The position numbers and the translations under genes were made by a program. A DNA stretch of 64,000 nt from assembly GCF_014696225.1 (NCBI RefSeq), contig NZ_JACJPV010000018.1, forward strand, positions 1-64,000. The letters are read 5' to 3'. Positions 1 through 64,000 of this stretch are shown in pieces. Positions within the stretch are counted from its first letter, which is position 1. Each line of letters starts with the position of its first letter. This stretch comes from Anabaena sp. FACHB-1237 (lineage in GTDB: Bacteria; Cyanobacteriota; Cyanobacteriia; Cyanobacteriales; Nostocaceae). The notes beneath the pieces were generated by a model. That model was not told where the DNA came from and searched no databases. It saw only the letters and a list, made by a program, of their open reading frames with translations.

Positions 1-137
1 TGTAGATGTCTATGTTGCATTGTGCTGTCGAGAGTTTAGTAATTTCTCTCATTCTCCCATACCGATTACTAGACGACCCTTATTTATCAATGCACTATTT
101 TTTTATTCTGTCAATGCGTAAGTCCTAATAATTACCA
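1..137. other. Left-edge non-coding stretch with a half repeat
   Basis: No convincing coding frame is visible. Positions 116-126 read GCGTAAGTCCT, the right terminal sequence of the AGGACTTACGC element family found complete near 27.5, 43.3 and 49.4 kb. Only this half is present, so it is a truncated relic or a chance match. Confidence 0.4.
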
Positions 138-749
138 ATGAGCGATTACCAATTATCTAAAATTCCCGTGTTTGAACAAAAAAACCAAAAACCTGAAATT
201 CCTCACCTTACACGCACCCAAGTTCTGATAGCTATGGGAGTAACAGCAGTTATCCTTTGGGTAATTGCTAAAATATGGTTACGTTTTGGTAACGTCATTC
301 TCTTCAAATGGTACTGGAAACCAGAACATTTACTGATAGGAATTGCTTTAGGATTAATAATTACATTAATAAGTAGCTTGTCTTATTATTTTGTACCTGC
401 TTACCGCAGAAGTGCAGATTATTACTTAGAAATAATTCTCAAGCCTTTAGTATTACCTGATTTAATTTGGTTAGGACTATTACCAGGATTAAGCGAAGAA
501 TTATTATTTAGAGGAGTAATGTTACCGGCATTAGGAGGGACTGATCTAGCTGTAATTGTATCAAGCTTGTGTTTCGGGATATTACACTTAAGTGGACCAG
601 AACAATGGCCTTATGTAATTTGGGCAACAATTATTGGTGTAATTTTTGGTTATAGTGCTATTTTCACAGGTAATTTATTAGTACCGATAATTGCCCATAT
701 TTTCATCAATTGGTTATCCAGTTATTTCTGGAAAATTAGAAAAGTTTAA
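138..749 (+). CDS. CPBP family intramembrane metalloprotease
   Basis: A 203-residue membrane protein with hydrophobic segments from about residue 30 onward. It carries the hallmark of the CPBP (CAAX protease and bacteriocin-processing, Abi) family: the EExxxR motif at E120, E121 and R125, and a conserved histidine in FGILH around residue 150. Further His/Asn positions lie near the C-terminal HIFINW. Members are glutamate/histidine-dependent proteases that cut within the membrane; substrates in cyanobacteria are mostly unknown. The start is preceded by an AT-rich stretch without a strong Shine-Dalgarno sequence. The next gene on the same strand starts 166 bp downstream and seems unrelated. Confidence 0.85.
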   Translation: MSDYQLSKIPVFEQKNQKPEIPHLTRTQVLIAMGVTAVILWVIAKIWLRFGNVILFKWYWKPEHLLIGIALGLIITLISSLSYYFVPAYRRSADYYLEIILKPLVLPDLIWLGLLPGLSEELLFRGVMLPALGGTDLAVIVSSLCFGILHLSGPEQWPYVIWATIIGVIFGYSAIFTGNLLVPIIAHIFINWLSSYFWKIRKV

Positions 750-870
750 AGCGGGAGAAATTTATGAATTTATCTCACGCAGAGGCGCACAGACGCAAAG
801 AGTAAGAGTTTTAAAAGTGGAAGTTGTGATTTTCATACCTCAATTTATTCCCACTTTTAGCTTAATTGCC

Positions 871-911
871 AATTATCAATTATCAATTATCAATTATCAA
901 TTATCAATTTA
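871..911. repeat. Heptanucleotide tandem repeat (AATTATC)5
   Basis: Five perfect copies of AATTATC plus a partial sixth lie just before the start of the permease gene. Heptameric short tandem repeats are common in intergenic regions of filamentous cyanobacteria and vary in copy number by slippage. This one sits where a promoter or ribosome binding site of the downstream gene would be expected. Confidence 0.85.
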
Positions 912-915
912 GAAA

Positions 916-1692
916 ATGTTGTACAATTTAACCCTTCTCAATAGTTTTTTTCTGTTTATTGCTGCTTTTATTGCTGGAGGGCTAAATGCTGTAGCTGGAG
1001 GAGGAAGTTTTATTACATTTCCTACTTTAATATTTACGGGTATTCCTCCTATTGCGGCTAATGCTACGAATAATACCGCTTTATGGATAGCCACTATAGC
1101 TAGTGTAGGGGGATATCGTCATAATCTGAATATTCCCAAAAAACAACTTTTATTATTATGTATTACTAGTTTAATTGGGGGGATTATTGGTTCTGTAATT
1201 TTGTTATATACCTCGGTTAATTTTTTTAAAAAACTCATACCTTATTTATTGTTATCGGCCACATTATTATTTACCTTTAGTGAACCTTTAAAAAAGTGGT
1301 TACAAAATAAAAGCCTAAAAACGAATTTAGATGAACCGCCGTTATTGATGGTGATAATTTCTCAATTAGGTATATCTATTTATGGTGGTTTTTTTGGTGC
1401 GGGGGTAGGAATTTTAATGTTAGCAAGTTTAAGTTTTTTAGGAATTAAGAATATTCATACTATGAATGGTTTTAAATCTTTTTTAGGTGGTTGTATTAAT
1501 GGTATTGCTATTATTCCTTTTATGTTTGCTGGTGTGATAGTCTGGCCACAAACTTTATTAATGGCTATAGGTAGCTCTCTTGGTGCTTATTTATCTGCTT
1601 CTTATTCTACAAAATTAGAACCTGGGTTAGTGAAAAGATTTGTGATTTTTGTTGGTTTTGCTATGACTACTTACTTTTTTATTCGTGGTTAG
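916..1692 (+). CDS. TSUP family transporter (TauE/SafE type)
   Basis: A 258-residue polytopic membrane protein with the internal repeat typical of the TSUP family. The first repeat begins with the glycine-rich AGGLNAVAGGGSF around residues 20-33, and the second has GGFFGAGVGILML around residue 155. The family exports or imports sulfite, sulfolactate and other small organosulfur anions; the substrate cannot be read from sequence. The start lies directly after a heptanucleotide repeat, so no clear ribosome binding site is seen. Downstream lies psaB on the opposite strand, with its terminator between the two. Confidence 0.85.
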   Translation: MLYNLTLLNSFFLFIAAFIAGGLNAVAGGGSFITFPTLIFTGIPPIAANATNNTALWIATIASVGGYRHNLNIPKKQLLLLCITSLIGGIIGSVILLYTSVNFFKKLIPYLLLSATLLFTFSEPLKKWLQNKSLKTNLDEPPLLMVIISQLGISIYGGFFGAGVGILMLASLSFLGIKNIHTMNGFKSFLGGCINGIAIIPFMFAGVIVWPQTLLMAIGSSLGAYLSASYSTKLEPGLVKRFVIFVGFAMTTYFFIRG

Positions 1693-1828
1693 AACAGATA
1701 ACGATAGTTGAGAGTAACTAATTAAAATTAAATACTATCTAACCAACAACTTACCTTGATTTCTCGCAGTATTAATAAAATTATTATTAGCGGTAAAAAC
1801 TTGAGTACGCAAGATGCCTGTTTATGAA

Positions 1829-1857
1829 AAACCCCCCACCTTACGGCAGGGGATTTT
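1829..1857 (-). terminator. Rho-independent terminator of psaAB
   Basis: On the minus strand CCCCTGCC, a GTAA tetraloop and GGTGGGGG form an eight-pair stem with two G-U pairs, followed by a run of T. It lies about 30 bp past the psaB stop codon and fits as the end of the psaAB transcript. Confidence 0.8.
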
Positions 1858-1887
1858 TTGTTACTTACCTACAACTGGGAGTCAGAA

Positions 1888-4119
1888 TTAACCGAACTTA
1901 CCAGAAGTAGAAGCAATGAGGAACGCCGCGTAGGTAACAATGTAACCCACAGTGAAGTGAGCTAAACCAACCACACGAGCTTGAACAATGGAGAGAGCAA
2001 CGGGCTTATCTTTCCAGCGAACTAAGTTAGCTAGAGGAGTCCGCTCGTGCGCCCAAACCAAGGTTTCAATTAACTCTTGCCAGTAACCTCTCCAAGAGAT
2101 GAGGAACATGAAACCAGTTGCCCAGATTAAATGTCCGAATAAGAACATCCAAGCCCAAACGGACAAGTTATTCATGCCATAAGCATTGTAACCGTTAATT
2201 AACTGAGCAGAGTTAGCCCAGAGATAATCACGGAACCAGCCCATCAAGTAGGTAGAGTTTTCATTGAACTGAGCTACGTTACCTTGCCAAATACCTAGGT
2301 GTTTCCAGTGCCAGTAGAATGTTACCCAGCCGATGGTGTTTAACATCCAGAACATAGACAAGTAGAAAGAATCCCAAGCAGAGATATCGCAAGTACCGCC
2401 ACGGCCTGGACCGTCGCAGGGGAACGCATAACCGAAGTCCTTTTTATCGGGCATCAGTTTAGAACCACGAGCATCCAAAGCACCTTTAACAAGTACCAAG
2501 GTTGTGGTGTGGATAGCTAAAGCGAAAGCATGGTGAACCAAGAAATCGCCAGGTCCAATGGTTAAGAAGAGGGAGTTAGTACCAGAGTTAATGGCATCTA
2601 ACCAACCAGGTAGCCAAACGTTACCAGCGTTGGGGTAAGCAGTGTAGGCGATACTGTCGGGGTTAGACAACAGTACATTCAAACCGTATAGAGCTTTACC
2701 TTGAGCAGCTTGGATAAATTGAGCAAATACTGGTTCGATGAGGATTTGCTTTTCAGGAGTACCGAAAGCAACTACTACATCGTTGTGAACGTATAAACCT
2801 AGAGTGTGGAAGCCTAAGAAGAGAGATACCCAGCTAAGGTGAGAAATAATCGCTTCTTTGTGCTGTAACATCCGGTCAAGCACGTTACCTTTGTTAGCTT
2901 GAGGATCGTAATCACGAACCCAGAAGATCGCGGCGTGGGCGAAAGCACCAACCATTAAGAAACCGGCGATGTACTGGTGGTGGGTATACAATGCTGCCTG
3001 TGTGGTGTAGTCCTTAGCGATGAACGCATAGGAAGGCAGAGAGTACATATGTTGCGCCACCATGGAGGTAATAGTTCCTAAAGCAGCCAACGCCAAAGAC
3101 AATTGGAAGTGTAAGGAATTATTGATGGTGTCGTATAAACCTTGGTGGGGTAAGTTAAACTGACCTTCGCTCTTGCTACCGGGAACTAAACCGGACTTGG
3201 AGTTCAACATTTCTTTAATGTTGTGACCAATACCGAAGTTAGTGCGGTACATATGACCAGCGACGATGAATAATACAGCGATCGCTAGATGGTGGTGAGC
3301 AATATCAGTTAACCACAGAGCTTCGGTTTGAGGATGGAAACCACCTAAGAAGGTAAGAATCGCTGTACCTGCACCTGTGGAAGTACCAAATAAATGCCCA
3401 GCAGTGTCAGGGTTTTGAGCGTACACACCCCAGTTACCGGTGAAGAAGGGGGTTAAACCTGCGGGGTGGGGAGCCACTGTTAAGAAGTTATCCCAACCTA
3501 CATGAATACCACGAGCTTCAGGGATGGCAACGTGAACCAAGTGACCTGTCCAAGCTAAGGAGCTAACACCGAATAAACCAGCTAAGTGGTGATTCAATCT
3601 GGGTTCAGCGCTCTTAAACCAAGATAAGCTAGGACGGAACTTAGGTTGTAAGTGTAACCAACCAGCAAATAGTAAGAGTGCGGATAGGAGGAGCAAGCCA
3701 ACAGAACCGGTGTACAGTTCATTGTTTGTCCGCATCCCGATGGTGTACCACCAGTGATAAACACCGGAATAAGCAATGTTTACAGGATTGCTTGCGCCAG
3801 CTTGAGTGAAAGCTTCAGTTGCTGCTGCACCGAAGTGAGGATCCCAAATTGCGTGGGCAATGGGACGGACGTGAAGAGGATCTTTGATCCACTCTTCAAA
3901 GTTACCTTGCCAGGCTACGTGGAACAGGAGGCTGGATGCCCACAGGAAGATGATTGCTAAGTGGCCGAAGTGAGTGGCGAAAATCTTTTGGTAAAGATTT
4001 TCTTCAGTCATGCCATCATGGCTTTCAAAGTCGTTGCCTGTTGCGATCGCATACCAAATCCGACGAGTAGTCGGGTCCTGTGCGAGATCCTGGCTAAATT
4101 TTGGGAATTTTGTTGCCAT
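1888..4119 (-). CDS. psaB: Photosystem I P700 chlorophyll a apoprotein A2
   Basis: A 743-residue integral thylakoid membrane protein, the expected length for PsaB. With PsaA it forms the heterodimeric reaction centre that binds P700, most antenna chlorophyll a and the early electron acceptors. The conserved [10 protein letters not shown] segment at residues 568-577 supplies two of the four cysteines of the shared [4Fe-4S] cluster FX. Many histidines (for example [11 protein letters not shown]) ligate chlorophyll. It lies 112 bp downstream of psaA on the same strand and is presumably cotranscribed with it. An AGAGGA ribosome binding site precedes the ATG. Confidence 0.99.
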
Positions 4120-4231
4120 AGGTTTTGATAGTTCCTCTGACCTTTAGCCATCTGGTGTCCATTACATTTCGGATTTTAGATTTAATTTCAAATTTAAAAT
4201 CTCCTCTAAAATCCAAAATACTGCTGAGGTT

Positions 4232-6490
4232 TTACCCTACTGAAAGTATGTGTGCGTGGAAGAATGCCCAAGTTGTGGCAATTCCTCCGAGTAGGTAGTG
4301 AGCCACACCTACAGCACGGCCTTGAGTGATGCTCAATGCGCGAGGCTGAATAGTAGGAGCTACCTTGAGTTTATTATGTGCCCAAACGATTGATTCAATC
4401 AATTCTTGCCAGTAGCCACGACCACTGAACAGGAACATGAGACTGAATGCCCATACGAAGTGTGCGCCTAAGAACATTAATCCGTAAGCTGACAATTCAC
4501 TGCCGTAGGAGTTAATTACTTGTGTAGCTTGCGCCCACAAGAAATCGCGTAACCAACCGTTGATGGTTAGAGCGCTTTGAGCAAAATTATCACCAGCGAT
4601 GTGGCTAACTGTACCATCTGTATCTACAGTTCCCCATACGTCAGATTGCATTTTCCAACTAAAGTGGAAAATTACAATTGATAGGGAGTTGTACATCCAG
4701 AATAGTCCTAAGAACACATGGTCCCAACCAGAAACTTGGCAAGTACCACCGCGACCTGGACCATCGCAGGGGAAGCGGAAACCTAAGTTAGCTTTATCTG
4801 GAATCAGACGTGAGCTACGAGCGTACAGTACGCCTTTTAACAGGATCAGTACAGTTACGTGAATAGTAAAAGCATGGATATGGTGAACCATGAAATCTGC
4901 TGTTCCTAAAGGAATAGCAGCCGCAGCCACTTTACCACCTACAGCTAACACCGCGCCCCCGAACACATGACTTACTGCTTCTAAGGCGTTAGGTGCAGTT
5001 GTTCCTGGTGCTAGTTGATGCAGTCCTTGCACCCACTGAGCAAATACAGGTTGTAACTGAATTGCTGTATCAGAGAACATATCTTGGGGACGACCCAAAG
5101 CACGCATTGTGTCGTTGTGTATGTATAAACCGAAGCTATGGAAGCCTAAGAAAATACAAACCCAGTTTAAATGAGAAATGATAGCATCACGATGACGAAT
5201 CATGCGATCCAATACGTTGTTTTGGTTCACAACTGGATCGTAGTCACGCACCATGAAGATTGCTCCGTGAGCCGCGCCACCAACAATCAAGAATCCGCCT
5301 ATCCAAATATGATGAGTGAACAAGCACAACTGTGTAGCGTAATCAGTTGCCAAGTAAGGATAGGGAGGCATCGCATACATATGATGAGCGATGATGATTG
5401 TCAATGAACCCAACATTGCTAAGTTCACAGCCAGTTGAGCGTGCCAAGAGGTAGTGAGAACTTCATAAAGACCTTTGTGGCCTTCACCAGTGAATGGTCC
5501 TTTATGATTTTCCAGAATTTCTTTCATGCTGTGACCAATACCCCAGTTAGTGCGGTACATATGGCCAGCAACAATGAACAGTACAGCGATCGCTAAGTGG
5601 TGATGAGAAATATCAGTCATCCACAAGCCACCCGTTACTGGGTTTAATCCGCCTTTAAATGTGAGGAAATCTGCATAAGCTCCCCAATTTAAGGTGAAGA
5701 AAGGTGTTAATCCACTTGCGAATCCAGGATATAACTCTGCCATTTTTGCTGTGTTAAACAACAATTCATGGGGTAAAGGAATATCTTTAGCTGCTACACC
5801 AGCATCTAACAACTTGTTGATAGGTGCTGATACGTGGATTAAGTGACCTGTCCATCCCAAAGAACCACAACCTAACAGTACTGACAGGTGATGATTCATC
5901 ATTGACTCCGCATTCTGGAACCATTCCAGTTTGGGAGCGCGTTTATGGTAATGGAACCAACCCGCGAATAGGAATAAGCCTGCTAATACCAAGCCACCAA
6001 TCGCAGTTACATACAGCTGGAAGGAGCTAGTGATACCCCAGCCACGCCATACTTGGAACAAGCCAGAGGTGATTTGAATGCCGTGGAAGCCACCGCCCAT
6101 GTCACCGTTTAAGATGTCTTGTCCGACAATAGGCCAAACTACTTGTGCGCTAGGTTTAACCCCTAATGGGTCTGTTAACCATGCTTCGTAGTTGGAGAAT
6201 TTAGCGCCATGAAATAACATTCCGCTCAACCAGATTGCTACTACTGCCAGGTGGCCGAAGTGCGCTGCGAAGATTTTGCGGGAGATGTCTTCTAAATCGC
6301 TTGTATGTGTATCGAAATCGTGGGCGAGTGCATGAAGATTCCAAATCCAGGTGGTGGTTTTTGGACCTTTGGCTAATGATCTCTCAAAATGTCCAGGTTT
6401 GGCCCATCTCTCGAAAGAGGTAGGAACTGGATCATTGTCAACGATCACTTTTGCCTTTTTTTCCTCTCGCTCCGGAGGACTAATCGTCAT
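4232..6490 (-). CDS. psaA: Photosystem I P700 chlorophyll a apoprotein A1
   Basis: A 752-residue protein matching PsaA in length and sequence throughout, beginning [14 protein letters not shown]. It is one half of the photosystem I core. The FX ligand segment [10 protein letters not shown] lies at residues 575-584, and chlorophyll-binding histidines occur along the transmembrane helices. It is the first gene of the psaA-psaB operon and has a strong AGGAGG sequence four bases before the ATG. Expression in cyanobacteria is usually redox- and light-controlled, but no HLR1-type element is certain here. Confidence 0.99.
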
Positions 6491-7013
6491 TCGACCTCCT
6501 CTCTAGGGAATGGGGAATCATGGATACCACCCAGTATACACAATCGTGACTTCCTGTGTCTTTGGTTTCACGATTTGGTTGCTGTGTGGAAAAGTTGTTT
6601 CTGTTGAATTATAGAGTCTCTACCTGCACTTTGTTGGCGACTTTTTAACAATAATTAAAATTAGCCAAATTTTTCCTCTAATTTAGGTGCAATTTTCTAA
6701 TGATCTGCAAAAAGTCAAGGGTTTGTTTATTTAATTTACAAATAATAACAATTCTTAAAATTTATATTTAATACGTAAACTTGCTCAAAGTATTGTCATT
6801 TATGGGTTTTTTGCCCAAAAATCCCGGTTTATTGCTAAAAAATCTAGCTGAATTTGGTGATAAAAGTTACCTAAATTGACTGTTAATGGACAAAAAATGG
6901 CAGAATTTAGCTCTAAAGTCGTAGGTTTACCCCTTGGCCTGTCCTCAAAAAGATGTAATTTAAGTGATGATCATTGTTTATAATTATTAAAAATTATTAC
7001 AAGGAAAAAGGTA
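6491..7013. promoter_or_regulatory. Divergent psaA / lipoprotein upstream region
   Basis: This 523-bp non-coding region separates psaA (minus) from the lipoprotein gene (plus). On the minus strand a TATAAT hexamer (plus-strand 6608-6613) lies about 118 bp before the psaA start, a plausible -10 box without a clear -35 box. The psaA ribosome binding site AGGAGG is at 6495-6500. On the plus strand another TATAAT is at 6979-6984 and an AAGGAAAAAGG ribosome binding site precedes the lipoprotein ATG. Promoter assignments are inferred from consensus only. Confidence 0.4.
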
Positions 7014-8240
7014 ATGAGCTTTAAATTGAAAAGGCTATTTGACAAAATATTTTCAAGAGTTTCAATTATTAAGTTGTTGTCATCAATATTGATTGTAATT
7101 TGTTTGAGCGGTTGTGGGGATAAAGTTAGTGGACAAGAAATATCTAGTGCACCGGCGATGCCTGTAACATCGAATGAAGTGGTAACTACAGTTCCCAAAA
7201 CCTTTACAGAAGTAGCACCTCCAGAAGTGATTCAAACATTGCGTTCTAGCTTAGAAATTTATCAACCACAAGTATCTATAGTGAGTCCGCAACCGGAGGA
7301 AGTGTTCACGGATAATAAAGTGAATGTCAAACTAGAAGTTCACGATTTACCCCTGTTTAAAGATAGTAAATTACAACTTGGACCTCATTTACATTTAATT
7401 TTGGATAATGAGCCTTATAGAGCAGTTTATGATGTTTATGATGGGAATAATCCCATAATTTTATCTGACTTAACCCCTGGTACTCATACATTAAGGGTGT
7501 TTGCGTCCCGTCCTTGGCATGAAAGTTTTAAAAATGAAGGTGCTTATGCCCAAACTACCTTTCATATTTTTACAAAAACCGAGGAAAATAACCCTAGTGC
7601 TGAGTTACCTTTGCTTACCTATAGTCGTCCTAATGGGACTTATGGTGCAGAACCGATCATGTTGGATTTTTATCTGACTAATGCTCCTTTACAAAGTGTT
7701 GTTGGAGATAACAATAGTGATAACATGAGTAATTGGCGGATTCGTTGCACTATTAATGATGAGAGCTTTATTTTAGACCGTTGGCAACCCGTTTATTTGA
7801 AGGGTTTTAAACCGGGTAAAAATTGGGTTAAGTTAGAATTTCTGGATAACAGTGGACAGCCTGTAAAAAATGCGTTTAATAGTACCACAAGAGTAATTAA
7901 TTATGAACCAAACGGTCAAGATACTCTATCTAAAATTGTTAGAGGTGATGTAACTGCTGATGATGTTAGGGGTATTGTGGATGCAGGTTATCAAGTGCAG
8001 ACTCCCGTAGTACCAACTGTGGAAGAAACTCCTGTTCCAGAAGCTAAGGTAGAAAAACCAGCAACTCCTGAGGTCAAAGTTTCTGAACCTGAAAGTCCTC
8101 AAGTGGAAACTCCTCAAGTTGAAGTTTCTCCAACTCCTGAAGTCAAAGTTTCTGAACCTGAAAGTCCTCAAGTGGAAACTCCTCAAGTTGAAGTTTCTGA
8201 AATTGGAACTTCTGATACTACTTCCACTAATGCTAAATAG
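7014..8240 (+). CDS. Putative lipoprotein with C-terminal PEVKV repeat
   Basis: A 408-residue protein with a basic N-terminus, a hydrophobic stretch and the lipobox LSGC around residue 34, so it is probably lipid-anchored at the cell envelope. The body (about residues 60-300) is a conserved cyanobacterial region that I cannot assign to a named domain. It contains beta-rich segments such as GPHLHLILDNEPY and a second module following LLTYSRPNGTYGAEP. The tail from about residue 335 is Pro/Glu/Val-rich and contains two near-identical 22-23 residue repeats (TPEVKVSEPESPQVE...), likely an extended spacer. No neighbour suggests a function. Confidence 0.75.
   Translation: MSFKLKRLFDKIFSRVSIIKLLSSILIVICLSGCGDKVSGQEISSAPAMPVTSNEVVTTVPKTFTEVAPPEVIQTLRSSLEIYQPQVSIVSPQPEEVFTDNKVNVKLEVHDLPLFKDSKLQLGPHLHLILDNEPYRAVYDVYDGNNPIILSDLTPGTHTLRVFASRPWHESFKNEGAYAQTTFHIFTKTEENNPSAELPLLTYSRPNGTYGAEPIMLDFYLTNAPLQSVVGDNNSDNMSNWRIRCTINDESFILDRWQPVYLKGFKPGKNWVKLEFLDNSGQPVKNAFNSTTRVINYEPNGQDTLSKIVRGDVTADDVRGIVDAGYQVQTPVVPTVEETPVPEAKVEKPATPEVKVSEPESPQVETPQVEVSPTPEVKVSEPESPQVETPQVEVSEIGTSDTTSTNAK
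8064..8198 (+). repeat. In-frame 69-bp tandem duplication
   Basis: Two copies of a 69-bp unit (second copy lacking the final codon) encode the Pro/Glu/Val-rich repeat at residues 351-395 of the lipoprotein. The copies differ at almost no position, which points to a recent duplication that keeps the reading frame. Confidence 0.9.
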
Positions 8241-8590
8241 CTATTGGTAGAAACTTAATTTATTGTTCTTAATAAGTTTGTAGAGATTTTCAATAGAAAT
8301 TTCTCTACATCTATATTTATAGAAATTCCCATGCAACTGATCTCTAATGTTTTAGACTAAACGCAGATAAACGCAGATATTTTTTTGATTAGTTAGAAAG
8401 TAAACGCTATAATTATATTATACTAATCTATATTGTTGATTATTGATATATTTATGTATGGAGTAAAGTAAGAGCGTTACTGCGGAGAAGATAGTTCTTC
8501 CTCATCAGAAACCATTATCTCAGATTTTTCGATATTTGTCAAGAGTTGTAAAAAATGGGGCGCGAAAATTTTTTAACACTTAATATCAAG
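8241..8590. other. Non-coding gap with a hairpin
   Basis: At 8280-8307 GTAGAGA pairs with TCTCTAC and the inner TTTC with GAAA, around an AATA loop. It may terminate the lipoprotein transcript, although no T run follows. Around 8357-8380 there is a doubled AAACGCAGAT sequence of a type common in bacterial intergenic regions. Nothing else is recognisable. Confidence 0.4.
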
Positions 8591-9496
8591 TTACTTATTG
8601 GTTAATAGTTGGATAAAAGCTAAACCAGCGATGGAGTTACCAGTAGGATCTAATGGTGGACTGTAGGAAGCGATCGCTCCTTGATGGGGTATGATAGTTA
8701 GTAAAGTGCCACTAATACCTGATTTCATGGGTAGGCCTATTTTAGCGGTATATTGAGGGGAATCTTCGTATAAACCACAGGTTAGCATGACAGAATTAAC
8801 AAGTTGACGATGTTGAGGATGTATATAGTTGTTGTGATGGGATAATACATAACCTAACTTAGCCAAATCTTGTACTGTTGTAGAGAGACAACATATTTGT
8901 TCATAGGTATCAAGGGCTATTTCCAGATTGGTGATATGTTGAGTGTAATAGAGATATTGAGCGATCGCTATATTTATCTGGGAACGAGTAGCACGAACAT
9001 CGGCTAATAGAGTTTCATCTAAAAATAATTGAGAGTGTGCTAATTTATTTAACCATTGACAAAATAGGTGGGTACGAATTGTAGGATTTTCTCCTGGTAA
9101 GTTATCAGCTACAGTAATAGCGCCACTGTTTATCATGGGGTTGCGGGGATAACCGTGATCGTCTTGTAGTTGTTGTAAAGAGTTAAAAGGACTAGAGGAA
9201 GGTTCAATTCCCACCAAGTTTAATACTTTTTCTGATCCTAAACATTCTAAGAGGTATAAGAAAGAGAAAGGTTTAATGACACTCATTAAAGGAAATTGAA
9301 TATTAGTATCACCTAAACAATAGTGTGATTGTAAGTTTGATGGTGACTGATAACAGATATGTATAGCGAATGCGAGGGGATCAGCTTGAGATAAGCTAGG
9401 AATACGTTGAATAACAGTCCCAAAAGCGGCATGGGTTTTGGCTTGTGTGAAGCAAAGAGATAAAGTATCGAGATTAATGTTTTGTAAATTGATCAT
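8591..9496 (-). CDS. glsA: Glutaminase A
   Basis: A 301-residue cytosolic serine-dependent beta-lactamase-fold enzyme that hydrolyses glutamine to glutamate and ammonia. The nucleophile motif SxxK is visible as S72-V-I-K75. The family signature RNPMINSGAI follows around residue 138, and the C-terminal region shows the expected KSGISGTLLTIIP segment. Length matches the family (about 300-310). It is a single gene, divergently placed to hisF, with no operon partner. Confidence 0.93.
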   Translation of the reverse strand: MINLQNINLDTLSLCFTQAKTHAAFGTVIQRIPSLSQADPLAFAIHICYQSPSNLQSHYCLGDTNIQFPLMSVIKPFSFLYLLECLGSEKVLNLVGIEPSSSPFNSLQQLQDDHGYPRNPMINSGAITVADNLPGENPTIRTHLFCQWLNKLAHSQLFLDETLLADVRATRSQINIAIAQYLYYTQHITNLEIALDTYEQICCLSTTVQDLAKLGYVLSHHNNYIHPQHRQLVNSVMLTCGLYEDSPQYTAKIGLPMKSGISGTLLTIIPHQGAIASYSPPLDPTGNSIAGLAFIQLLTNK

Positions 9497-9666
9497 AATA
9501 GAAGGATGATTATTAGATCATAGTTTTGTTGATTTTGGTTAATTTAATATAATTTAAGACTTATTTGCTGGTTATTTCGGGTTTAGTATTTCCTGTTTGT
9601 TATAACCTAAATTACCCCAATACGCTTAAAATTAAATTCCGAGCAATTACTAGGAGTGGAAAGTAT

Positions 9667-10440
9667 ATGTTAGCCAAAAGAATCTTACCTTGCTTAGATG
9701 TGAAAGCTGGTCGTGTTGTGAAGGGAGTTAATTTTATTGATCTTAAAGATGCTGGTGATCCCGTAGAACTGGCTAAAGTTTATAATGAAGCCGGTGCGGA
9801 TGAGTTAGTGTTTCTGGATATTACAGCTACTCATGAAGACCGGAATACGATTATTGATGTAGTGTACAGGACGGCGGAGCAGGTTTTCATTCCATTGACT
9901 GTGGGAGGTGGAGTGCAAACCTTAGAAAATGTTAAAGATTTGTTACGAGCGGGTGCGGATAAGGTTAGTATTAATTCTGCAGCGGTGAGAAATCCAGATT
10001 TAATCAGTGAAGCGAGCGATCGCTTTGGAAATCAATGTATTGTGGTGGCTATTGATGCTAGACGCAGAGTTGATCCAAAAAATCCTGGTTGGGATGTTTA
10101 TGTACGCGGTGGTCGAGAGAATACGGGTATAGATGCTCTATTTTGGGCTGAGGAGGTAACGAAAAGGGGTGCAGGAGAGTTGTTAGTGACGAGTATGGAT
10201 GCTGATGGTACACAAGCTGGTTATGATTTGGAGTTAACAAGGGCGATCGCTGATGCTGTGGAAGTTCCAGTTATTGCTTCTGGTGGTGCAGGAAACTGTC
10301 AACATATTCATGAGGCGTTAACTAATGGTAAGGCCGAAGCGGCATTACTAGCATCTTTGTTACATTATGGACAATTAAGTGTGGCAGAAATTAAAACCTA
10401 CCTGCAAGAACGTCAGGTTCCCGTGCGTTTTGCTGCATGA
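9667..10440 (+). CDS. hisF: Imidazole glycerol phosphate synthase, cyclase subunit
   Basis: A 257-residue (beta/alpha)8-barrel enzyme of histidine biosynthesis. With HisH it converts PRFAR and ammonia into imidazole glycerol phosphate and AICAR. The catalytic aspartates lie in [14 protein letters not shown] (Asp11) and VVAIDARR (about Asp130). The frame is open further upstream to 9565, but ATG 9667 is chosen because the protein family begins [12 protein letters not shown] and an AGGAGTGG ribosome binding site ends seven bases before it. No other his genes are adjacent, as is common in cyanobacteria. Confidence 0.96.
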
Positions 10441-10547
10441 TTTTAGCTACAGCGATCAAGTACATCTGTCGGAATTTCTCCAATGAGTCACACTTCCAGA
10501 AAACAATGTTAATATTAGGGGACTAGTATTAAGAAATATTAAGAAAT

Positions 10548-10736
10548 ATGTTGATTCCTATTTTATTATTTGATGTTGCGCTTGTAGCTTGGTCGCTCCA
10601 CCTAATGGAGAAAGCATATCAGCACAAAGAGTTTTCTTTAGTGTTGGCGGGAACATTGGTTGCCCTTGCGGCCGCAGCAATGTTAGTGGTATATTTTTTA
10701 ATGGGAAATTGTATGTCGTATTTATTACATAGTTAA
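10548..10736 (+). CDS. Small hydrophobic membrane protein
   Basis: A 62-residue frame beginning MLIPILLFDVALVAWSLHL, with two predicted transmembrane helices (about residues 1-20 and 30-53) joined by a short charged loop (EKAYQHKE). No named family is recognised. Regular amino acid usage and the membrane pattern support a real small protein, but a chance frame cannot be excluded. It lies between hisF and the glycosyltransferase with more than 100 bp on each side. Confidence 0.55.
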   Translation: MLIPILLFDVALVAWSLHLMEKAYQHKEFSLVLAGTLVALAAAAMLVVYFLMGNCMSYLLHS

Positions 10737-10884
10737 AGTAATCAAGGAGTGAAGCATGAAGAATAATTGATTAAGCGAACCTGTTGACTCCTGACTACTG
10801 AAACCTGAAATATTTTGTAAAATACCCTACTTAATGTATATTGGTAAGCATTGTAGTTAAATATTGTGGTAAATAAAGTAACCT

Positions 10885-12270
10885 ATGCCAGCAAATTCCT
10901 GGCCTGAAAAGGATTCTGATCAGGAAAATTCTCATCCTCTAAACACCGTGTTATCTGATCAATCAGATAATGAATTAGAGAATAAGAAAGTTCCTATATT
11001 TTTAAACGCTTCCCGTTTTCAGGGACGTAGAATCAAGGCTGCTCTAGTATTAACTATAGTGTGGATTATTACTATAGCTTTACATTTAATTTCTTGGGGT
11101 TCGATGTTAATTTTGACATTAACAGGTTTTCTAGGTATTCATGCTTTTAGGATTATTTTTGCTAAACATCGCAAATATCCACAGGTAATGGAGGGAAATT
11201 TACCGTTGGTTTCTGTGTTAGTGGCTGCTAAAAATGAGGAAGCGGTAATTAATAGATTAGTAAATAATCTTTGTAGTTTAGAATATGCTGGTAATTATGA
11301 GGTTTGGATTATAGATGATAATAGTACTGATCATACACCTAATTTATTAAAATCTTTACAAGAAGAGTATCCACAGTTAAATGTATTCCATCGTGATGCA
11401 CAAGCTAGTGGAGGAAAGTCAGGGGCACTAAATCAGGTATTATCTTTGACGAAGGGTGATATTATTGCTGTGTTTGATGCAGATGCTCAAGTGAGTCGAG
11501 ATTTATTAACAAAGGTAGTACCTTTATTTCAAAGGGAAAAGGTGGGAGCGGTACAATTAAGAAAAGCGATCGCTAATGCGTCTGAAAACTTTTGGACTAA
11601 GGGACAAATGGCGGAAATGGCCTTAGATATGTGGTTTCAAGAACAGCGTACTACTATTGGTGGTGTTGGTGAGTTACGGGGAAATGGTCAATTTGTGCGT
11701 CGTGAGGCGTTAGATAGTTGTGGTGGTTGGAATGAGGAGACTATTACGGATGATTTAGATTTAACGATTCGTTTACATTTAGATAAATGGGATATTGAAT
11801 GTGTGTTCTATCCTCCGGTGCAAGAGGAAGGGGTAACAAGTGCTTTAGCACTTTGGCATCAGCGTAATCGCTGGGCTGAGGGTGGATATCAGCGTTATTT
11901 AGACTATGGGGATCTCATTTTCAAGAATGCTATGGGAGGGGGTAAAACTTTAGATTTGCTGATTTTTGTGTTGATTATGTATATTCTACCGACGGCATCT
12001 ATTCCAGATATCCTGATGGCGATAATTGGCCATCGTTCACCTATGTTAGCACCAATAACGGGTTTATCATTAACTATGTCAGTGGTGGGGATGTTTGCGG
12101 GTTTACAAAGGACTTGTTTGGAAAAATCTAATTATTTAGTATTGTTGTTGCAAACCGTCCGTGGTAGTATATATATGTTACATTGGTTGGTGGTGATGAG
12201 TAGTACCACTGCGAGAATGTCAATTAGACCTAAGCGGTTGAAGTGGGTAAAGACGGTACATAGAGGATGA
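10885..12270 (+). CDS. Family 2 glycosyltransferase, membrane-bound
   Basis: A 461-residue protein with a polar N-terminus, transmembrane segments at about residues 50-95, a GT-A catalytic domain (about 105-330) and C-terminal transmembrane helices. Processive GT2 motifs are present in order: DDNSTDH, the DxD-type DADA, the acceptor-site TDDLDL and a QRNRW (Q/RxxRW) motif. The layout resembles cellulose and hyaluronan synthases and other polysaccharide synthases that polymerise at the plasma membrane from NDP-sugars. The product is unknown. No other exopolysaccharide genes lie nearby. Confidence 0.88.
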   Translation: MPANSWPEKDSDQENSHPLNTVLSDQSDNELENKKVPIFLNASRFQGRRIKAALVLTIVWIITIALHLISWGSMLILTLTGFLGIHAFRIIFAKHRKYPQVMEGNLPLVSVLVAAKNEEAVINRLVNNLCSLEYAGNYEVWIIDDNSTDHTPNLLKSLQEEYPQLNVFHRDAQASGGKSGALNQVLSLTKGDIIAVFDADAQVSRDLLTKVVPLFQREKVGAVQLRKAIANASENFWTKGQMAEMALDMWFQEQRTTIGGVGELRGNGQFVRREALDSCGGWNEETITDDLDLTIRLHLDKWDIECVFYPPVQEEGVTSALALWHQRNRWAEGGYQRYLDYGDLIFKNAMGGGKTLDLLIFVLIMYILPTASIPDILMAIIGHRSPMLAPITGLSLTMSVVGMFAGLQRTCLEKSNYLVLLLQTVRGSIYMLHWLVVMSSTTARMSIRPKRLKWVKTVHRG

Positions 12271-12455
12271 TATTAGTGGAATTTAGTAGTTGTAGGTTAG
12301 GTCCGATAAAGAGTTTGTTGATATCTGAATTAACCTACAACTGATGTAAGTGAGCGATCGCTTGTATACTATCTAACCTTGGTTAATAGTTCTGGGATAA
12401 TTGCCTGGAGATAATCAATAGAATATGATCCTGATACTATTTATATATTTATATC

Positions 12456-12758
12456 TCAATCAATCAAATCGCCTAATTTATAATCTGGGTTGTGAGTAAT
12501 AGAGATAACATATTTATCCAACTTAGGGTCAAATAAGCCTATAGCACCGTACAAATGTGCTAATTTATGTGCTATGACAAAGGCTACAGGAATAGATGTA
12601 GGTCCATTAATCTTCAATAATTCTCCGTGTAGTTGACCTGCTTGATAGAGTTCTTCTAAACGTGCTGCGGCATCCTTGACAATTTGATCATTTTGTGCTG
12701 GTTCACCAAACTTAACTCTTAAAATTCCGTCTTGCAAATCAATGTTATAACTACTCAT
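12456..12758 (-). CDS. csx3: Csx3-family CRISPR-associated protein (ring-nuclease family)
   Basis: A 100-residue protein matching the Csx3/Crn3 family along its length. Conserved elements are INGPTSIPVA, H64 and H68 in AHKLAH, D77 in FDPKL, H89 in SITH and the terminal GD at 96-97. Characterised Csx3 proteins from type III CRISPR systems degrade the second messenger cyclic tetra-adenylate (cA4) and so switch off the immune response. Here it stands alone: there is no cas gene, CRISPR array or fused AAA domain in the window. It lies between a glycosyltransferase and a dihydroorotase-like gene. The cellular role is therefore open. Confidence 0.85.
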   Translation of the reverse strand: MSSYNIDLQDGILRVKFGEPAQNDQIVKDAAARLEELYQAGQLHGELLKINGPTSIPVAFVIAHKLAHLYGAIGLFDPKLDKYVISITHNPDYKLGDLID

Positions 12759-12921
12759 GGTGGAAAGGTAAATTGATTATCAAACTAACAATTCCTATTA
12801 TGACGCGAGGTAGAAAATGCCTATTTTATAATTTTTTTGATCATCCAAACTTAATCAAAACTAGCAAATTTGCTGATCAGTAAGTAAAATAAACAACGGT
12901 AAAACCGCAGTAAAAGTTATT

Positions 12922-14184
12922 ATGGCCAGAGAATTATTAAAACAAGTAAGATTATTAGATCCCATTACTCATCAAGATCGGATAGTAGATATACTAATTA
13001 TTGATGGTTATATCCAAAACATAGCTCCAGAAATTACAGATATTGATATTCATGCTAGAATTTATGAGTGTAAGGATCTGGTTATTGGACCGGGACTAGT
13101 TGATTTATATAGTCATTGCGGAGAGCCGGGTTTTGAGGAACGAGAAACTTTAGCCTGTTTTTTACAAAGTGCGGTCATGGGTGGATTTACTAGAGTTAAC
13201 GTATTACCAGATACTTTACCTGTAATTGATCATCCAGGGTTAGTGGCACAATTGCAACAAAAGAGATTGCAACATTACCCATGTTCTAATCTGGGCTTTT
13301 GGGGTGCGATGACACTAGACTTAGCTGGTAAACAGTTAACTGAGTTTAAGGACTTAGTGAATGCGGGGGTGGTAGGTTTTACGGATAGTGAACCTTGGAC
13401 AAATCTAAATTTGGTTAAGAGAGTGTTAGAATATCTACAACCTTTGAAAAAACCTATAGCATTTTGGCCATGCGATCGCTCACTAGCTGGAAACGGTATT
13501 ATACGTGAAGGTACGGATGCGTTACGTATAGGATTACCCTCTATTCCTGCAAGTGCAGAAACCACAGCTTTAGCTGCTTTATTAGAAATAGTAGGAGAAG
13601 TAGGGACTGCTGTTCATATCATGCGAGTTTCCACTGCGCGGAGTGTGGACTTAATTGCTACAGCTAAGGCTAAAGGTTTGCCAGTCACAGCGAGTACCAC
13701 GTGGATGCACTTATTACTGGATACGAAATGTATTAAGAGTTATGACACATCCTTGCATTTGCAGCCACCGTTGGGGAATAATCAAGATATGTTATGTTTG
13801 CGAGATGGTGTGAGGAATGGGGTAATAGATGCGATCGCTATAGATCATGCAGCTTATACCTATGAAGAGAAAATGCAGGCATTTGCGGAAGCGCCACCAG
13901 GGGCGATAGGGTTACAAATAGCATTACCTTTATTATGGCATCACCTGGTTAGTACAGGGGAATTTACAGCTTTAGAATTATGGGGTAGTTTAAGCAGTAA
14001 ACCAGCGGCTTGTCTCCAACAAAGTATCAACCCTATTAAAATAGGAGAGAAGGCAGAATTAACACTATTTAACCCCGAAAAACCTTGGATAGTTAACCGA
14101 AAAAACCTTGGTGCTTTGAATGATAATACTCCTTGGTTAAACCAAGAAATTAGGGGTACTGTGATTCGTAGTTGGTTTATGTAA
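12922..14184 (+). CDS. Dihydroorotase-like protein with degraded metal site
   Basis: A 420-residue amidohydrolase-superfamily protein clearly homologous to dihydroorotase (PyrC), the third enzyme of pyrimidine synthesis. Several metal ligands are altered. The canonical HxH after GLVDL is Y63-S-H65, the substrate arginine of the xREPG motif is glycine (GEPG), and DHAPH reads DHAAY. The family's PHHL segment is replaced by TTWMHLL. The FTDSE segment with its Asp is kept. Similar catalytically doubtful paralogues are often annotated as dihydroorotase in cyanobacteria. It may be a non-catalytic partner or have another activity. Confidence 0.8.
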   Translation: MARELLKQVRLLDPITHQDRIVDILIIDGYIQNIAPEITDIDIHARIYECKDLVIGPGLVDLYSHCGEPGFEERETLACFLQSAVMGGFTRVNVLPDTLPVIDHPGLVAQLQQKRLQHYPCSNLGFWGAMTLDLAGKQLTEFKDLVNAGVVGFTDSEPWTNLNLVKRVLEYLQPLKKPIAFWPCDRSLAGNGIIREGTDALRIGLPSIPASAETTALAALLEIVGEVGTAVHIMRVSTARSVDLIATAKAKGLPVTASTTWMHLLLDTKCIKSYDTSLHLQPPLGNNQDMLCLRDGVRNGVIDAIAIDHAAYTYEEKMQAFAEAPPGAIGLQIALPLLWHHLVSTGEFTALELWGSLSSKPAACLQQSINPIKIGEKAELTLFNPEKPWIVNRKNLGALNDNTPWLNQEIRGTVIRSWFM

Positions 14185-14599
14185 AACCTTTTGTTCAGTA
14201 AGCATATTTATAGCTTGCTGAATAAGTGCTTTGGTTTAGGTATAGTTTTGAATGTTAATAGCTATTGATGAAACGCTATTATTTGACATACTCACACCAA
14301 AATCAGAAGATGCATTAATATCACTATTATTGAACGTAACTATTAATCAAGACACAACTCAAAAATATTCAAACTTTATTTATTGTATCATTAAAATTAC
14401 GTATTTTTGACCGTATCTTAAAAAATAGTTAAGATTTCCGTAGATAAGAACCATAGCACTTTTAAATATGAACAAAAAGATCCCCGAATTATCTAATAAG
14501 TCGAGGATCTGACTCTTGTAATGCAATGTATCTCTAAGCAAAAAAAAGCGGGCAATATGCCCGCATTACTCTGATATTTACAAGCCTAACTGCTGAATG
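14185..14599. other. Intergenic region with two minus-strand hairpins
   Basis: The first half, downstream of the dihydroorotase-like gene, holds nothing recognisable. At 14473-14513 the minus strand forms a ten-pair stem (AGATCCTCGA with TCGGGGATCT) followed by TTTTTG, a second terminator-like structure beyond the main rnj terminator at 14540-14564. Confidence 0.5.
14540..14564 (-). terminator. Rho-independent terminator of rnj
   Basis: On the minus strand a perfect six-pair stem GCGGGC/GCCCGC with a five-base loop is followed by seven T. It starts 35 bp after the RNase J stop codon. Confidence 0.92.
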
Positions 14600-16381
14600 C
14601 TAAGAAGCTACTTGTGCTGTAGAACGAGTTCTTCTTCTTCTACCATCTGCTACTTTGACAGAACTTGCTGAAGCAGAGCCTTCTTCGGGAACTTGCATTA
14701 ACAAGGTTACAGATGGTTGACATTGTAATTCTTTTCTGAGCGATCGCGCCACTTCCATTTCTAAAGTCTCTTGCAAACCGCCCCAATCAATATCATTCGC
14801 GCCATTACCTCTTGCAAATTCGCCCCAACGTACCCCTAATATTTCCTCAATACGCTGTTGTACCCATTTCTGTAACAGCGATCGCTGAATGCTAGTTACT
14901 ACACCTCGCAGATGTATTTCTGGTTTAGCCATGAGTTTACCATTCCAGTCAATAGCGGTAGCAATGGTAACAATTCCCTCCGAAGCCATGCTTTGTCTTT
15001 CTTGCAGGACTTTAGAACTAACCATACCAGAACTAGAAGTATCTACCAACTCAATTCCTGATGGTACTTTACCTGCTACCTGGATAGCATCTTCTGTTAA
15101 TTCTATGACATCACCATTCTGGATAATGATCATATTCTCTTTAGGAATACCCATACTTTGTGCTGTTTCCGAATGTTTAACTAACATCCGATGTTCGCCA
15201 TGAAATGGTACAAAGAACTTAGGACGAGTCAAAGCTATCATAAGTTTTTGATCTTCTTGACAGCCATGGCCAGAAACGTGAACGCCTTTCTCCCGGCCAT
15301 AAACCACTTTTGCTCCTTGCATCATTAACTTATCAATGGTATTAACCACTGCTATAGTATTACCGGGAATAGGGTTCGCTGAAAAGATAACAGTATCGCC
15401 TTCTCGAATTTTAATGTGGGGATGCTCTTTATTAGCTATGCGTGTCATAGCTGCCATTGACTCACCTTGAGAACCCGTAGTTAAAATTAGCACATTCTCA
15501 TCAGGCATTCCGCGAACTGTGTGTAGAGGTTGAAACAAACTATCCTCACACTTAATATAACCCAGGTTACGAGAGTGAGCAATTAGATTCAACATAGAAC
15601 GACCGATTATCGTCACCACGCGATTATGCTTTTTAGCTAGTTCCAACACCATACTAATACGATGCACACTAGACGCAAAAGTAGTAACAAATAATCTTCC
15701 CGTTGCTTGGGAAAATACCCGATCTAAGTTAGGATATACTGACCGTTCCGAAGGTGTAAAACCAGGGACTTCTGCGTTAGTGGAATCACTTAAAAGACAA
15801 AGTACACCTTTTTCACCATGTTCTGCTAACCGTTGTAAATCAAACTTTTCCCCATCTACGGGGGTATGATCAAATTTAAAATCTCCCGTGTGAATTACCA
15901 CTCCTAATGGCGTATGAATAGCTACCGTAAAACTATCAGCGATGGAGTGAGTATTTCTGATATATTCCACAAAGAAAGACTTACCAATTCTGACCACATC
16001 ACGGGGTAATACTGATCTTAATTCCGTGCGATCGCGTACTCCTGCTTCTTCTAGTTTCCCCTCTAACATAGCCATAGCCAGTCTCGGTCCATAAATTACC
16101 GGGATATCAAACTGTTTGAGGTGAAAAGCGATACCACCAATATGATCTTCATGACCATGAGTGACTATCATACCTTTAATCTTATGCTTATTTTCCCTGA
16201 GATAAGTAGTATCAGGCAATACAATATTTACACCGTGCATAGCTTCGGTAGGAAAAGCTAACCCAGCATCCAACAGCACGATTTCATTATCATACTCGAA
16301 GACACAGGTATTTTTTCCTATTTCGTGTAACCCTCCCAAAGGGATAATTTTCAGTGGGTTTTTAGCGTCGTTGTTAGTCAT
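14600..16381 (-). CDS. rnj: Ribonuclease J
   Basis: A 593-residue metallo-beta-lactamase/beta-CASP ribonuclease that combines endonuclease and 5'-to-3' exonuclease activity in RNA maturation and decay. The zinc ligands are in THGHEDH (H75, H77, D79, H80), and further motifs include HTGDFKFD and the SGHGCQEDQK beta-CASP segment. The C-terminal domain is present, ending in a short basic tail (GRRRRTR). It is the last of three genes asd, dapA and rnj on the minus strand, though a 444-bp gap before it suggests its own promoter. Confidence 0.95.
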   Translation of the reverse strand: MTNNDAKNPLKIIPLGGLHEIGKNTCVFEYDNEIVLLDAGLAFPTEAMHGVNIVLPDTTYLRENKHKIKGMIVTHGHEDHIGGIAFHLKQFDIPVIYGPRLAMAMLEGKLEEAGVRDRTELRSVLPRDVVRIGKSFFVEYIRNTHSIADSFTVAIHTPLGVVIHTGDFKFDHTPVDGEKFDLQRLAEHGEKGVLCLLSDSTNAEVPGFTPSERSVYPNLDRVFSQATGRLFVTTFASSVHRISMVLELAKKHNRVVTIIGRSMLNLIAHSRNLGYIKCEDSLFQPLHTVRGMPDENVLILTTGSQGESMAAMTRIANKEHPHIKIREGDTVIFSANPIPGNTIAVVNTIDKLMMQGAKVVYGREKGVHVSGHGCQEDQKLMIALTRPKFFVPFHGEHRMLVKHSETAQSMGIPKENMIIIQNGDVIELTEDAIQVAGKVPSGIELVDTSSSGMVSSKVLQERQSMASEGIVTIATAIDWNGKLMAKPEIHLRGVVTSIQRSLLQKWVQQRIEEILGVRWGEFARGNGANDIDWGGLQETLEMEVARSLRKELQCQPSVTLLMQVPEEGSASASSVKVADGRRRRTRSTAQVAS

Positions 16382-16825
16382 TTTCTCCTAGATATGGTTG
16401 TTAGTTGTTAATCAATGGATAGTTGAGTTTTTGTATAAAATACAACACCAGATTTCTTGTTAAATTCAGGGTTTATGCAGTCCGTAGCGATTTCCTGTTC
16501 TGTGCTACTGTGGGGACTAGATACTGAATTAATTTTTATATTGTTGTTCATTTGTAGCATACGTCTTGAAATTTTGTAAAACCTTGTGAAAGTTTGTGTA
16601 ATTTCGCTTTATGTTATAATTTTCACAGCTATAGCACATTTTAGACAATTGCTACAAATTGGCAGCTAGTCAATGATGGCGCAAATAAAGCAAACATTGA
16701 AAACATTGAAAAGTTCCAATTTATAAGGCATTTGTGCTTTTAATATTGAACGTTTATTTTCGCCTTGTTTGATTAAGTAGGTTGTATTAGAGCAAGTAAT
16801 GATAACTTATAATATCTAACACATC
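16382..16825. other. Upstream region of rnj
   Basis: This 444-bp non-coding stretch lies between dapA and rnj and should contain the rnj promoter. It includes a short direct repeat GAAAACATT near 16697 and a plus-strand TATAAT-like box near 16613-16619. No RNA gene or repeat family is recognised. Confidence 0.4.
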
Positions 16826-17743
16826 TTACTGAGTGCTATCACTGATTAACTGTAATTTCTCCATTACAGTTATTAACTGTTGGGATAAATTCCCATCTGC
16901 TGTACACAAGGGAGGACGAACCGAACCAACATTCCAACCTTGAATTTTCAGACATTCCTTAATGGGAATGGGGTTTGTGGTTAAAAACAAGGCTTTAAAC
17001 AGGGGGAATAATTGCAAATGGATTTCAGTAGCTAACTCTGTTTTGCCTATCTTAAAGGATTGTATCATTTGTTGGATTTGATTACCAACCAGATGGGAGG
17101 CAACACTAACGACTCCTTTTGCGCCGATGGACAATAATGGTAGAGTTAAAGAATCATCTCCAGCGTAAATCTGAAATTCTGGTGATGTCAAGCGCCGAAT
17201 GTCACTAGCTTGGTCTAAGCTACCGCTTGCTTCTTTAATAGCGATAATATTATCAATTGTTGCTAACCGAGCGACGGTTTCGGAACTTAGATTTTGTCCT
17301 GTGCGCCCGGGGATATTATATAACAACATTGGTAAATCTGGACAGGCATGAGCGATCGCGCGAAAATGTTGATATAATCCCTCTTGAGGTGGTTTGTTGT
17401 AGTAGGGTACAACTTGTAATGAGCCATGCACTCCTATTTTAGCGGCTTTTTCGGTGGCTGCGATCGCTTCTTTAGTAGAATTTGAGCCACAACCAGCGAT
17501 TATTTTTGCTTTATTTCCTACGGTTTGTAATAGTTCTACAAATAACTGGTATTCTTCATCCCAGGTTAATGTTGGTGATTCTCCTGTTGTACCACAGATC
17601 ACCAAGCTATCACTACCATTATTAATGAGATGGTCGGCTAATTTTGCAGCCACATCATAATTAACTTTACCATCTGAGGTAAATGGCGTGATCATTGCTG
17701 TAATAACGTTACCAAATTCTCCCACCCTTTTTGTACTCCTCAT
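16826..17743 (-). CDS. dapA: 4-hydroxy-tetrahydrodipicolinate synthase
   Basis: A 305-residue class I aldolase of the NAL family that condenses aspartate semialdehyde with pyruvate, the committed step of lysine and diaminopimelate synthesis. The Schiff-base lysine is in IAIKEAS (about residue 168) and the catalytic tyrosine in [15 protein letters not shown] near residue 50 binds pyruvate. It follows asd, which makes its substrate, by 68 bp on the same strand, so the two are very likely one transcript. Confidence 0.97.
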
Positions 17744-17811
17744 TTATCTTTTTGTAATTAGCTTTGAGCTTAAAATCAAAAAACTAAAAAAGCTCACTAC
17801 TGACAGCTACC

Positions 17812-18828
17812 TTAAAACCAGTTTTTTTCTATTAACAATTCCGCAATTTGTACTGCGTTTAAAGCTGCACCTTTACGAATTTGATCACCACATAACCATA
17901 AATCTAAACCACATTTATGAGAGATATCTTGTCTAATTCTTCCTACTAATACCTCATCTTTTCCGCTTGCGTCCATAGGCATGGGAAAGTAATTTTTTGT
18001 CCAATCTTCAACTAATTTTACTCCTGGTGCTTTACTTAATATATCTCTTGCTTGATCTGGATCAAAAGGGTTAGCAAATTCTAGATTTATGGCTTCTGAA
18101 TGAGCGCGAAGTACGGGTACTCTCACACAAGTAGCTGTAATTCTAATATCTTGATTATCGAATATTTTCCGAGTTTCATTGACCATTTTCATTTCTTCTT
18201 CGCAATAACCCCAGTCTGTCAATGGGGAGTTATGAGGAAATAAATTAAAGGCTAATGGATAAGGTAATACTTCTGCTACTGGTTCTTCTCCTGCTAGTAT
18301 AGCTGCACTTTGTACCTTCACTTCTGCCATTGCTTTTGCTCCAGCACCACTAGCTGACTGATAGGTTGCTGCGACAATTCTTTTCACTGGTTGTACTTGA
18401 TGTAATGGCCATACTGCTAAAGACATTAAAATGGTTGTACAGTTGGGATTAGCGATAATCCCTTGATGTTTACTTGCTGCTTGGGGGTTGACTTCTGGTA
18501 CTACTAACGGTACTTCTGCATTCATGCGAAACGCGCTAGAGTTATCAATCATTACAGCACCTTGTGATACTGCTACATTTGCCCATTTTTTGGATATACT
18601 GCCACCAGCACTGGCCAGGACTATATCAGTATTTGCTAAACAGCGATCGCTGACAACCTGTATGGGAATATCTTCCCCCTTAAACTTGAGCATTTTTCCT
18701 GCGCTGCGTTCAGAAGCTAATAATTTTAACTCAGCTAGGGGAAAATTTCTAGTTTCCAGTAATTCTAATAACTCCGTTCCTACAGCACCTGTAGATCCCA
18801 AAATAGCTACACTATAAGACTTAGACAA
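17812..18828 (-). CDS. asd: Aspartate-semialdehyde dehydrogenase
   Basis: A 338-residue NADP-dependent enzyme that reduces aspartyl phosphate to aspartate semialdehyde, the branch point to lysine, threonine and methionine. The N-terminal Rossmann motif GSTGAVG is at residues 11-17. The catalytic cysteine lies in NPNCTT (about residue 133) and the conserved QSASGAGAKA segment follows. Length is normal. It heads the asd-dapA(-rnj) cluster on the minus strand. Confidence 0.97.
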   Translation of the reverse strand: MSKSYSVAILGSTGAVGTELLELLETRNFPLAELKLLASERSAGKMLKFKGEDIPIQVVSDRCLANTDIVLASAGGSISKKWANVAVSQGAVMIDNSSAFRMNAEVPLVVPEVNPQAASKHQGIIANPNCTTILMSLAVWPLHQVQPVKRIVAATYQSASGAGAKAMAEVKVQSAAILAGEEPVAEVLPYPLAFNLFPHNSPLTDWGYCEEEMKMVNETRKIFDNQDIRITATCVRVPVLRAHSEAINLEFANPFDPDQARDILSKAPGVKLVEDWTKNYFPMPMDASGKDEVLVGRIRQDISHKCGLDLWLCGDQIRKGAALNAVQIAELLIEKNWF

Positions 18829-19775
18829 CTTTTCACACTCCTTATTTTCAGTAAATTGCAGTAATTAATAATTTTTTGATGATATATTTATGACATATTT
18901 CTGACATAGATTATTAAAATTTAGTTTCTTGTTTAGTTTCTTGTGATTTCCTTAATTTTCCATCATTTTTACCATACAGAATTTATACGTTTTTCAGTGA
19001 TTATACTGAAAAATTGTATAAATGCTAGAAATTATAGTCTTAACTTATAATCTTAGAATTTCTCCTTACTGGGGAACTTACGTCAATTTTCAGTTATTTG
19101 TGAGTTAAGTAGTTATTTATATTACACTTAACTCTTGCATAACTTAGTTATTGACAAAGAGAATATTTCACAATATTTGGTGATTACAAAGTTATAAAGA
19201 AGATAATGCACCATTATACAGCAAAGTCAGAAAAAAGTAAACAAAGAATTTCATGGGTTTGTTCTGGTCAATAAGACTTTTTGGATATACTGCATGAAAA
19301 TTCTTGTTAATTTTGGGGCTTTGGTGGAGGTTAATTGAGAGTTTTAATGCATAACACTAATGTTACTATGTTGTAGACCTAATTGATTTTCATAGACAAA
19401 CTTTACTATTAATGGTAATCTGTATTTCTGAATCAAGGGATATTTTCCAAAGTGTCCCATATCTAAAATGATTGTGATGGTGTAAAGTTGTGCTGAGGTG
19501 GTAATGTAAGCAAATCACATCAGTGATAAATCGGCTCATCCTATTCAGATATGGGTCATGATTGAGAGAATAGACAGATGCAGAAACAGTCCTTAAAGCA
19601 TTTGCTGAGAGGATCACGGTTGTATAGTTCAGCCATGAAGGTAAATCTTCTTAAGTCAGTTAGATTGGATATTTATCCATATAATTAGCAACTATAATGA
19701 TATTGCCACAAATATTGTGAATTTACAACTTCTATGTGGAGAGAATATCATAAGATGAGCATAAGGAGCAAATAA
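18829..19775. other. Long intergenic region between asd and tig
   Basis: This 947-bp stretch separates two divergent operons and is the longest gene-free interval in the window. An AT-rich imperfect stem-loop at 18983-19022 pairs TTATACG-TTTTTCAGT with ACTGAAAAA-TTGTATAA. ATGACATATTTCTGACATA near 18890 contains a doubled TGACATA/TTCTGACATA element. The small frames here lack codon bias and look spurious. An unrecognised small RNA is possible. Confidence 0.4.
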
Positions 19776-21143
19776 ATGAAAGTAACCCAGGAAAAACTTC
19801 CCGCCAGTCAAATTGGACTGGAAATAGAAATTACACCAGAAATTACCAAACAAAAGTATGAGCAAGTTATTAAAAACTTGGCGAAAACAGTCAATGTTCC
19901 TGGGTTTCGTAAAGGTAAAGCCCCCAGAAATATCTTATTACAACAAGTAGGTAGCATTCGTATTAAAGCAACCGCATTACAAGAACTAATTGAAGAAGGT
20001 GTTAAAAAAGCTGTTGAACAAGAGTCTATAGCGGCTATTGGGGAACCTGAGTTAAAATCATCATTTGATGACTTGATTAATCAGTATGTACCTGGAGAGA
20101 GTTTAACTTTTGCGGCTGTAATAGATGTAGAACCACAGGTAACTTTAAATAAGTATACTGAATTACAGATTAAAGCTGAAGAAGTGAAATTTAATCCTGA
20201 GAAGGTAGACAATGTTCTCAAGCAGGAACAATTAAGACTAGCTGATTTAGTACCAGTAGAAGGACGTGCGGCACAGTTGGATGATGTAGCCGTGATAGAT
20301 TTTAAAGGTGTGATAGCGAAAGGTGAAGGGGATGATCCCAATACAGAACCAACTCCTATTGAGGGAGGATCTGGAGAAGACTTTCAGGTAGAGTTACAAG
20401 AAGATAAGTTTATTCCTGGGTTTATTAGTGGGATAGTGGGAATGAACCCAGGCGAAACTAAGGAAGTATCAGCGCAGTTTCCTGAAGGTTATAGCAATGA
20501 AGACTTATCTGGAAAACCAGCACTGTTTACTATTACACTAAAAGAGATCAAAGCGAAAGAACCTCCAGAATTAGATGACGATTTTGCTCAGGAAGTTAGT
20601 GATTTCGATACTTTGGAAGAATTACGGGCATCGTTAAACGAACGTTATCAAAAGGAAGCGGATGATCAAACTTTAGAGAATAAACAGGAAGCGTTGTTAA
20701 AAGAGTTGATTAATCATGTAGAGATTGATCTACCTAAGACTTTGATTGAGCAAGAAGTGGATGCGATGTTGCAGCAAACAGCTATGAAACTAGCACAACA
20801 AGGGCTAGATGTAAGAAAGCTGTTTACACAAGAAATCATTCCACAGTTGCGAGATAAATCTCGTCCTGAAGCGGTGGAAAGACTGAAACGTTCTTTAGCA
20901 TTGCGAGAAATTGGTAAAAAAGAAGCGATCGCAGTAGAAGAGGCAGAAATTAAAGCTAGAGTGAAAGAATTGATAGAACAGTATTCAGAAGAAAAACTGG
21001 ATGTCAATAGATTAAGTGCGTTAGTGGAAGAAGAACTACTGACAAAGAAAATTATTGACTGGTTACTAGAACATTCAACAGTAGAATTAGTAGCAGAAGG
21101 TTCTTTGACACAGAAGGAAGCGGAAGCGGAAACTGAGGAATAG
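19776..21143 (+). CDS. tig: Trigger factor
   Basis: A 455-residue ribosome-associated chaperone and peptidyl-prolyl isomerase. The N-terminal ribosome-binding domain carries the signature VPGFRKGKAPRN (about residues 41-52) that docks on protein L23. The FKBP-type domain follows (about 165-255), then the helical C-terminal chaperone arms. The tail is acidic and Glu-rich. It is the first gene of the tig-clpP-clpX cluster, an arrangement shared by many bacteria that links folding to proteolysis. An AAGGAG site lies upstream of the ATG. Confidence 0.97.
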   Translation: MKVTQEKLPASQIGLEIEITPEITKQKYEQVIKNLAKTVNVPGFRKGKAPRNILLQQVGSIRIKATALQELIEEGVKKAVEQESIAAIGEPELKSSFDDLINQYVPGESLTFAAVIDVEPQVTLNKYTELQIKAEEVKFNPEKVDNVLKQEQLRLADLVPVEGRAAQLDDVAVIDFKGVIAKGEGDDPNTEPTPIEGGSGEDFQVELQEDKFIPGFISGIVGMNPGETKEVSAQFPEGYSNEDLSGKPALFTITLKEIKAKEPPELDDDFAQEVSDFDTLEELRASLNERYQKEADDQTLENKQEALLKELINHVEIDLPKTLIEQEVDAMLQQTAMKLAQQGLDVRKLFTQEIIPQLRDKSRPEAVERLKRSLALREIGKKEAIAVEEAEIKARVKELIEQYSEEKLDVNRLSALVEEELLTKKIIDWLLEHSTVELVAEGSLTQKEAEAETEE

Positions 21144-21225
21144 GAGTCAGGAGTCAGGAGTTCTAGGAGTTCTAGGAGTCAGAATACAGAATTTTTTCTC
21201 TGCTCCTCTGCACCTGGCACTCTCT
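21143..21225. repeat. GGAGTCA-type intergenic repeat
   Basis: Directly after the tig stop codon come iterated GGAGTCA and GGAGTTCTA units, then CAGAATACAGAATTTTTT and a C/T-rich arm. The same composite arrangement occurs at 63007-63065. Repeats of this type are scattered through intergenic regions of filamentous cyanobacteria. Confidence 0.7.
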
Positions 21226-21416
21226 GACCTTAATCACAACAGAAGTAGCTAATATAGGCCATAATAAAATTATGGCATAGTCATAATTTGAGAAAACCTA
21301 ATTTTCTGCAAAAAGTGACTAAAAATTTACTTCCCAAAAAATCAGCGATAGCGAAACACTCCGTAAGAGTGACTAAGCTATGAATTGTATCCCCTTTTAT
21401 CGTTAAATATTCTTAT

Positions 21417-22115
21417 ATGCTTGTATCACAATCGGGAAATTATCCTGTTCACAGCCTGAGTCATCTTCACGTTAATTCCCACGTGCATAGCCCAAAAAAC
21501 ATTGTACCAATGGTTGTAGAACAATCGGGTATGGGCGAAAGAGCTTTTGATATCTATTCTCGACTGCTGCGGGAAAGAATCATTTTCCTGGGAACACCCA
21601 TAGATGATGATGTTGCTAACTCCATTGTCGCCCAATTACTGTTCCTAGATTCAGAGGACGCAGAAAAGGATATTCAACTTTACATTAATTCTCCTGGTGG
21701 TTCTGTCTATGCGGGGATGGCCATTTATGATACAATTCAACAAATACGCCCTGATGTAGTAACAATCTGTTTTGGATTAGCTGCTAGTATGGGAGCATTT
21801 TTGTTAACTTCGGGAACTCCGGGAAAACGGATGTCTTTACCTGACTCTCGCATTATGATTCATCAACCACTGGGTGGTGCTCAAGGCCAAGCTATTGACA
21901 TTGAAATTCAAGCCCGGGAAATTCTTTACATTAAGAGTGAGTTAAATCAGTTACTATCTAAACATACTGGTCAACCCTTGGAAAAAATTGAAGCGGATAC
22001 CGAGCGGGACTTTTTTATGTCCGCCGAAGAAGCGAAAACCTATGGTTTAATTGATCAGGTGATTTCTCGTCAAAACCTTCCCACAGCAGGGGAAAACGTC
22101 ACAATTTTGAAATAA
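21417..22115 (+). CDS. clpP: ATP-dependent Clp protease proteolytic subunit
   Basis: A 232-residue serine protease forming the tetradecameric Clp chamber. The catalytic Ser is in [11 protein letters not shown], the His in [10 protein letters not shown] and the Asp in TERDFFMS. The N-terminus is extended by roughly 30 residues relative to the Escherichia coli mature form; the alternative ATG at the [14 protein letters not shown] segment (residue 32) could be the true start or the mature region. It is followed after 9 bp by clpX and is surely cotranscribed with it. Confidence 0.96.
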
Positions 22116-22124
22116 GAGGCTGCT

Positions 22125-23468
22125 ATGTCTAAGTACGACTCCCATTTAAAATGTTCATTTTGTGGCAAGTCTCAAGAGCAGGTACGTAAATTGATCGCAG
22201 GTCCGGGAGTCTACATCTGCGATGAATGCGTTGACTTGTGTAATGAAATTCTTGATGAAGAGTTGCTAGAAGCTAATGGGGGTTCACAAGCTCCTCAAAA
22301 GTCTGAAGCATCTCAAAAACGTCACAGCCGCTCTGGTAATATTTCTTTTAATCAAATTCCTAAACCCAGGGAAATTAAGAAATATTTAGATGATCATGTT
22401 ATTGGACAGGATGAGGCTAAGAAGGTTCTGTCGGTAGCGGTTTACAACCATTACAAACGTTTAGCCATACTTCAGTCTAAAGGTAATACTAATGGTAAAC
22501 CTGTGGCGGACGATGCCGTGGAACTGCAAAAGTCTAATATTCTCCTAATTGGTCCAACTGGATGCGGTAAGACTTTGTTAGCACAAACTTTAGCGAAAAT
22601 TCTGGATGTTCCTTTTGCTGTAGCGGATGCTACAACCCTGACGGAAGCGGGGTATGTAGGGGAGGATGTGGAGAATATTCTGCTAAGATTATTACAAGTG
22701 GCTGATTTAGATGTAGATGAAGCCCAAAGAGGAATTATCTACATTGATGAAATTGATAAAATAGCTCGTAAGAGTGAAAACCCATCCATTACTAGGGATG
22801 TATCTGGTGAAGGTGTACAACAAGCGTTATTAAAAATGCTGGAGGGAACAATTGCTAATGTTCCACCTCAAGGCGGAAGAAAACATCCATATCAAGATTG
22901 TATTCAAATAGATACTAGTAATATCTTGTTTATTTGTGGTGGTGCTTTTGTTGGTTTAGAAAAAGTTGTAGATCAGCGCGTTGGTAAGAAATCTATTGGT
23001 TTTGTACAACCAGGAGAAGGACAAAGTAAGGAAAAACGGGCTGCTGATACGCTTCGCTACTTGCAACCAGATGATTTAGTCAAATTTGGTATGATTCCTG
23101 AATTTATTGGACGTATACCGATGGTTGCTGTGGTTGATCCTTTGGATGAGGAAGCATTGATGGCGATTTTAACTGAGCCGCGCAGTGCATTAGTGAAGCA
23201 GTACCAGAAGTTGTTAAAAATGGATAATGTCCAATTAGATTTTAAAACAGAAGCGTTAAGAGCGATCGCTCAAGAAGCATACCGACGCAAAACAGGAGCA
23301 AGAGCATTACGTGGTATTGTGGAAGAGTTGATGTTAGATGTGATGTATGAGTTACCATCTCGTAAAGATGTGACTCGTTGTACTGTTACCAAGGAAATGG
23401 TAGAAAAACGTTCTACTGCGGAGTTACTGGTACATCCATCTTCGTTACCAAAACCAGAGTCAGCATAA
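22125..23468 (+). CDS. clpX: ATP-dependent Clp protease ATP-binding subunit ClpX
   Basis: A 447-residue AAA+ unfoldase that feeds substrates into ClpP. The N-terminal zinc-binding domain uses C10, C13, C32 and C35. The AAA domain has a Walker A motif GPTGCGKT, Walker B in [11 protein letters not shown] and the GYVGEDVE pore-loop region. The IGF-type loop that docks on ClpP is seen as KSIGF. It starts 9 bp after clpP with a GAGGCTG ribosome-binding sequence in the gap. Confidence 0.98.
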
Positions 23469-23581
23469 TTGGTAATTGGTGATTGGTGATTGGTAAGATA
23501 AAATATCTAGTATATTATTTTATTACTGTTTTTATTACTGTCATCTGTCACCTGTTCCCTCTTACCTGCTTCCTACAAATT

Positions 23582-24421
23582 ATGAGTTATATAAATGTTC
23601 GTGGTGTTGATCATTATTATGAATGGATAAAGAAACCATCCGATATTATTAAACCTGTGATGGTTTTTCTGCATGGTTGGGCAGGTTCTGGTAGATATTG
23701 GCAAAGTACAGCCCAGGCTTTATTGGATAATTTTGATTGTTTATTATATGATTTACGCGGATTTGGGCGCTCTCAATGTCAACCCCAGAATAATCATAAT
23801 TTAAGTTATGATTTAACAGAATATGCTGAAGATTTGGCGGTTTTATTAAATCAGTTAAATCTAGATAAAGTTTATATTAATGCCCATTCTATGGGTGCTT
23901 CCATTGCTACTTTGTTTTTTAATCGTTATCCACAAAAAGTAGAAAAGGGAATTTTAACTTGTAGCGGTATTTTTGAATATGATGAAAAGGCTTTTTCTGC
24001 TTTTCACAAATTCGGAGGTTATGTTGTTAAATTTCGTCCCCAATGGTTAAGCAAAATTCCTTTGGCTGATAGTATGTTTATGGCTAGATTTTTACATCGT
24101 TCTATTCCTAAACATGAACGTCAGGCTTTTCTGGAGGATTTTATTAATGCCCATTATGATGCTGCTTTAGGTACTATTTATACTTCTGTGAGTCAGGAGC
24201 AGGCGGAAATAATGCCAGGTGAATTTTCTAAGTTAACTATACCTACTTTGTTGATTGCAGGAGAATATGATATTATTATTCCGGCAGATTTAGGTAAGAA
24301 AGCGGCAGCTTTAAGCGATCAAGTGGAGTTACAAATTATTCCGAATACGGCGCATTTTCCGATGTTGGAAGATGCTGAAACTTATTTAGCCAAGGTGAGA
24401 GAGTTTTTACATAATAGCTGA
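23582..24421 (+). CDS. Alpha/beta hydrolase
   Basis: A 279-residue alpha/beta-fold hydrolase. The oxyanion region HGWAGSGRYW lies near residue 30, the nucleophile elbow is AHSMGAS (about residue 105), and the acid and histidine fit AGEYDIIIP and NTAHFPMLE near the C-terminus. The frame extends upstream to 23483, but that part is low-complexity intergenic repeat, so ATG 23582 (MSYINVRGVDHYYEW) is preferred. The substrate is unknown. It trails clpX by 113 bp and may be read from the same transcript. Confidence 0.88.
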   Translation: MSYINVRGVDHYYEWIKKPSDIIKPVMVFLHGWAGSGRYWQSTAQALLDNFDCLLYDLRGFGRSQCQPQNNHNLSYDLTEYAEDLAVLLNQLNLDKVYINAHSMGASIATLFFNRYPQKVEKGILTCSGIFEYDEKAFSAFHKFGGYVVKFRPQWLSKIPLADSMFMARFLHRSIPKHERQAFLEDFINAHYDAALGTIYTSVSQEQAEIMPGEFSKLTIPTLLIAGEYDIIIPADLGKKAAALSDQVELQIIPNTAHFPMLEDAETYLAKVREFLHNS

Positions 24422-24512
24422 AGTCATCTAAAGATGACTAAAAAAACTGAAAACATTTCTAGTTTGCTTTAGTAAACTTTGGTTATTAGCCATGAAATGA
24501 ATTTCATGGCCG
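24422..24512. repeat. Cluster of perfect small palindromes
   Basis: AGTCATCTAAAGATGACT (24422-24439), a TTTGCTTTAGTAAACT motif near 24463 and GCCATGAAAT-G-AATTTCATGGC (about 24489-24511) follow one another. The last two recur together, inverted, at 49372-49412, so they form one dispersed repeat unit. Confidence 0.7.
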
Positions 24513-24534
24513 TTAAGGTTACTGACAGATAATT

Positions 24535-24641
24535 TACAGCAGTTTCCGTTATTATGAGGTACAGATGTTAATGATAAAACCCTTGTAACACAGGCATCTT
24601 GCCTGTTCACAGTGCACCTCATGTAGATAGAATGTGCTGTA
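24535..24641. mobile_element. MITE-like element, TACAGCA family, copy 1
   Basis: A 107-bp element with imperfect terminal inverted repeats beginning TACAGCA and containing ATGAGGT about 20 bp inward on both sides. TA lies at both extremes, consistent with a TA target duplication. The centre holds the palindrome CAGGCATCTTGCCTG. A second copy is at 27273-27380 and a left-end fragment at 41056-41077. No coding capacity. Confidence 0.75.
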
Positions 24642-24709
24642 TATCCCACATTCGGCACTTCAACTAGTAATACATAAAAACTACATATAAAGAAAATTTC
24701 TGATTTTTG

Positions 24710-26287
24710 CTATTTACTAACTGTCCACCAAGCTAACGCATAATCTTGAACATTTTCATTAATTTGTTTGGTAAATTTCACTTTGATTTTATATTTTCCA
24801 TCTTCAGGAATAGGACAAAAAATGTGTTCTACATTGTCAACTTCACTCACGGAGTTACAAACGGTAATTTCCGAATTACTACTGTTGTCTTTTACTAAAT
24901 ATAAATCCAGATTATTTAAGCCGCGATCGCTAAATTTCTCATCTATATCATATTTTCCATTATTATTTTTATCTTCTAATTCTACCAATCTATCCCAATT
25001 TAATGTAATACTTACAAAACTTTTACTCTTTAAAGGTTTTTCTAAAGTATATTCTATCTCTTTATCGGTTGTAATTTTGCCAAAGTTCCAACCAATATTA
25101 CCCACTGGCTTATTAGGATAAAATTGTCCAGCGCTCAATTGTTGATAAGCACGAAAAGCGTTTAAATGTCCAGATCCCATTTGTTCATCTAGGGGAATTT
25201 TAGGATCTTTGTAAGCATCAGAATTAAACCAATTTTGATTTTGCTTATCAACTAATGTTCTGGTCATTCCTAATGCTAAACCATCACCATTATCCTTAAT
25301 TTTTTCGGCTGAATTTAATAAAATAACCTTCATTACTTGATGACGACGAGTATCTGTTGTCCAATTAATTTGTTTTATTCTTAACTGTTTATCCCCAAAT
25401 TCTTGTAATAATGCAACTACACCTATTACTTGAGGTGCTGCAAAACTTGTACCTGTGGATTTATTGATTTTACCATCAGGATTTAATAAGGGAATATTAG
25501 TACCAGGAGCAACTATACTAATGCTATTTCTTGAACCAATATTAAATTCTTTACCAACAAGACGATTTTGATCACGACCTGCTAAATTAGAAACATGAAC
25601 TTTATCAAATATTCCCTCTCTTGCTGATGAAAAAGCAACGTTAATTCCATTAAAATTGTCTGTAGGAATGGAAATTCCCCCTTTTCCTTGATTTCCAGCG
25701 ATCGCATATACTACATCATGGACTCGACTAGACCAATCAATACACAATGTTAACAAAGCGTTACCATCTAATACCGCATTTGGTCGAGTATCACGTTCCA
25801 AAGGTTCACCAAAACTAAAATTAATCGCTCGTAAATCTCCACCATTTTGTAAAGCGATAAACTGCGTTGATAAACATTCCTCTGCTTGATTCATTTTCTT
25901 TGTCATTCCCACTGCGGAAGCATATAACCGCGCTTTTGGGGAAACACCTATAAAAGCCTTGTCTTGACTAACCATGACCCCAGCTACATTATACGCATGG
26001 GATTCTACTCCAGCATTGGATTTAGCTTTTCTATCACGTACAAATACAGCCACAGGAGAAAGAGCGCGATTTGTTGAGACTTTTTTATCCCAACCAAACA
26101 TACCAGGACGGCCGATTTCTACCTGACCTATGGCAATCTTCTTTCCAGATAAATTATAAGGGGCTTGTTGTAACTTTCTAGCATCAATACCATTAGTTCC
26201 TAAAAAATCCACTATTTTTACAGTGGCCAATACTGGTAAAGTTAAACAAGCAATACTCAAACCATAAATTATCCAACTTTGTTTCAT
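24710..26287 (-). CDS. Subtilisin-like (S8) serine protease, secreted
   Basis: A 525-residue protein with an N-terminal hydrophobic signal or anchor (IIYGLSIACLTLPVLA). The S8 domain spans about residues 45-330. The serine is in GTSFAAPQV, the oxyanion Asn in AIAGNQGKGG, and the histidine in SHAYNVAGVM rather than the usual HGTHVAG. At the position of the catalytic Asp the sequence reads IGQVEIG, so a Glu may replace it. A beta-rich C-terminal domain (about 390-520) resembles the pre-peptidase-type beta sandwich of secreted proteases. The substrate is unknown. The gene is monocistronic. Confidence 0.85.
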   Translation of the reverse strand: MKQSWIIYGLSIACLTLPVLATVKIVDFLGTNGIDARKLQQAPYNLSGKKIAIGQVEIGRPGMFGWDKKVSTNRALSPVAVFVRDRKAKSNAGVESHAYNVAGVMVSQDKAFIGVSPKARLYASAVGMTKKMNQAEECLSTQFIALQNGGDLRAINFSFGEPLERDTRPNAVLDGNALLTLCIDWSSRVHDVVYAIAGNQGKGGISIPTDNFNGINVAFSSAREGIFDKVHVSNLAGRDQNRLVGKEFNIGSRNSISIVAPGTNIPLLNPDGKINKSTGTSFAAPQVIGVVALLQEFGDKQLRIKQINWTTDTRRHQVMKVILLNSAEKIKDNGDGLALGMTRTLVDKQNQNWFNSDAYKDPKIPLDEQMGSGHLNAFRAYQQLSAGQFYPNKPVGNIGWNFGKITTDKEIEYTLEKPLKSKSFVSITLNWDRLVELEDKNNNGKYDIDEKFSDRGLNNLDLYLVKDNSSNSEITVCNSVSEVDNVEHIFCPIPEDGKYKIKVKFTKQINENVQDYALAWWTVSK

Positions 26288-26446
26288 AAGTAATATAGAT
26301 TAGAATTGATGGATTTTTTGCTAATTTTCAATCTTTGACAATTTTTGACAATTTTTAATTTTTAATTTTTCTTACTATTTTGTTACAATACTTACAGACA
26401 AAGAACCAAACAACCCAATAACGATAATCTAACATCTCCAAATCTC

Positions 26447-27142
26447 ATGTCCCAAAAACCTATTGTAATCTCTCCTTCCATTCTTTCTGCTGATTTTAGC
26501 CGTTTAGGCGATGAAATACGCGCTGTAGATAAAGCTGGTGCTGATTGGATTCACGTTGATGTAATGGATGGTCGTTTTGTACCTAATATTACCATTGGTC
26601 CATTAATTGTAGAAGCTGTTCGTCCTGTCACAACTAAACCTCTGGATGTTCATTTAATGATAGTTGAACCAGAAAAGTATGTAGAAGGTTTTGCTAAGGC
26701 TGGTGCTGATATTATTTCAGTTCATGCCGAGCATAACGCATCACCTCATTTACATCGTACATTAGGGCAAATTAAAGAACTTGGTAAACAAGCTGGTGTG
26801 GTACTTAACCCCGGTACACCTTTAGAATTAATTGAGTATGTTTTAGAACTATGCGATTTGATTCTTATTATGAGTGTTAACCCTGGTTTTGGTGGACAAA
26901 GTTTTATACCTGGTGTTGTCCCCAAAATTCGTAAATTGCGTCAAATGTGCGATGAACGTGGTTTAGATCCTTGGATTGAAGTTGATGGTGGTCTAAAAGC
27001 TAACAATACTTGGCAGGTTTTAGAAGCTGGCGCTAATGCGATCGTTGCTGGTTCAGCAGTATTTAACGCTCCTGACTATGCTAAAGCTATCCATGATATC
27101 CGTCATAGCAAACGTCCTGTTCCTGAATTAGCAGGAGTGTAA
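26447..27142 (+). CDS. rpe: Ribulose-phosphate 3-epimerase
   Basis: A 231-residue TIM-barrel enzyme interconverting ribulose 5-phosphate and xylulose 5-phosphate in the Calvin and pentose phosphate cycles. Motifs include [12 protein letters not shown] at the start, the metal-binding [12 protein letters not shown] (His and Asp), HLMIVEP, the NPGFGGQ phosphate loop and EVDGGL. Length is normal for cyanobacteria. A terminator lies 20 bp after the stop. Confidence 0.97.
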
Positions 27143-27162
27143 TTTAATAGTTTTTACCAAAA

Positions 27163-27194
27163 TTCCCCATTTCTTCGAGAAGTTGGGGATTTTT
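27163..27194 (+). terminator. Rho-independent terminator of rpe
   Basis: TCCCCA and TGGGGA pair, with an inner TTCT/AGAA stem closing a TCG loop, followed by TTTTTG. It begins about 20 bp beyond the rpe stop codon. Confidence 0.8.
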
Positions 27195-27272
27195 GATCTT
27201 AGAAATTTACGTCCATATCCAAGAAACTGATTGTAAATTTTCAACTTCCTGAAAATAACCATCCTGTGTAAC

Positions 27273-27380
27273 TACAGCAGTTTCCGTTATTATGAGGTAC
27301 AGATGTTAATGATAAAACCCTTGTAACACAGGCATCTTGCGGTGTTCATAGTGTACCTCATGTAGATGGAATGTGCTGTG
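27273..27380. mobile_element. MITE-like element, TACAGCA family, copy 2
   Basis: 108 bp, closely similar to 24535-24641 along most of its length. The first 30 bases of each end match as an inverted repeat at 21 positions. The outermost right base is G instead of A, so the flanking TA is lost on that side. No coding capacity. Confidence 0.75.
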
Positions 27381-27486
27381 TGACTTTTCACAGTAAGCAT
27401 AAGTAGCTAATTGTTAGTAATTGTTAGCTTTTCAGTTACTGTTAATTGATCCTAGCATCGTTAAATACTATGTAATTAGAAATTTA

Positions 27487-27715
27487 GGCGTTGCTGAATT
27501 GGAGTATGATATTTACAGGACTTACGCAACTGGCATATTGGTAGGGTGTGGTTCGACAGTATAAATCATGTAAATAACCAAATTGTTGATATCTGACGCA
27601 CCCACTCAACAGATTTTTTACTGTGACACTTGCGTAAGTCCTAATTTATTTCCCGCATCAGCGAAGCGAAGCACTGGCGTTAGATGCAAAGTTTCAACCT
27701 GAGTTCAGCAACGCC
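27487..27715. mobile_element. GTTGCTGAA-family element interrupted by another element
   Basis: The outer ends are GGCGTTGCTGAA and TTCAGCAACGCC. The outer sequence matches the uninterrupted copy at 36182-36314 and the relative at 49122-49237 (same AAGCGAAGCACT segment). An unrelated 126-bp element sits inside at 27517-27642, splitting a TATTTATTT-like target. Confidence 0.8.
27517..27642. mobile_element. AGGACTTACGC-family MITE, nested copy
   Basis: 126 bp with perfect 13-base terminal inverted repeats AGGACTTACGCAA. ATTTA occurs on both sides (27511-27515 and 27644-27648), one base away from each end, giving a 5-bp target duplication. The family recurs at 43290-43435 and 49414-49561. No coding capacity. 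Confidence 0.82.
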
Positions 27716-27734
27716 CATTTTGTATGATACTGGT

Positions 27735-30700
27735 TTATGACGTTGGTTTCTGATCTGGGAACATACACTTATCAGAGTCACAACCGCTAGGTCCGACTTC
27801 TGACATTTCCCCTAAATCATAACGGCTTAATACTCCACAAAAATCATCATTTTTCCGTCTTTCCTTCACTTGTTTAGATAACAGTTTATAGGTTTCTGCA
27901 TCTATAGGTTCAAAAGGCAATCTAGGAAATGTTTGAATATCATCAAACCGTGCTAATAAAGCCGCAGAGATATAACCCTCATCATTTTTAATGGCCTCAT
28001 AAATGCGTGTACCTAAAGGTTCAATCTCTTCAGAACGTAATTCTAAAGTTGCTGAAGTATTATGAGCAGTGTAATATTTTTGTACCTGCATCACAAAGTC
28101 TAACTGTGCTAAAACTGAAAATTTAGATACATCAATTTCATCAGCACCAGGTAAATCTGCCCAGGACACAGCCACAGGTATTTCTACTAACCACTCTGTA
28201 CATCTGGGATCAAATGGGTCATTTAGTAAATTACCCTTTTCATCTTTATCGGATTGAGATGGTATAATACTATACCCATATTCTAAACAAGCTAAAGCCA
28301 CAGGGTCATTTTTACCGAAAGTGATGCGGCGGATGAATCTTTGCGCTTTAGGAGGATGCCAACCAGGAGAAGCTCCGGTTAAAAGTGCTTTAGTTCCCGA
28401 AGGTTGTACCGTAGTACAACGATTAGGACGTTTAAGACCATGTTTGTCGCAATAATTCCAGACGGTTTGATGGACTATATCTTTCCACCGGCTGAGATAT
28501 TCTGCTTCTGCACGTTTAAAGATTAAACCTTCTGGGGTTTCTGGTCTACCTTGTTCCCACCAATGCAACCAGTTTACACCAAAAGCATGAACGAAGAAGT
28601 CGAATAGCCCAGTAAAGGAAACTCCCACAATGGGATCAAGTTCCCGACTATATTGATAGCGGGGTTCAAGGAAATGATGATTTAATAATGTGGCTACGGA
28701 TAGCGCACTAGCCGTAAATGCTTCTTCTTGTTCTTTGTAGTTATCGGGATCGAGTTGGTTTAAGTGAACTTCCGCTAAATTGCAAAAGAAATTAGTACCT
28801 ATAATTTCACCACAATTGTGCGTAATACAACCATTGGCAATAAAAGAGTGGGTTAGGGGAACATGAAGATCATAAACTGGTTCTTCACCAAATTCTTCAA
28901 TGCTTTTAACTTTTGAAGTGAATCTTTGACTAATAATAGCTTCACTATATTTCCTGGATGACTCCTTAGTAGCTAGTGTTGCTAAACATTCCTGTTTATC
29001 AGGTATTAAAGGGAAACCTATTAATTGCCAAAATTTTGTTGCTTCCGCTGCTGAATAGATCATCAGTCTGCAACTATCCCTATTTTGGCTGACTTTCTCA
29101 GTTCCATCTTTTAATGTGCATGGAACTCCCCTGCTTCCTGCTTTTTCTTTGATCAGGAGACTGCTTTTAATTCCTAAATTAAGTAGGATGATCTGAATTT
29201 GAGCAAGTAATTGTCGTGAGCGGTTACGCAGTTCAATATTTCTACCTTTGACGTTAACACAACCATCTGCAGAAAATAATCCTTGCAAGAAACCAATAAT
29301 TACCTCTTGTGATTGAGATAAAAACTGATCTGGTAAATAGTCTTTAGATTTTACACCTAGTTTATTGCAAAGTGAATCTACTAAAGGTGAGTCATTATGC
29401 AACGTACAAGCACCTTTAACTAGGTTTGGTTTATGACTATAACCTGTCAAAGATTCCACAGCAGCAGTCAACACAGGAAAAGCGGTTTTGTACTCATTTT
29501 GGTTGATGTAGAATACAGCATCTAATTCTTTATAACCTTGATAGGTTGAGTCATCACTGTATAACCATCCCAACATTTGCGCTTGTTCAACTGTAATAGT
29601 ACCTTCTCCAAAATATCCTGCACCTTTTTGGATGTAGATATGATGATCAGATGTTAAGTCTTTGGTTGCTACCCATCCATGATTGGTAAAGTGTTGATGG
29701 TCAGCAGTACATCTCATTTGCTGGCCGTTTGCTAGGGTAATGAGATAGGTTGTTTGTACTCCTGTGGGAAAAGCGATCGCGTCTGTCAGTCTAACTCCAT
29801 CTAGCCCTACAGCACGCAAGTCAACTAAGGCTTGAAATGGTTTACCTACTAATTCTTTAATCGGTACTAATCCTTGATTTGTAGATACCAATGTATCCCC
29901 TGCGTGGCATGGATTTAAACCATATCTACTTAAACGATGCTCTAGTTCTTGATTATCTATTTTTGGATAACGTTCTTGTATCCAATCTTTACCCTTACCT
30001 TGCTGATATGCTTGTACAAAGTCAATTTTTAACTCTTGGGTTGTCAATAAATCTATATTAGCTCTAGCTACTGCTTCCCCAGCCCATTGAATTGCACCTT
30101 CTCCACTATAGTACTGCTTTTGTACCGACTCTATACATTCGTTTAAGGTAGGTTTATGATGAAATACTCTTGTATGGTTCGCCATTCGTAAAGCATCACG
30201 TTCTGGGTCAATACTCCAGTTACCTTGTGCATCTTGCTGCCATAAGTTGTCCTTAGCTTTACTTCCTAACTCATCATCTGATACGAATTGCCGCATACCG
30301 GCACTTCGGCGCACATTACCTGCAACTATAGTAACTGCTGCTTCGTCAATAAGCAGACAACATTCAACAGAATTTAATTTTCTGCCTACTGCTTTATTCA
30401 ATATTGATGCAATACGTTGATAAAGTCCCGATAATTTCACTGGGTTAGCAATGCCACCAAATCCTTTAAGCACTTCCCCAGATTTACGGACATCGGAAAC
30501 ATCTACAATTACCTGCACTTTACTGGTAAAACGTTCATCAGTGGATAATTCCAGAATAGTTTGATAGGATTTTACCCAACCTTCTCGACTATCACCAACG
30601 TAAATATTTACAGTGTTATCTTTGACAATCACATCTGTAAATTCCCGGCGTTTTTCTGTTGGTGTACTACCAATTTCTCCTTGAATGGTAATATTCAAAT

Positions 30701-31130
30701 AATTACGGATGACGGGAAGTTGATTAATATACTGTGGTTGTATGATTGCACCAGTGCCACAACCCATCATGGCCAAGTCCATCATTAAACCAAAGGATTT
30801 CCAGTCTACTAAGTTGGTAGAAGTGCAATTATAGCCTCCAGGGAAGTTTTTGGGTTTAGACATCCATTCCGTGCCTCCTACCCACATCCAACGACCGCTA
30901 GGAAGGGCTTTTAATTGACGCTGCATTTTATCCAAGAGAGCCGCTTCTTCCTTGGTTAATTTTCCTAATTCTACTAAACCCTTAATCGTGCGATCGCACA
31001 CCTGATCATAACTTTCTCTGAGTCCGGCTGCGGTACGGCGGCTATAAGTTCTAAAAAATACGGGGTTAGCTGCCGGTGCTGACTCTGGAAAAGTGGCACT
31101 CTGACGTTGACGTGAAAGTTCTTGAATCAT
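27735..31130 (-). CDS. nrdJ: Class II (B12-dependent) ribonucleotide reductase with intein
   Basis: A 1131-residue precursor: N-extein 1-407, intein 408-772, C-extein 773-1131. The spliced enzyme would be 766 residues, right for an adenosylcobalamin-dependent ribonucleoside-triphosphate reductase that makes deoxynucleotides by radical chemistry. Visible motifs are the YNCTST redox cysteine, the active-site NPCGEI (rebuilt only after splicing), the radical-barrel segments MMGCGTGAI and RRSAGMRQF, and a C-terminal GCDSDKC redox pair. Coenzyme B12 dependence fits the cobyrinate synthase gene nearby, although that linkage may be chance. It is monocistronic on the minus strand. Confidence 0.95.
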   Translation of the reverse strand: MIQELSRQRQSATFPESAPAANPVFFRTYSRRTAAGLRESYDQVCDRTIKGLVELGKLTKEEAALLDKMQRQLKALPSGRWMWVGGTEWMSKPKNFPGGYNCTSTNLVDWKSFGLMMDLAMMGCGTGAIIQPQYINQLPVIRNYLNITIQGEIGSTPTEKRREFTDVIVKDNTVNIYVGDSREGWVKSYQTILELSTDERFTSKVQVIVDVSDVRKSGEVLKGFGGIANPVKLSGLYQRIASILNKAVGRKLNSVECCLLIDEAAVTIVAGNVRRSAGMRQFVSDDELGSKAKDNLWQQDAQGNWSIDPERDALRMANHTRVFHHKPTLNECIESVQKQYYSGEGAIQWAGEAVARANIDLLTTQELKIDFVQAYQQGKGKDWIQERYPKIDNQELEHRLSRYGLNPCHAGDTLVSTNQGLVPIKELVGKPFQALVDLRAVGLDGVRLTDAIAFPTGVQTTYLITLANGQQMRCTADHQHFTNHGWVATKDLTSDHHIYIQKGAGYFGEGTITVEQAQMLGWLYSDDSTYQGYKELDAVFYINQNEYKTAFPVLTAAVESLTGYSHKPNLVKGACTLHNDSPLVDSLCNKLGVKSKDYLPDQFLSQSQEVIIGFLQGLFSADGCVNVKGRNIELRNRSRQLLAQIQIILLNLGIKSSLLIKEKAGSRGVPCTLKDGTEKVSQNRDSCRLMIYSAAEATKFWQLIGFPLIPDKQECLATLATKESSRKYSEAIISQRFTSKVKSIEEFGEEPVYDLHVPLTHSFIANGCITHNCGEIIGTNFFCNLAEVHLNQLDPDNYKEQEEAFTASALSVATLLNHHFLEPRYQYSRELDPIVGVSFTGLFDFFVHAFGVNWLHWWEQGRPETPEGLIFKRAEAEYLSRWKDIVHQTVWNYCDKHGLKRPNRCTTVQPSGTKALLTGASPGWHPPKAQRFIRRITFGKNDPVALACLEYGYSIIPSQSDKDEKGNLLNDPFDPRCTEWLVEIPVAVSWADLPGADEIDVSKFSVLAQLDFVMQVQKYYTAHNTSATLELRSEEIEPLGTRIYEAIKNDEGYISAALLARFDDIQTFPRLPFEPIDAETYKLLSKQVKERRKNDDFCGVLSRYDLGEMSEVGPSGCDSDKCMFPDQKPTS
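28815..29909 (-). other. Intein with LAGLIDADG homing endonuclease
   Basis: This 365-residue protein-splicing element lies within nrdJ. It starts with Cys408 (CHAGDTLVSTNQG, block A) and ends NGCITHN (His-Asn, block G), followed by the extein Cys773. Two DOD-type endonuclease motifs are visible, MLGWLYSDD and LQGLFSADGCV, plus a DLHVPLTHSFIANG block F. All splicing residues are present, so it should be active. The insertion point is immediately before the catalytic cysteine of NPCGEI, a classic site of selection against loss. Confidence 0.93.
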
Positions 31131-31212
31131 AATAAAACCACAATTCTAACACAAATAGTGGCAAGTAGTAATCATGGATTTGAGAGTAAAAATTTTGACT
31201 TTTAAATCTTAC

Positions 31213-31233
31213 GGGTTTAGCATTGCTAAATCC
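31213..31233. repeat. Palindrome GGGTTTAGCA-type, copy 1
   Basis: A 21-bp palindromic unit GGGTTTAGCATTGCTAAATCC with one mismatch. Other copies are at 34101, 43543 and 45294. Confidence 0.8.
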
Positions 31234-31379
31234 CTACTCCTGACTGTTGGGTTGTACAAAAAACCTAAAATTAGTAAAATATTACTGGAATATGTAGAAT
31301 AAATACACCGTGAATTTTCCTTATGGCTTGTTCACAATAAATAATACTAAATGAACTTCATAGAAATCAACAATTACTT

Positions 31380-31619
31380 ATGGACGCTTTTGCACCTACT
31401 CCTCCAGAATGGACAAATCAAGCAATACACGCTTATGAATTTCATTGTCCTAAATGCCATGCTACTAGTAGAGAAGCAGTTAATGTATGGTTAAATAGGC
31501 GATCGCCTGTGTTGACAGTAGAAAATAAACGTAAATGGCAAGAATTTTATCAATGTCATTGTGGTTGTGTGTGGTGGGCTTGGAGTAATGATCGGAAAAA
31601 TGATAGAATTATCGAATAA
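31380..31619 (+). CDS. Small zinc-ribbon-like protein
   Basis: A 79-residue protein with two cysteine clusters, CPKC at about residues 24-27 and CHCGC at about 59-63, spaced as in a zinc ribbon. The C-terminal half is rich in Trp and basic residues (CVWWAWSNDRKNDR). No named family is recognised. Coding bias and the paired Cys motifs make a real gene likely. It could bind nucleic acid or a metal; nothing nearby indicates which. Confidence 0.7.
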   Translation: MDAFAPTPPEWTNQAIHAYEFHCPKCHATSREAVNVWLNRRSPVLTVENKRKWQEFYQCHCGCVWWAWSNDRKNDRIIE

Positions 31620-31637
31620 GTGATAATTCCCATACAA

Positions 31638-31709
31638 AGCTGGAATTAAAGTTACAGTAGCACAAGCATCTTGCTTGTATTAATTATTCAAGTTAAAGGC
31701 ACAACAGCT
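31638..31709. mobile_element. Partial 100-bp TA-type MITE
   Basis: The right end is intact (...CAACAGCT followed by TA at 31710-31711). The left arm is truncated and eight bases near the AATTAAA block are missing relative to the full copy at 35786-35885. The core AAGCATCTTGCTT is present. Confidence 0.75.
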
Positions 31710-31712
31710 TAT

Positions 31713-31769
31713 CCTCATTTATGTCCTTTTACTTTGGAAGAAATTTTAGATGATGAATTTTATGGATAA
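31713..31769 (+). pseudogene. Remnant of a DUF29-family gene (C-terminal end)
   Basis: The frame beginning CCT at 31713 reads PHLCPFTLEEILDDEFYG and then a stop, which resembles the C-terminal signature of DUF29 proteins (CPFTLEEILDEDF). The rest of the gene is absent: a truncated MITE lies immediately upstream. The match is short and recognised by eye only. Confidence 0.45.
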
Positions 31770-31884
31770 ATGGATAATTTATAGCAGCAAACAGGGAACA
31801 GAGTTGAAAGTCCTTTTGTGTATGGTTTTTTAGTTAAATTCTGTATCTCATTCAAGTGCATACCGCTATATTAAAAATAATTTT

Positions 31885-33333
31885 CTATCTACAAGTTTCT
31901 AAAAACCTTTGGGGAATTTCTAAACTTTCTCCCCAATGTTGATGAATATAAGAAGCGTGAACATTGGGTAAATTCCAACCTTCAAAACCTGTATTTTCTG
32001 AATTATCATAACGATAGGTATTAAATAAAGGTTTTTCACAATTATTAATAACGTGAGAACGATGAAATTCATGGCCGTAGATATAATTATTATTATTACC
32101 ATTATTACCTGTATTTAATAACCAGGTATTTTCTAAGATAACTGCGCGACGATATCCTAAAGTTAATTTCTTATCCATTTGTGCGGAGGTGGGTAATATT
32201 CCTACCATTGGCCAAGATTTTCCATCAAAATCAATGATATTTTCACATAAATACATCAGTCCTCCACATTCTGCTATTGTGGGTATTCCTGATAAAATGG
32301 CAGTTTTTACTTGTTGAATAACTTCTTTATTTTCTGCTAATTTTTCAGCAAATACTTCAGGAAAACCACCACCAAAATACATACCTTGAATATTTTCTGG
32401 TAGTTTGTGATCTTTTAATGGACTCCAATATATTAATTTTGCTCCTAATTGTTCTAAAATGTCTAAGTTATCTTGATAATAAAAGTTAAATGCTTGATCT
32501 TTTGCTACTGCAATTTTAATATTTGTTTGAATATTGGTAAATTTTTGATGAATATTTTGATAAATACTATTATAAATATTATTAGAAATATTATTAGAAG
32601 TACCAGATTTTAATAAAGGTAATAATTTTGGCCAATCAAAACAATGATCTCCTAATGTTGCTAAACGATCAATAATATTATCTAATTCCGATAATTCTCC
32701 TGTGGGAATTAACCCTAAATGACGATCTGGTATGGTAATATTATCTTCCCGTCTTAAAACTCCTAAAATGGGAATTTCTAGGGGTTTTAATGAGTTTTGT
32801 AATAATGATAAATGTCGCTCACTACCTACACGATTTAATACTAAACCTGCTATTTTAATTCTCGGATCTAGTTTACAATAACCGTGAGCGATCGCTGCTA
32901 CTGAACCAGATAAACGACTACAATCAATAACTAATAATACAGGAATATTTAATAATCTAGCGATATGTGCTGTACTACCAAAATCAGTAATTAGTTGATT
33001 ATTGGATTGATTTGATATATTTGATTGATATTCATTACCTACACCATCAAATAAACCCATTACGCCTTCAATTAAACCATATTCTGCATTAGAAATATGA
33101 CGTTGAAAACATTTTTTAATGTAATTTTCTGAAGTTAATACAGCATCTAAATTACGACAAGGTAGGCCAGTGACATATTGATGAAACATAGGATCAATAT
33201 AATCTGGACCCACTTTAAAAGATTGTACTTTTGATGCAAGATTGGCGTTTTGACGACATAAAGAAGCTAGTAAAGAAAGCGTAACTGTTGTTTTACCAAC
33301 CCCACTACGTTCTCCAGCAATAATAATAGCCAT
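31885..33333 (-). CDS. cobB: Cobyrinate a,c-diamide synthase
   Basis: A 482-residue two-domain amidotransferase of cobalamin synthesis (CobB/CbiA). It amidates the a and c side chains of (hydrogeno)cobyrinate with glutamine and ATP. The N-terminal P-loop is GERSGVGKTT, and the C-terminal class I glutaminase-like domain shows GGGFPEVFAE and the nucleophile Cys in AECGGLMYLCE. The C-terminal YIHQHWG supplies the triad histidine. The asparagine-rich stretch around residue 425 is a low-complexity insertion. It follows the SRPBCC gene by 45 bp. Confidence 0.93.
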   Translation of the reverse strand: MAIIIAGERSGVGKTTVTLSLLASLCRQNANLASKVQSFKVGPDYIDPMFHQYVTGLPCRNLDAVLTSENYIKKCFQRHISNAEYGLIEGVMGLFDGVGNEYQSNISNQSNNQLITDFGSTAHIARLLNIPVLLVIDCSRLSGSVAAIAHGYCKLDPRIKIAGLVLNRVGSERHLSLLQNSLKPLEIPILGVLRREDNITIPDRHLGLIPTGELSELDNIIDRLATLGDHCFDWPKLLPLLKSGTSNNISNNIYNSIYQNIHQKFTNIQTNIKIAVAKDQAFNFYYQDNLDILEQLGAKLIYWSPLKDHKLPENIQGMYFGGGFPEVFAEKLAENKEVIQQVKTAILSGIPTIAECGGLMYLCENIIDFDGKSWPMVGILPTSAQMDKKLTLGYRRAVILENTWLLNTGNNGNNNNYIYGHEFHRSHVINNCEKPLFNTYRYDNSENTGFEGWNLPNVHASYIHQHWGESLEIPQRFLETCR

Positions 33334-33378
33334 AATTGTGGATATTTACCATTACTTATACTTATGAATTTTCAATTA

Positions 33379-33831
33379 TCAATTATCACTTCTCACTTTT
33401 TTTAAAGTATATGCTTTAAATCTTTCTAAATCTGCTTGAATGGTTGACTCAACAACTTTTCCTAAAAATAAATTATCCATTAATTTACCTAAAAAACCAG
33501 GAACATCATAAGCAATAGACATTTTCACAATTGTACCAGCATGACGATCATAAAAACGAATTGCTCCGCGATTTGGTAGACCGTCTACAGATTCCCATTG
33601 GATAATTTGATGAGAGATAATTTTTGTATTGCGAGATTTCCAGGTAAATTCTAAACTACCGGTTTTTAATGTCCACAGAGAAATTTCCGGATCATCTTCA
33701 GATATTTTAACAGAATCAATCCATTTCATCCAATTTGGCATTTGTTCCAAATCTGACCATAGTTCCCATACTAAATCTATGGGAGCGTCTACTTCAATTT
33801 GTACACTATGTTCTAACCAGTTTGATGTCAT
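33379..33831 (-). CDS. SRPBCC (START/cyclase-like) family protein
   Basis: A 150-residue single-domain protein of the SRPBCC fold, beginning SNWLEHSVQIEVDAPIDLVWELWSD-like sequence (residues 2-26), with the typical WKSRNTK and YDVPGFLGKLMD segments. The family binds hydrophobic ligands; in cyanobacteria a member of this type often sits next to zds, suggesting but not proving a carotenoid or lipid connection. It lies between zds and cobB on the same strand. Confidence 0.82.
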   Translation of the reverse strand: MTSNWLEHSVQIEVDAPIDLVWELWSDLEQMPNWMKWIDSVKISEDDPEISLWTLKTGSLEFTWKSRNTKIISHQIIQWESVDGLPNRGAIRFYDRHAGTIVKMSIAYDVPGFLGKLMDNLFLGKVVESTIQADLERFKAYTLKKVRSDN

Positions 33832-33889
33832 GTTTTTTTAGTTTTTTTTTTGCTAATGTTTGAATTAAGGATAAGGTATGGCTTGTTTA

Positions 33890-34094
33890 ATTTGGATAAG
33901 TTATGCAAGCAAGATGCTTGTGCTACTTTCATTTGGATAAGTTATGCAAGCAAGATGCTTGTGCTACTTTCATTTGGATAAGTTATGCAAGCAAGATGCT
34001 TGTGCTACTTTCATTTGGACAAGTTATGCAAGCAAGATGCTTGTGCTACTTTCATTTGGATAAGTTATGCAAGCAAGATGCTTGTGCTACTTTC
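33890..34094. repeat. Five 41-bp tandem repeats with palindromic core
   Basis: Five copies of a 41-bp unit beginning ATTTGGATAAGTTATGC and containing GCAAGCAAGATGCTTG; only one base (GGAC for GGAT) varies. The unit corresponds to the centre of the 100-bp TA-type MITE, and the sequence after the array (ATTTTAGG) matches that element's right arm. There are no spacers, so it is not a CRISPR array. It fills most of the 300-bp gap between zds and the SRPBCC gene. Confidence 0.92.
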
Positions 34095-34100
34095 ATTTTA

Positions 34101-34121
34101 GGGTTTAGCATTGCTAAACCC
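34101..34121. repeat. Palindrome GGGTTTAGCA-type, copy 2
   Basis: GGGTTTAGCATTGCTAAACCC, a perfect palindrome apart from the central base, just before the zds stop codon region. It could act as a hairpin at the end of the zds message. Confidence 0.85.
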
Positions 34122-34131
34122 CTACTAAATC

Positions 34132-35571
34132 CTATTTCTTCACAGTTTCTAAAATTGCTTTTGCTGCACGTTTTCCAGAAATTGTTGCTCCTTCCATACT
34201 ATCAATATAGTCTTGTTGGGTGTAACTTCCTGCTAAGAAAAAGTTAGGAATTGGTGTTTTTTGATCAGGGCGATATACGTCCATTCCTGGTGCTTCTTTA
34301 TATAAAGATTGAGCTAATTTAACCACACTATACCAGGTCATGTTTAATTCTCTGGATGATGGAAATAACTCATGAACTTGTTTTAACACATGGTTAGCGA
34401 TCGCTTCATTACTTTCTTTAATAAATGGATCTCCTGGTGTTAAAACTAACTGTAATAATGAACCTTGGCCGGGACGATAATAGTCTTTAGGACTAGTTAA
34501 TGCCAAATCTGCAAAACAGGAAAAATCAGCATCTCCAGTATATAATAAATTATCTAAACCTGCCGCGTGATTTAATTGTTTGCGTTTTTGTTCATCTTGT
34601 AATTCTGTCACCCAACCATCAAATCTTAATTGTACAGTGGCTACAGGAACAGCTTCTAATTTATAAATATTGTCAAATTCTGGCCATTTTCGCCATGCTT
34701 GGGGTAATACACGCTGTATTCCCGGTACATCACAAGCACATAAATAAGCATCCGCTGTAATTACTTCTTCCGTATCACCTTGGGCTACTGCTATACCAGT
34801 AACACGGGTTTCTTGCTCAGTTTCCGCAAATTGAATTTCTCTTACTTGGCGACGGGTGTATATTTTTGTACCTCTAGCTTCTAAATACTCCACCATAGGT
34901 TTAAGTAAGTATTCAGCAGGTGATCCTGCCAACATTCGCAGTATGGAGGCTTCGGTTCTCACTGCAAAAAATTGGAAAATTGTCAGCATACAACGAGCGG
35001 AAATGTTCTCACAGTTTATGAAACCCAAAGCATAAGCGATAGGGTCCCACATTCGTTTAATACTACCCTTATTACCGCCATGACTGTAAAACCAATCGGC
35101 AAAACTAATATTATCTAAATCGCGGATATTTTTCATTGCTCCTTCAAAGTCTACTAATCCGCGTACAATGGGGCTAGTACCAAGAGCGATCGCATTTTGT
35201 ATTTTATCTTGTAAGGACAGTTGTGAACTGGTAAGAAATGCCTTTAACCCGTTAAAAGGCGCACCTGTGATAAAGCGGAAGTCTAAAGCTCCTGTTGTGC
35301 CACCTTTATTAATAAAAGTGTGGATATGCTCTTTGAGAAGTAGATTATCTCGTGATCCCACTTTTTCCATCAATGCAAACAAATTGTAGTAGCAGCCAAA
35401 AAATACGTGCAAGCCCATTTCAATATGGTTGCCATCCGCATCTACCCAACTACTAACTTTACCACCCACAAACGGACGAGATTCAAATATTTGTACCTCA
35501 CAACCCGCATCAACTAAGTCTATAGCAGTCACTAAACCTGCTAAACCTGCACCTACAATTGCAACACGCAT
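34132..35571 (-). CDS. zds: Zeta-carotene desaturase
   Basis: A 479-residue FAD-dependent carotene desaturase (CrtQ type) that converts zeta-carotene through neurosporene to lycopene. The dinucleotide-binding motif [17 protein letters not shown] lies at residues 3-19, followed by [10 protein letters not shown]. Conserved plant-type segments such as [13 protein letters not shown] and [15 protein letters not shown] distinguish it from bacterial CrtI. The C-terminal flavin-binding part reads [19 protein letters not shown]. It heads a possible three-gene cluster with the SRPBCC gene and cobB, but a repeat array separates it from them. Confidence 0.96.
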
Positions 35572-35666
35572 TCCCTCGTTCCTTGTTCAGTTTCTTTACA
35601 AATTGTAACAGAAGTTTGTACATCTTTGTCAGAATTAGGATTAAAGGATTTTTAGGATGTGATTTT

Positions 35667-35960
35667 GTCTGAATCAGGATATCCAGGATGTCAGAATTTT
35701 CAGGATGTTGTTTAGGAAATAAAGGTTTTTGTCAAGGATATAGAAGGATATAGAATATATTTTATTATTTGTCTGAATCAGGATAAGCTAATGTGCAGCA
35801 CTCACTGTATAATTAAAAAACCTGAAGTTACAGTAGCACAAGCATCTTGCTTGTATTAATTATTCAAGTTAAAGGGACAACAGCTTATCCAGGATGTCAG
35901 AATTTTCAGGATGTTGTTTAGGAAATAAAGGTTTTTGTCAAGGATATAGAATATATTTTT
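35667..35960. repeat. Direct duplication providing empty and filled MITE sites
   Basis: The segment starting GTCTGAATCAGGAT is present twice (35667 and 35771) and stays alignable to about 35960. In the first copy it continues ATCCAGGATGTCAG. In the second the same junction is interrupted by 100 bp plus TA before TATCCAGGATGTCAG resumes. The first copy also has an extra 10-bp GGATATAGAA. Confidence 0.9.
35786..35885. mobile_element. 100-bp TA-type MITE, copy with adjacent empty site
   Basis: Exactly 100 bp from AGCTAATGTGCAGCAC to CAACAGCT, flanked by TA on each side (35784-35785 and 35886-35887). The ends form an imperfect inverted repeat and the centre carries AAGCATCTTGCTT. The unoccupied counterpart reads GGATATCC at 35677-35684. 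No coding capacity, so movement would need a transposase supplied in trans. Confidence 0.88.
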
Positions 35961-36181
35961 ATTTCCAAAAAATCTGATCATTCAATATTCACAGATAATC
36001 TATAAATAACAATCCTGTACATCCTAAAATCCTGGTTATCCCGATTCAGACAATCACAATAAACAACCTCCAAATAGTGAAAAAGTAACTTTACGTAGCT
36101 GATTAAGGGTATGATCAAGGTTTCACGCACAGGCACTCCAGGTACACAAGAGTAAGATTTTCATTTTTGTAACTTTTCCAT

Positions 36182-36314
36182 GGCGTTGCTGAACTTATGT
36201 ATGAAATTGACAAGTTCAAAATTTGAAATTTTGCGCCTTTGTACCTAACATAATTGCTTTACTTCGCTAATGCGCGAAGTAAATATCATAATCATACCCC
36301 AATTCAGCAACGCC
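36182..36314. mobile_element. GTTGCTGAA-family MITE, complete copy
   Basis: 133 bp with perfect 12-base terminal inverted repeats GGCGTTGCTGAA/TTCAGCAACGCC and an internal palindrome ACTTCGC-TAATGC-GCGAAGT. An interrupted copy is at 27487-27715 and a decayed one at 49122-49237. Confidence 0.82.
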
Positions 36315-36396
36315 TTTTTCCTTAACGATCGCTTGACATTCAAGACAGTCGCTACATAATTTCATTATTTCATTTTTTTTGAGATTAAGCTGACTC

Positions 36397-36789
36397 CTAT
36401 TTCTGATGTTTAACCTCAACTACTGTATGCACATTACCACGAGGAGTAAAATCAGCTTTTACCGTAATTTCTAAAGGATCACAAGCAGCCACAACATCAT
36501 CTAAAATTTGATTTGCTGACTCTTCATGGGAAATATAGCGATCGCGGTAACTATTAATATATAATTTCAAAGCCTTTAATTCTACCACTCGTTCATCTGG
36601 TACATAACTAATATAAATCGTCGCGAAGTCAGGATAACCCGAAAAAGGACATTTACAAGTAAATTCTGGCAAAGTAATATTAATATCATAGCGTCGGCCA
36701 ATGCGGGGATTAGGAAAAGTAATTAATTTGCCTTCCGCAATTTCCCTTTCTCCATATTTCACTTCTAAATCAGATGTCAATTTACTCAT
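36397..36789 (-). CDS. queF: NADPH-dependent preQ0 reductase
   Basis: A 130-residue type I (unimodular) QueF of the tunnelling fold. It reduces the nitrile 7-cyano-7-deazaguanine to preQ1 for queuosine synthesis. The catalytic Cys47 and Asp54 lie in CPFSGYPDFA, and the family signature VELKALKLYINSYRDR follows with the substrate-binding Glu in ISHEE. No preQ1 riboswitch-like pseudoknot is evident in the short upstream region. Confidence 0.95.
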   Translation of the reverse strand: MSKLTSDLEVKYGEREIAEGKLITFPNPRIGRRYDINITLPEFTCKCPFSGYPDFATIYISYVPDERVVELKALKLYINSYRDRYISHEESANQILDDVVAACDPLEITVKADFTPRGNVHTVVEVKHQK

Positions 36790-36932
36790 GAGTTAATTAT
36801 CAAATTATTCATTAATAATATAGCAGTAGTTAACTGAATATAAAACCCATAGCCTGCCTGACTGGGAATGATAGCGCAGCCTGGCCTAAGCCATACCGTT
36901 AGGTATGTGTAGCGTCTGACTCCTAACAGCTA

Positions 36933-37358
36933 TTAACCAACTTCCTTATCAGGACAGTGTTCATCATCCCATCCATAGGGGTGCATCCCACACACTAACA
37001 AATTACCACCATAAACCTGTCCATGATAATGAACACAACCCATACAAACAGCATTTTTTTCTGGTGTAGCTTCCTCAGCATAAGGAAAATCAGGGTGTAG
37101 TTCTTCTACTATATCTTCTAATTCCCAGTAAATTTCTAAAATTGGTTCAGCAAGCTCCTCTAAAAACTGATCAATCTCTGTTGTCACAGTATTCTGTACT
37201 TGCTCAGTAATTTCCTCTGTTATCTCAAAAAAAGCATCTACCATATCATTCATCCCCAGGAAGAACTGCTCTACTTGATCAGCTACAGTTTCCATCATGT
37301 TTATTAAGTCTTTTTGCCATTGTTCCATACACTTCACACCATTGTTGACTATAAACAT
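36933..37358 (-). CDS. Conserved protein with acidic helices and Cys-rich C-terminus
   Basis: Up to 141 residues; the internal ATG at 37328 (MEQWQKDLINMMETV) is a good alternative start. The first two-thirds are acidic amphipathic helices (for example DAFFEITEEITEQVQ), likely a coiled coil. The C-terminus has CMGCVHYHGQ, then LLVCGMHPYGW and EHCPD, four cysteines with nearby histidines that could bind zinc or an iron-sulfur cluster. I recognise the pattern as cyanobacterial but not a named family. It lies between queF and the phasin-like gene on the same strand. Confidence 0.75.
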   Translation of the reverse strand: MFIVNNGVKCMEQWQKDLINMMETVADQVEQFFLGMNDMVDAFFEITEEITEQVQNTVTTEIDQFLEELAEPILEIYWELEDIVEELHPDFPYAEEATPEKNAVCMGCVHYHGQVYGGNLLVCGMHPYGWDDEHCPDKEVG

Positions 37359-37493
37359 GACGCATAATGTTATCTAGTAGACAGTGCTAAAATACAGGAT
37401 AGATAATATAGCGTCACTATTTGCTTATTGTTTAGTGTTTCACTACTTATAACTGTGGTTTATCACCATTTTACATAAGTCAAAAACTGACAT

Positions 37494-37877
37494 TTAGGAC
37501 TCGCGTTGCAGCCTTTTTAACTGCTCCTGTAGTTCTCGCACTTGATCTCGTAGCTGATCTACATTATCTTGTTTTGGCTGTTTCACAGTTATTCCTTCAT
37601 CTTCCTCTAAAATTTCTATGCGTCGAGGTTCAGATGAGGTTGTTTTTTCTACTGTTTCTTGAGATATTGGTTGCTGTTGAGCTTGCTTCATCATATCCTC
37701 AACAAAGCGACGAGCTTCTTCTGTACTCATTTCGCCTTTAGCTACCATTTCATCTGCTAATTTTTGTACTTGCCATCGCAATTCTGTCAATTTTCCCCCT
37801 GCTTTTTCTCCTGCGTAGGTAGCTATTCCCACACCCAGGTAAAAAGCCTTTTGTACCATATCTCCAAAACCAGGCAT
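37494..37877 (-). CDS. Phasin-family-like coiled-coil protein
   Basis: A 127-residue protein. The N-terminal half, MVQKAFYLGVGIATYAGEKAG then KLTELRWQVQKLADEMVAKGEM, follows the phasin-like pattern widely annotated in cyanobacteria. The C-terminus (VDQLRDQVRELQEQLKRLQ) is a strong coiled coil separated by an acidic linker. Phasins coat storage granules in other bacteria, but many cyanobacterial members lack that evidence, so the role is uncertain. The SRP RNA gene lies just upstream on the same strand. Confidence 0.7.
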   Translation of the reverse strand: MPGFGDMVQKAFYLGVGIATYAGEKAGGKLTELRWQVQKLADEMVAKGEMSTEEARRFVEDMMKQAQQQPISQETVEKTTSSEPRRIEILEEDEGITVKQPKQDNVDQLRDQVRELQEQLKRLQRES

Positions 37878-37914
37878 TGCTACTGAAAGCTCCTATGAAA
37901 TTGCCTAAAATGGG

Positions 37915-38012
37915 GCGACCCGGAGGCTACGCCTACCACAAGCATCCCTTATTGCTGCTACCTTCCGGTCCTGACAAGGTTTGGGCGTTGAAGTTGCATA
38001 GTTCCAGGTCTT
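37915..38012 (-). ncRNA. ffs: Signal recognition particle RNA (small bacterial type)
   Basis: The minus strand contains the SRP RNA apical core: CTTGTCAGGACCGGAAGGT followed by AGCAGCA, with the conserved GGAA tetraloop region and internal A-rich bulge. The outer stem pairs GACCTGG...CTATGC (5' end) with GCGTAG...CCGGGTC (3' end), giving a hairpin of about 95 nt. It is the RNA partner of Ffh in membrane protein targeting. Exact ends are uncertain by a few bases. Confidence 0.9.
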
Positions 38013-38047
38013 CTCATATCATAACACTAAATTTTGAAAATGGTGCA

Positions 38048-38314
38048 TCATTCTACAACAATTTTCCATTCAAAAAGTTCATAATTCACACAACCGTTAT
38101 ATATCAAGGGATCTGCCGCTACAATTTTTTTCGCTTCATCCATTGATGTGGCCTCAAATAACATCATTCCCCCACCTTTCACAGCCCAGTAACCTGTTTT
38201 CGCTTTATGTCCTTGAGCAATCAAATCCTGTACATACGCTTTATGGGCAGGTACATATTGGTCAAATGTGGCTTTATCCACCCTTCCCGCTTCTATTTTC
38301 ACAAACCAAGGCAT
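38048..38314 (-). CDS. YciI-like protein
   Basis: An 88-residue protein of the YciI/YCII fold, a dimeric alpha-beta barrel related to muconolactone isomerase. It has the family's Rx-H pattern (PAHKAYVQDL, conserved His), GYWAVKGGGMMLFEA and the ADPLIYNG segment with its conserved Asp-Pro. Function in the family is largely unknown; some members act as small dehydratases or dehalogenases. It lies immediately upstream of the SRP RNA gene on the same strand. Confidence 0.85.
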   Translation of the reverse strand: MPWFVKIEAGRVDKATFDQYVPAHKAYVQDLIAQGHKAKTGYWAVKGGGMMLFEATSMDEAKKIVAADPLIYNGCVNYELFEWKIVVE

Positions 38315-38404
38315 ATTTTTTATACTGATAAACTAGCTTAATTACACCATTAAAACGTAGAATTAAGTAGAGATCAATAAATCACTACCACACCAAAAAA
38401 TTAA

Positions 38405-38477
38405 TGCGCCCTGCTGGAATCGAACCAGCCTGAAGACGAATTATGAGTTCGTTGCCTCCCCAATCGGCCAAAGGCGC
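38405..38477 (-). tRNA. tRNA-Met (CAT anticodon)
   Basis: The 73-nt minus-strand sequence folds as a cloverleaf. The acceptor GCGCCTT pairs with AGGGCGC with one G-U pair, the anticodon stem ACGAA/TTCGT encloses the loop CTCATAA (anticodon CAT), and the T arm is GCTGG-TTCGATT-CCAGC. The paired 1-72 position and the absence of a GGG/CCC anticodon stem argue against initiator tRNA. A lysidine-modified tRNA-Ile with the same anticodon cannot be fully excluded. CCA is not encoded. Confidence 0.9.
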
Positions 38478-38607
38478 TGATCAGAACACCATGATTTTTA
38501 GTTAAATCAGGTTTTTTAGATAATCCTATGACACTATAACATAAACAAAGCAAAATTTCAATAACTAAAAATACATTTTCTGATATTTTTTGAGTAACCT
38601 ACTGTTA

Positions 38608-38707
38608 AGCTGTTGTACTTTTAATTTGGATATTAGATGGAAGCAAGATGCTTGCACTACAGTAATTTTAGGTTTTTTATTTATACAGTCAGTGCTGCAC
38701 ATCAGCT
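38608..38707. mobile_element. 100-bp TA-type MITE, complete copy
   Basis: Exactly 100 bp from AGCTGTTGTAC to GCACATCAGCT, with TA at 38606-38607 and 38708-38709. It is a diverged member: the centre reads GGAAGCAAGATGCTTGCACTAC and TTTAATTTGGATATTAGATG, which links this family to the 41-bp tandem units at 33890 and 63093. Confidence 0.85.
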
Positions 38708-38755
38708 TACTGTTACACTTTTGCCTTTTTATTGATTTTTGTATTGGCGCGATAT

Positions 38756-38788
38756 AAAATTTAGGACACCCATATAAGAGTGTCCTAA
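38756..38788 (-). terminator. Putative terminator of the EF-G-like gene
   Basis: TTAGGACAC (38761-38769) pairs perfectly with GTGTCCTAA (38780-38788). On the minus strand it is followed by ATTTTATAT. It lies just past the EF-G-like stop codon. Confidence 0.7.
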
Positions 38789-38792
38789 TAAA

Positions 38793-40847
38793 CTATTTAT
38801 TGTTACCGTTACTGTTACTACCACTAGTAACTAAAATTCTTTCAGCGAGTTTTTCCGGTACTTCTTGGAGATGATCTTCTTCCCAATGGAAAGAACCAAC
38901 ACCCAAAGTGAGCGATCGCAATTCTACAATAAAATCCTGCATTTCGGCCTGGGGTAAATATGCACTCACATTATCCCAACCGGGCCAGTCTTCCCTACCT
39001 TCATAACCTAAAATTTGCCCTCTTTTACCCGTTACAAGCTGTAACACCTTAGAAGTGAACTCACTAGGAGTATTCACATCTACCTTTAAAATTGGTTCTA
39101 AGAGAGTAGGTTGTGCTTGATTCACACCAGACTGCATAGCTAAACGAGCAGCTTGCTTAAAAGCCTGTTCTGAACTATCCACAGTGTGATAAGAACCATT
39201 AGTTAAAGTTACAGCCACATCCACCATCGGGAAACCTAAAGGACCATGTAACAAAAACTCCCGTACTCCCATTTCCACGCCGGGAATATACTGTTTAGGA
39301 ACCACACCACCGACAATTTTCTCATTAAAATTGAAACCTTGGCCTCTAGGTAAAGGTTGAATATCTAAATAAACATCACCAAATTGGCCATGGCCACCAC
39401 TTTGATGCTTATAACGTCCATGTACAGAATTTACAGACTTACGGATAGTTTCCTTATAGGGAACTTGAGGTAAATGGGTAGAAATTGGTAAATTATACTT
39501 GCGACGTAACCTATCTAAAGCCACCTGTAAATGTATTTCCCCTTGTCCCCACAATATCACCTCATGGGTATCCCCATCTTGCTCCCAATTTAACGCCGGA
39601 TCCTCCTCTAACAACTTCAAAATTGCTGTACTTAATTTTACCTCATCATTGCGTTTTTCTGGTTTAATAGCTAACGCAAAAACTGTTTCTAATTGTTGTG
39701 CTTTTGGTAATTGTTGAACTGATGAACTAGACGAATTATTAGCAGAAATTGTATCTCCCGTTTTTACTCCTTCTAACCTACTAATAGCCACAATTTCTCC
39801 AGGTACAGCTTGATTAATTTGCTGTTGTTGTTGCCCCATTAAGCGATAAATTCCTCCAGCACGTACACCATTTAAAACAACACCTTCCGTTAATATTCCT
39901 TGCCATACTCTTACTAAAGAAAGTTTACCTCCTTGGGGAGTATAGAAAGTCTTAATAACCTGCGCCACAGGAGTATCATTAATTTCTTGTAAACGGCGTT
40001 TCATAGTAGTTTCAGGTTCAGGTGATTCCTTGAATAATGCTTCTAATAAAGGTCTAACACCAAAATCCTGTTCAGCAATACCAAAGAAAACAGGTACTAC
40101 TAAATCTGCACCTAATTCAAATTTTAAATCCTGGATAATTTCTTCTTGAGGTGGTTCAATATCTTCTAAAAGTTCTTCTAGCAAATGATCATCAAAATTG
40201 GCCAAAGTTTCTAACATTTCTGCCCTAATTCCATGTTCTTCCGCTTTTAATTCTTCAGGAAATGGGATAAGATCCGCAGGTGCGCCGGCATGATATTGGT
40301 ACGCCTTTTCGCTTACCATGTCAATAAATCCCGTTAATTTTTCCCCTTGCATAATGGGATATTGATGCAAAACTAACGGACGACTAGAAACTGCTTTTAG
40401 GGCTTTTAATATTTCTAAAACATGAATATTTGCCCGATCCATTTTATTCACAAAAACAATATGGGGAACTTCCCAATCATCCAGAAATTTTAATAATGGT
40501 GCTAATGTTAAAACTCTATCTTTAACAGGTTCACAAACCACAATGGCCGCATCTACTCCCATTAAACCATTGTATGTTTCTTGGGCAAATTCTACCGAAC
40601 CAGGACAATCTAAAAACGTGAAGCGAGTATTTTCATATTCAGTATTTGCTGCGGATATTTCCACACTCATTTTTCTATCACGTGCTTCATTAGCACTATC
40701 TCCTACAGTATTCCCGTCTTTAATATTTCCTTTGCGAGAAATTGCCCCAGTCACAAATAACAAACTTTCTAATAATGTGGTTTTTCCACTTAAATAAGGT
40801 CCAACAATAGCCACATTCCGTGAACCGGATTTTACTTTTTCACTCAT
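38793..40847 (-). CDS. Elongation factor G-like GTPase
   Basis: A 684-residue translational GTPase with all five EF-G domains but not the canonical translocase. G1 reads GPYLSGKTT, G3 DCPGSVEF and G4 NKMD. The usual catalytic histidine after DxPG (DTPGH) is serine here. Domain IV is recognisable from GHGQFGDVYLDI-like sequence and the GVxMGVREFL segment. It resembles the EF-G-2 group known from Thermus and many cyanobacteria, whose role is unclear. The start is MSEKVKSGSRNVAI; a terminator follows. It is a single gene. Confidence 0.88.
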   Translation of the reverse strand: MSEKVKSGSRNVAIVGPYLSGKTTLLESLLFVTGAISRKGNIKDGNTVGDSANEARDRKMSVEISAANTEYENTRFTFLDCPGSVEFAQETYNGLMGVDAAIVVCEPVKDRVLTLAPLLKFLDDWEVPHIVFVNKMDRANIHVLEILKALKAVSSRPLVLHQYPIMQGEKLTGFIDMVSEKAYQYHAGAPADLIPFPEELKAEEHGIRAEMLETLANFDDHLLEELLEDIEPPQEEIIQDLKFELGADLVVPVFFGIAEQDFGVRPLLEALFKESPEPETTMKRRLQEINDTPVAQVIKTFYTPQGGKLSLVRVWQGILTEGVVLNGVRAGGIYRLMGQQQQQINQAVPGEIVAISRLEGVKTGDTISANNSSSSSVQQLPKAQQLETVFALAIKPEKRNDEVKLSTAILKLLEEDPALNWEQDGDTHEVILWGQGEIHLQVALDRLRRKYNLPISTHLPQVPYKETIRKSVNSVHGRYKHQSGGHGQFGDVYLDIQPLPRGQGFNFNEKIVGGVVPKQYIPGVEMGVREFLLHGPLGFPMVDVAVTLTNGSYHTVDSSEQAFKQAARLAMQSGVNQAQPTLLEPILKVDVNTPSEFTSKVLQLVTGKRGQILGYEGREDWPGWDNVSAYLPQAEMQDFIVELRSLTLGVGSFHWEEDHLQEVPEKLAERILVTSGSNSNGNNK

Positions 40848-41055
40848 AACCCCTCCTTTACGGTGTTTTTCAACCGCACTTTAGTTATTTGCAGGAGTAA
40901 TTCATTTTTACTACAGGAGAATCATTCCTGCTTTCAATTTTTTATTATCCTCCTTTTAATTCAAATTTCAAGTGATTGTATTTTATCGTAAGATATAAGT
41001 TAAGAAATATTAAGTATTCCTAACTTTAATGGCCAATATCTAATTTTTGTAAAAT

Positions 41056-41160
41056 TACAGCAGTTTCCGTTATTATGTTGTTCCTTTAACTTGAATAATT
41101 AATACAAGCAAGATGCTTGTGCTACTGTAACTTCAGGTTTTTTAATTATACAGTGAGTGT
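41056..41160. mobile_element. Fused MITE remnants
   Basis: 41056-41077 is the left end of the TACAGCA family (TACAGCAGTTTCCGTTATT...). It joins directly, at 41078, a 100-bp TA-type element lacking its first six bases and breaking off at GTGAGTG (about 41158). The next complete element begins a few bases later. Confidence 0.8.
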
Positions 41161-41166
41161 CAGATA

Positions 41167-41266
41167 AGCTGTTGTTCCTTTAACTTGAATAATTAATACA
41201 AGCAAGATGCTTGTGCTACTGTAACTTCAGGTTTTTTAATTATACAGTGAGTGCTGTACATTAGCT
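41167..41266. mobile_element. 100-bp TA-type MITE, complete copy
   Basis: Exactly 100 bp from AGCTGTTGTTCC to ACATTAGCT, flanked by TA at 41165-41166 and 41267-41268. It is nearly identical over its core to the truncated copy just upstream and, inverted, to 35786-35885. Confidence 0.87.
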
Positions 41267-41281
41267 TATCAACAATTTAAA

Positions 41282-41839
41282 CTATGGTGTAACTACTGAT
41301 TTAGCAATTTTAATTAAGGTATTGCGATCGCCCGCCTTAATACCTACACTATACTGAACACCTTTCTCTCTCCAGCTTAAAGTACCATCAGAACAATTAG
41401 CACCACAACGAGATTCAATAAAGTAACTAGTAATTCCTTTGCGTAATAATATTGACTTACCGGTTAATTTGGGTGTTTTTGCAGTCACAGCTTCAGCCGT
41501 AATCATACCTAAACGACAAGCACTACCACCACTACAGTCAGGACTAAAACCTAGTAATATCTCATACTTATCTTTAGAAACAGTTTCCAGAATAGCATAA
41601 ATAGGATTAGGTCTATCACTTTCAGGTATATAAGTAGGTAAAAATATTTTAATTTTAGTAGTTTGTTTTAACTTAGGTAAAATGGATTTAAACACTGGAT
41701 GAGGTTGAGAATTAGCTTTTTGTTGGGCAATTTTTTGGGAATTATTAACAACTTGGTTTTTCTCCGCAGCAATAGTTAAATTTTGCTGAAAAATCAACGA
41801 AAAAAGCACCATCAAAGTCCATAAAGTATATTTTTGCAT
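41282..41839 (-). CDS. Secreted cysteine-containing protein of unknown function
   Basis: About 185 residues from the ATG at 41839 (MQKYTLWTLMVLFSLIF); the frame stays open to 41893, but the shorter start gives a classic signal peptide ending near TIAA. The mature part has four cysteines in CSGGSACR and CGANC, probably two disulfides, and ends in a conserved-looking SVGIKAGDRNTLIKIAKSV. I recognise no named domain. Export to the periplasm is inferred. Repeats lie on both sides; no operon partner. Confidence 0.72.
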   Translation of the reverse strand: MQKYTLWTLMVLFSLIFQQNLTIAAEKNQVVNNSQKIAQQKANSQPHPVFKSILPKLKQTTKIKIFLPTYIPESDRPNPIYAILETVSKDKYEILLGFSPDCSGGSACRLGMITAEAVTAKTPKLTGKSILLRKGITSYFIESRCGANCSDGTLSWREKGVQYSVGIKAGDRNTLIKIAKSVVTP

Positions 41840-41913
41840 CATGATTAAAAATCCATAAAAGAGCAGCAAGTAAAGATACTTAGAGAGAAACAATCAACTT
41901 TTTGCATTTATTA

Positions 41914-41962
41914 AGCTAATGTGCAGCACTCACTGTATAATTAAAAAACCTGAAGTTACAGT
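41914..41962. mobile_element. Truncated 100-bp TA-type MITE
   Basis: The left end AGCTAATGTGCAGCACTCAC, preceded by TA at 41912-41913, continues to GAAGTTACAGT and then stops matching. It lies in the upstream region of the secreted protein gene. Confidence 0.8.
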
Positions 41963-42073
41963 CCGCGAATTTTAGTAACTTTTACTCCTTGCGATCGCTT
42001 TTTTGGTATAACTAGCAACTTTAGTTAATTTACCCAAGTCTTTGTTGTTGTTTTTTGTTCTTGTTGTTCAGTG

Positions 42074-43246
42074 CTAACTAGCTGATAACCTTTTTACCTC
42101 AACTCCTCCTAAAAGTTCATGAGCTTGAGCTAACATTGCTGGTATTTTATCAGCATGGGGACTATGAATCAAACATTGCGAAAAATTTAACTCTGTCACC
42201 TTATCAGCGCGATTACCAGGAAACCAATGATCACCATTACCTAGAAGATTATAGCGCATTTTACCATAATCCACCATATCATAAGCCAAAGCCAAATTCA
42301 ACAACCATAAAATAGTTTTCATATTGACATTTCCGGGGGTTTCCTCCCAACTAGGCAAATTTTCATCCCAAGTTTTACACCAATTTTCCCCTAAAATATC
42401 CACCGCAGTTTTTTGCCACTTAGCAATAATTGGAGGGAGAAATTCTTCAGCCCTATCTAATAATTGTAAAGTCTTTAAATGTTCATCAAAATCTGTAGGT
42501 TTAGCAGCGCCAATGCTTAAAGTATGTACTTGTGGATGACTTAAACAAAACAAATTATTAAACACTATTGGACTTAAAGGTTGACAAATATCAATCAACT
42601 TTTGAGAAGGTTGATATAATAAACCACCTTTATTAGATGGACTGATAATAAATACCCCCATATCTAATTTATTAGCTGCTTCAATAGCATTCCAATTATA
42701 CTGATTAATATAGTACCAATGTAAATTTACATAATCGAATAAATTACTATTAACTGCTGTCAAAATAACATCTAATGGTGCATGGGTAGAAAAACCGATA
42801 TAGCGGACTCTTCCTTCATCTTGTAATTGTTTAGCAACCTGCCAACATTTTTCACTGTAATTCCATATTTCTTGATTATTAATACCATGTAAACTTAAAA
42901 GATCAACATAGTCTAACTTGAGATAAGCCATAGACTTTTCAAAAGTTTTCCGAAAATCTTGAGGATCGGGAAATGGTGTAACTTTTGTTTGGACAATTAA
43001 TTTTTCTCTTGCTAATGTTGGTAAAATTTGCCCTAACTGCATTTCTGAAGTTCCATAAAAACGGGCAGTTTCAATATGATTAATTCCCAACTCTATAGCA
43101 CGATAAATAGTATTTTCTAAATTTTCCTGTTGTGCAGGAGGAATATCTTTAAAATCAACATCTTGCCATTTGTATTGATATCTCATTCCTCCACAACTGA
43201 ATACTGGCATTTGTAATTCTGTACGGCCAAATCTTCTATATAACAT
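42074..43246 (-). CDS. Aldo/keto reductase
   Basis: A 390-residue oxidoreductase. The N-terminal 270 residues form the AKR barrel, with the catalytic set Asp/Tyr in ETARFYGTSE, Lys in IVQTKV and His in LLSLHG. The C-terminal 110 residues form a separate helical domain (for example YDMVDYGKMRYNLLGNGDHW) that in other family members holds ferredoxin-like cysteines; these are absent here. The substrate is unknown. It is monocistronic with repeats on both sides. Confidence 0.87.
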   Translation of the reverse strand: MLYRRFGRTELQMPVFSCGGMRYQYKWQDVDFKDIPPAQQENLENTIYRAIELGINHIETARFYGTSEMQLGQILPTLAREKLIVQTKVTPFPDPQDFRKTFEKSMAYLKLDYVDLLSLHGINNQEIWNYSEKCWQVAKQLQDEGRVRYIGFSTHAPLDVILTAVNSNLFDYVNLHWYYINQYNWNAIEAANKLDMGVFIISPSNKGGLLYQPSQKLIDICQPLSPIVFNNLFCLSHPQVHTLSIGAAKPTDFDEHLKTLQLLDRAEEFLPPIIAKWQKTAVDILGENWCKTWDENLPSWEETPGNVNMKTILWLLNLALAYDMVDYGKMRYNLLGNGDHWFPGNRADKVTELNFSQCLIHSPHADKIPAMLAQAHELLGGVEVKRLSAS

Positions 43247-43289
43247 AATAGTATTTTAGGTAATAATGTATTTTTAATGTATGTTATTT

Positions 43290-43435
43290 AGGACTTACGC
43301 AAGTGTCACACCAAAAATCTGATGTAGGGTGTGGTTTGGCAAACTCACCAACCAAGTCAGACAGCATAAGTTATGTAAATAAACAGATTCTTGATATCTG
43401 ACGCAGGCTACTAATGTGCCAGTTGTGTAAGTTCT
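43290..43435. mobile_element. AGGACTTACGC-family MITE
   Basis: 146 bp with terminal inverted repeats AGGACTTACGCAA and, more decayed, AGAACTTACACAA. TTATT occurs on each side, one base from each end (43284-43288 and 43437-43441), the same arrangement as at 27517-27642. Confidence 0.8.
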
Positions 43436-43496
43436 GTTATTGGTTGTGTCTTGAACACAAAATAAACACGAATATTATATCACACTTATGGTAAAT

Positions 43497-43533
43497 TCAG
43501 ATTCACGACTTTTTGAACAAGTCGGGAATCTGA
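43497..43533 (-). terminator. Hairpin downstream of rpiA
   Basis: TCAGATTCACGACTT pairs with AAGTCGGGAATCTGA with one mismatch around a seven-base loop. It lies about 60 bp beyond the rpiA stop on the minus strand. No strong T run follows, so terminator function is only probable. Confidence 0.5.
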
Positions 43534-43542
43534 TTCTTAACA

Positions 43543-43563
43543 GGGTTTAGCAATGCTAAACCC
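43543..43563. repeat. Palindrome GGGTTTAGCA-type, copy 3
   Basis: GGGTTTAGCAATGCTAAACCC, the same palindrome as at 34101 and 45294, followed by CTTACTGACTACTGACTACT-like sequence. Confidence 0.85.
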
Positions 43564-43594
43564 TTACTGACTACTGACTACTGAAAGCTGATAG

Positions 43595-44296
43595 CTACAT
43601 ACGACGTACTACTGGTTTACCATCAATCACTTCACCAATTAAAACCACATCAGCACAATTGACAAAGATGCCATTTTCCAACACTCCAGGAATATTATTG
43701 AGAATCTTTTCTAAATTTACAGGGTCAGGAATGCTATCAAATCGCACATCTAAAACCATATTACCCTGATCCGTAATTACTGGACCTGCCTTTTTCACGC
43801 CCATACGCAATTCTGGTTTACCTCCTAACTCCTTAATTGCATTAGTTACAGGAGTAAGTGCCATAGGAATCACTTCCACAGGTACAGCAAAAACAGCGCC
43901 CAGTCTATCTACTAGCTTACCACTATCAACCACAACAATAAACTGTGCAGCTAAGTAGTCTACCACCTTTTCCCGGGTATGGGCAGCACCACCACCTTTA
44001 ATCAGATTTTTATGAGGATCAACTTCATCAGCACCATCTATAGCAATATCAATATGGTCTACAGCATCCAAAGTAGTCAGAGGTACACCATATTTTTTAG
44101 CTAAAACTTCTGATTGAAAAGATGTGGGAATACCCACAATATCCTTGAGTTCACCAGATTGCAGTCTTTCACCTAAATATTGGATAGTGTAAGCTGTGGT
44201 TGAACCTGTACCCAATCCGACAATTGAACCAGATTGTACCATTGCGGCCGCTGCTTTGCCAACTTCTTGTTTCATCAATGTTACCGGATCGGACAT
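43595..44296 (-). CDS. rpiA: Ribose-5-phosphate isomerase A
   Basis: A 233-residue enzyme interconverting ribose 5-phosphate and ribulose 5-phosphate in the Calvin and pentose phosphate pathways. Conserved blocks are GLGTGSTT (phosphate binding), [10 protein letters not shown] and [11 protein letters not shown] with the catalytic Asp, Glu and Lys. Length is typical. No operon partner; rpe lies about 17 kb away. Confidence 0.97.
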
Positions 44297-44613
44297 TTTT
44301 TTATTTCCTTAGTAATTATTAATCTCTATAGACATCGTAAATCATTAGTGAACAAAAAGATCCCTGATTTTTGCAGAAGTTGATGAACTCGATGAGATCA
44401 TTTTTATTAGATACTAACTCACAACCCAAATATTTATATTTATTTATATATTTACTTTTATATCTATTAATTAATATTTTCGATCTTTGATGGATATTAT
44501 TGATATTTTTAATGATTTATTTGCCTAATATATCTCAATAGTGATGCCGATCAAGTTTGATTGTGATAGAATGTGGAGGTGAGCAATTAAGCCAGCAGAT
44601 AATAATATTGAAT

Positions 44614-45267
44614 ATGAAAAAATTAATCATCAGTATAATTACATTATTTACTGTTGTTCTGCAAAATTATCCAGCAATGGCAGCAGAAGTAACACCTGTA
44701 AACCAATCAGATTACATTCAAGCAGTGATTGAAGCTAATTTAATGAATAACTTTCCTGATGGAAATTTTTATGAGGAAATGTTGATAACTCGTGGAGAAT
44801 TAGCGGAGATATTAGTTAAAACTTTCGCCTTAGATAAAAGGCAAATTAATAAAACCAAGAAAGATATATTTATAGCAGATGTACCTGTTAATTATTGGGC
44901 ATATCAAGATATTCAGACTGTCTTAAAAACTGGAGTGATGAAAGGTTATCGAGACAGTATGTTTTTTCCTAACCAAAGAATCACCAAAGCAGAAGGTTTA
45001 GCTATTTTTGCTCAGGCTTATGGAGTGTTTCAATTTCCTTCAAAAACAGTGTATGAGATTTTATCATCTTATCCTGATGCTAATAATATACCACAATGGG
45101 CAAGAAAAGGTATTGCTACTATCATTGCCGAAGATTTTATTAAAACAGATAGCCAAGGCAATATTAAACCCTTAGAACCGATGACAAGGGCTGATATAGC
45201 TTATGTTTTGAGCAGGTATTTACTCAGAAGGCAACAATATCCACAAATGCCTTTACTATCCTCTTAA
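44614..45267 (+). CDS. Secreted S-layer homology (SLH) domain protein
   Basis: A 217-residue protein with a signal peptide (MKKLIISIITLFTVVLQ... ending near AMAA) and three SLH-type repeats. These are visible as NLMNNFPDGNFYEEMLITRGELAEIL, then VPVNYWAYQDIQTVLKTGVMKGY with FFPNQRITKAEGLAIFAQ, and a third around PMTRADIAYVLSRY. SLH domains anchor proteins to cell wall polymers. ATG 44614 is preferred over the upstream 44557 start because it begins the signal peptide, although the best GGAGGTG sequence (44574-44580) is far upstream of it. Confidence 0.82.
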   Translation: MKKLIISIITLFTVVLQNYPAMAAEVTPVNQSDYIQAVIEANLMNNFPDGNFYEEMLITRGELAEILVKTFALDKRQINKTKKDIFIADVPVNYWAYQDIQTVLKTGVMKGYRDSMFFPNQRITKAEGLAIFAQAYGVFQFPSKTVYEILSSYPDANNIPQWARKGIATIIAEDFIKTDSQGNIKPLEPMTRADIAYVLSRYLLRRQQYPQMPLLSS

Positions 45268-45293
45268 TTGCCGAGTGGGGAGTGCGGAGTTTT

Positions 45294-45314
45294 GGGTTTA
45301 GCAGTGCTAAACCC
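45294..45314. repeat. Palindrome GGGTTTAGCA-type, copy 4
   Basis: GGGTTTAGCAGTGCTAAACCC in the gap between the SLH gene and dxs. Confidence 0.85.
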
Positions 45315-45426
45315 CTACTGACTAGGTGACTGTTGACTTCTGATAGCTAACTTGGGCAAATCAGTGTAAAAAAGTGTAAAAATTAGATAATGCCACAAAT
45401 AAAGTTAGAGAGGAATCCCTTATAAT

Positions 45427-47322
45427 ATGCACCTGAGTGATATTGCCCATCCCAACCAGTTGCACGGTTTATCAATTCGCCAATTACAGCAAATTGCTAG
45501 ACAAATTCGAGAAAAACACCTAGAAACCGTAGCCGCAACTGGCGGACATTTGGGACCAGGTTTAGGAGTTGTAGAATTAACTCTAGGACTTTATCAGACA
45601 TTGGACTTAGATCGGGACAAAGTAATTTGGGATGTAGGACATCAAGCATATCCCCACAAATTAATTACGGGACGTTACCACAACTTCCACACCCTTCGCC
45701 AAAAAGATGGAGTTGCTGGTTATCTTAAACGCTGTGAAAACAAATTTGACCATTTTGGTGCAGGACACGCATCTACCAGCATATCTGCCGCCCTGGGTAT
45801 GGCTTTAGCCCGTGATGCTAAAGGTGAAAAGTTTAAAACCGTTGCTGTTATTGGTGATGGTGCATTAACAGGAGGTATGGCTTTAGAAGCTATTAACCAT
45901 GCTGGACATTTGCCTAAAACTAACCTATTGGTAGTTCTCAACGATAATGAAATGTCTATTTCTCCTAATGTTGGAGCTATTCCCCGTTACCTTAACAAAA
46001 TGCGTCTCAGTCCACCTGTACAATTTATCTCTGATAATTTTGAAGAACAATTTAAACATATCCCCTTTGTTGGTGATGAACTGGAACGTATCAAAGAAGG
46101 CATGAAGCGTTTAGCCGTTTCTAAGGTTGGCGCTGTATTTGAAGAACTCGGTTTTACCTACATGGGTCCAGTGGATGGCCATAACTTAGAAGAACTTATT
46201 GCTACTTTCCAACAGGCACATCAAATTATTGGTCCAGTGCTGGTTCATGTCGCCACTGTTAAGGGTAAAGGCTATGAAATGGCAGAAAAAGACCAAGTAG
46301 GTTATCATGCCCAAACACCCTTTAATTTAGCCACTGGTAAAGCCATTCCTTCTAACAAACCTAAACCTCCATCTTATGCCAAAGTTTTTTCACACACTTT
46401 AGTGAAATTAGCGGAGCAGAACCCCAAAATTATAGGTATTACCGCCGCAATGGCCACTGGTACAGGTTTAGATAAACTTCAGTCTAAACTGCCGAATCAA
46501 TATATTGATGTGGGCATAGCTGAACAACACGCGGTTACATTGTCCGCAGGTTTAGCTTGTGAAGGTATGCGCCCTGTTGTAGCTATTTATTCTACTTTTC
46601 TACAACGTGGTTACGATCAAATAGTACATGATGTCTGTATTCAAAACTTACCTGTATTTTTCTGCTTGGATAGAGCAGGTATTGTTGGTGCTGATGGTCC
46701 AACTCATCAAGGAATGTATGATATTGCCTATTTACGCTGTATTCCCAACATGGTATTAATGGCACCCAAGGATGAAGCTGAATTACAGCAAATGGTAGTT
46801 ACAGGTATCGAATACACTGATGGACCTATAGCGATGCGTTTTCCTCGTGGTAATGGACATGGAGTACCTTTGATGGAAGAAGGCTGGGAAACTTTGGAAA
46901 TTGGTAAAGGGGAAATATTGCGTCAGGGCGATGATGTGTTAATTATCGGTTATGGTACGATGGTATATCCAGGAATGCAAGCCGCAGAAATTCTTAGTGA
47001 ACATGGTATTGAAGCTAGTGTAATTAATGCGAGATTTGTCAAGCCTTTAGATACTGAGTTGATATTACCTTTAGCCCAACAAATTGGCAAAGTTGTGACT
47101 TTAGAAGAAGGTTGTTTAATGGGAGGTTTTGGTTCTGCAGTGGCGGAAGCGTTGCTTGATGCTAATGTAGTTGTACCAGTGAAACGTCTTGGTGTACCGG
47201 ATGTTTTAGTAGATCATGCTACTCCAGATCAATCTTACGCTACATTAGGTTTAACTAGTGAACAAATAGCCGATAATATTTTACAAGCATTTTTTAAAAA
47301 AGAATTAGCTACTGTAAAATAG
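45427..47322 (+). CDS. dxs: 1-deoxy-D-xylulose-5-phosphate synthase
   Basis: A 631-residue thiamine diphosphate enzyme that makes DXP from pyruvate and glyceraldehyde 3-phosphate, the entry step of the MEP isoprenoid pathway feeding carotenoids and chlorophyll phytyl chains. The ThDP motif starts at [13 protein letters not shown] and ends LNDNEMSIS. The transketolase central domain has [11 protein letters not shown] with the catalytic Glu, and [11 protein letters not shown] follows. Length is normal. An AGAGAGGAAT ribosome binding region precedes the ATG. Confidence 0.98.
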
Positions 47323-47424
47323 ATACGTAGGGTGCGTTAGCTGTCTTCGTAACGCACCAATAATTTACATAAAATACGTAAAGTGCGTTAGCTGTCTTCG
47401 TAACGCACCCATAGTTTACATAAA
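47323..47424. repeat. Tandem 51-bp palindromic repeat after dxs
   Basis: Two 51-bp units in tandem, each with GTGCGTTA...TAACGCAC arms around GCTGTCTTCG. A related single unit lies at 61342-61380. As hairpins directly after the dxs stop codon they may end or protect its transcript. Confidence 0.8.
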
Positions 47425-47642
47425 ATATGAGCTATTTCCTAGTTAACAATCTTATATACAAAACTAAACACACATAGACAAACCTTCACAAGATATTTAG
47501 GAGTAAACAAGAGTAAATTTGCTACAAAATTAGTCATATCTATAAAAACTGCCTAATATTAGCAATATTTACCTTAAAATAATTGCAAAAACTGTTTTAT
47601 CCGTGCATCGTTTTCTAATAAAATTACACAAGGAAACAATGA

Positions 47643-48012
47643 GTGTATTCCCCCTTTAACAATGCTTTTATCCTTAAAAACAAAACCCAAGAAATATTAA
47701 TGGCTAAACACGCTGCTATAACCACGTTTACCTATAATTGGGGTTTAGCAACTTGGCAATATTTGTATAAAAATAGATTAAAGCAAAACAAATATCTACT
47801 TAAAAAGTTCTTTAATAATCATGTAAAACCTGAATTAATATGGATTAAAGAAAAAGATATTTGTCAGAAAATCACTCAATATACTTTTGAGTATTTAAGT
47901 GAAGCATTTTAAAGATTCTTTAAAGGACTATCTGAATATCCCAAATTTAAAAAGAAGGAACTACCTCATATTACTGGCAACAATATTAATATTTCTAGGA
48001 CAGTTGTATAAC
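47643..48012 (+). pseudogene. Broken TnpB (IS200/IS605 or IS607 type), N-terminal part
   Basis: The frame reads TTFTYNWGLATWQYLYK, matching the N-terminal region of TnpB/OrfB (FxYNWAL). It continues to EYLSEAF, an in-frame TAA (47910-47912), then RFFKGLSEYPKFKKKELPHITG in the same frame, the conserved YPKFKKK block. The sequence then ends without the catalytic RuvC domain or zinc ribbon. It is a decayed, truncated transposon-associated nuclease gene. Confidence 0.82.
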
Positions 48013-48137
48013 TACACTACGCAAATTTGATGTTACAATAATTCAATCTAATATTTTTATCACCAATAATGGTAAAATAAGCGTCACATCACAGTAAATT
48101 AAATGTTCTGTAAATTACTATAAAGAGGAGAATCACC

Positions 48138-49082
48138 TTGAACCAAGCGACATTGCACCAGTTGAAGGTGTTTGAAGCAGCCGCACGTCATGGTAGCTTT
48201 ACCCGTGCTGCTGAAGAGTTATTTTTAACTCAGCCTACCATATCTATGCAAATTAAGCAGTTGACCAAATCTGTGGGCTTACCATTATTTGAACAAGTGG
48301 GAAAACGTCTTTATTTGACAGAAGCAGGTAGGGAGTTATTTAATACTTGTCGACAAATATTTGAGACGATTTCTCAATTTGAAATGACTGTAGCTAATTT
48401 AAAAGGTCTAAAACAAGGTCAATTAAAGTTAGCGGTAATTACAACGGCAAAATATATTATTCCTAGATTATTAGGTCCTTTTTGTCAAATGTATCCAGGA
48501 ATTGATATTTCTTTACAAGTGACAAATCATGAGTTAATTATGGATAGAATGATGAATAATATGGATGATATCTATATTATGAGTCAAATTCCAGATAATA
48601 TGGAAGTGACCTATGAGCCTTTTTTAGAAAATCCTTTAGTGGTATTTGCACCTCTTCATCATCCCTTAGCAAATGTAAAAAATATACCTATAGGACAATT
48701 AGGAGAAGAACCCTTTATTATGCGTGAACCTGGTTCGGGTACTCGTAGTGCTGTGCAAAGTTTATTTGATGAATATGGTGTAAAGGTTAAAGTTAAGCTG
48801 GAATTAGGAAGTAATGAAGCAATTAAACAAGCGATCGCTGGAGGTTTAGGAATATCAGTATTATCTAAACATACACTATTAACAGATGCGGCAGAATTTA
48901 GTATATTAGATGTAGAGAATTTTCCGATCAAACGTACTTGGTATATGGTACATCCATCAGGAAAGCAATTATCTATTATTGCTCGTACTTATTACGATTA
49001 TCTCCTAGAAGCAGCTAAGACAATCAATGAACAAGGGATAATTCCTCCTCACAGCACTTTTTTAGTGGATCGTAGTGAGTAG
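48138..49082 (+). CDS. LysR-type regulator (RbcR/CmpR-like)
   Basis: A 314-residue transcription factor with an N-terminal winged helix-turn-helix (HQLKVFEAAARHGSFTRAAE and LTQPTISMQIKQL) and a periplasmic-binding-like effector domain (about 95-300). It closely follows the cyanobacterial CmpR/RbcR group (KSVGLPLFEQVGKRLYLTEAG; REPGSGTR; GSNEAIKQAIAGG) that controls carbon uptake and fixation genes. No target operon is adjacent. Translation seems to begin at TTG 48138, because AAGAGGAG lies at the right distance. Confidence 0.9.
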   Translation: MNQATLHQLKVFEAAARHGSFTRAAEELFLTQPTISMQIKQLTKSVGLPLFEQVGKRLYLTEAGRELFNTCRQIFETISQFEMTVANLKGLKQGQLKLAVITTAKYIIPRLLGPFCQMYPGIDISLQVTNHELIMDRMMNNMDDIYIMSQIPDNMEVTYEPFLENPLVVFAPLHHPLANVKNIPIGQLGEEPFIMREPGSGTRSAVQSLFDEYGVKVKVKLELGSNEAIKQAIAGGLGISVLSKHTLLTDAAEFSILDVENFPIKRTWYMVHPSGKQLSIIARTYYDYLLEAAKTINEQGIIPPHSTFLVDRSE

Positions 49083-49306
49083 GTATTGATATCAACTGGG
49101 TAAAAATCACTTGACTTTAGCTGTTGCTGAACTTAGATATGAAATTGAGAAATTCAAAATTTGAAAATTTGCATCTAACGCATTGAAAGTGCTTCGCTTC
49201 GCTAATGCGCAAAATAAATATCATACTCCAATTCAGAAAACTGGTAGTGGTGAAGTTTAAGGGTTTAGCGTTGCTTCCAAGTGTCAACTTAAGCTACAAA
49301 TACTAT

Positions 49307-49353
49307 AGCTATAGCGTAGCTGCCGTAGGTATACGCCAGGCTACGCTATAGCT
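49307..49353. repeat. Long perfect hairpin
   Basis: AGCTATAGCGTAGC (49307-49320) and GCTACGCTATAGCT (49340-49353) are exact inverse complements around a 19-base loop. The GCGTAGC-type sequence is a common cyanobacterial intergenic repeat motif. Confidence 0.85.
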
Positions 49354-49413
49354 TCTAAACCCGCCATGAAATAAATTTCATGGCTAATAAGTAAAGTTTA
49401 CTTTAGTAAACTT

Positions 49414-49561
49414 AGGACTTACGCAAGCGTCACACCAAAAAATCTGTTGAGTGGGTGCGTCAGATATCAAAAATCTGTTTATTTGCAGGATTTATACTGT
49501 CTGACGTGGTTGGTGAGCTTGTCGAACCACACCCTAAGAATGTGTCAGTTGCGTAAGTCCT
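49414..49561. mobile_element. AGGACTTACGC-family MITE
   Basis: 148 bp with terminal inverted repeats AGGACTTACGCAA on the left and its perfect complement TTGCGTAAGTCCT on the right. No clear target duplication is visible, because the right flank is another truncated element. Confidence 0.82.
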
Positions 49562-49638
49562 GAATTAATACAAGCAAGATGCTTGTGCTACTGTAACTTC
49601 AGGTTTTTTAATTATACAGTGAGTACTGCACATTAGCT
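49562..49638. mobile_element. Truncated 100-bp TA-type MITE (right part)
   Basis: Right arm complete (…CACATTAGCT, followed by TA at 49639-49640); the left about 25 bases are missing where it abuts the AGGACTTACGC element. Confidence 0.8.
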
Positions 49639-49650
49639 TACCTACAAATA

Positions 49651-51651
49651 CTATTTACTTAAAACCACAGTTAACACAATTCCAAAAATAATGGAAATGC
49701 TACCTAAAACAATAGACCAAAAACGATGATAACTATTGACTATTGTACCATTTTCCCCTTCCAATTGTACCAAATCCATCCAGGGCATAATACCACGACG
49801 AAACCAACCAATAGTTCCCACTTGTTGACCTATTAAACTCTGTACTCTGGACATTCCAAATAAGAAATTACCGATAGGTCCAAAGCGAGAAGCATAATGT
49901 AGATATAGCATTCCACTAGGATCTTGTAATTTCAAATCAGAACCAAATTTATACCCTGCGTCTCCTCTACCAATAAGTTCACCTTCCAATCTTGCAGGTT
50001 TACCCCGTAACGGACTAGCATAGGGATCAGACATGAGAGTGAGAATGTCAGTAGGTATGGCATTACCGTAGTCTGGAAACATCACAAAGGCTTTAACTAA
50101 AATACCAACTCCCAAACCTACAAATATTCCAGCGAGTATCATACTTGAGTTTCCAGAACTACTGGCCAGAATTGAACCAATAATTAAACCTCCTACAAAA
50201 CCAATGGTTTCTGCACCATAGAGAATCACATCTACAAAGAAGTTACCATAAAGTTTGGTTTTGTCTAAATGTTTACCTTCTCCAATGACTCTACCCATAT
50301 CAAATTCCATTGGTAGGCCTAATTGTTCAGCGTAGGTACTTAAAGCGCGAACTCGTTTACCTGTGAGGGGATGGGTAGAGTTTAATTCCATCCACCAACC
50401 CCAAGGGTTAAACATATCCCAAAGGAATACTGATCCTATTTTGCTGGTGTCAGAGGAAATACGATAGGCTGTACCTGTGGAAGCGGCGGCTTTAGGATCA
50501 TAGATACCCAGGGATCGTGTACCCTCTATTAAACGACTAGGTTCTGCTGATCTTGAACCTTCTTCTAAGATACCATAGGCAATTTTGACAAGGGCGCGAG
50601 ATAGTCCATTAGGGTTACCAGTGGTTTCAGCCGCAAAGTGATCGGCAAAATATTCTCTAGTGCGAGATAGGTACAATAATAAATATGTACCCACAACATA
50701 GAAAATATAGGCCACTAAACTAGCTGTTTGTAAAGCGTCCTTAACTTTGCTGTCTCCGCCACCTCTAGTAAATCTTTTGATTGTAACATATACTAAATAG
50801 CAGATTTGTACTAAGGTAGATGCTAGGGTCATTACAGCAAAGTCCCAATGAACAATATGGCCAAGTTCATGGGCGTAAACTGTAGCGACTTCATCATCAT
50901 CAAGATAGGTAAATAACCCTTGACTTACCACTAACCGCGCACTGTTGGGTAATGAACCATAAGTAAAAGCGGTGGGGTTTTGGTCATCTATAATACCTAA
51001 CCTGGGAGTGGTGATATTTTTTTCTTGACAAACTTGGCGGATAATTCTGCCGGTTTCTGGACTAAGGTTTTCAAGATCAGCAATATCTACCCATTGGGTA
51101 TGATATAACCAACTTTGGGTTAAATCCATTAGGTAGGGTGATAGGAAAAAGGCGGCAGTATTAAAGATAATTGTAATGGCTACAGCGATCGCCAAACTCA
51201 TAGCTGAATTATTGCTATCTAATATCAGGACTATGGCCAATCCTAAGACAAATACCATACCAAATAGTAAGCTGATGGTGACTGTGGATGCTAGGGCTAA
51301 ACTTCCTCCCACTCCACCCATTGCTAATTTTACCCCTGCAGTGGCAGCCCGGCCAGCTTTAACTATATTATTGCTGTTATTGCTAGATTGTTGGTTTTCA
51401 ATAACACGGTTTTGCTGCGCCCATTTCCGCACTTCTGGGTTATCACTGTTGATGAGTTTTTGCCAAATAATTTTGGCGCTGTCTATGTCCCCAGTGGCTT
51501 GATAGGCTTTCATTAGCCACATTTGCGAAGTGAGATAATCTGGAGAATTAAGTTCTAAGGACATCTGTGCAACTTGTTCTAACAGATATATCGCATCTTC
51601 ATAACGTCCTTGCTGAAAGGCATCTAAACCTGATTGTAGTGACATTGGCAT
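49651..51651 (-). CDS. M48 family metalloprotease with N-terminal repeat region
   Basis: A 666-residue membrane protein. The first about 90 residues (LDAFQQGRYEDAIYLLEQ, MWLMKAYQATGDIDSAK) look like tetratricopeptide repeats. Two transmembrane helices follow, then the zinc protease domain with HELGH around residue 261 and the third ligand region EYFADHFAAE. Further transmembrane segments lie near residues 470-520, and the C-terminus ends with another helix. It belongs with HtpX/Ste24-type quality-control proteases. A second ATG (MSLQSGLDAF) two codons on is an equal start. Confidence 0.88.
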   Translation of the reverse strand: MPMSLQSGLDAFQQGRYEDAIYLLEQVAQMSLELNSPDYLTSQMWLMKAYQATGDIDSAKIIWQKLINSDNPEVRKWAQQNRVIENQQSSNNSNNIVKAGRAATAGVKLAMGGVGGSLALASTVTISLLFGMVFVLGLAIVLILDSNNSAMSLAIAVAITIIFNTAAFFLSPYLMDLTQSWLYHTQWVDIADLENLSPETGRIIRQVCQEKNITTPRLGIIDDQNPTAFTYGSLPNSARLVVSQGLFTYLDDDEVATVYAHELGHIVHWDFAVMTLASTLVQICYLVYVTIKRFTRGGGDSKVKDALQTASLVAYIFYVVGTYLLLYLSRTREYFADHFAAETTGNPNGLSRALVKIAYGILEEGSRSAEPSRLIEGTRSLGIYDPKAAASTGTAYRISSDTSKIGSVFLWDMFNPWGWWMELNSTHPLTGKRVRALSTYAEQLGLPMEFDMGRVIGEGKHLDKTKLYGNFFVDVILYGAETIGFVGGLIIGSILASSSGNSSMILAGIFVGLGVGILVKAFVMFPDYGNAIPTDILTLMSDPYASPLRGKPARLEGELIGRGDAGYKFGSDLKLQDPSGMLYLHYASRFGPIGNFLFGMSRVQSLIGQQVGTIGWFRRGIMPWMDLVQLEGENGTIVNSYHRFWSIVLGSISIIFGIVLTVVLSK

Positions 51652-51857
51652 CTCCCTGATATAATTGACAATTAATAATTGACAATTGGTAATAGGTAAT
51701 TGGTCATGGGTAATTGCTAAACTTTGACTTTTGACTTTTCCGCCATGTTATCTATGGATAATTAATCTTTCATGTTTTGTCATGAGAATTTCGCAAAAGT
51801 TATTAATCTGATATATTTTTAGATATATTTTTAACAAACTGTAAAGTATTCTTAACC

Positions 51858-53153
51858 ATGATTAGTTCTTTAGTAAATATTGCCCAAGAAACTCGTGAAG
51901 CGGCTAGTAAGTTGGCTTTATTGTCAACTACAGAGAAAAATCAGGCGATTTTAGCGATCGCTGCTGCTTTAGAATCTGCCCAAGAAGAAATTATTAATGC
52001 TAATACTATTGATTGTCAAGAAGCGGTAAATGCAGGTATTGCTAAACCTCTTTACAAAAGGTTACAATTAGATGAACATAAATTAAGAGATGCGATCGCT
52101 GGTGTGCGTGATGTAGCAAAATTACCTGATCCTGTGGGACAAATTTCCATTCATCGAGAAATTGACACAGGTTTAATTCTCAAACGTATTAGTTGTCCTT
52201 TAGGCGTTTTAGGGATTATTTTTGAAGCTAGGCCAGAAGCAGCAATTCAAATAGTTTCTTTAGCCATTAAATCAGGAAATGGTGTGATTCTCAAAGGTGG
52301 AAAAGAAGCCTTAAATTCTTGTACAGCTATAGTCAAAGCTATTAAAAAAGGTTTAGAAAAAACTGCTGTAAATCCTCAAGTTGTACAATTATTAACTACT
52401 AGAGAAGAAATATTAGAACTTTTAAAATTAGATAAATATGTTGATTTAATTATTCCTAGAGGTTCTAATCAATTTGTGAAATTTGTCCAAGATAATACTC
52501 GCATTCCAGTATTAGGCCATGCTGATGGAATTTGTCATATTTATGTAGATGAAAAGGCAGATATTAATAAAGCAATTAATGTTACTGTAGATTCAAAAAT
52601 TCAATATCCTGCGGCTTGTAACGCGGTGGAAACTTTATTAATTCATAGGAGTATAGCAGCAGAATTTTTACCGAAAGTTGCAGCATCTTTAGTTGAGAAA
52701 AATGTGGAATTACGAGGAGACGAAGCCACTTTACAAATAGTACCAAATATTCAACCTGCTACAGAGATAGATTGGCAAACAGAATATAGTGATTTAATTA
52801 TCTCCATTAAAATTGTTGATTCTTTAAACGATGCTATTCATCATATTAATAATTATGGTTCTCGGCATACAGAAGCAATAATTACGGAAGATATGGAAGC
52901 AGTAAAAACGTTTCAGATGTTAGTTAATGCGGCTGGAGTTTATCATAATTGTTCCACTCGTTTTGCCGATGGTTTCCGTTATGGTTTTGGCGCGGAAGTT
53001 GGTATTAGTACCCAACAAATGCCCCCCCGTGGTCCTGTGGGTTTGGAAGGTTTGGTAACATATAAATATCAAATGTGTGGAGATGGTCATGTTGTCAGTA
53101 GTTATACTGGAGTAAATGCTAAATCTTTTACTCATCGAGATTTAATTGATTAA
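51858..53153 (+). CDS. proA: Glutamate-5-semialdehyde dehydrogenase
   Basis: A 431-residue NADPH-dependent enzyme (gamma-glutamyl phosphate reductase) of proline synthesis. The catalytic Cys is in [12 protein letters not shown], the substrate region is [15 protein letters not shown] and the NADP site includes [10 protein letters not shown]. The C-terminal [16 protein letters not shown] block is intact. A nearly identical 76-bp copy of its 3' coding region (53038-53113) recurs downstream of the toxin-antitoxin pair. An initial ATG follows an AT-rich leader with no strong ribosome binding site. Confidence 0.96.
53038..53113 (+). repeat. proA 3' segment, native copy of a direct repeat
   Basis: These 76 bases, encoding roughly [20 protein letters not shown] of ProA and a few more residues, match 53985-54060 with a single difference (GGA versus AGA). 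Confidence 0.93.
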
Positions 53154-53272
53154 TTTACCTGACTTTTTTAGTCTAACTCCTCAGTTTGATGATCATATTT
53201 GCCAACTAGTTGACAAATATCACTAGAATTGTTATAGGTTACAATTAAGTTGATTCTATTTTTATTGTTAAT

Positions 53273-53545
53273 ATGACTATTCTTAATCGTCAGCAAATAG
53301 TTCAATCTATTGAACAACTACCTACTGAGGCTTTAGCTGAATTACCTAATTTTATTAATTATTTACAGTTTAAAACAAGTTATAATGCTAATAATATTAA
53401 GGCTAATTCTCAACCTGAAGGTGTAGATTTTTTACTAAAAATAGCTGGAATAGCTGAATCAACTGAAACTGATTTATCAGAAACAGATGAGGAAATTTTG
53501 TCTCAAGAAATCAATAATATTTCTGGATGGAGTTTAAAAAATTAG
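53273..53545 (+). CDS. Probable antitoxin of a PIN toxin pair
   Basis: A 90-residue protein with the N-terminal pattern of DUF2281/VapB-like cyanobacterial antitoxins (IVQSIEQLPTEALAELPNFINYLQFK). It is followed by an acidic, probably disordered tail (STETDLSETDEEILSQE) suited to binding the toxin. It ends four bases before the PIN-domain gene. Such pairs usually autorepress their promoter, but no operator is evident. Confidence 0.75.
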   Translation: MTILNRQQIVQSIEQLPTEALAELPNFINYLQFKTSYNANNIKANSQPEGVDFLLKIAGIAESTETDLSETDEEILSQEINNISGWSLKN

Positions 53546-53549
53546 TTAG

Positions 53550-53975
53550 ATGAGTGCAATTTTAGATAAAATTTTAGATACTAGTTTTTTACTAGCAACT
53601 GTTAACCGCAAGGACAAAAATCATAATTTAGTGCTTGATATTATTGTTAATTTAAAAGAACCTTTAATTTTACCAATGACTGTTTTACCAGAGGTTAGTT
53701 ATTTAATTGCTTCACGTTTAGGACATCATATTATGAGGCAATTTTTAGCAGATTTAGTTGTTAGTAATATGATGATTGAGGTTATTACTAAGGAAGACTT
53801 ACAACGAACTACTGAAATTTTAACTCAATATTCTGATAGTCAATTAGATTTTGTTGATGCTACAATTACAGCGATCGCAGAAAGAATGAATATTACTAAG
53901 GTTTTAACTTTAGATCGGCGTGATTTTAGCATAATTAGACCTAAGCATTGTCATTATTTTCAAATATTTCCTTAA
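53550..53975 (+). CDS. PIN-domain ribonuclease toxin (VapC-like)
   Basis: A 141-residue PIN protein. The acidic metal ligands are visible as Asp in ILDTSFLLA, Glu in LPEVSYL, Asp in QLDFVDATI and Asp in TLDRRDF. PIN toxins cleave RNA and are held inactive by the upstream antitoxin. The reading frame starts five bases after the antitoxin stop, so the two are cotranscribed. A copy of the proA 3' end begins nine bases past its stop. Confidence 0.85.
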
Positions 53976-53984
53976 TTGAGTATT

Positions 53985-54060
53985 TGGGTTTAGAAGGTTT
54001 GGTAACATATAAATATCAAATGTGTGGAGATGGTCATGTTGTCAGTAGTTATACTGGAGT
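53985..54060 (+). pseudogene. Duplicated 3' fragment of proA
   Basis: 75 of 76 bases are identical to 53038-53113 in proA. It has no start, no stop and no continuing proA sequence after it: at 54061 it diverges into GATATGTATGATGTC. It is therefore a scar, placed so that the toxin-antitoxin pair lies between direct repeats. Confidence 0.9.
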
Positions 54061-54124
54061 GATATGTATGATGTCATAAACCAGTGGTTAATTAAGTATA
54101 ATTAACCACTAATAATATCTTAAC

Positions 54125-55117
54125 TTAAAACTGCTGTAAAAAGCGTAAATCACTATTGTATAAACGACGAATATCATCCATTTGATGTAATACCATCGCA
54201 AACCTTTCTACACCAAAACCTGCGGCAAAACCACTATATACTTCTGCATCATAACCTACAGATTTGAGTACATTTGGGTCAACCATACCACAACCCATCA
54301 CTTCTAACCATTTACCATTCCACTGTAAGTCTACTTCTGCCGAAGGTTCAGTAAAAGGGAAATAACTAGCGCGGAAACGAATTGGTAAGTCTCCAAACAT
54401 TGCTTGTAGGAATACTTTAACCGTACCTTTTAAATCTGTAAAGGTTAATCCTTCATCTACTGCTAACAATTCAATTTGATGGAAAACCGCCGAATGAGTT
54501 GCATCCACATCATCTCTGCGATACACTCTTCCTGGAGCAATAATTCTAATGGGGGGTTCTTCCTTTTCCATATAGCGAATTTGCACAGCAGAAGTATGAG
54601 TTCTTAATAAGTTACCATCGGGTAAATAAAAGGTATCCTGCATATCCCGTGCTGGATGATCTTGAGGTGTATTTAATGCCTCAAAATTGTAGTAATCTGT
54701 TTCCATCTCTGTACCTTGGGCAACGGTATAACCCATACCTACAAAGATATCCATTGCTTGATCAATTATGCCGTTAAGTGGATGAATGCGACCTTGAGGA
54801 CGATAAATTCCTGGCATTGTCACATCTATAGTTTCTGCTGCTAGTTGTGCTTGTATTTGGGCAGATTCTAGGATTTGTTTTTGTTTGTCTAAACGTTCTT
54901 GTAATACTTCCTTAACAGTGTTAGCGATCGCACCAATTTTGGGTCGTTCTTCCGCCGTTAATTTGCCCATATTCCGCAGCAAAGCACCCAATTCACCTTT
55001 TTTGCCCAAATAGTTAATTCTCAGGTCTTCTAGGCGTTCTAGGGAGTCAGCAGCAGCGATCGCTGTTTCTCCTTGTTGTTGTAATTGTAAAAGTTGTGCT
55101 TCTAAATTATTACTCAT
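54125..55117 (-). CDS. pheS: Phenylalanine--tRNA ligase alpha subunit
   Basis: A 330-residue class II synthetase subunit. The N-terminal coiled coil (about 1-85) binds tRNA. Motif 2 is seen around [10 protein letters not shown] and [20 protein letters not shown], and motif 3 around [34 protein letters not shown] supplies substrate-binding residues. The beta subunit gene is not in the window, as often in cyanobacteria. It is monocistronic on the minus strand. Confidence 0.97.
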
Positions 55118-55140
55118 TAGTTAGTATTAATGATATTGCG

Positions 55141-55349
55141 CTATTTTGACTATTTCAGATACTTCAAGCCAGGATATCTAGTCCCTAACTCGGCAATATC
55201 TGGCAATGCTTTGAGGAAAATCCCCAAAGCACCGTTCCAATCTCTAGGAAGAAAACGTCCACAATTTGGGCATTTTAACTTCTTAGAAGCACCTAGTTTA
55301 ACATGGACGTGACCACAGGATGGATGTACTACAGCAGATACCCTGAAAT
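55141..55349 (-). pseudogene. Remnant of a TnpB C-terminus (zinc ribbon)
   Basis: The minus-strand frame ending at TAG 55141-55143 reads VVHPSCGHVHVKLGASKKL, then KCPNCGRFLPRDWNGALGIF, the Cys4 zinc ribbon and RDxNxA motif typical of TnpB from IS605/IS607 elements. There is no start or RuvC core upstream, where pheS ends on one side and uspA lies on the other. It is a decayed fragment. Confidence 0.75.
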
Positions 55350-55381
55350 TGATAGCCTAAACCTGGAAATTAATCCGTAGT

Positions 55382-55786
55382 TTAGGGTACAATTAATACT
55401 GGACAGGGCGAAAGATTAATGACTCGATTGGTAACACTATCATTTATACCTTCATCAGTTAGTCCTAATCCACGACAACCCATAACAATTAAACTAGCTC
55501 CTACCTCATCAGCTACATCACAAATAGTAAAAGCAGGTTTACCTTGTTTTTCAATCACTTCTGACTGAATACCTTGTTGAGAAAATAATGCTTGAGCATT
55601 TTTGAGCAGGTTTGCCACTACTTGGGGTGATCCCATAGGAGAACTACTAGGAGTATCGGATGGTTCTTGAAGCACAGATAGTAATACTAACCGACTACCA
55701 TACTTTTGCACAATGTTTACAACTACTTCAGCAGCTTCCCGTGCTTCTCGACTTTGATCAATTGGAAACAAAACTGTCTTAAACAT
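55382..55786 (-). CDS. Universal stress protein (UspA family)
   Basis: A 134-residue single-domain Usp protein of the ATP-binding type. The N-terminal strand and Asp motif is TVLFPIDQSREA. The nucleotide-binding G-2x-G-9x-G-(S/T)-type loop is partly visible as MGCRGLGLTDEGINDSVTNR, ending CPVLIVP. Members respond to nutrient or oxidative stress. It lies between the tnpB remnant and the RsbW-type kinase gene on the same strand, with about 200 bp of non-coding DNA before it. Confidence 0.88.
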   Translation of the reverse strand: MFKTVLFPIDQSREAREAAEVVVNIVQKYGSRLVLLSVLQEPSDTPSSSPMGSPQVVANLLKNAQALFSQQGIQSEVIEKQGKPAFTICDVADEVGASLIVMGCRGLGLTDEGINDSVTNRVINLSPCPVLIVP

Positions 55787-55993
55787 ATATTTATCTCAGC
55801 AATATTGGTTTCTCAAAAATACTATATCCTATAGACCTGATTCTATCGTTGTTTTTATCATGAAACAGAGTGATCATCAATATCTATTCTCAATATAGTC
55901 AGGTTCATAAATCAATCAAATAAGCTTATTTTTAAGATATAACAACTATCGTCTAAATTGTAATACTGTTGGATTAACCTATTCCCTACTAAA

Positions 55994-56410
55994 TCATTGT
56001 GGTAACGTTGTTTCCAGTGTGAGACAGTTTCCTCCATTTAACTTTAAACGATATTCTACCTTATCCATTAAACGAGTCATAATTAACCAACCATAACCAC
56101 ATTCTTTTTTTTCTTCTGGGTTGGGAGGAGAATAATTAGACAAGTCAAAACCTTCTCCATGATCCCAAATTTCTAAGGTAACGTTGCGATCTTTCACTTC
56201 TAAACGTAGTAAAATTGGTATATCCTTTTGATTTTTGTGGGCATGACGTACAGCATTAGAGTATGCTTCAATTAAAACTAATCTAATACAGGCTGATTGA
56301 TATAAATAATCTATAGAATTGGCTAATGTCAATTCTAAGCATCCTAGTAACCAATTTTCTACGATCTTCATAAAACATAAATCACTAGGAACACGAAGTT
56401 CGCTTTTCAT
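55994..56410 (-). CDS. Anti-sigma-type serine kinase (RsbW-like HATPase)
   Basis: A 138-residue histidine-kinase-like ATPase domain. The N box is LIEAYSNAVRHAH, the G1 box is IWDHGEGFD and the G2 region is KECGYGWLIMTRLMD. This is the form found in RsbW/SpoIIAB anti-sigma kinases, which bind and phosphorylate an anti-sigma antagonist. It starts three bases after the PP2C phosphatase gene, so the two are translationally coupled. No STAS antagonist or sigma factor lies beside it. Confidence 0.88.
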   Translation of the reverse strand: MKSELRVPSDLCFMKIVENWLLGCLELTLANSIDYLYQSACIRLVLIEAYSNAVRHAHKNQKDIPILLRLEVKDRNVTLEIWDHGEGFDLSNYSPPNPEEKKECGYGWLIMTRLMDKVEYRLKLNGGNCLTLETTLPQ

Positions 56411-56413
56411 AAT

Positions 56414-58096
56414 CTATAAAACCTCCAGAGAAAGTATAGTTTGATCATCTTCTTGAATATGATTATTAGCTTGAATACAATTCAAAATATTATCCAATAT
56501 CAAAGGACTAGGTTGAGATTTAACTAAATACCATAACCCTTCTTGTTTGAGGATGAAATCATTGGTTCCAGAATGTTTATCTTTATTGTGATTACTGATT
56601 GACATTTTCAAATTTGAGGATATAGTTGCTTCCGTAATACCATCACTAGCTAGTAGTAAAGTCTTTCCTGAAGACATGATTAAAGATCCAGATTTTCCTG
56701 GCCATTTTGGTAAAATTCCCAAAGGAACACTTCTTAGTTTTAAATATTTAGGATCATCATTCATGATAGATTTTTTTAACCATACTAAAGGATAAATATG
56801 TCCAGCATTAGCATAAATAAGTTCTTTGGTTTTTGGGTGATATCGTGATAAAATCAAAGTAATAAAGGAATTATTAATCATTAAATCATCTAACAAAGCG
56901 TGATTGAGATTTTGCATGATGATATGAGGTTCTGATGGTGTTTCTTGGGATAATTCCCGACGCAATAAGGAAATAGTGCTGGCCATAAATAAAGCTGCGG
57001 GTACACCTTTTCCTGAAACATCTCCAACTGCTAACCATAAATAACCTTGAGGATCAACTAAAACCTCAAAAAAATCACCTCCTACTTCCCGCGCAGGATA
57101 ACAACGAGCTTGAATTTTCACCCCGGAAATTTCTGGTAAACTTTGTCTTAATAAATTATATTGAATTTGTCGAGCTACTTCTAATTCTGAGCGAATTTGT
57201 TCCTGTTTTTCTTGTAAACTTTGATAAAGTTTAGCTTGGGAAAGAGCTAAAGCTGCTTGTTCTGAGATACTGATAATTAAATCAATATCTTCTGGTGACC
57301 AATTATTAGTATTATCACTATATTTGCCAATAGCCAAAATAGCTAATAAATCTTGTTGGTATATTAAGGGAACAACTAAATAACTGCAAGTAGTCCGATC
57401 AGAAATAGTTTGACTTATTTGGTAATGTCTATTTTGCAAAACACTTTCAATTAATAAGTTGGCATCAAAATCATTATTTAATAATTCTGGATTATTTTTC
57501 TGATAAAAAAACTGTTTTTTAAGTATGAAATTATTTTCTACAGACTGTAATAAATAATAATTAGCTGTAAAATTTTCTCCAATAGTATGGACTATTTTTT
57601 GCAGCATATTATCATAGTCCAAGGAATCTCTAATTGCTGTATTAACTAGATTAAATAAAGATTCTCTCTTTAAAGCACGAGATAATTCTTGAGTTCGTTT
57701 TTTAATTAGACGATAAGTATCCGTAGCTTGACTCACTAATGATTTAAGTTGATGAGGATTCCAAGGTTTAGTAATATATTTAAAAACTTGTCCAGAATTA
57801 ATAGCATCTACTAGGTCTTCAACATCTGTAAAACCAGTTAAGAGGATTCTAATAGTGTCAGGAAAGCGATTTACTGTTAACCTAAGTAATTCACTACCAT
57901 TGATATCTGGCATTCTTTGATCAGAGATAATCACCGCCATTTCTCCTTGTTGATCTAAGATAGAGAGAGCTTCATTGGCATTACTAGCTTGATAAACCTG
58001 ATAATCTCGCCAAAAAGTTCGATACAGTAAATCTAAATTATCTAGTTCATCATCTACTACCATTAGTTTGAGCTTATCTAACTTGTTCTTAGCCAT
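56414..58096 (-). CDS. Response regulator with GAF and PP2C (RsbU-type) domains
   Basis: A 560-residue signalling phosphatase. The receiver (about 8-130) has VVDDE, the phospho-acceptor Asp in ISDQRMPD, LLTG and the Lys in YITKPW. A GAF domain (about 150-290) follows, then a coiled linker and the PP2C/SpoIIE phosphatase (about 315-560), with metal-binding Asp in GGDFFEV and GDVSGKGVPAALFM and LASDGITEA near the end. It probably dephosphorylates a STAS protein to release a sigma factor or other partner. It sits between the NarL-type regulator and the RsbW-like kinase. Confidence 0.92.
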   Translation of the reverse strand: MAKNKLDKLKLMVVDDELDNLDLLYRTFWRDYQVYQASNANEALSILDQQGEMAVIISDQRMPDINGSELLRLTVNRFPDTIRILLTGFTDVEDLVDAINSGQVFKYITKPWNPHQLKSLVSQATDTYRLIKKRTQELSRALKRESLFNLVNTAIRDSLDYDNMLQKIVHTIGENFTANYYLLQSVENNFILKKQFFYQKNNPELLNNDFDANLLIESVLQNRHYQISQTISDRTTCSYLVVPLIYQQDLLAILAIGKYSDNTNNWSPEDIDLIISISEQAALALSQAKLYQSLQEKQEQIRSELEVARQIQYNLLRQSLPEISGVKIQARCYPAREVGGDFFEVLVDPQGYLWLAVGDVSGKGVPAALFMASTISLLRRELSQETPSEPHIIMQNLNHALLDDLMINNSFITLILSRYHPKTKELIYANAGHIYPLVWLKKSIMNDDPKYLKLRSVPLGILPKWPGKSGSLIMSSGKTLLLASDGITEATISSNLKMSISNHNKDKHSGTNDFILKQEGLWYLVKSQPSPLILDNILNCIQANNHIQEDDQTILSLEVL

Positions 58097-58112
58097 AATT
58101 TGACTCTACTTT

Positions 58113-58838
58113 TTATGCAACTAACCCAGAACGTAAGGCTGCTACCGCAGCTTGAGTTCGATCATTAGCACTGAGTTTATTCATGATGTTGCGAACGTGA
58201 GATTTTACAGTACCAATACTAATATAAAGTTTTTGAGCAATCACAGCATTGCTACAACCTTCTACTATTAGTTGTAATACCTCCAATTCTCTATCAGTGA
58301 CAATATAAGGTTTTGTAGGCATTTTTTTCTTGCTTGATGTGGATGTGGAATCAATAATAAAATTTCTGGTCTCTGAAGATGTAGATTCTAACTGATATGA
58401 GTTTTTTCTAGCTTGTTCTAAGACAATACTAGCAATTACTGGATCAATCCAAGAATTTCCATTATTAGTTACTTGGACAACTTTTGATAAATGCTCAAAC
58501 TCATTATCTTTCATACAATAAGAGTCCGCTCCAGCAGCAAAAGCGGCTAGTACAGATTGTTGATTATTGTATAATGTGAGAATTAATACTTTTATTTTCC
58601 AGTTTTTTCTGTTAGCGATCGCTTTAATTTGTCTAGTTAATTCGATTCCATCTTGATCTGGTAAACCTATATCAACAATAGCAATATCTGGCTGAAATTT
58701 TTGGATAATTCCTAATCCCTGATGAGCATTTTCCGCTTCTCCTACTATTTCTATATAATCCTGTTGTAAGAGTGAGATGCGAGTATTAACACGGGTAAGT
58801 TCATGATCTTCAATGAGTGCAACGCGAATTTTACTCAT
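58113..58838 (-). CDS. NarL/FixJ-type response regulator
   Basis: A 241-residue regulator. The receiver domain (about 3-125) has ALIEDHE, the phospho-acceptor Asp in IVDIGLPD and LILTLY. A Ser/Thr-rich linker of about 50 residues leads to a LuxR-type helix-turn-helix (ELEVLQLIVEGCSNAVIAQK and IGTVKSHVRNIM). It is the first gene of a tight three-gene operon: the PP2C gene starts 16 bp after its stop. The sensor kinase is not nearby. Confidence 0.93.
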   Translation of the reverse strand: MSKIRVALIEDHELTRVNTRISLLQQDYIEIVGEAENAHQGLGIIQKFQPDIAIVDIGLPDQDGIELTRQIKAIANRKNWKIKVLILTLYNNQQSVLAAFAAGADSYCMKDNEFEHLSKVVQVTNNGNSWIDPVIASIVLEQARKNSYQLESTSSETRNFIIDSTSTSSKKKMPTKPYIVTDRELEVLQLIVEGCSNAVIAQKLYISIGTVKSHVRNIMNKLSANDRTQAAVAALRSGLVA

Positions 58839-58986
58839 AGCTAAAGTTTCACTAAATATGTAAAATTATGTAAATAATAGCGTCTTATTGGTGAATTTCG
58901 CTAGTAGATCATAATTTACAGAATTTTAATTACAGCAGATTGTAGGTTTATGAGCTAATATGAGCTAAATTAAAGGTTTAAAGCAA

Positions 58987-60147
58987 TTATCTTTGTCCAT
59001 TGCGCACTAGCAAGAATAAACCCACAATTAACCCAAATATATTTGGCAACCAAGCACCAATAATAGGAGAAAGAATACCAGCTTGAGCTAAAGCACCGGA
59101 AACAGATAGTAGTAAATAATAAGTGAAAATAACGATAACGCTAATACCAAAACTTGTACCTTTGCCAGTACGTTTAGGAATGCTACCCATCACTGAACCG
59201 ACTAAACCGAAAATAATACAGACAAAAGGAAAAGCAATTTTTTGTTGAATCCTAACTTCTAACTTACGGATTTTTTGTTGATTACCTCCAAGACGCTCAA
59301 TATATAATTGTTCTTGTGCTTGAGCAATATTCATTTCTCCATAATCGCGGCTACCCTCTGCTAAAATTAAGGGAGTACGGGGAAGTTGTAATTGTTGATG
59401 TTGGAAGCGTAAAATGTTTCGATAGGAATTATCCCAAGCAACTAAATAGATTGTACCATTATAAAAATCCCACACTTGTTGACTATAATTCCATTTTCCT
59501 GATTCTGCAATTACTATTTGATTCACTCCGGCTTTAGAACGATCAATAACGGTTAAACCTTTCATTTGTTTACCATCAAATTGATCGGCATAAAATAAGC
59601 GACTTAATATTTTAGTTTGGCGACCATCAGCTTGTTTTAAATCTTGATATTCAGGATAATAAATATTTTCTTGTTTAGTAGAAGGTTGATCTGATTTTAG
59701 AGCATTTTGTAAAGTAATTGTCGCCTGATAATTAGCAGCAGGAGCAATTTGCTCATTAACTACATAAGTGATTCCTGTTACTAAAGAACTTAAAATTACC
59801 GCCGTGAAAACCATGCGATAAACACTAACTCCACAAGCTCTTAATGCAATTAGTTCACTTTCACTGGATAGTCTACTATAGGTCATTAAGGTAGCTAATA
59901 ATGTGGACATGGGGAAGGAATAAACCATTACATAGGGTAATTTAAGCACAAAAATCTGGAAAGCGATATTAATTGGTAATCCAGACTCAACCACTTTACG
60001 TAATAATTCAAATAAACTATCTATGGCTAAAACTACAGAGGTAAATGCACCAACTCCAAATAAAAATGGTGGAATTAGTTGGATAGCTAAATAGCGATCC
60101 ATAATGCTAATTGGTATTAGTGATGTCAGAAGATATTGTAGTTTCAT
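58987..60147 (-). CDS. LptF/LptG family permease
   Basis: A 386-residue membrane protein of the YjgP/YjgQ family, which with LptB extracts lipopolysaccharide from the inner membrane. Three N-terminal transmembrane helices (about 20-120, including FPMSTLLATLMTYSRLSSESE), a periplasmic beta-jellyroll (about 130-285) and three C-terminal helices fit the family. Cyanobacteria often have a single LptF/G-type protein. ATG at MKLQYLLTS is used, but MDRYLAIQL at residue 16 is a plausible start. lptB lies about 0.4 kb upstream. Confidence 0.9.
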   Translation of the reverse strand: MKLQYLLTSLIPISIMDRYLAIQLIPPFLFGVGAFTSVVLAIDSLFELLRKVVESGLPINIAFQIFVLKLPYVMVYSFPMSTLLATLMTYSRLSSESELIALRACGVSVYRMVFTAVILSSLVTGITYVVNEQIAPAANYQATITLQNALKSDQPSTKQENIYYPEYQDLKQADGRQTKILSRLFYADQFDGKQMKGLTVIDRSKAGVNQIVIAESGKWNYSQQVWDFYNGTIYLVAWDNSYRNILRFQHQQLQLPRTPLILAEGSRDYGEMNIAQAQEQLYIERLGGNQQKIRKLEVRIQQKIAFPFVCIIFGLVGSVMGSIPKRTGKGTSFGISVIVIFTYYLLLSVSGALAQAGILSPIIGAWLPNIFGLIVGLFLLVRNGQR

Positions 60148-60274
60148 TAATTAATGTGATAGTAGTAAAATAGTACTCAGTAAGTAGTAGTCAGTAAGTA
60201 TAGTATATAGTTATAGGAGGGAATGGGACGGATCAGTAAACAGGAAGGAGCAAGGAATAGAGTTAAAACTCTCT

Positions 60275-60479
60275 TAGAGGATGTCTTAAAACTATGGGGC
60301 GAATATCATAAGGCTTACGCCACGCCGCGCTATTGCTACTACTATACAGGCAAATTCCACACTTCCACAGGCTCAGTGACCACCTGAGTAGGCAGGTTTT
60401 GCCTGTGTAGAAGCGATTTCCAATCGCCGATTTTTGTCGCCGATTTTTTGTTAATTTAGACTTTACAAACATCCTCTTA
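60275..60479. mobile_element. MITE or IS remnant between lptB and the lptFG-like gene
   Basis: The ends read TTAGAGGATGTCTTAAA and, inverted, TTAAGAGGATGTTTG, an imperfect terminal inverted repeat enclosing about 200 bp. The inside has short palindromes, including CAGGCAAA/TTTTGCCTG and a doubled TCGCCGATTTTT, but no transposase. The remaining gap sequence at 60148-60559 shows only short tandem AGTAGTCAGTAAGTA-like repeats. Confidence 0.6.
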
Positions 60480-60559
60480 ATATCTGGGTTTTGTTGTCAA
60501 TTTGTGGTATGTTATTCAAGCGCATACCGCTATATCTTTTGATAGCTGACTGTTGATAG

Positions 60560-61288
60560 CTAAACTGTAAAGTTATCACCTAGATAATATTGTCTCACTA
60601 AAGGATTTTGATAAAGTTCATCAGCAGTACCAAAAGCTAAGATTTGACCTTCTCTCATAATATAACCTCGATCTGTAATGGCTAATGTTTCTCGCACATT
60701 ATGATCTGTAATTAAAATACCCATACCGCGATCGCGCAATTGACCTACAATTTCTTGAATCTCGGCCACCGCAATGGGATCAACTCCCGCAAAAGGTTCA
60801 TCTAAAAAGAGGAATTTTGGACCTTCTTTGCCTGATGCTAATGCTCTAGCTAATTCTGTTCTTCTTCTTTCCCCTCCTGAAAGTTGAATACCTTTACTAC
60901 GAGCAACTTTCTCTAATCTAAATTCCCGCAATAAATTATATAATCTTTGTGACCATTCCCATCTAGGAATATTAGTTTGTTCAAAAACCAGTAAGATATT
61001 TTCTTCCACTGAAAGTTGACGAAAAATGCTCGGTTCTTGAGCCAAATAACCAATACCTAATCTCGCTCTTTTGTGCATAGGATAATCAGTAATATTAAGA
61101 TTATCTAACCACACTTGTCCACGATTGGGTTTTTCTAACCCAGTAGCAATATAAAATGTTGTGGTTTTTCCTGCACCATTAGGACCGAGTAAACCTACCA
61201 CTTCTCCTCGCGCTACGGAAAGGCTAACACGATTCACTATTAATCGTTTACCATAGGATTTCTCAATGTTTTCTAAAATGATTTTCAC
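60560..61288 (-). CDS. lptB: LPS export ABC transporter ATP-binding protein
   Basis: A 242-residue ABC ATPase. Walker A is GPNGAGKTT, the Q-loop AQEPSIFR, the signature LSGGERRRTELA, Walker B KFLFLDEPFAGVDP and the H-loop TDHNVRE. The sequence matches the LptB subfamily, which powers lipopolysaccharide transport. It lies between lptA and the lptFG-like permease on the same strand, as in other Gram-negative lpt clusters, but with repeats in both gaps. Confidence 0.95.
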   Translation of the reverse strand: MKIILENIEKSYGKRLIVNRVSLSVARGEVVGLLGPNGAGKTTTFYIATGLEKPNRGQVWLDNLNITDYPMHKRARLGIGYLAQEPSIFRQLSVEENILLVFEQTNIPRWEWSQRLYNLLREFRLEKVARSKGIQLSGGERRRTELARALASGKEGPKFLFLDEPFAGVDPIAVAEIQEIVGQLRDRGMGILITDHNVRETLAITDRGYIMREGQILAFGTADELYQNPLVRQYYLGDNFTV

Positions 61289-61341
61289 GGTAATTTAGTG
61301 GATTTAAAGTTGCGTTTTTCTCCCATCTTAATTTATTATAG

Positions 61342-61380
61342 ATACGTAGGGTGCGTTGGCTTTCTTGGCAACGCACCCTA
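61342..61380. repeat. GGGTGCGTTGGC-type palindromic repeat
   Basis: ATACGTAGGGTGCGTTG, a ten-base loop and CAACGCACCCTA form a hairpin between lptA and lptB. It is a single unit of the repeat found in tandem at 47323-47424. Confidence 0.8.
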
Positions 61381-61431
61381 AACTTCATTACTTGATTAAT
61401 AGTATGTTACGGCCTCGCCTTGGAAAATGCT

Positions 61432-61926
61432 TTAATTAGACTTTTTAAGTTTAGGCGTTTTTGCGTCTGGATTATTTGGTTTAGTATTTTCAGTATCTTC
61501 AACCATATACACAGATTCTACTTGACGATTAGATTCTGGTAAAGCAATAAAACGACCTTCATCAATGAGGTAAGTAACCTTTTCAGCACGAATGCTATTA
61601 CTCCCTTGTTGTAAAATATAAACATTGCCAGTAAAATCAATTCTACGCTCTTTACTAAAATATTGAGCTTGAGCAGCTGTAGCTTGAATTTGACGAGCGG
61701 GATAGGACATTTGCACATTACCACGTGCTGTAATTACCTGAGTTTTAGCATCATATTCTTGTATGTCAGAACGAATAGTTAAGGGACGGTTAGATCTTGC
61801 TGTTTGGGCTGTAGCAGTTTGTAACTTGATAGGAAATGTGATTGTTCCCATAAAAGCTACTGGTAATATTAAAGCTAATCCTAAACAATGTATTTTTGAT
61901 TTCAGGGATTTATAACAGGGTATCAT
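61432..61926 (-). CDS. lptA: LptA/OstA-like periplasmic protein
   Basis: A 164-residue protein with an N-terminal signal (LGLALILPVAFMGTITF) and an OstA/LptA beta-jellyroll domain (about 45-140). Typical repeats are IQEYDAKTQVITARGNVQM and IDFTGNVYILQQGSNSIRAE. It would bridge the periplasm and carry lipopolysaccharide from the LptB/FG extractor to the outer membrane. The C-terminus is a short charged tail. It is first of the lptA-lptB-lptFG-like set on the minus strand. Confidence 0.88.
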   Translation of the reverse strand: MIPCYKSLKSKIHCLGLALILPVAFMGTITFPIKLQTATAQTARSNRPLTIRSDIQEYDAKTQVITARGNVQMSYPARQIQATAAQAQYFSKERRIDFTGNVYILQQGSNSIRAEKVTYLIDEGRFIALPESNRQVESVYMVEDTENTKPNNPDAKTPKLKKSN

Positions 61927-62101
61927 AATGATTGAGTATGAACAACATGATCAACTTTCCACAATGATAGATGAGTAACTGGAAATTGAGGACGAATAGA
62001 TCAAGTGCGAGGTTTCATGAAGAAACTATGATGTAATTCCAACCATTAAGCCATCAGCATTAACAATAGAGACTGATATATCCTAGTAAATTTTCCATAA
62101 G

Positions 62102-62494
62102 TTAATTATGGTTAATTGTGGAAATAATGGGCAATTTCCAAGAATTTACGCTTATTTCAGTATTTTTGATTTGTTCTAAGTCTGTTTGTTGTAGTGTTTT
62201 CAGCAAAGATACACTATCTATTAACAAACTTTCCACATCAATACCACTGTAAATAGATGGATAACGCACCAGACGGTTACTACCTTCTCCTAGGAGGATC
62301 ATAGCACCTCGCCAGTTCTGATTACCTAAATGATAAAGCCCTACAGCGATTTGTAGAACACCTTGATAAAAGGTTTTTTCTGGTTCAATGCTATCTATCC
62401 AGAGGGCTTCGAGAATGTCATGACAAGCGTAGAATTGTCCAGAGTTGAACTGTTCTACACCTTGCCAAAATTCTGTGGGTATGGCTTCAGTCAT
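62102..62494 (-). CDS. DUF309 domain protein
   Basis: A 130-residue helical protein with the DUF309 signature: FNSGQFYACHDILEALW (conserved His and Glu) followed by FYQGVLQIAVGLYH and GN-type repeats. Members are small alpha-helical proteins with unknown biochemical role that may bind a metal through the FYxxHxxxE motif. It lies 56 bp downstream of ftrC on the same strand. Confidence 0.85.
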   Translation of the reverse strand: MTEAIPTEFWQGVEQFNSGQFYACHDILEALWIDSIEPEKTFYQGVLQIAVGLYHLGNQNWRGAMILLGEGSNRLVRYPSIYSGIDVESLLIDSVSLLKTLQQTDLEQIKNTEISVNSWKLPIISTINHN

Positions 62495-62550
62495 GTTTAG
62501 GGAGTGGGAAGGATATTGGTTGCATTTATTTGGTGTTTTTTTAGCCGTTC

Positions 62551-62928
62551 TTAACCCATACTATCTCTAACTTCTTTGATAGTGTCTAGTGATATTTCTT
62601 GTTGATCACCAGCAAATTCATTTTCAGGAGTTAGGAATAACATACAGTGACATTCTTTACGTTCACGCATGGGTACACAAGGACAATTCCAATAAGCAGC
62701 GTTAACTTCTGCTTCTTTGTCTTCATAATGGCGACAGGGACACAAAGGCGCGCCTAGTTCATCTTTGTGTTTAGCCAGCCCTTCAATAACAACTGCTGTA
62801 ACGGATGGTTCTGAACAGAAGTATGTTCCAGTACGTTTAGCGTATTGTTCGGAAAAATGCCGCATTGCTTCTAGGCTTTTATCGCTGGATTTTGCATTCA
62901 CTTCTGAAGAGATCATTGATTTTGCCAC
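62551..62928 (-). CDS. ftrC: Ferredoxin-thioredoxin reductase, catalytic subunit
   Basis: A 125-residue [4Fe-4S] protein that passes electrons from ferredoxin to thioredoxin, linking light to enzyme regulation. All seven expected cysteines are present (C38, C63, C65, C82, C84, C93, C95) in the family pattern with CPC, CPC and CHC motifs. The segment AYWNCPCVPMRERKECHCM is diagnostic. The variable subunit ftrV is not in the window. Confidence 0.97.
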   Translation of the reverse strand: MAKSMISSEVNAKSSDKSLEAMRHFSEQYAKRTGTYFCSEPSVTAVVIEGLAKHKDELGAPLCPCRHYEDKEAEVNAAYWNCPCVPMRERKECHCMLFLTPENEFAGDQQEISLDTIKEVRDSMG

Positions 62929-63078
62929 TCTATAATTTAAATATTTTTTTGCATTCTACATTATTCTTGGTGTTTTATAACCAGATGAATTTTTGATGAT
63001 TGGTATAGGAGTCAGGAGTTCAAGGAGTCAGGAGTCAGAATGAAGAATTTTCTCGCTGCACCCTGGCTTGCTCAGGTA
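62929..63078. other. Gap before ftrC with GGAGTCA repeat
   Basis: An AT-rich leader (about 62929-63000) should hold the ftrC promoter on the minus strand. 63007-63065 is a GGAGTCA/GGAGTTCAA repeat followed by CAGAATGAAGAATTTTCTC, related to 21143-21225. Confidence 0.5.
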
Positions 63079-63468
63079 AGCTGTTTTGCTTTTAATTTGG
63101 ATAATAGATGCAAGCAAGATGCTTGCGCTACAGTAGTGTGGATATATAGATGCAAGCAAGATGCTTGCGCTACAGTAGTGTGGATAATAGATGCAAGCAA
63201 GATGCTTGCGCTACAGTAGTGTGGATAATAGATCCAAGCAAGATGCTTGCGCTACAGTAGTATGGATATATAGATGCAAGCAAGATGCTTACACCACAGT
63301 AATGTGGATAATAGATGCAGGCAAGATGCTTGCGCTACAGTAGTGTGGATAATAGATCCAAGCAAGATGCTTGCGCTACAGTAGTGTGGATAATAGATCC
63401 AAGCAAGATGCTTGCGCTACAGTAATGTGGATAATAGATGCAGGCAAGATGCTTGCGCTACAGTAGCT
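63079..63468. mobile_element. Expanded TA-type MITE with nine 41-bp tandem units
   Basis: The ends are those of the 100-bp family: TA at 63077-63078 then AGCTGTTTTGC, and AGCT at 63465-63468 then TA. Instead of one central unit there are nine copies of a 41-42 bp unit (GTGTGGATAATAGATGCAAG, then CAAGATGCTTGCGCTACAGTA). The variants (GATGC or GATCC, CAAG or CAGG, ATATATAG) recur in an order suggesting stepwise duplication. The right arm of the normal element is lost. No spacers, so it is not a CRISPR array. Confidence 0.87.
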
Positions 63469-63501
63469 TATTAATTGTTGCTTTAACTCCTATCAAACAT
63501 T

Positions 63502-64000
63502 CTATAAAGCTATTAGTTGAGATTCTATTTCTGATAATTTTAAATCACGACCAATAAAAACTAGCTGAGTTTGTTTATTTTCTCCTGGTTTCCAAAGACG
63601 ATCATAAAATTTATCAAATCTATTACCAACTGCTTGCATCACTAAACGCATGGGTTTGTTATGAACAGCAACGAAACCTTTAATGCGATAAATTTCTTGT
63701 GTTTCCGTGATATTTTTTAATGTTTGTTCTAGTTTTTCTGGGTCAAAAGTACAATCTAAAATGACATGAGTTGAGTTAATTTGATCATCATGAGCGTGAT
63801 CTTCTTCTGTGTCGTGATGACTAGGCCGAGATTCTAAGTCGTCTTCTACTGCTGCTTCTATTCCTAATAGAATAGATGGATCTAATTTACCATAGTCACT
63901 GGAGAGAATTTTTACTTTTCTGGGTAGTTCATGCTGGACTAATTTCATGACTTGGTTTTGAGTTTGGGTATCTACTAAGTCAGTTTTATTTAAGATTACT
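63502..64000 (-). CDS. CobW-family GTP-binding protein, C-terminal part
   Basis: Open at the right edge: the minus-strand frame continues past ATG 63948 through VILNKTDLVD up to position 64000, so that ATG is internal. NKTD is the GTPase G4 motif. The C-terminal region has a His/Asp-rich metal-binding stretch (SHHDTEEDHAHDD) and the CobW C-terminal domain (IYRIKGFVAVHNKPMRLVMQ, DRLWKPGENKQTQLVFIGRDL). Members are metallochaperones for zinc or cobalt. The N-terminal P-loop lies outside the window. Confidence 0.9.
   Translation of the reverse strand, partial: VILNKTDLVDTQTQNQVMKLVQHELPRKVKILSSDYGKLDPSILLGIEAAVEDDLESRPSHHDTEEDHAHDDQINSTHVILDCTFDPEKLEQTLKNITETQEIYRIKGFVAVHNKPMRLVMQAVGNRFDKFYDRLWKPGENKQTQLVFIGRDLKLSEIESQLIAL

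Follow-up and report, generated by a model that had tools for sequence, protein, structure and literature searches.

The 64,000-nt stretch of Anabaena sp. FACHB-1237 DNA analysed here (the window) carries on its minus strand an intact gene of 100 codons with an ATG start (12456-12758), whose product was assigned from profiles and a predicted fold as an orphan Csx3-like predicted ring nuclease. Proteins of the Csx3 kind are normally encoded inside type III CRISPR operons, and they are thought to end the alarm by destroying the signalling molecule. Here, the gene lies between a family 2 glycosyltransferase (10885-12270, plus strand) and a dihydroorotase-like amidohydrolase (12922-14184, plus strand), both identified by profile match and both outside the system. 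Farther away, profile search found glutaminase, HisF, and RNase J, and each of the five neighbours profiled from 8594 to 16381 is either a metabolic gene or RNase J. By eye, the dihydroorotase-like protein seems to lack the first histidine of DxHxH, which we take to be the usual motif of these proteins; in this it presumably resembles inactive PyrC-like proteins.

At the family level, the Csx3 identity proposed in the sequence-only reading was borne out by Pfam, PADLOC, and the predicted fold. The protein passed the Pfam Cas_csx3 model (PF09620) narrowly, with 21.8 bits for a cut-off of 21 and a match restricted to residues 50-98, and the PADLOC Csx3 models gave E-values of 2.7e-28 and 8.9e-20. 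A placement outside Csx3 was obtained with the NCBIfam equivalog TIGR02579 only (19.1 bits, far under the cut-off of 55.4), so we assign the protein only to a divergent small Csx3 subfamily outside that equivalog, which we name Csx3-S. The AF2 model, built on 28 aligned sequences (pLDDT 88.5), is predicted to adopt the STAS-like Csx3 fold. Its best structural matches were five entries of Crn3/Csx3 from Archaeoglobus fulgidus (AfCsx3, AF1864; 3WZG, 6YUD, 6VJG), with Z 10.2-10.6 and rmsd 1.8-2.0 over 86-88 residues; 3wzg reached Z 10.6 and rmsd 1.8 Å over 88 residues. The strong PADLOC scores and this predicted fold together argue for a divergent Csx3 subfamily. As a single query, the protein had no relevant match in a sequence search of the PDB, and AfCsx3 was retrieved from it by profile search. 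With Foldseek alone, AfCsx3 was absent among the best 50 matches listed, and the second structure aligner recovered it. No PHROGs family was found for the protein.

The small stand-alone form and the positions of His, His, Asp, and His are also shared with AfCsx3. The consulted part of the work on that enzyme (PMC7371418) assigns H57, H60, D69, R71, and H80 to catalysis and cyclic tetra-adenylate (cA4) binding, on two faces that join between stacked dimers, and describes R71 as absolutely conserved in Csx3. By profile alignment and MAFFT, they correspond to H64 (codon 12567-12569), H68 (12555-12557), D77 (12528-12530), K79 (12522-12524), and H89 (12492-12494), all on the minus strand. All five key positions are present in our protein and in 75 of the 78 other unique Csx3-S sequences, so the retention of His and Asp noticed at first reading stands. 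The match of H68 to H60 was drawn from spacing, since both lie nine residues from the Asp: the stretch from the first His to the Asp is longer by one residue, and the two His stand at i,i+4 rather than i,i+3. If the alignment were run on from H57 with no gap, H68 would pair with H61 and Ala67 would fall at position 60, resembling the inactive H60A protein. The Arg expected of Csx3/Crn3 at position 71 is Lys here and in 77/78 of the other Csx3-S sequences. This change is conservative, and our claim is thus that the protein would work like Crn3, short of being a canonical Crn3. Besides, it differs from AfCsx3 in having Pro for R46 and shares only about 22% identity with it in the structure alignment. 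One residue present in all 78 other Csx3-S sequences is missing after position 44.

The gene had been described as an orphan with no CRISPR-Cas neighbour, and this is true of its contig. When 82 proteins of type III loci and their surroundings were searched against the window with tblastn, the gene itself was the sole match, and the rest of the contig (C10; C-numbers are contigs of this genome, L-numbers the csx3 loci compared, and G-numbers genomes) contained no type III match and no CRISPR array. It is not true of the genome, which holds four loci matching PF22335 (Cas10 palm): two on C4, one on C32, and one on C49. All four Cas10 proteins have open frames and GGDD, and the three scanned with PADLOC (C4, C4, and C32) all matched Cas10. 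Next to the locus on C49 are a CRISPR array and CARF-HEPN genes. Among the CARF effectors of the genome are a Card1/Can2-like CARF-PDDEXK protein (C32), several CARF-HEPN proteins (C4 and C49), and a CARF7-RelE/DUF2103-like protein (C4). Thus, machinery of the cA4 signalling type is present in trans, and of the three options that had been offered for this gene, action on a type III system at a distance has the best support. The genome has two Csx3-domain genes, the orphan and a Csx3-AAA gene directly upstream of csm1 on C4; the latter keeps the canonical active-site residues and may make the orphan redundant. On C4, we also observed by eye, lying between two sets of type III genes, a protein with an ATPase-like start (L051:13208-15709) and a TOPRIM-like neighbour.

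Homologues of the protein are mostly linked to type III systems. In the Nostocaceae sample, 96/192 genomes had a match with an E-value of at most 1e-15. The large loci gave 57 Csx3-S rows, six of them mutual duplicates, which leaves 51 unique loci with the focal one excluded. A Cas10 gene longer than 1 kb lies within 3 kb of Csx3-S in 38 of these 51; it is truncated or cut by the contig end in three (L059, L095, L100) and about 11 kb away in L032. No Cas10 was found in the examined flank of nine loci (L036, L041, L049, L066, L097, L099, L103, L105, L106), although the contig end cuts one flank at 0.6-6 kb in L066, L099, L105, and L106, where linkage is therefore possible. In the tree, the protein is placed among mainly Nostocaceae sequences, most of them type III-linked, and its nearest homologues directly adjoin Cas10. 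Close free-standing copies in other cyanobacteria, which had been suggested as the mark of a housekeeping role, are thus mostly lacking. We also checked the suggested co-occurrence with type III systems: PF22335 matched in 41/42 Csx3-positive and 45/58 Csx3-negative relatives (Fisher p 0.007, with genomes taken as independent and kinship ignored). This model also matches in the E. coli control, and some of the domains counted here as Cas10 may therefore be other cyclase-like domains.

The gene has been under constraint. The median dN/dS (NG86 pairwise, with dS near saturation) was 0.085 against type III-linked copies (21 pairs, dS 1-3) and 0.075 among the linked copies (350 pairs). A value of 0.085 argues that it is no chance ORF; with dS near saturation, the constraint covers the history of the gene, and the period since orphaning is not isolated. 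In line with retention, Csx3-S outlasts its operon in other relatives as well (L059, L095, L094, and L097). In the Rhizonema/Scytonema group, operon loss is graded at the same site: a piece of the partner and a fragment of Cas10 survive in L095, and L097 and L094 have neither. Between the csx3-S genes of L094 and L097, 15 codons differ, 13 of them synonymously (binomial p 9e-7 if a 25% share of synonymous changes is assumed).

On balance, we favour as fairly probable that the gene encodes a Csx3/Crn3-like cA4 phosphodiesterase that was split from a type III operon, has been retained, and acts in trans. If expressed, the protein would cleave cA4 in a Mn-dependent manner: dimers would stack head to tail, the D77/K79 face of one opposing the H64/H68/H89 face of its neighbour, and the cA4 sandwiched there would be cut to linear A2-P. 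Since the type III systems lie on other contigs, the orphan would most likely act from a distance, damping the cA4 made by them and so limiting the CARF effectors. The orphan state may have arisen by displacement of the gene or by loss of the operon around it. Related papers deal with Csx3 (eLife 2020, PMC7371418), CARF proteins of Synechocystis (PMC9676260), conflict systems (eLife 2020, PMC7159879), and classification (Nat Microbiol 2025, PMC12669027). The case shows that a search kept to the few kilobases about Cas10 can overlook a ring nuclease encoded elsewhere in the genome, a point that matters in judging if a type III system has or lacks an off-switch.

The strongest rival is that the gene is a decaying relic without present function, the last gene of a lost type III locus and intact only by its recent origin. 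We find this rather unlikely, but several observations fit it. In other genomes, the type III locus around Csx3-S has decayed (L059, L095, L097, L066/L094). Csx3-S itself has decayed in other genomes, with a stop in G059 and a frameshift in G014. Moreover, our protein has one of the longer end branches in its region of the tree (0.32 vs. a median of 0.054), no promoter excess or strong promoter-like signal was seen upstream of the gene, and the genome has its second, canonical Csx3. However, the open frame is intact, the five residues are kept, the pairwise dN/dS resembles that of linked copies, and neither the window nor the rest of the contig holds remnants of other cas genes.

An improbable alternative to the trans-acting phosphodiesterase is a cA4 sponge, in which the protein would sequester cA4 with weak or absent cleavage. 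There is a known case in PfCsx15, also an orphan ring-nuclease-family gene outside a CRISPR locus, for which measured sponge activity is reported (PMC13148439); PfCsx15 differs in its CARF-like fold and belongs to an unrelated family. Catalysis in our protein could be slowed by the Lys at the R71 position and by the changed spacing of the His pair. Nevertheless, it keeps the three His and the Asp, the same as the operon copies, whereas the relatives that, from their residues, might be cA4 sponges (the viral L185/L186) have lost the first two His and keep the Asp, the Lys, and the last His.

Recruitment into housekeeping, or into a cyclic-nucleotide pathway outside CRISPR, seems still less credible. 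The neighbours are metabolic, and in patescibacterial MAGs the Csx3-S gene adjoins a P-loop gene (L103:8337-9303, L105:7051-9306, L106:132-853) in genomes with no Cas10 match over the cut-off, bins that may be incomplete or contaminated. Against it, the nearest homologues are type III-linked, the active-site residues are unchanged, and a conserved housekeeping neighbourhood was rejected. Conservation of the setting had been proposed as a check, and the combination of glycosyltransferase and dihydroorotase-like genes recurred in 0/29 relatives: in all 29 examined, csx3, the glycosyltransferase, and RNase J never adjoin the dihydroorotase-like gene, and the gene order around it differs among them. 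Besides, we found no flanking DNA common to this and the operon csx3 copies beyond the ORF (matches span 12432-12758). The site is thus private to this genome as far as seen, and gives no support to a housekeeping role.

That the gene encodes a ring nuclease with an anti-CRISPR function, brought in by a phage and left behind in the chromosome, is scarcely plausible: relatives do occur on IMG/VR contigs, but our protein clusters with Nostocaceae chromosomal copies apart from the viral ones, its profiled neighbours are of the metabolic or RNase J kind, and the query had no match in 50,697 phage records.

The viral relatives deserve attention on their own. They were found in L185-L188, L190-L192, L196, and L197; a phage portal protein is encoded on the contig of L186, and the record of L196 has a terminase match. 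The His, Asp, and Lys positions are kept in L190, L191, L192, L197, and L188. L041, at first counted with the cyanobacterial orphans, includes the exact sequence of the L196 stretch and so sits on a contig classed as viral. In its consulted part, a survey of 28,114 phage genomes lists AcrIII-1, Csx20, and Csx16, and not Crn3 (PMC12409355); if real, the viral relatives would make Csx3 one more viral ring nuclease. L185/L186 have a second Csx3-like gene, divergently oriented, beside the Csx3-S relative, and a similar one was seen by eye in L197.

In the relatives, the common gene order is Csx3-S, then Csx3-AAA, then Cas10. Csx3-AAA, or Csx3' (PADLOC PDLC01045, Synechocystis Slr7080), is the common operon partner of Csx3-S and has an N-terminal Csx3 domain closely related to it. 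Unlike Csx3-S, it carries a C-terminal P-loop domain, and its His face is usually degraded when the two are in tandem. We compared 49 unique Csx3-AAA proteins encoded directly downstream of Csx3-S (L031-L106, L145-L183): 49/49 retain the residues at D69 and K71, and only 4 retain all three His, at least one having been lost in the other 45. The three His are kept in 16/17 unpaired Csx3-AAA proteins and lost in 1/17; this set comprises 21 rows minus four (two fused ORFs, each counted twice), with two canonical rows held apart. The difference is strong when kinship is ignored (Fisher p 9e-11). With about five pairing changes in the tree, independent pairs cannot reach significance, and a tree-aware test of His loss in paired partners was not significant at low power, with only 2 starred independent pairs (5 in total). 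Retention of the Asp face together with loss of His in the partners suggests, at the level of residues, hetero-stacked half-sites.

In G093, G074, and G065, a single ORF encodes two Csx3 domains followed by a P-loop domain (L137:6542-7912, L138:7131-8399, L139:6080-7405), which suggests contact between Csx3-S and Csx3-AAA. In these fused ORFs, active-site residues are missing either from both domains, at different positions in each, or from one domain only, and G065 (L139) had no PF22335 match. Many Csx3-S genes precede Cas10 with no such Csx3-AAA adjoining (e.g. L055, L061, L082, L089, L090), so Csx3-S can probably work alone. The "AAA" domain was also modelled (L084:9326-9925, m1795bb901e07; 17 sequences, pLDDT 89.9). 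The model aligns best with P-loop ATPases of the MinD/ParA class, with Z 13.9 and 13.8 for MinD and rmsd 3.3-3.5 over 167-168 residues at 12% identity, a predicted likeness at the level of the fold only.

We put forward, tentatively and as a possibility to be taken jointly, a split two-component ring nuclease, the orphan as a loose donor of the His face, and uptake by viruses and Patescibacteria. Cyanobacterial Csx3-S would donate the His face, its dimers stacking on the Asp face of a fusion of Csx3 with the MinD-like P-loop domain; the fusion would lack a His face of its own, and its ATPase would cap or regulate the cA4-bridged filament. The orphan studied here would be such a donor freed from its partner, serving several type III systems in trans, and viruses and Patescibacteria would have taken up the small protein without Cas10 as counter-defence or as a signal scavenger. 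The Csx3 family gives a directly testable idea of a split active site, in which partners keep one face and lose the other, and the pattern of His loss in tandems and the viral and patescibacterial relatives may outrank the orphan gene in interest. Finally, L144:7489-7797 (G033) encodes a protein of 102 aa that is weakly Csx3-like (28%) and has none of the His residues, possibly a domesticated relative.

Follow-up and report, generated by a model that had tools for sequence, protein, structure and literature searches.

The window, i.e., the whole stretch of 64,000 nucleotides that was analysed, belongs to a host genome available as a draft of 4.65 Mb in 95 contigs. It carries a short MITE insertion upstream of a minus-strand gene (34132-35571; distance to the gene start, 213 bp) that, from its protein sequence, we take to be zeta-carotene-desaturase-like (zds), and downstream of a second minus-strand gene (36397-36789) that is presumably queF-like on the same grounds. 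The closest named zds genes, at 89%, are those of Sphaerospermopsis, Dolichospermum and a Nostocales MAG. Across 80 zds/crtQ loci of named Nostocales, similarity ends ~40 bp upstream of the gene, queF is never adjacent, and a regular-expression scan of the named zds loci returned no TAAGCT MITEs; with only those ~40 bp conserved and queF non-adjacent, no orthologous comparison is possible at this locus. Elsewhere in the window, positions 27735-31130 encode a ribonucleotide-reductase-like protein with an apparent intein (CHAGDTLVS...ANGCITHN). The features of the site and the other copies of the element in the window are the following:

35664-35763, plus strand: upstream (empty) copy of the tandem segment, with an extra 11-bp unit
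35677-35684, unstranded: empty site GGATATCC, with a single TA
35768-35959, plus strand: downstream (filled) copy of the tandem segment, split by the element and the second TA
35784-35785, unstranded: left copy of the duplicated target TA, from the empty/filled comparison
35784-35813, plus strand: left end, homologue of the corresponding end in Nostocaceae IS630-family elements (L295, 24 of 30 aligned columns with one gap)
35786-35885, plus strand: 100-bp body of the MITE, differing from the consensus at one base
35838-35854, unstranded: interior palindrome ACAAGCATCTTGCTTGT, with no match in the IS
35865-35887, minus strand: right end, homologue of the corresponding end in this IS group (L290, 21 of 23 bases, family consensus used)
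35886-35887, unstranded: right copy of the duplicated target TA, from the empty/filled comparison
31649-31711, plus strand: partial copy, element positions 42-104
38606-38709, minus strand: old diverged full copy, 84%
41076-41159, minus strand: end-trimmed copy, element positions 16-99, in tandem with the next
41165-41268, minus strand: full copy of the same MITE, 98%
41912-41962, plus strand: partial copy, element positions 1-51
49563-49640, minus strand: partial copy, element positions 1-78

Both copies of the tandem segment were compared to define the insertion. The upstream copy holds the empty site GGATATCC with its single TA at 35680-35681, and 104 bp further on, within a near-perfect tandem duplication, the downstream copy reads GGATA (35781-35785), the 100-bp element and TATCC (35886-35890), TA being the sole bases duplicated at the filled site. 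Once the element and one TA are removed, the downstream copy equals the upstream one, with no mismatches over 82 bp spanning the junction. The original prediction, which placed an empty site beside the filled site of a 100-bp MITE and expected the flanks to match on both sides in a pairwise alignment, is thus exact to the base. It had also delimited the duplicated segment as 35667-35960; the duplication itself stands, but its extent is in fact slightly wider, with 35664-35763 facing 35768-35785 plus 35888-35959. A repeat search showed the insert to be flanked left and right by direct repeats, namely TTTGTCTGAATCAGGATA at 35664 and 35768, 71 nt at 35675 and 35881, and AAGGATATAGAATATATTTT at 35744 and 35940. 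The extra 11-bp unit, AGGATATAGAA, is restricted to the upstream copy, and both copies rejoin at AAGGATATAGAATATATTTT (35744-35763 and 35940-35959).

The duplicated segment is a member of a dispersed repeat (TTGTCTGAATCAGGATATCCAGG...), further copies of which, at ~80-84%, are found in L138, in L131 and, inverted, at 36012-36053. These copies lend some ground to the view that the flanks are independent members of that repeat, that no tandem duplication occurred and that the 'empty site' is merely a paralogue. We consider this very improbable, since no other copy seen comes anywhere near the identity of the two neighbours, which is complete over the 82 bp that span the junction. The flanking copies are instead recent duplicates of one another. 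Chance is excluded, because the 104 bp formed by the element and its two TA recur genome-wide.

Searches of the host genome allowing up to 3 mismatches gave 291 left-end matches (5 in the control) and 205 right-end matches (0 in the control), and the TAAGCTGTTGTGCATTT-type end matched 216 times (0 in the control). Full copies numbered 96 in 851 kb of fetched host stretches, which were picked as copy-rich, so that the density of copies there is not to be extrapolated. Among the 81 non-redundant 104-bp copies, 34 (42%) equal the consensus, 26 are one base off and 15 two bases off, i.e., 75 lie within 2 bases of it, and three old copies differ by 15-18 bases; the window copy departs from the consensus at one base (C to G, element position 93). 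Two substitutions, G91A (18 copies) and G41A (9 copies), distinguish sub-lineages. Such divergence points to a recent burst atop an older population. The consensus termini read TAAGCT(AA/GT)TGTGC at both ends, their inverted-repeat identity being short (11 of 13 bases), and TA forms the first two bases in 91 of 93 copies and the last two in 92 of 93. All but two of the 81 copies lie outside ORFs of at least 150 codons, those two interrupting one. A head-to-tail dimer at L116:4531-4737 has one TA common to both elements, which fits insertion of one copy into the terminal TA of another.

A structured RNA function is not supported for the element, its folding barely beating that of shuffled sequences (z of -0.7 and -0.9 for the two strands) and Rfam giving 0 matches. 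When the element was searched against plasmids, one partial match was retrieved, in Sphaerospermopsis kisseleviana (84% over 50 bp), and none against phages. At L127:3263-3366 a copy of the MITE sits inside a degenerate repeat, adjoining an apparent CRISPR array (GTTTCAGTCCCCTTACGGGGATTAGGTAAATAGAAAC).

Insertion sites share a palindromic context, T-R-A/TA/T-Y-A, with each of the bases -3 to +3 deviating, symmetrically about TA, from the genomic TA background (p 0.007 to 3e-5); at the window site GGA/TA/TCC is a perfect palindrome and a partial fit to this preference. For ten of the copies there is a paralogue that is uninterrupted and shows just one TA at the junction. These comprise (i) seven gap-free cases, with no gaps within 8 bases, (ii) the window copy, (iii) L109:6828, whose empty paralogues in L143 and L109 are 99% identical over 121 bp, and (iv) L131:16631, whose empty paralogue is window 27514-27643 (95% over 130 bp). 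At L126:13161 the junction of a diverged paralogue shows TG instead. The proposal that TA is the duplicated target is therefore borne out by ten independent empty/filled pairs and by the TA-symmetric target preference.

Duplication of the segment first and insertion second would be the simplest and most parsimonious order, because two events suffice; to reach the same state in the reverse order, an excision without footprint would have to be added as a third. In that reverse order, the element would have inserted first, the filled segment would then have been duplicated, and one copy would have lost the element precisely, restoring GGATATCC. The order of events cannot be read from the sequence alone, and there is no orthologue, which leaves this scenario some room. 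Nonetheless, it is improbable on several counts: besides requiring an extra step, it has to accommodate exactly one TA and no additional base left at GGATATCC, whereas excision in the IS630/Tc1/mariner group usually leaves a footprint, and nine other clean single-TA empty sites occur in unrelated repeats, as expected for never-occupied sites.

The ends of the element led outside the host. TAAGCTGTTGTGCATTT-type ends, at no more than 1 mismatch, were detected in 74 of 118 Nostocaceae genomes, spread over 44 of the 56 genera, the controls giving next to no matches, and many of these ends bound ~103-bp elements with different interiors. In G001 (L282), the sequence immediately before one of these ends encodes a C-terminal piece of a transposase (170 aa), assigned to DDE_3 and, at 101.7 bits, to the IS630 family; relatives of this fragment are present in 81 of 218 genomes. 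The IS remnant at this locus (G001:C5), itself of the TAAGCT type, has apparently been split by a MITE whose ends belong to that family too. Both IS ends were placed by pattern at 24 loci, the right end of L309 being uncertain, and TAAGCT-type ends (once TAAACT) bound both sides in all but one of them. These IS measure ~1.19 kb, mostly 1189-1202 bp, with one (L305) internally deleted to 999 bp; their ends begin TAAGCTG... and their intact transposases have ~370 codons (e.g., L295, L302, L314). The 370-aa transposase of L295 matches DDE_3 (121.2 bits), HTH_33, HTH_32 and NF033545 (267.7 bits, cut-off 100), its putative catalytic residues being D186, D281 and E318.

MITE positions 1-30 and the left end of the IS in L295 agree in 24 of 30 columns of a gapped alignment, and consensus positions 82-104 agree with the IS right end of L290 at 21 of 23. 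Past the 13-bp terminal repeat, the MITE left end still beats background against IS left ends (best 10, reached by 0.3% of random sequences) and does not rise above it against IS right ends, while the best match of the MITE right end is an IS right end. Relative to the IS, the main MITE subfamily carries a one-base insertion in its left end, and an ungapped comparison misses the likeness. Two host elements, L327 and L326, are intermediates that connect the main MITE with the left end of the IS: L327 keeps TAAGCTAATGTGCAGCTAAACTGTATAAT, midway between both and like the IS left end of L307 at 25 of 29 bases by our own count, L326 is similar, and in both of them the remainder of the MITE is essentially unchanged. 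As far as sequence comparison goes, the element is a type I, IS630-derived MITE, given that both its ends match an autonomous IS with an IS630-family DDE transposase and that TA is duplicated. A parent IS in the same genome, usual for type I elements and not obligatory, is absent from the host draft.

The interior of ~45 bp shows no similarity to the IS past the ends. Its core, GCATCTTGC, occurs 203 times in the 851 kb of host stretches against 3 after shuffling, and is distributed over TAAGCT MITEs (127), a second MITE type with TATGAGGTAC ends (26) and other places (50). The arms of its stem often co-vary (ACAA/TTGT, GCAA/TTGC, ACAG/CTGT), this matched variation suggesting that pairing may be preserved. 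It is conceivable, although doubtful, that the hairpin (stem, GCATCTTGC, stem) forms a separate self-maintaining module in at least two MITE types and in tandem arrays, and that it may move or expand independently. Amplified interiors were also observed. On the minus strand, window positions 63077-63470 hold a relative of the MITE (TAAGCTACTG...AAACAGCTTA) whose interior is a 9-copy 41-bp minisatellite with a GCATCTTGC hairpin per unit, and the 3' end of the zds-like gene holds, at 33886-34106, a similar hairpin unit repeated five times in tandem at 41 bp per copy. The latter array is apparently the interior of a MITE without its ends, and the repetitive ORF that it creates (33903-34247) is probably spurious. 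At L110:17379 (G000:C12:77378) the MITE interior is amplified to a 34-bp tandem array, ~429 bp in total.

The original prediction had looked to the host genome for an IS630-family transposase with TAAGCT ends, and none is present in the draft assembly. The best match of a TAAGCT-type transposase there, a weak one (E 5e-5, 39% over 70 aa), is the C56 remnant, which is of another IS630 type. The IS left-end pattern occurs at eleven host sites, the ten of them that were fetched resembling short elements with no IS transposase nearby. The burst consequently looks orphaned in the draft, or else faces an assembly gap, the draft state being the chief reservation. The latter alternative, that the parent IS is still in the host and is missing from the draft since repeated 1.2-kb elements break assemblies, can be entertained as a minority possibility, and it would alter only the orphan part of the interpretation. 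The 95 contigs are in its favour, as are the copies equal to the consensus, which indicate very recent activity; it must be set against the IS left-end pattern yielding short elements only, and against the lack of any transposase fragment of the TAAGCT group throughout the assembly, contig edges included. A parallel is offered by G100, with 84 end matches and one damaged IS (L305).

IS630 remnants do exist in the host, at C56, C4, C1, C2 and C32, and none of them bears TAAGCT ends; they were rejected as parent for this failure of their ends to match. Broken IS630-type transposase genes are observed at L009/L101 (G000:C56) and L010 (G000:C4), and these C56/C4 elements may have given rise to the other abundant MITE type, the one with TATGAGGTAC ends. 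That the same elements, whose ends are TATGAGGTAC-like, rather than a TAAGCT-ended IS, mobilised the MITE studied here is scarcely credible: they are the sole DDE_3 transposase remnants in the host, yet their ends are unlike TAAGCT, both genes are disrupted, and the TAAGCT ends match another IS group on both sides.

Altogether, we regard it as very probable that the insert is an IS630-derived MITE moved in trans into a TA, with the tandem duplication preceding the insertion. The insert would be a non-autonomous derivative (type I MITE) of a Nostocaceae IS630-family IS, in which an unrelated ~45-bp interior, including a short hairpin, is framed by ~30 bp from the left end of the IS and 23-28 bp from its right end. 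From a source presumably lost from the host, that IS group would have supplied in trans a transposase that recognised both ends and inserted the element at a TA with palindromic surroundings (GGA-TA-TCC at this site), so that the TA was duplicated. The ~100-bp segment would have been tandemly duplicated beforehand, one copy then gaining the element and the other staying empty. Mobilisation in trans by an IS630-type transposase, as originally proposed, is in this way supported by the occurrence in relatives of TAAGCTG...-ended IS630-family IS with an intact DDE transposase, which makes this group the likely mover.

At this site, TA-targeted insertion is demonstrated to the exact base by the locus itself, and a cyanobacterial MITE of high copy number, apparently orphaned, is linked to a defined IS630 group of other genera. 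Nostocales MITEs have been named 'type II' for want of a parent in the same genome, and here the parent is recovered by a family-wide search. Moreover, with 42% of its copies identical and no transposase in sight, this burst lends itself to asking how MITEs outlive or out-travel their source.

The kind of element is itself ordinary and already known; what is added here is the parental IS group and its apparent absence from the host. A MITE with an internal minisatellite is described in Porphyromonas gingivalis (PMC4596501). The window relatives at 63077-63470 and 33886-34106, with their 41-bp tandem interiors, resemble it, unlike the copy at 35786-35885, which has a single interior unit, and nothing hints at related lineages. 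Anabaena sp. strain 90 is described as carrying 147 MITEs of 77-541 bp, 132 of the 147 being intergenic (Wang et al. 2012, PMC3542288), and these are classed as type II, its genome being without IS of matching ends (PMC3542288). At the level of description, the present family resembles them in its Nostocales host, its mostly intergenic location and the lack of a resident IS with the same ends, and differs in that the matching IS was found via other genera. Nezha, reportedly found in Anabaena and Nostoc and tied to ISNpu3-like elements, is a further counterpart. According to papers that cite it, it is a small, active, non-autonomous cyanobacterial MITE (Zhou et al. 2008, cited in PMC10969869 and PMC3733652). 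The element studied here is likewise a small non-autonomous cyanobacterial element of the MITE kind, a likeness again at the level of description. With IS630-family IS (NCBIfam NF033545, Pfam DDE_3) it shares the TA duplication and matching left and right ends, but, unlike them, it codes for no protein and keeps the ends alone.
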